Shown piece after piece: positions 1 through 6,162 of a stretch of DNA of 6,162 nucleotides. The DNA is from Clostridia bacterium (lineage in GTDB: Bacteria; Bacillota; Clostridia; DSM-8532): the NCBI GenBank assembly GCA_026418215.1, contig JAOABT010000079.1, positions 1 to 6,162 on the forward strand, read 5' to 3'. The notes beneath the pieces are model-generated. The model made no database searches, had not been told where the DNA came from, and saw only the letters and a list, made by a program, of their open reading frames with translations. Numbering within the stretch: position 1 is the stretch's first letter; each line of letters begins with the position of its first letter. The position numbers and the translations under genes are program-made.

Positions 1-19
1 AGATGTGTATAAGAGACAG
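1..19. other. Nextera/Tn5 mosaic-end adapter (library artefact)
   Basis: The first 19 bases are exactly AGATGTGTATAAGAGACAG, the Tn5 mosaic-end sequence used in Nextera libraries. It sits at the very edge of the window and interrupts the cas5c reading frame. It is untrimmed adapter rather than genome. Position 20 is the first base that can be genomic. Confidence 0.95.
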
Positions 20-194
20 GGACGCTATCAATATACCAGAGGATCGTTGGTTTAAAATAGATAGATTCCGTGATACCCTTGAGGGCTTGATAGGTTGGCA
101 GAACTAAGCTGTGTTTTTCTCCGCCTATTTTTGTAAGAGGGTCCGTGAATAGGGCATAGCGTCCTGTTACCTTATAACACACTTCATTCTTCAT
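20..194 (-). CDS. cas5c: Cas5c (Cas5d), type I-C pre-crRNA endonuclease, N-terminal 58 codons only
   Basis: This is the start of the type I-C Cas5 protein, which cuts pre-crRNA at each repeat (replacing Cas6) and then stays in Cascade, holding the crRNA 5' handle. The visible protein begins [16 protein letters not shown] and includes [20 protein letters not shown] and [11 protein letters not shown], which I recognise as the conserved Cas5d N-terminus. Tyr46 falls where the catalytic tyrosine of Bacillus halodurans Cas5d was reported (Tyr46, from memory). The catalytic Lys/His further on are not visible. The start ATG is set by a strong AAAGGAG at 201-207, six bases upstream. The gene is cut by the adapter at the window edge, so truncation is technical. 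It lies 217 bases downstream of cas3 and appears to have its own promoter (245-274), so it probably heads the Cascade operon. Confidence 0.93.
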
Positions 195-205
195 CTATAT
201 CTCCT

Positions 206-226
206 TTCTTTGATATGAAATTTAGT
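206..226 (+). promoter_or_regulatory. Candidate Cascade target site (PAM plus protospacer-like match) in the cas5c leader
   Basis: TTC at 206-208, the usual type I-C PAM, is followed by TTTGATATGAAATTTAGT (209-226). This matches the start of the spacer-like part of the proposed plus-strand RNA (346-363) at 17 of 18 positions. The PAM overlaps the cas5c ribosome site (201-207). A full ~34-nt protospacer footprint would run to about 243, covering the predicted cas5c start point (~238) and touching the -10 box (245-250). Bound Cascade would therefore be expected to block cas5c transcription. The match and PAM are seen directly; binding is inferred. Confidence 0.72.
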
Positions 227-244
227 ATAAAATGTTTTTAAATA

Positions 245-274
245 ATTATGTTCATATTTAGTGTTTTATGTCAA
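245..274 (-). promoter_or_regulatory. Predicted sigma-A promoter of the cas5c (Cascade) operon
   Basis: On the minus strand there is a perfect TTGACA -35 box (269-274), an 18-bp spacer and a CATAAT -10 box (245-250). The expected start is near 238, giving a ~43-nt leader before the cas5c ATG. It separates Cascade expression from cas3. Confidence 0.75.
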
Positions 275-286
275 TAAAAATTTTTA
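275..286. promoter_or_regulatory. AT palindrome between two divergent promoters
   Basis: TAAAAATTTTTA is a perfect 12-bp palindrome. It abuts the cas5c -35 box on one side and overlaps the first two bases of the plus-strand -35 box on the other. It could serve as an UP-like element for both promoters, though AT-rich DNA can also produce this by chance. Confidence 0.4.
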
Positions 287-314
287 GACTATCTTCCAGG
301 GTTTTTGATATAAT
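285..314 (+). promoter_or_regulatory. Predicted promoter of the plus-strand crRNA-like RNA
   Basis: TAGACT (285-290, four of six to TTGACA), an 18-bp spacer and a perfect TATAAT (309-314) preceded by TG one base away (306-307), so an extended -10. The expected start, seven bases downstream, is about 321, which is the first base of the degenerate repeat. It diverges from the cas5c promoter. Confidence 0.65.
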
Positions 315-320
315 AAAACT

Positions 321-345
321 GTCATCAAATGATGTGGATTGAAAT
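321..345 (+). repeat. Degenerate, shortened type I-C CRISPR repeat
   Basis: The 25-base segment reads GTC at its 5' end and GTGGATTGAAAT at its 3' end (334-345). Both ends agree with the type I-C repeats I know, which are usually about 32 nt. Between them a small hairpin survives: CATC (323-326), loop AAAT, GATG (331-334). This replaces the usual longer GC-rich stem. The base of the stem, G334, is exactly where Cas5c would cut to leave an 11-nt handle. It is a single copy with no array around it. Confidence 0.75.
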
Positions 346-363
346 TTTGATATGAATTTTAGT
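346..363 (+). repeat. Spacer-like segment, near-identical to the cas5c leader (copy at 209-226)
   Basis: TTTGATATGAATTTTAGT differs from 209-226 only at its 12th base (T357 against A220). Identity begins at the first base after the repeat and does not extend left (T345 against C208, A344 against T207) or right beyond 363. The copies are 137 bases apart in the same orientation, on either side of the two promoters. Confidence 0.8.
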
Positions 364-373
364 TGTTGGGGAT

Positions 374-407
374 ACCGCCATGGTGTAGAACGATACATCA
401 TGGCGGT
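374..407 (+). terminator. Stem-loop ending the crRNA-like RNA (cas3/cas5c gap)
   Basis: ACCGCCATG (374-382) pairs with CATGGCGGT (399-407), and TGTA (384-387) with TACA (394-397), around the loop GAACGA. In plus-strand RNA the pair between them is G383-U398, giving an unbroken 14-bp stem. In minus-strand RNA it is an A-C mismatch. The plus-strand 3' side continues TTATTTCATT, while the minus-strand side has no U-tract. It therefore suits a plus-strand terminator better than a cas3 terminator. It may also stand in for the 3' hairpin of a normal type I-C crRNA. Confidence 0.6.
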
Positions 408-411
408 TATT

Positions 412-2820
412 TCATTGGCTCAGAAAATCCAGTTTTTTATCCAATACAATCCCTAGCTTTTTGTCATAGAAGCCCTCTCTCAGAATAGTGATGCCCTCAA
501 TAGGAGTAGGGGCAAAGGCACCCTCGTTTGCAAGCTGCCTATATTGATAGTCAAAAACATTAACAGAGAATTGCTGTGCTTCTTTTAAGCAGCGCAGCTT
601 ATCAGACAAGGAATTATTGCTGACAAGCTCACTGATAATATCCTCGCCCTTCCCATAGGGTACCAGGACAGATTTTGTGCAATCCTCAATAACTTCGAAT
701 TGCTCTGATGCTGTTTTAAACATATGTAAGCGTTGAAGAGGGTAAAGCCGGCCATTGGTGTCCTTGTAGGCTGTTCTTATTAAGGGAGGCCCTGCGAGTA
801 TGGCATACAATGACTCTTTTCGTTTTTCCAGCGGATAGTCCATTTGCTTCTTAATTTCACCGTCTTCAAAAAAGCGTTTGTAATACTGATAGATGGCCGC
901 GGGAGATAAAAGGTCGTCACTGAATTGTTCTGGACAGGCTTGGTATTCATGGAGAATGGAGCGCGTGTGCTTTTGCCCCAGCACTATTTCAGGAAGATTC
1001 CTAAGACTTTCACCTTGCACATTAACAATATAGGTTTCTTTGATATCCCCTTCTCCATGCCTGTTGCCTCGGCCCGATGCCTGGGCAATGGAGTCCAACC
1101 CCGCAAGGCTTCTGATAACCGCCTCAAAGCTGATGTCTACACCTGCCTCAATCAATTGGGTACTGATACAAACAACCGGCTCATGGGCACCAAGCTTTTT
1201 ACGAATCTCATGAATGACTTCCTTTCTATGAGCCGGACAGAGGTTCGTACTTAAGAGATACAGTTGATTAGACTCATCCAGCTCACTATCCTTCAAGGCT
1301 TTATAGATATCCTCAGCCGCCTGCTTGGTGTTCAGCACGAACAAAACACTTTTAACCTTCTCTTTAAGCTCAAGAATAAAGGACTTAAGCATATCCGTCG
1401 TATAGCCTCCGGCAACGAGACGGGGTATGACCTTCATTCTTCTAAAAAACTTAAACATCGTCTCGGTGTTTTCTATCATATGTGGGGACTCCGATAACAC
1501 GACAGGTCTGCCTGTCTCGGCAAGGTTAGGCTGAGTGGCTGAGGATAGAATGACTGTGCAATGGCAGATACGATTAAGATAATTTATAGTGTTATTGAAG
1601 AGTGAAATACATTTGATAGGCAGAGCTTGAATTTCATCAAATATGAGGATGGCATTATTGAGTTGATGAAGCCTTCTCATGGACGCCGTTCCTGACTCAA
1701 AGAAGGTATTCAGGAATTGAACCATGGTCGTGAAGATAATGGGACAATCCCACCGCTGTGTCAGTAATTTATACCGCCCGTGCTCTGCATGGATGACATT
1801 GGAATGATGCTCCAGCAGGTTTTCATCACAATCCAGAGCTTCACGCACAACATTGGCATTCTGCTCAATAATCGTGGTGTATGGCAAGACAAAGATAATC
1901 TTGTTCATGCCATGTCGTTTGGCATGCTCCAGTGCAAACCTTAGGCTGGAAAGCGTCTTCCCGCCGCCCGTAGGGACTGTTAAAAGATATATACCTCTTT
2001 CTCTCTTTGCAAAGCTTAGACAAGCCTCAGAGATATGGCGCCTCAGATCATGAATATTTTGCTCCAGTTCTGTCTTTATTACTTTAGAATTAAATACTTC
2101 CAGATTATCTTCAAGACGTGATGCGTAGACTTCCCATAGATTTTTCAGATCGATAGCGGAGTCTGTTGACAGATTCTCCATAAACAGATAGGTGTCATAT
2201 CGATCGCAATCAATTAGAATACTGTAAACCTGTTTAATCATGAGATGGAACGAGAAGCTAACAGGCAGCCCCTGCTCCTTAAGCCTACTTTCAAAAACGC
2301 GGATTTCTGCACAGGCCTCATTAAAAAGGCCTTGAACTTCTTCTTTAGTACAAATTTCAGTAAAAAATCTATTGACACACTGATGATAACCCGAATCTAT
2401 TGATTCCAGCTTAAACCGCTTCAATAACGGAATTTGACAGTCGTCGGTTATGAAATCCTCGAGGCCGCCGTGATGATAGCAAATGACCATAGCAAGAATC
2501 TCTGCCGCGGTCTGTGCGATAGTGTCCGACAGACTATGAAAGGTCAGGTAGACGTACATAGCACCTATCCTTCCATGATCTGTTTTAGGAATGTCCTTTT
2601 CACCTTCTTTGGGTACAGAGGTTGTCATTTTTGAGATAATATAATCCTGGAAATCATCCCCATACTTCCCCATATCGTGGAGGAGCCCCGCAAGTCGGGC
2701 AAGCTTTCCAAGGCTGATGCTTGATCCGTATTCTTCACATTTCTCTGCTACACACAAAAGATGGTCCTTCAGTGTGTGTATGATCTGACCGGATTCCCTA
2801 AAATGTGCTATGTATGGCAT
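412..2820 (-). CDS. cas3: Cas3, type I-C CRISPR helicase-nuclease
   Basis: This is the effector nuclease of a type I system: recruited by target-bound Cascade, it unwinds and degrades DNA from the R-loop. The 802-residue protein is full length and all main motifs look intact. In the N-terminal HD nuclease domain: His20, the HD pair His48-Asp49 (LLHDMGK), His82, His116-His117 and Asp206 (DCDRYDT). In the superfamily 2 helicase: Walker A PTGGGKT (283-289), DEIQ (395-398), SAT (427-429), STQLIEAGVD (553-562) and QASGRGNR (580-587). The start MPYIAHFRES fits the family, with GAGGG placed rather close, three bases before ATG. Upstream is a candidate promoter (2901-2929). Downstream, cas5c is separated by a 217-base regulatory gap, so cas3 is probably transcribed apart from Cascade. 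The order cas3-cas5c is the type I-C order. Confidence 0.96.
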   Translation of the reverse strand: MPYIAHFRESGQIIHTLKDHLLCVAEKCEEYGSSISLGKLARLAGLLHDMGKYGDDFQDYIISKMTTSVPKEGEKDIPKTDHGRIGAMYVYLTFHSLSDTIAQTAAEILAMVICYHHGGLEDFITDDCQIPLLKRFKLESIDSGYHQCVNRFFTEICTKEEVQGLFNEACAEIRVFESRLKEQGLPVSFSFHLMIKQVYSILIDCDRYDTYLFMENLSTDSAIDLKNLWEVYASRLEDNLEVFNSKVIKTELEQNIHDLRRHISEACLSFAKRERGIYLLTVPTGGGKTLSSLRFALEHAKRHGMNKIIFVLPYTTIIEQNANVVREALDCDENLLEHHSNVIHAEHGRYKLLTQRWDCPIIFTTMVQFLNTFFESGTASMRRLHQLNNAILIFDEIQALPIKCISLFNNTINYLNRICHCTVILSSATQPNLAETGRPVVLSESPHMIENTETMFKFFRRMKVIPRLVAGGYTTDMLKSFILELKEKVKSVLFVLNTKQAAEDIYKALKDSELDESNQLYLLSTNLCPAHRKEVIHEIRKKLGAHEPVVCISTQLIEAGVDISFEAVIRSLAGLDSIAQASGRGNRHGEGDIKETYIVNVQGESLRNLPEIVLGQKHTRSILHEYQACPEQFSDDLLSPAAIYQYYKRFFEDGEIKKQMDYPLEKRKESLYAILAGPPLIRTAYKDTNGRLYPLQRLHMFKTASEQFEVIEDCTKSVLVPYGKGEDIISELVSNNSLSDKLRCLKEAQQFSVNVFDYQYRQLANEGAFAPTPIEGITILREGFYDKKLGIVLDKKLDFLSQ

Positions 2821-2900
2821 ATTCCCTCACTCTGCAAGACATTATTGATAAGACACACCATAAGATAAGCCAAAAGCTGCTAATCGACCACAATAACTTA

Positions 2901-2929
2901 ATTATAGCAAATAAATACTATATGCTCAT
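2901..2929 (-). promoter_or_regulatory. Candidate cas3 promoter with extended -10
   Basis: On the minus strand there is a perfect TATAAT (2901-2906) preceded by TG and one base (TGCTATAAT). The -35 region, ATGAGC (2924-2929), is weak at 17 bp spacing, three of six. Extended -10 promoters tolerate this. The start would be near 2894, with a ~74-nt leader before cas3. Confidence 0.55.
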
Positions 2930-2948
2930 TATTTATTTTTATTTGCTA
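2905..2948. repeat. 11-bp inverted repeat over the cas3 promoter
   Basis: TAGCAAATAAA (2905-2915) and TTTATTTGCTA (2938-2948) are perfect inverted copies, with centres 33 bp apart, about three helical turns. One arm covers part of the cas3 -10 box and its TG; the other lies upstream of the -35 position. This would suit an operator for a dimeric or looping regulator. The AT richness weakens the case. Confidence 0.4.
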
Positions 2949-2960
2949 AATTCTCTTCTT

Positions 2961-3004
2961 AAATATAAAAAAGACAGAAATAAGTCGTCAGCATTTCTGT
3001 CTTT
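2961..3004 (-). terminator. Intrinsic terminator of the oxidoreductase-thuA operon (distal)
   Basis: AAAGACAGAAAT (2970-2981) pairs with ATTTCTGTCTTT (2993-3004), a 12-bp stem with an 11-nt loop. Read on the minus strand, the stem is followed at once by TTTATATTT (2969-2961), so it has the U-rich tail of a Rho-independent terminator. It lies 142 bases past the thuA stop and before the cas3 promoter, insulating the two units. Confidence 0.75.
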
Positions 3005-3072
3005 CAGGGAAAATAAGTTCATGTACCATCTGTTTTCTTTACAATGCTATTCTTAGATCTACCATTTCTAGA

Positions 3073-3109
3073 TAAAGACAGGCAATCCCGCCCGGCTTGC
3101 CTGTCTTTA
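3073..3109 (-). terminator. Stem-loop / proximal terminator after thuA
   Basis: TAAAGACAGGCAA (3073-3085) pairs with TTGCCTGTCTTTA (3097-3109), a perfect 13-bp stem around an 11-nt loop, 36 bases past the thuA stop. The minus-strand 3' side is only mildly T-rich (TCTAG follows), so it may act as a first weak terminator or a 3' stabilising hairpin. It shares the arms AAAGACAG/CTGTCTTT with the hairpin at 2970-3004. Confidence 0.65.
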
Positions 3110-3145
3110 CGGCTGATCCTATTCTATCGTAACGGCTTTCACGTC

Positions 3146-3883
3146 TTACTTGGATTTAATGACCTCAAGCGGCGCTGATGCGTTGGCATAGTTGTCCGGC
3201 GGGCTTTCAAGGGGGGGAGAAGCCCATTTGCAGGCATTGGAAATGACCTTTAAAATGTCCTCGTTGTAATAAATCGGGAAGGATTCGTGTCCGGGCCTGA
3301 AATAGAAGACCTTACCCTTGCCGCGGTTGTAGCAGCAGCCGCTCCGGAATACCTCGCCGCCCTCGAACCAGCTAATGAAAACCAGTTCATCGGGAGCCGG
3401 GATATCAAAGCGTTCGCCGTACATTTCTTCATTGGGAAGCTCTATGTATTCGCCAAGGCCCCCTGCAATAGGATGGCCGCGCTCGATGACCCACAGGCGT
3501 TCCTTTTCTCCCACCTCGCGCCATTTAAGCCTGGCGCTGGTGCCCATGAGCTTTTTAAAGATTTTTGAAAAATGTCCCGAGTGGAGCACAATGAGACCCA
3601 TACCGTTGAGTACACGGTCATAAACCTTATCCACAATCTCATCCTTTACATCACCATGGGCGATGTGTCCCCACCAGATGAGAACATCCGTCTTTTCCAA
3701 GACCTCGTCGGTAAGCCCATGCTCGGGCTCATCCAATGTGGCGGTGCAAACATTGAAGGCTTCATCCTTGCGCAAAGCATCCGCTATGGCCTCATGAATG
3801 CCTTTGGGATAGACCTTTTGGATACGTTCCTCGCTTTTTTCATGCCTGAATTCATTCCAGACCGTTATGTTAAGCTTACTCAT
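3146..3883 (-). CDS. ThuA-family protein (trehalose utilisation-like, class I glutamine amidotransferase-like fold)
   Basis: The 245-residue product is a ThuA-domain protein of normal family length. Visible family features are [12 protein letters not shown], a beta strand leading to WWGH (70-73), GLIVLHSGH (96-104), GHPIA (136-140) and the C-terminal [11 protein letters not shown] (190-200). In rhizobia thuA lies beside thuB, a Gfo/Idh/MocA dehydrogenase, and both are needed to use trehalose and related disaccharides through 3-keto derivatives; the exact ThuA reaction here is not certain. The ATG at 3883 is chosen because AAGGAGGT (3892-3899) lies eight bases upstream and the homology begins there. 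A longer open frame reaching 4162 would only overlap the oxidoreductase in another frame. The gap to the upstream oxidoreductase stop is four bases, so the two are translationally close. A run of seven G (3211-3217) codes for part of the C-terminal PP-rich tail. No signal peptide is visible, so it is likely cytoplasmic. Confidence 0.88.
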
Positions 3884-3887
3884 CTTT

Positions 3888-4946
3888 TTAGACCTCCTTA
3901 ATAGACAGCCATTTTCTACCTTCAAAGGACTCGAGGATGGCATCAAGAATTTTTTGATTGGCGAGACCATCATGAATGGTTGCCGAGAGATTATCGGCCT
4001 TACCCAGAAGGATATCGAAAAAGGCTTGCATCTGATCCTTCTTAAACTCATTAGGAATAGGAATTCGGTGGAAATCATGAGCCCTGCCATAGACATCGCC
4101 AATGCAGACCTCAAGGGTATCTTCATCCTCGAGACTATAGACAAGGCCTCCCTTTTCACCATAAATCTCTAGTCTCTGATAATTCCCCCTGCCAAAAGCA
4201 TAGCGCGCAATGGCAAACATAGCAGGGATACCGCCCTCAAGCTCAGCCATAAAATTGCAGTAGTCATCCACATCAACAGTGCCATATGTCTCTGAACCTG
4301 GGAGCTTTCTTTTCGTGATAAAGGTGCCTGTTTGCCCGCAGACACTGTCAAATTCCCCGACAACAAACCTTGCCAGGTCAATCATATGCGATCCCAAGTC
4401 ACCCAGCGCCCCCGAGCCTGAGACCTTCTTTGAAAATCTCCAGAGAAGCGGGACATCCTCGGAAATAGCCCAGGCCTGTAAATACTGGCCATAAACATGA
4501 TAGAGCTTGCCCAGCGCTCCGCTTTGTACCAGCCAGCGAGCAAATCGCGCAGCAGCCTTGTATCGGTAAGAAAAGCAGACCATATTGGCAACCCCGGCTT
4601 CATCAGCCATTTTACAGAGCTCCTCGGCCTCCTTATAATTCAGGGTAACCGGCTTTTCAAGGGCAAAGGGCTTCTTATACTTGATTGCATTTCTGACAAT
4701 ATCATAATGCGTGTCGTTGGGTGTGCAAATGGTCACGGCATCAACCTCCTCTGACCGAAGCAACTCCACAAAGCTGCTGAAACGATGTGTTTCGGGAACG
4801 CCATATTGGTCTCCAATGGCCTTTAGCGCCTCTTCCCTCACATCGCTGATTGCAACCAGCTCCGCATCCTGCGAGGCCAAGATTCCCTTTATATGGGTGT
4901 GACAAATTATGCCAAGACCAATAACACCGACTCTGATCTTTGCCAT
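3888..4946 (-). CDS. Gfo/Idh/MocA-family NAD(P)-dependent sugar oxidoreductase
   Basis: The 352-residue product is a typical cytoplasmic Gfo/Idh/MocA dehydrogenase. The N-terminal Rossmann fold shows GVIGLGIIC (7-15; the third glycine of GxGxxG is Cys15) and a strand ending in SDVREEA (34-40). CTPN (74-77) and EKP (97-99, the catalytic-region lysine motif) follow. The C-terminal substrate domain has [12 protein letters not shown] (179-190), giving the conserved Asp183 and His187 pair. The start ATG has GGAGGG upstream with suitable spacing. With the downstream thuA-family gene it resembles rhizobial thuB-thuA, where the dehydrogenase oxidises a disaccharide to its 3-keto form. The exact sugar cannot be read from sequence; inositol or other sugar substrates remain possible. 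It is the first gene of its operon and is divergent from an AraC-type regulator. Confidence 0.92.
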
Positions 4947-5003
4947 TTCCTATCCCTCCGTATCAAATTGTCCATTTGTGTTTGTAAAATAAGAACCTGT
5001 TTT

Positions 5004-5013
5004 GATGATCATC
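5004..5013. promoter_or_regulatory. Palindrome GATGATCATC, possible operator
   Basis: A perfect 10-bp palindrome in the 165-base divergent gap between the oxidoreductase and araC genes. It lies next to the araC -35 box (5015-5020) and just after the predicted minus-strand start (~5016), a sensible place for a shared operator. AraC proteins more often bind direct repeats, so the link is weak. Confidence 0.35.
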
Positions 5014-5014
5014 T

Positions 5015-5042
5015 TTGTCTCAATTATAAGCCGTGCTATAAT
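5015..5042 (+). promoter_or_regulatory. Predicted araC-type regulator promoter
   Basis: TTGTCT (5015-5020), a 16-bp spacer and TATAAT (5037-5042) preceded by TGC, so an extended -10. The start would be near 5049, giving a ~63-nt leader. Confidence 0.6.
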
Positions 5043-5051
5043 AATAAGGAA
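5023..5051 (-). promoter_or_regulatory. Weak candidate promoter of the oxidoreductase-thuA operon
   Basis: The minus strand carries TATAAT at 5023-5028, but the -35 position (5046-5051, TTCCTT) is poor. A poor -35 box is common at activator-dependent promoters. It lies within the araC promoter, so the two would compete for polymerase. Confidence 0.35.
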
Positions 5052-5111
5052 TGCAAAAGAGTAGCTTTTTTTGTAATATAATGACCTGCTTTTCGATCAG
5101 GGGGAAGTCCT

Positions 5112-6038
5112 ATGCTGCTTCAAATCAATACAGAAACGCTGCCCGTCATGACGCACTTTGGCTATGTGTCCTATAAGGAGCCCTGGATTCACTTTAAAAG
5201 GCTGACAGACGAATATATCTTCTATTTCATTAAAAATGGTGAGCTTTACATCGAGGAGGATGGGGAGCAGTACGTCCTCCACAGAGGCGACTCCATTCTC
5301 CTTCAGCCAGGCCTCGTTCATAACGGCTATAAAAAAGCCAGCTGTGATTATTTTTACATGCATTTTCGTCACTCAGATATCCGGCAGGTGCAAAAGCCTC
5401 TCAATAAAATACTTGACGAAATCGGCCATATGCGAAGCTCCTCGCTTAAAGGCAACCTCCTGCGAAACACCAGCAGCATGCAAAAGGAGGATGACGCCGA
5501 GATTTGCTATTTACCTAATGTCTATCATGCTTCAAACGAAAGCTCATCGGCATATCTTTTATTCATGCTCAAGGAAGCGGTGGACGATTATTATAGAAAA
5601 AACGAGCACTACAGGGCTTTGGCCTCCTGTAAGCTCGCCGAGCTCATTTTAAGGCTCTCCAGGGAGTTTATTGAGGCTAGCCTGGAAAAATCCGATACCT
5701 CCTACCCCAAGGCCTTCGTTAAATGCCAGGCTCTTCTGGATTACCTCAACAATGAATATCATCAAAAAATCAGCAGTCACGCGATTAGTCAGAGGTTTGA
5801 AACCAATTACGCCTATCTTAATCGTGTCTTTCATAGAATGACCGGCTATACCATCTTCAGCTATTTAAACACCGTTCGTATCAAGAAGGCCACCGAGCTG
5901 ATCGACAATACCTCCATCAGTTTCTCCGAGGTTGGCTATCTGGTCGGCATCAATGACCCGTTTTATTTTTCAAAGCTTTTCAAGAAGCTTGTGGGACAAT
6001 CCCCAACCCAGTATTGCAAAACCAGAATGAAGGCTTAG
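5112..6038 (+). CDS. AraC-family transcriptional regulator with N-terminal cupin sensor domain
   Basis: The 308-residue product has the usual two-part AraC layout. Residues ~20-90 form a cupin-like effector-binding domain (EYIFYFIKNGELYIEEDGEQY, then HRGDSILLQPGLVHNGY). A helical linker follows, and residues ~205-303 are the DNA-binding domain with two helix-turn-helix units. The second carries the family signature FSEVGYLVGINDPFYFSKLFKKLVGQSPTQYCK-like pattern: Gly275, Phe284, Phe286, Phe290, Lys291 and Pro298. The start ATG follows AGGGGG with eight bases between. It is divergent from the oxidoreductase-thuA operon, so it is probably its sugar-responsive activator. Ligand unknown. Its stop codon overlaps the stop of a minus-strand reading frame. 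Confidence 0.93.
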   Translation: MLLQINTETLPVMTHFGYVSYKEPWIHFKRLTDEYIFYFIKNGELYIEEDGEQYVLHRGDSILLQPGLVHNGYKKASCDYFYMHFRHSDIRQVQKPLNKILDEIGHMRSSSLKGNLLRNTSSMQKEDDAEICYLPNVYHASNESSSAYLLFMLKEAVDDYYRKNEHYRALASCKLAELILRLSREFIEASLEKSDTSYPKAFVKCQALLDYLNNEYHQKISSHAISQRFETNYAYLNRVFHRMTGYTIFSYLNTVRIKKATELIDNTSISFSEVGYLVGINDPFYFSKLFKKLVGQSPTQYCKTRMKA

Positions 6039-6124
6039 CCGCCATAGGTTTTCTTCACAGCATACAGCTTATCGCCATGATAATCATTGTCTTTTTCATA
6101 GTCATTCTCAGTGTTATAGGCATT
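6035..6124 (-). pseudogene. Possible C-terminal end of a convergent gene, interrupted
   Basis: On the minus strand, 29 codons (…YNTENDYEKDNDYHGD…, then KLYAVKKTYGG) run to a TAA at 6037-6035 that overlaps the araC TAG in a tail-to-tail arrangement common between real convergent genes. The composition is that of a hydrophilic protein tail. However, TAA codons stand in the same frame just upstream (6127-6125 and 6133-6131), and the other two minus frames are also closed within the last bases. It may be a decayed gene end, a frameshift or error near the contig end, or chance. I do not recognise a family. Confidence 0.3.
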
Positions 6125-6162
6125 TTACGCTTAGCTATCGCTATTGCGGGTGCATACTACTC

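What the first reader, a model, noticed from the sequence alone, without database searches (positions are those of the whole stretch)
206..413. CreR-like autorepressor: crRNA-like RNA in a type I-C locus aimed at its own cas5c leader
Seen: a degenerate type I-C repeat (321-345) stands alone between cas3 and cas5c on the opposite strand. The 18 bases after it (346-363) match 209-226, upstream of cas5c, at 17 of 18 positions. Identity starts exactly at the repeat/spacer junction, and the target is flanked by TTC (206-208), the type I-C PAM, on the correct side. Known: CreR and CreA RNAs of other CRISPR types pair partly with a promoter so that Cascade binds without effective cleavage. Inference: Cascade loaded with this RNA would sit on ~209-243, over the start point of its own operon, and repress it; loss of Cascade (for example to anti-CRISPRs) or competition from array crRNAs would relieve it. 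I do not know of a described type I-C example with this layout, but cannot search.
Basis: partly seen in the sequence, partly recalled or inferred. Interest (0 to 1): 0.95.

Follow-up and report, generated by a model that had tools for sequence, protein, structure and literature searches.

The report
Type I-C CRISPR self-repressing guide RNA
Beside a bacterial CRISPR defence operon sits a lone CRISPR-like repeat whose 18-base guide matches the operon's own control region at 17 bases, and 18 relatives carry the same layout with different guides that match their own operons, so the element is predicted to make a small RNA that would steer the defence complex back onto its own operon and likely turn it down.

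Summary
In detail: pseudo-repeat (321-345), guide (346-363), target (209-226, 17/18) and TTC (206-208) are all there, and no 17/18 match arose in 20,000 shuffles. The genome's array repeat, on contig C438, shares the last 12 bases.

Relatives decide it. In 158 cas5c-upstream regions, 17 lone repeats were found; 14 have a match of at least 13/17, all 14 beside TTC although no PAM was asked for. In 19 loci with 19 different guides, mismatches fall at position 6 (14/19) and 12 (15/19), and at most 1/19 at any other position up to 15. Those are bases that Cascade flips out. Pairing fades at 16-18. Guides swapped between loci reach at most 12/15; 14 of 15 true pairs exceed that.

Best explanation: a CreR-like autorepressor of type I-C Cascade, built as promoter, one shrunken repeat, short guide and terminator, with no second repeat. 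Transcription, Cas5c processing and repression are predicted, not shown. CreR is known in types I-B, I-E and V-A. My searches showed no type I-C case, but two key papers were not available, so this novelty is provisional.

The parts
20..194 (-). 5' part of cas5c, first gene of the Cascade operon (contig ends inside it)
   Evidence: NCBIfam TIGR01876 positions 2-54; Pfam Cas_Cas5d; rest on C438
206..208 (+). PAM TTC beside the target
   Evidence: read directly; TTC at 18 of 19 loci, TTT at one
209..226 (+). target matching the guide at 17 of 18; a whole protospacer would reach about 243
   Evidence: the match ends after position 18
245..274 (-). predicted cas5c operon promoter TTGACA-18-CATAAT
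   Evidence: consensus scan 11/12; same spacing to the PAM in L046 and L052
285..314 (+). predicted promoter of the small RNA, TAGACT-18-TATAAT with TG before the -10
   Evidence: consensus scan 10/12; exact TATAAT upstream of the repeat in 10 of 20 loci, 1.7 expected
321..345 (+). degenerate type I-C repeat with a short stem (CATC/GATG); 335-345 would be the 11-nt handle
   Evidence: stem beats shuffles here (p 0.003)
346..363 (+). guide
374..407 (+). terminator-like hairpin that would end the small RNA, facing the end of cas3
   Evidence: post-guide hairpin z -5.6 here, below -2 in 17 of 20 loci
412..2820 (-). cas3
   Evidence: NCBIfam cas3_core and cas3_HD, Pfam

Best explanation
Between cas3 and cas5c lies the predicted gene of a small crRNA-like RNA that would be loaded into the cell's own type I-C Cascade and would likely repress the cas5c-cas8c-cas7 operon by guiding Cascade onto that operon's own leader. 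Predicted steps: (1) transcription starts near 321 and ends at the 374-407 hairpin; (2) Cas5c cuts after 334 and leaves the array-type handle UGGAUUGAAAU; (3) Cascade with this guide recognises TTC at 206-208 and pairs over about 17-18 nt, across the predicted start point of the operon; (4) such short pairing holds Cascade on the DNA without bringing in Cas3, so the site is blocked and not cut; (5) when Cascade is scarce, or taken up by array crRNAs or anti-CRISPRs, the operon reopens. Shown: repeat, guide, target, PAM, the register of the mismatches and their conservation. Inferred: steps 1 to 5.
For: Guide and target turn over together: 19 loci, 19 different guides, each matching its own leader. 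Without mask and without PAM, 14 of 17 lone repeats have a match of at least 13/17, all 14 beside TTC, a triplet that makes up 2.8% of that strand. Without asking for a repeat, 12 of 14 TTC-flanked pairs have a repeat end of at least 11/12 before the other copy. In the unmasked set 21 of 29 mismatches sit at positions 6 and 12 (P 5e-14 for an even spread), which Cascade flips out (type I-E structures, PMC5965380 passages). Guides swapped among the 15 loci reach at most 12/15 in 210 trials; 14 of the 15 true pairs exceed that. Pairing fades at 16-18; in E. coli type I-E, binding is maximal with no more than 18 bp and interference needs at least 18-25 bp (PMC5904413 passages). Promoter and terminator marks flank the unit. 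The genome holds cas8c, cas7, cas4, cas1, cas2 and an array.
Against: No transcript, processing or repression data. Of 60 regions upstream of cas3 in cas3-first operons, only one was clear and one weak; four more had a lone repeat without a convincing target. The stem beats shuffles in only 5 of 20 loci taken singly. The best consensus promoter does not touch the protospacer in L105 and L109. One locus has TTT, not TTC. The 19 were selected for a good match at positions other than 6 and 12, so their near-perfect score there is partly by construction; the unmasked test is.
Confidence: 0.88

Rival explanations
1. An ordinary antisense RNA: the guide pairs with the 5' leader of cas5c mRNA next to the ribosome-binding site and blocks translation, without Cascade.
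For: In the window the guide is complementary to the predicted mRNA leader, just before the ribosome-binding site.
Against: In L053 and L084 the target lies between and on the -35 and -10, DNA that is not transcribed. An RNA duplex has no reason to spare positions 6 and 12, nor to need TTC or a repeat end.
Confidence: 0.05
2. Cascade is guided to the leader, but for another end than repression: for example to activate, to prime spacer uptake, or as a decoy that ties up Cascade.
For: Sequence shows aim, not outcome. A lone type I-C repeat from a prophage (RacrIC1) inhibits type I-C immunity (PMC10651486 passages).
Against: A decoy would not need a target; here it is kept while its letters change. 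The protospacer overlaps or touches the best consensus promoter or its start point in 17 of 19, which points to blocking.
Confidence: 0.04
3. A fossil repeat left from an old array, with a chance match.
For: The repeat is degenerate and alone.
Against: Shuffles, swapped guides, recovery of TTC without asking for it and joint turnover of guide and target.
Confidence: 0.02

Closest known systems
CreR, cas-regulating RNA (Liu et al. 2023, not read; described in passages of PMC13131331, and PMC12737573)
   Same: crRNA-like RNA encoded at the cas locus, partly complementary to the leader or promoter of its own cas operon
   Different: shown for types I-B, I-E and V-A according to PMC13131331; PMC12948488 (passage) calls it a mini-CRISPR RNA. 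Here: type I-C, which has Cas5c in place of Cas6, one repeat only, a terminator hairpin in place of a second repeat
CRISPR-derived regulatory elements (Shmakov et al. 2023, not held; content recalled)
   Same: standalone repeats with spacers partly matching cas promoters, mostly in type I and in V-A
   Different: as I recall, often mini-arrays of two repeats, tested in type I-F1; whether type I-C cases are listed I could not check
CreTA / CreA (abstract of PMC9458426; passages)
   Same: one or two degenerate ectopic repeats make an RNA that directs Cascade to repress a promoter
   Different: the target is a toxin RNA gene; here it is the cas operon
RacrIC1 (PMC10651486 passages)
   Same: a single type I-C repeat transcribed by itself
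   Different: carried by a prophage next to an anti-CRISPR gene and inhibits immunity; no conserved self-target reported in the passages seen

Membership tests
CreR | CRISPR-repeat-derived RNA gene at the cas locus | tested here: met
   repeat end identical to the array repeat over 12 nt, between cas3 and cas5c
CreR | PAM-flanked partial complementarity to the leader or promoter of its own cas operon | tested here: met
   17/18 beside TTC; 19 loci with 19 guides
CreR | RNA is made and processed by the cognate Cas nuclease | not testable with these tools
   only promoter-, stem- and terminator-like marks
CreR | Cas effector with this RNA represses the cas operon | not testable with these tools
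   needs a reporter test
CreR | two repeats (mini-CRISPR) | tested here: not met
   no second repeat end after the guide in the window; in the 20 loci a hairpin follows instead in 17. Treated as a variant feature, since single-repeat cases exist among CreA (abstract)
CreTA | target is the promoter of a toxin RNA | tested here: not met
   the gene after the target is cas5c here; cas5c or cas3 in the other loci where a gene was read, with L134 having a short ORF in between
Racr | carried by a phage, prophage or other mobile element | tested here: not met
   lies inside the cas locus; the other window genes are ThuA-like, Gfo/Idh/MocA and AraC-like. Wider surroundings not examined

The most novel reading that the evidence does not exclude
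Type I-C systems in many Bacillota families carry a self-contained autorepressor made of one pseudo-repeat, a guide and a terminator. Evolution keeps just the guide bases that a Cascade R-loop reads (1-5, 7-11, 13-15, fading to 17) and frees 6 and 12: a natural bind-but-do-not-cut code, with guide and target renewed together.
Probability: 0.7. Interest if true: 0.8.

Novelty: new variant of a known kind. Interest (0 to 1): 0.72.

Why it matters
It would extend RNA-guided autorepression to type I-C, one of the commonest CRISPR subtypes (PMC7684278, abstract in listing). It shows from evolution alone how much pairing is kept for holding Cascade on DNA without self-cutting. It suggests a simple one-repeat, terminator-ended format for Cascade-based gene control, and makes testable whether type I-C immunity answers anti-CRISPRs by switching itself back on.

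Tried and rejected
Tried with little or no result. (a) The prediction that cas3-first operons carry the element upstream of cas3: of 60 such regions, one clear (L260), one weak (L232, 11/15 masked), and L220, L221, L248 and L253 with a lone repeat but no convincing target (best unmasked match 11-13 of 17, none beside TTC). So it is not general, although L048, L053 and L057 have that layout. (b) Rfam: nothing in the window at gathering thresholds. (c) Named plasmids: 11 of 22 records with a Cas5c match were fetched. One probable case, Lacticaseibacillus paracasei pLPZ1 (repeat end 10/12, 14/17 beside TTC, positions 6 and 12 matched, strong hairpin). Lone repeats without a target in L278 and L279. 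A look-alike in Paenibacillus L276, seen by eye, is not counted. (d) Liu 2023 was not looked up; Shmakov 2023 was looked up and not held.

Rejected: chance, fossil repeat, antisense RNA as main mechanism, CreTA, Racr; reasons in the rival and membership sections.

Rows and choices. L144 and L149 pass the repeat-free scan without a repeat and are taken as chance. That scan dropped targets made of two letters only, which removed L104. L105 (12/15) is kept in the 19. L124 (repeat 10/12, target on the other strand) and L176 (12/17 beside GCA) are not counted. L017, L046, L051 and L061 are one locus, counted once. L232 is in the 20 but not in the 19. Twenty-two phylum hits, nearly all the weakest, were not fetched. 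Near-identical sister species are counted apart. In one search targets had to be preceded by TT; TTC was not forced. Cas5c starts are estimates.

The claim that no type I-C case was found in print rests on searches, of one open-licence library.

Full report
OBSERVATION. The window is contig C103 of a draft genome (2.84 Mb, 676 contigs, 82.6% complete, 6.28% contamination). It holds cas3 (412-2820, -), the start of cas5c (194, -) and a 217-nt gap between them. In that gap, on the + strand, stands a lone 25-nt repeat (321-345) whose last 12 bases equal those of the genome's array repeat on contig C438. The 18 bases after it match 209-226 at 17 positions, and TTC lies at 206-208. None of 20,000 shuffles of the target region reached 17/18. 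The 17-nt core, positions 6 and 12 free and one mismatch allowed, occurs nowhere else in the genome held. TTC is a type I-C PAM, as in Xanthomonas oryzae (PMC8406640, abstract in listing).

THE SYSTEM. C438 carries the rest of cas5c (profile positions 58-200; C103 has 2-54), cas7, cas4, cas1 and cas2, a cas8c of which the C-terminal part was scanned, and four repeat ends of an array. That the two contigs adjoin is inferred from the two cas5c halves, not shown.

RELATIVES. Cas5c was sought in the family (8 of 32 genomes with a match), class (61 of 391) and phylum (110 of 398). Four loci came from a Cas3 scan of named genomes. Most hits, not all, were fetched. They gave 158 distinct cas5c-upstream regions. 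Three looks agree. First, with no repeat asked for: 14 regions hold two same-strand copies at least 14/15 alike, one beside TTC; in 12 of the 14 the other copy follows at least 11/12 of GTGGATTGAAAT. Second, from repeat ends of at least 10/12: 30 candidates, 15 with a target of at least 12/15, all 15 on the strand opposite cas5c and beside TTC, where only TT was demanded. Third, with no mask and no PAM: 17 lone repeats of at least 11/12, of which 14 have a best 17-nt match of 13 or more, all 14 beside TTC, which makes up 2.8% of triplets on that strand.

COVARIATION. Adding L048, L053 and L057 (operons with cas3 first, target upstream of cas3) and L260 gives 19 loci with 19 different guides. 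Seventeen are from 12 families by the tool's labels, and L048 and L049 are two named metagenome genomes. At positions 1-15 other than 6 and 12, 1241 of 1315 guide differences over all pairs of loci are matched by the own target on both sides; since the loci were chosen for matching, this number is partly by construction. The fair control is the swap: 15 guides on the other loci's regions reach at most 12/15 (4 of 210), and 14 of the 15 true pairs score 13 or more. In the window's family, window and L052 differ at 4 of 15 guide positions, all tracked by the targets; window and L046 at 6, 5 tracked; L046 and L052 at 5, 3 tracked.

REGISTER. Mismatches per position in the 19: 0,0,0,1,0,14,0,1,1,1,0,15,0,0,1,4,6,13,18 for positions 1-19. 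Positions 6 and 12 were masked in choosing these loci, so their rate, close to chance, is unforced. In the 14 pairs picked with no mask, 21 of 29 mismatches fall on 6 and 12 (P 5e-14 against an even spread, taking mismatches as independent). Cascade flips out crRNA bases 6, 12, 18, 24 and 30 (PMC5965380, passages; type I-E structures, carried over here to type I-C). In E. coli type I-E, binding is maximal with no more than an 18-bp PAM-proximal match while interference needs at least 18-25 bp (PMC5904413, passages). The kept match lies where Cascade would bind and Cas3 would not act.

ANATOMY. Exact TATAAT occurs upstream of the pseudo-repeat in 10 of 20 loci (1.7 expected). A stem of at least 4 pairs ends at the expected Cas5c cut in 17 of 20, with different paired letters (CATC/GATG, CAGC/GCTG, CAGAG/CTCTG, CATTTC/GAAATG, CGTATC/GATACG); taken singly, only 5 of 20 beat shuffles at p below 0.05. 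A hairpin after the guide has z below -2 in 17 of 20. So the unit reads promoter, pseudo-repeat, guide, terminator-like hairpin. In the window: promoter 285-314 and hairpin 374-407, facing the end of cas3. Cas5d leaves an 11-nt handle (PMC5965380), here 335-345.

WHERE CASCADE WOULD SIT. In the window, L046 and L052 the best cas-strand promoter scores 11/12 and its -10 ends 36-37 nt from the PAM, so the protospacer covers the predicted start point and about the first 30 nt. In L053 and L084 both -35 and -10 lie inside the protospacer. Over the 19, the protospacer overlaps or touches the best consensus promoter or its start point in 17, not in L105 and L109. These are consensus matches, some weak.

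WHO LACKS IT. Of the 140 regions outside the set of 18 then known, 123 have a long upstream ORF ending less than 110 nt before the estimated cas5c start, 11 have gaps of 112-199 nt, and 6 hold no long ORF there. In 60 regions upstream of such cas3-like genes there was one clear case (L260) and one weak (L232). The element thus goes with a wide cas3-cas5c gap and is rare otherwise, in the Bacillota sampled. Of 11 plasmid loci one is a probable case, in Lacticaseibacillus paracasei; the Streptomyces plasmid locus has a 421-nt gap and no candidate.

KNOWN OR NEW. It works like CreR, described for types I-B, I-E and V-A (PMC13131331, passage; PMC12737573, passages, says type I and V-A). My searches turned up no type I-C case, but the library lacks most subscription papers, Shmakov 2023 is not held and Liu 2023 was not looked up; type I-C examples may sit in their tables. 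I call it a new variant: type I-C, predicted to depend on Cas5c, one repeat with a terminator, and a six-base rhythm visible in evolution.

Noticed in passing
window 1-19: The contig begins with AGATGTGTATAAGAGACAG, which I recall as the Nextera transposon end: likely adapter left in the assembly, so cas5c is read from base 20.
   Followed up: partly
window 3146-6038: Beside the cas genes: a ThuA-family protein, a Gfo/Idh/MocA oxidoreductase and an AraC-type regulator, likely a sugar-use cluster.
   Followed up: no
window 337-365: In the predicted fold the handle pairs with the 3' half of the guide; it might tune loading.
   Followed up: no
L220, L221, L248, L253: Lone type I-C repeats upstream of cas3 without a convincing target; they may aim elsewhere.
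   Followed up: no
L280 4141 (-), Lacticaseibacillus paracasei plasmid pLPZ1: Probable counterpart between cas2 and cas5c in a culturable food bacterium: repeat end 10/12, guide 14/17 beside TTC, strong hairpin.
   Followed up: partly
L053, L048, L057: Here cas3 heads the operon and the target lies upstream of cas3, so the aim follows the first gene of the operon.
   Followed up: partly
L057 (G005): The only locus of the 19 with TTT in place of TTC; its repeat ends GAAGT.
   Followed up: no
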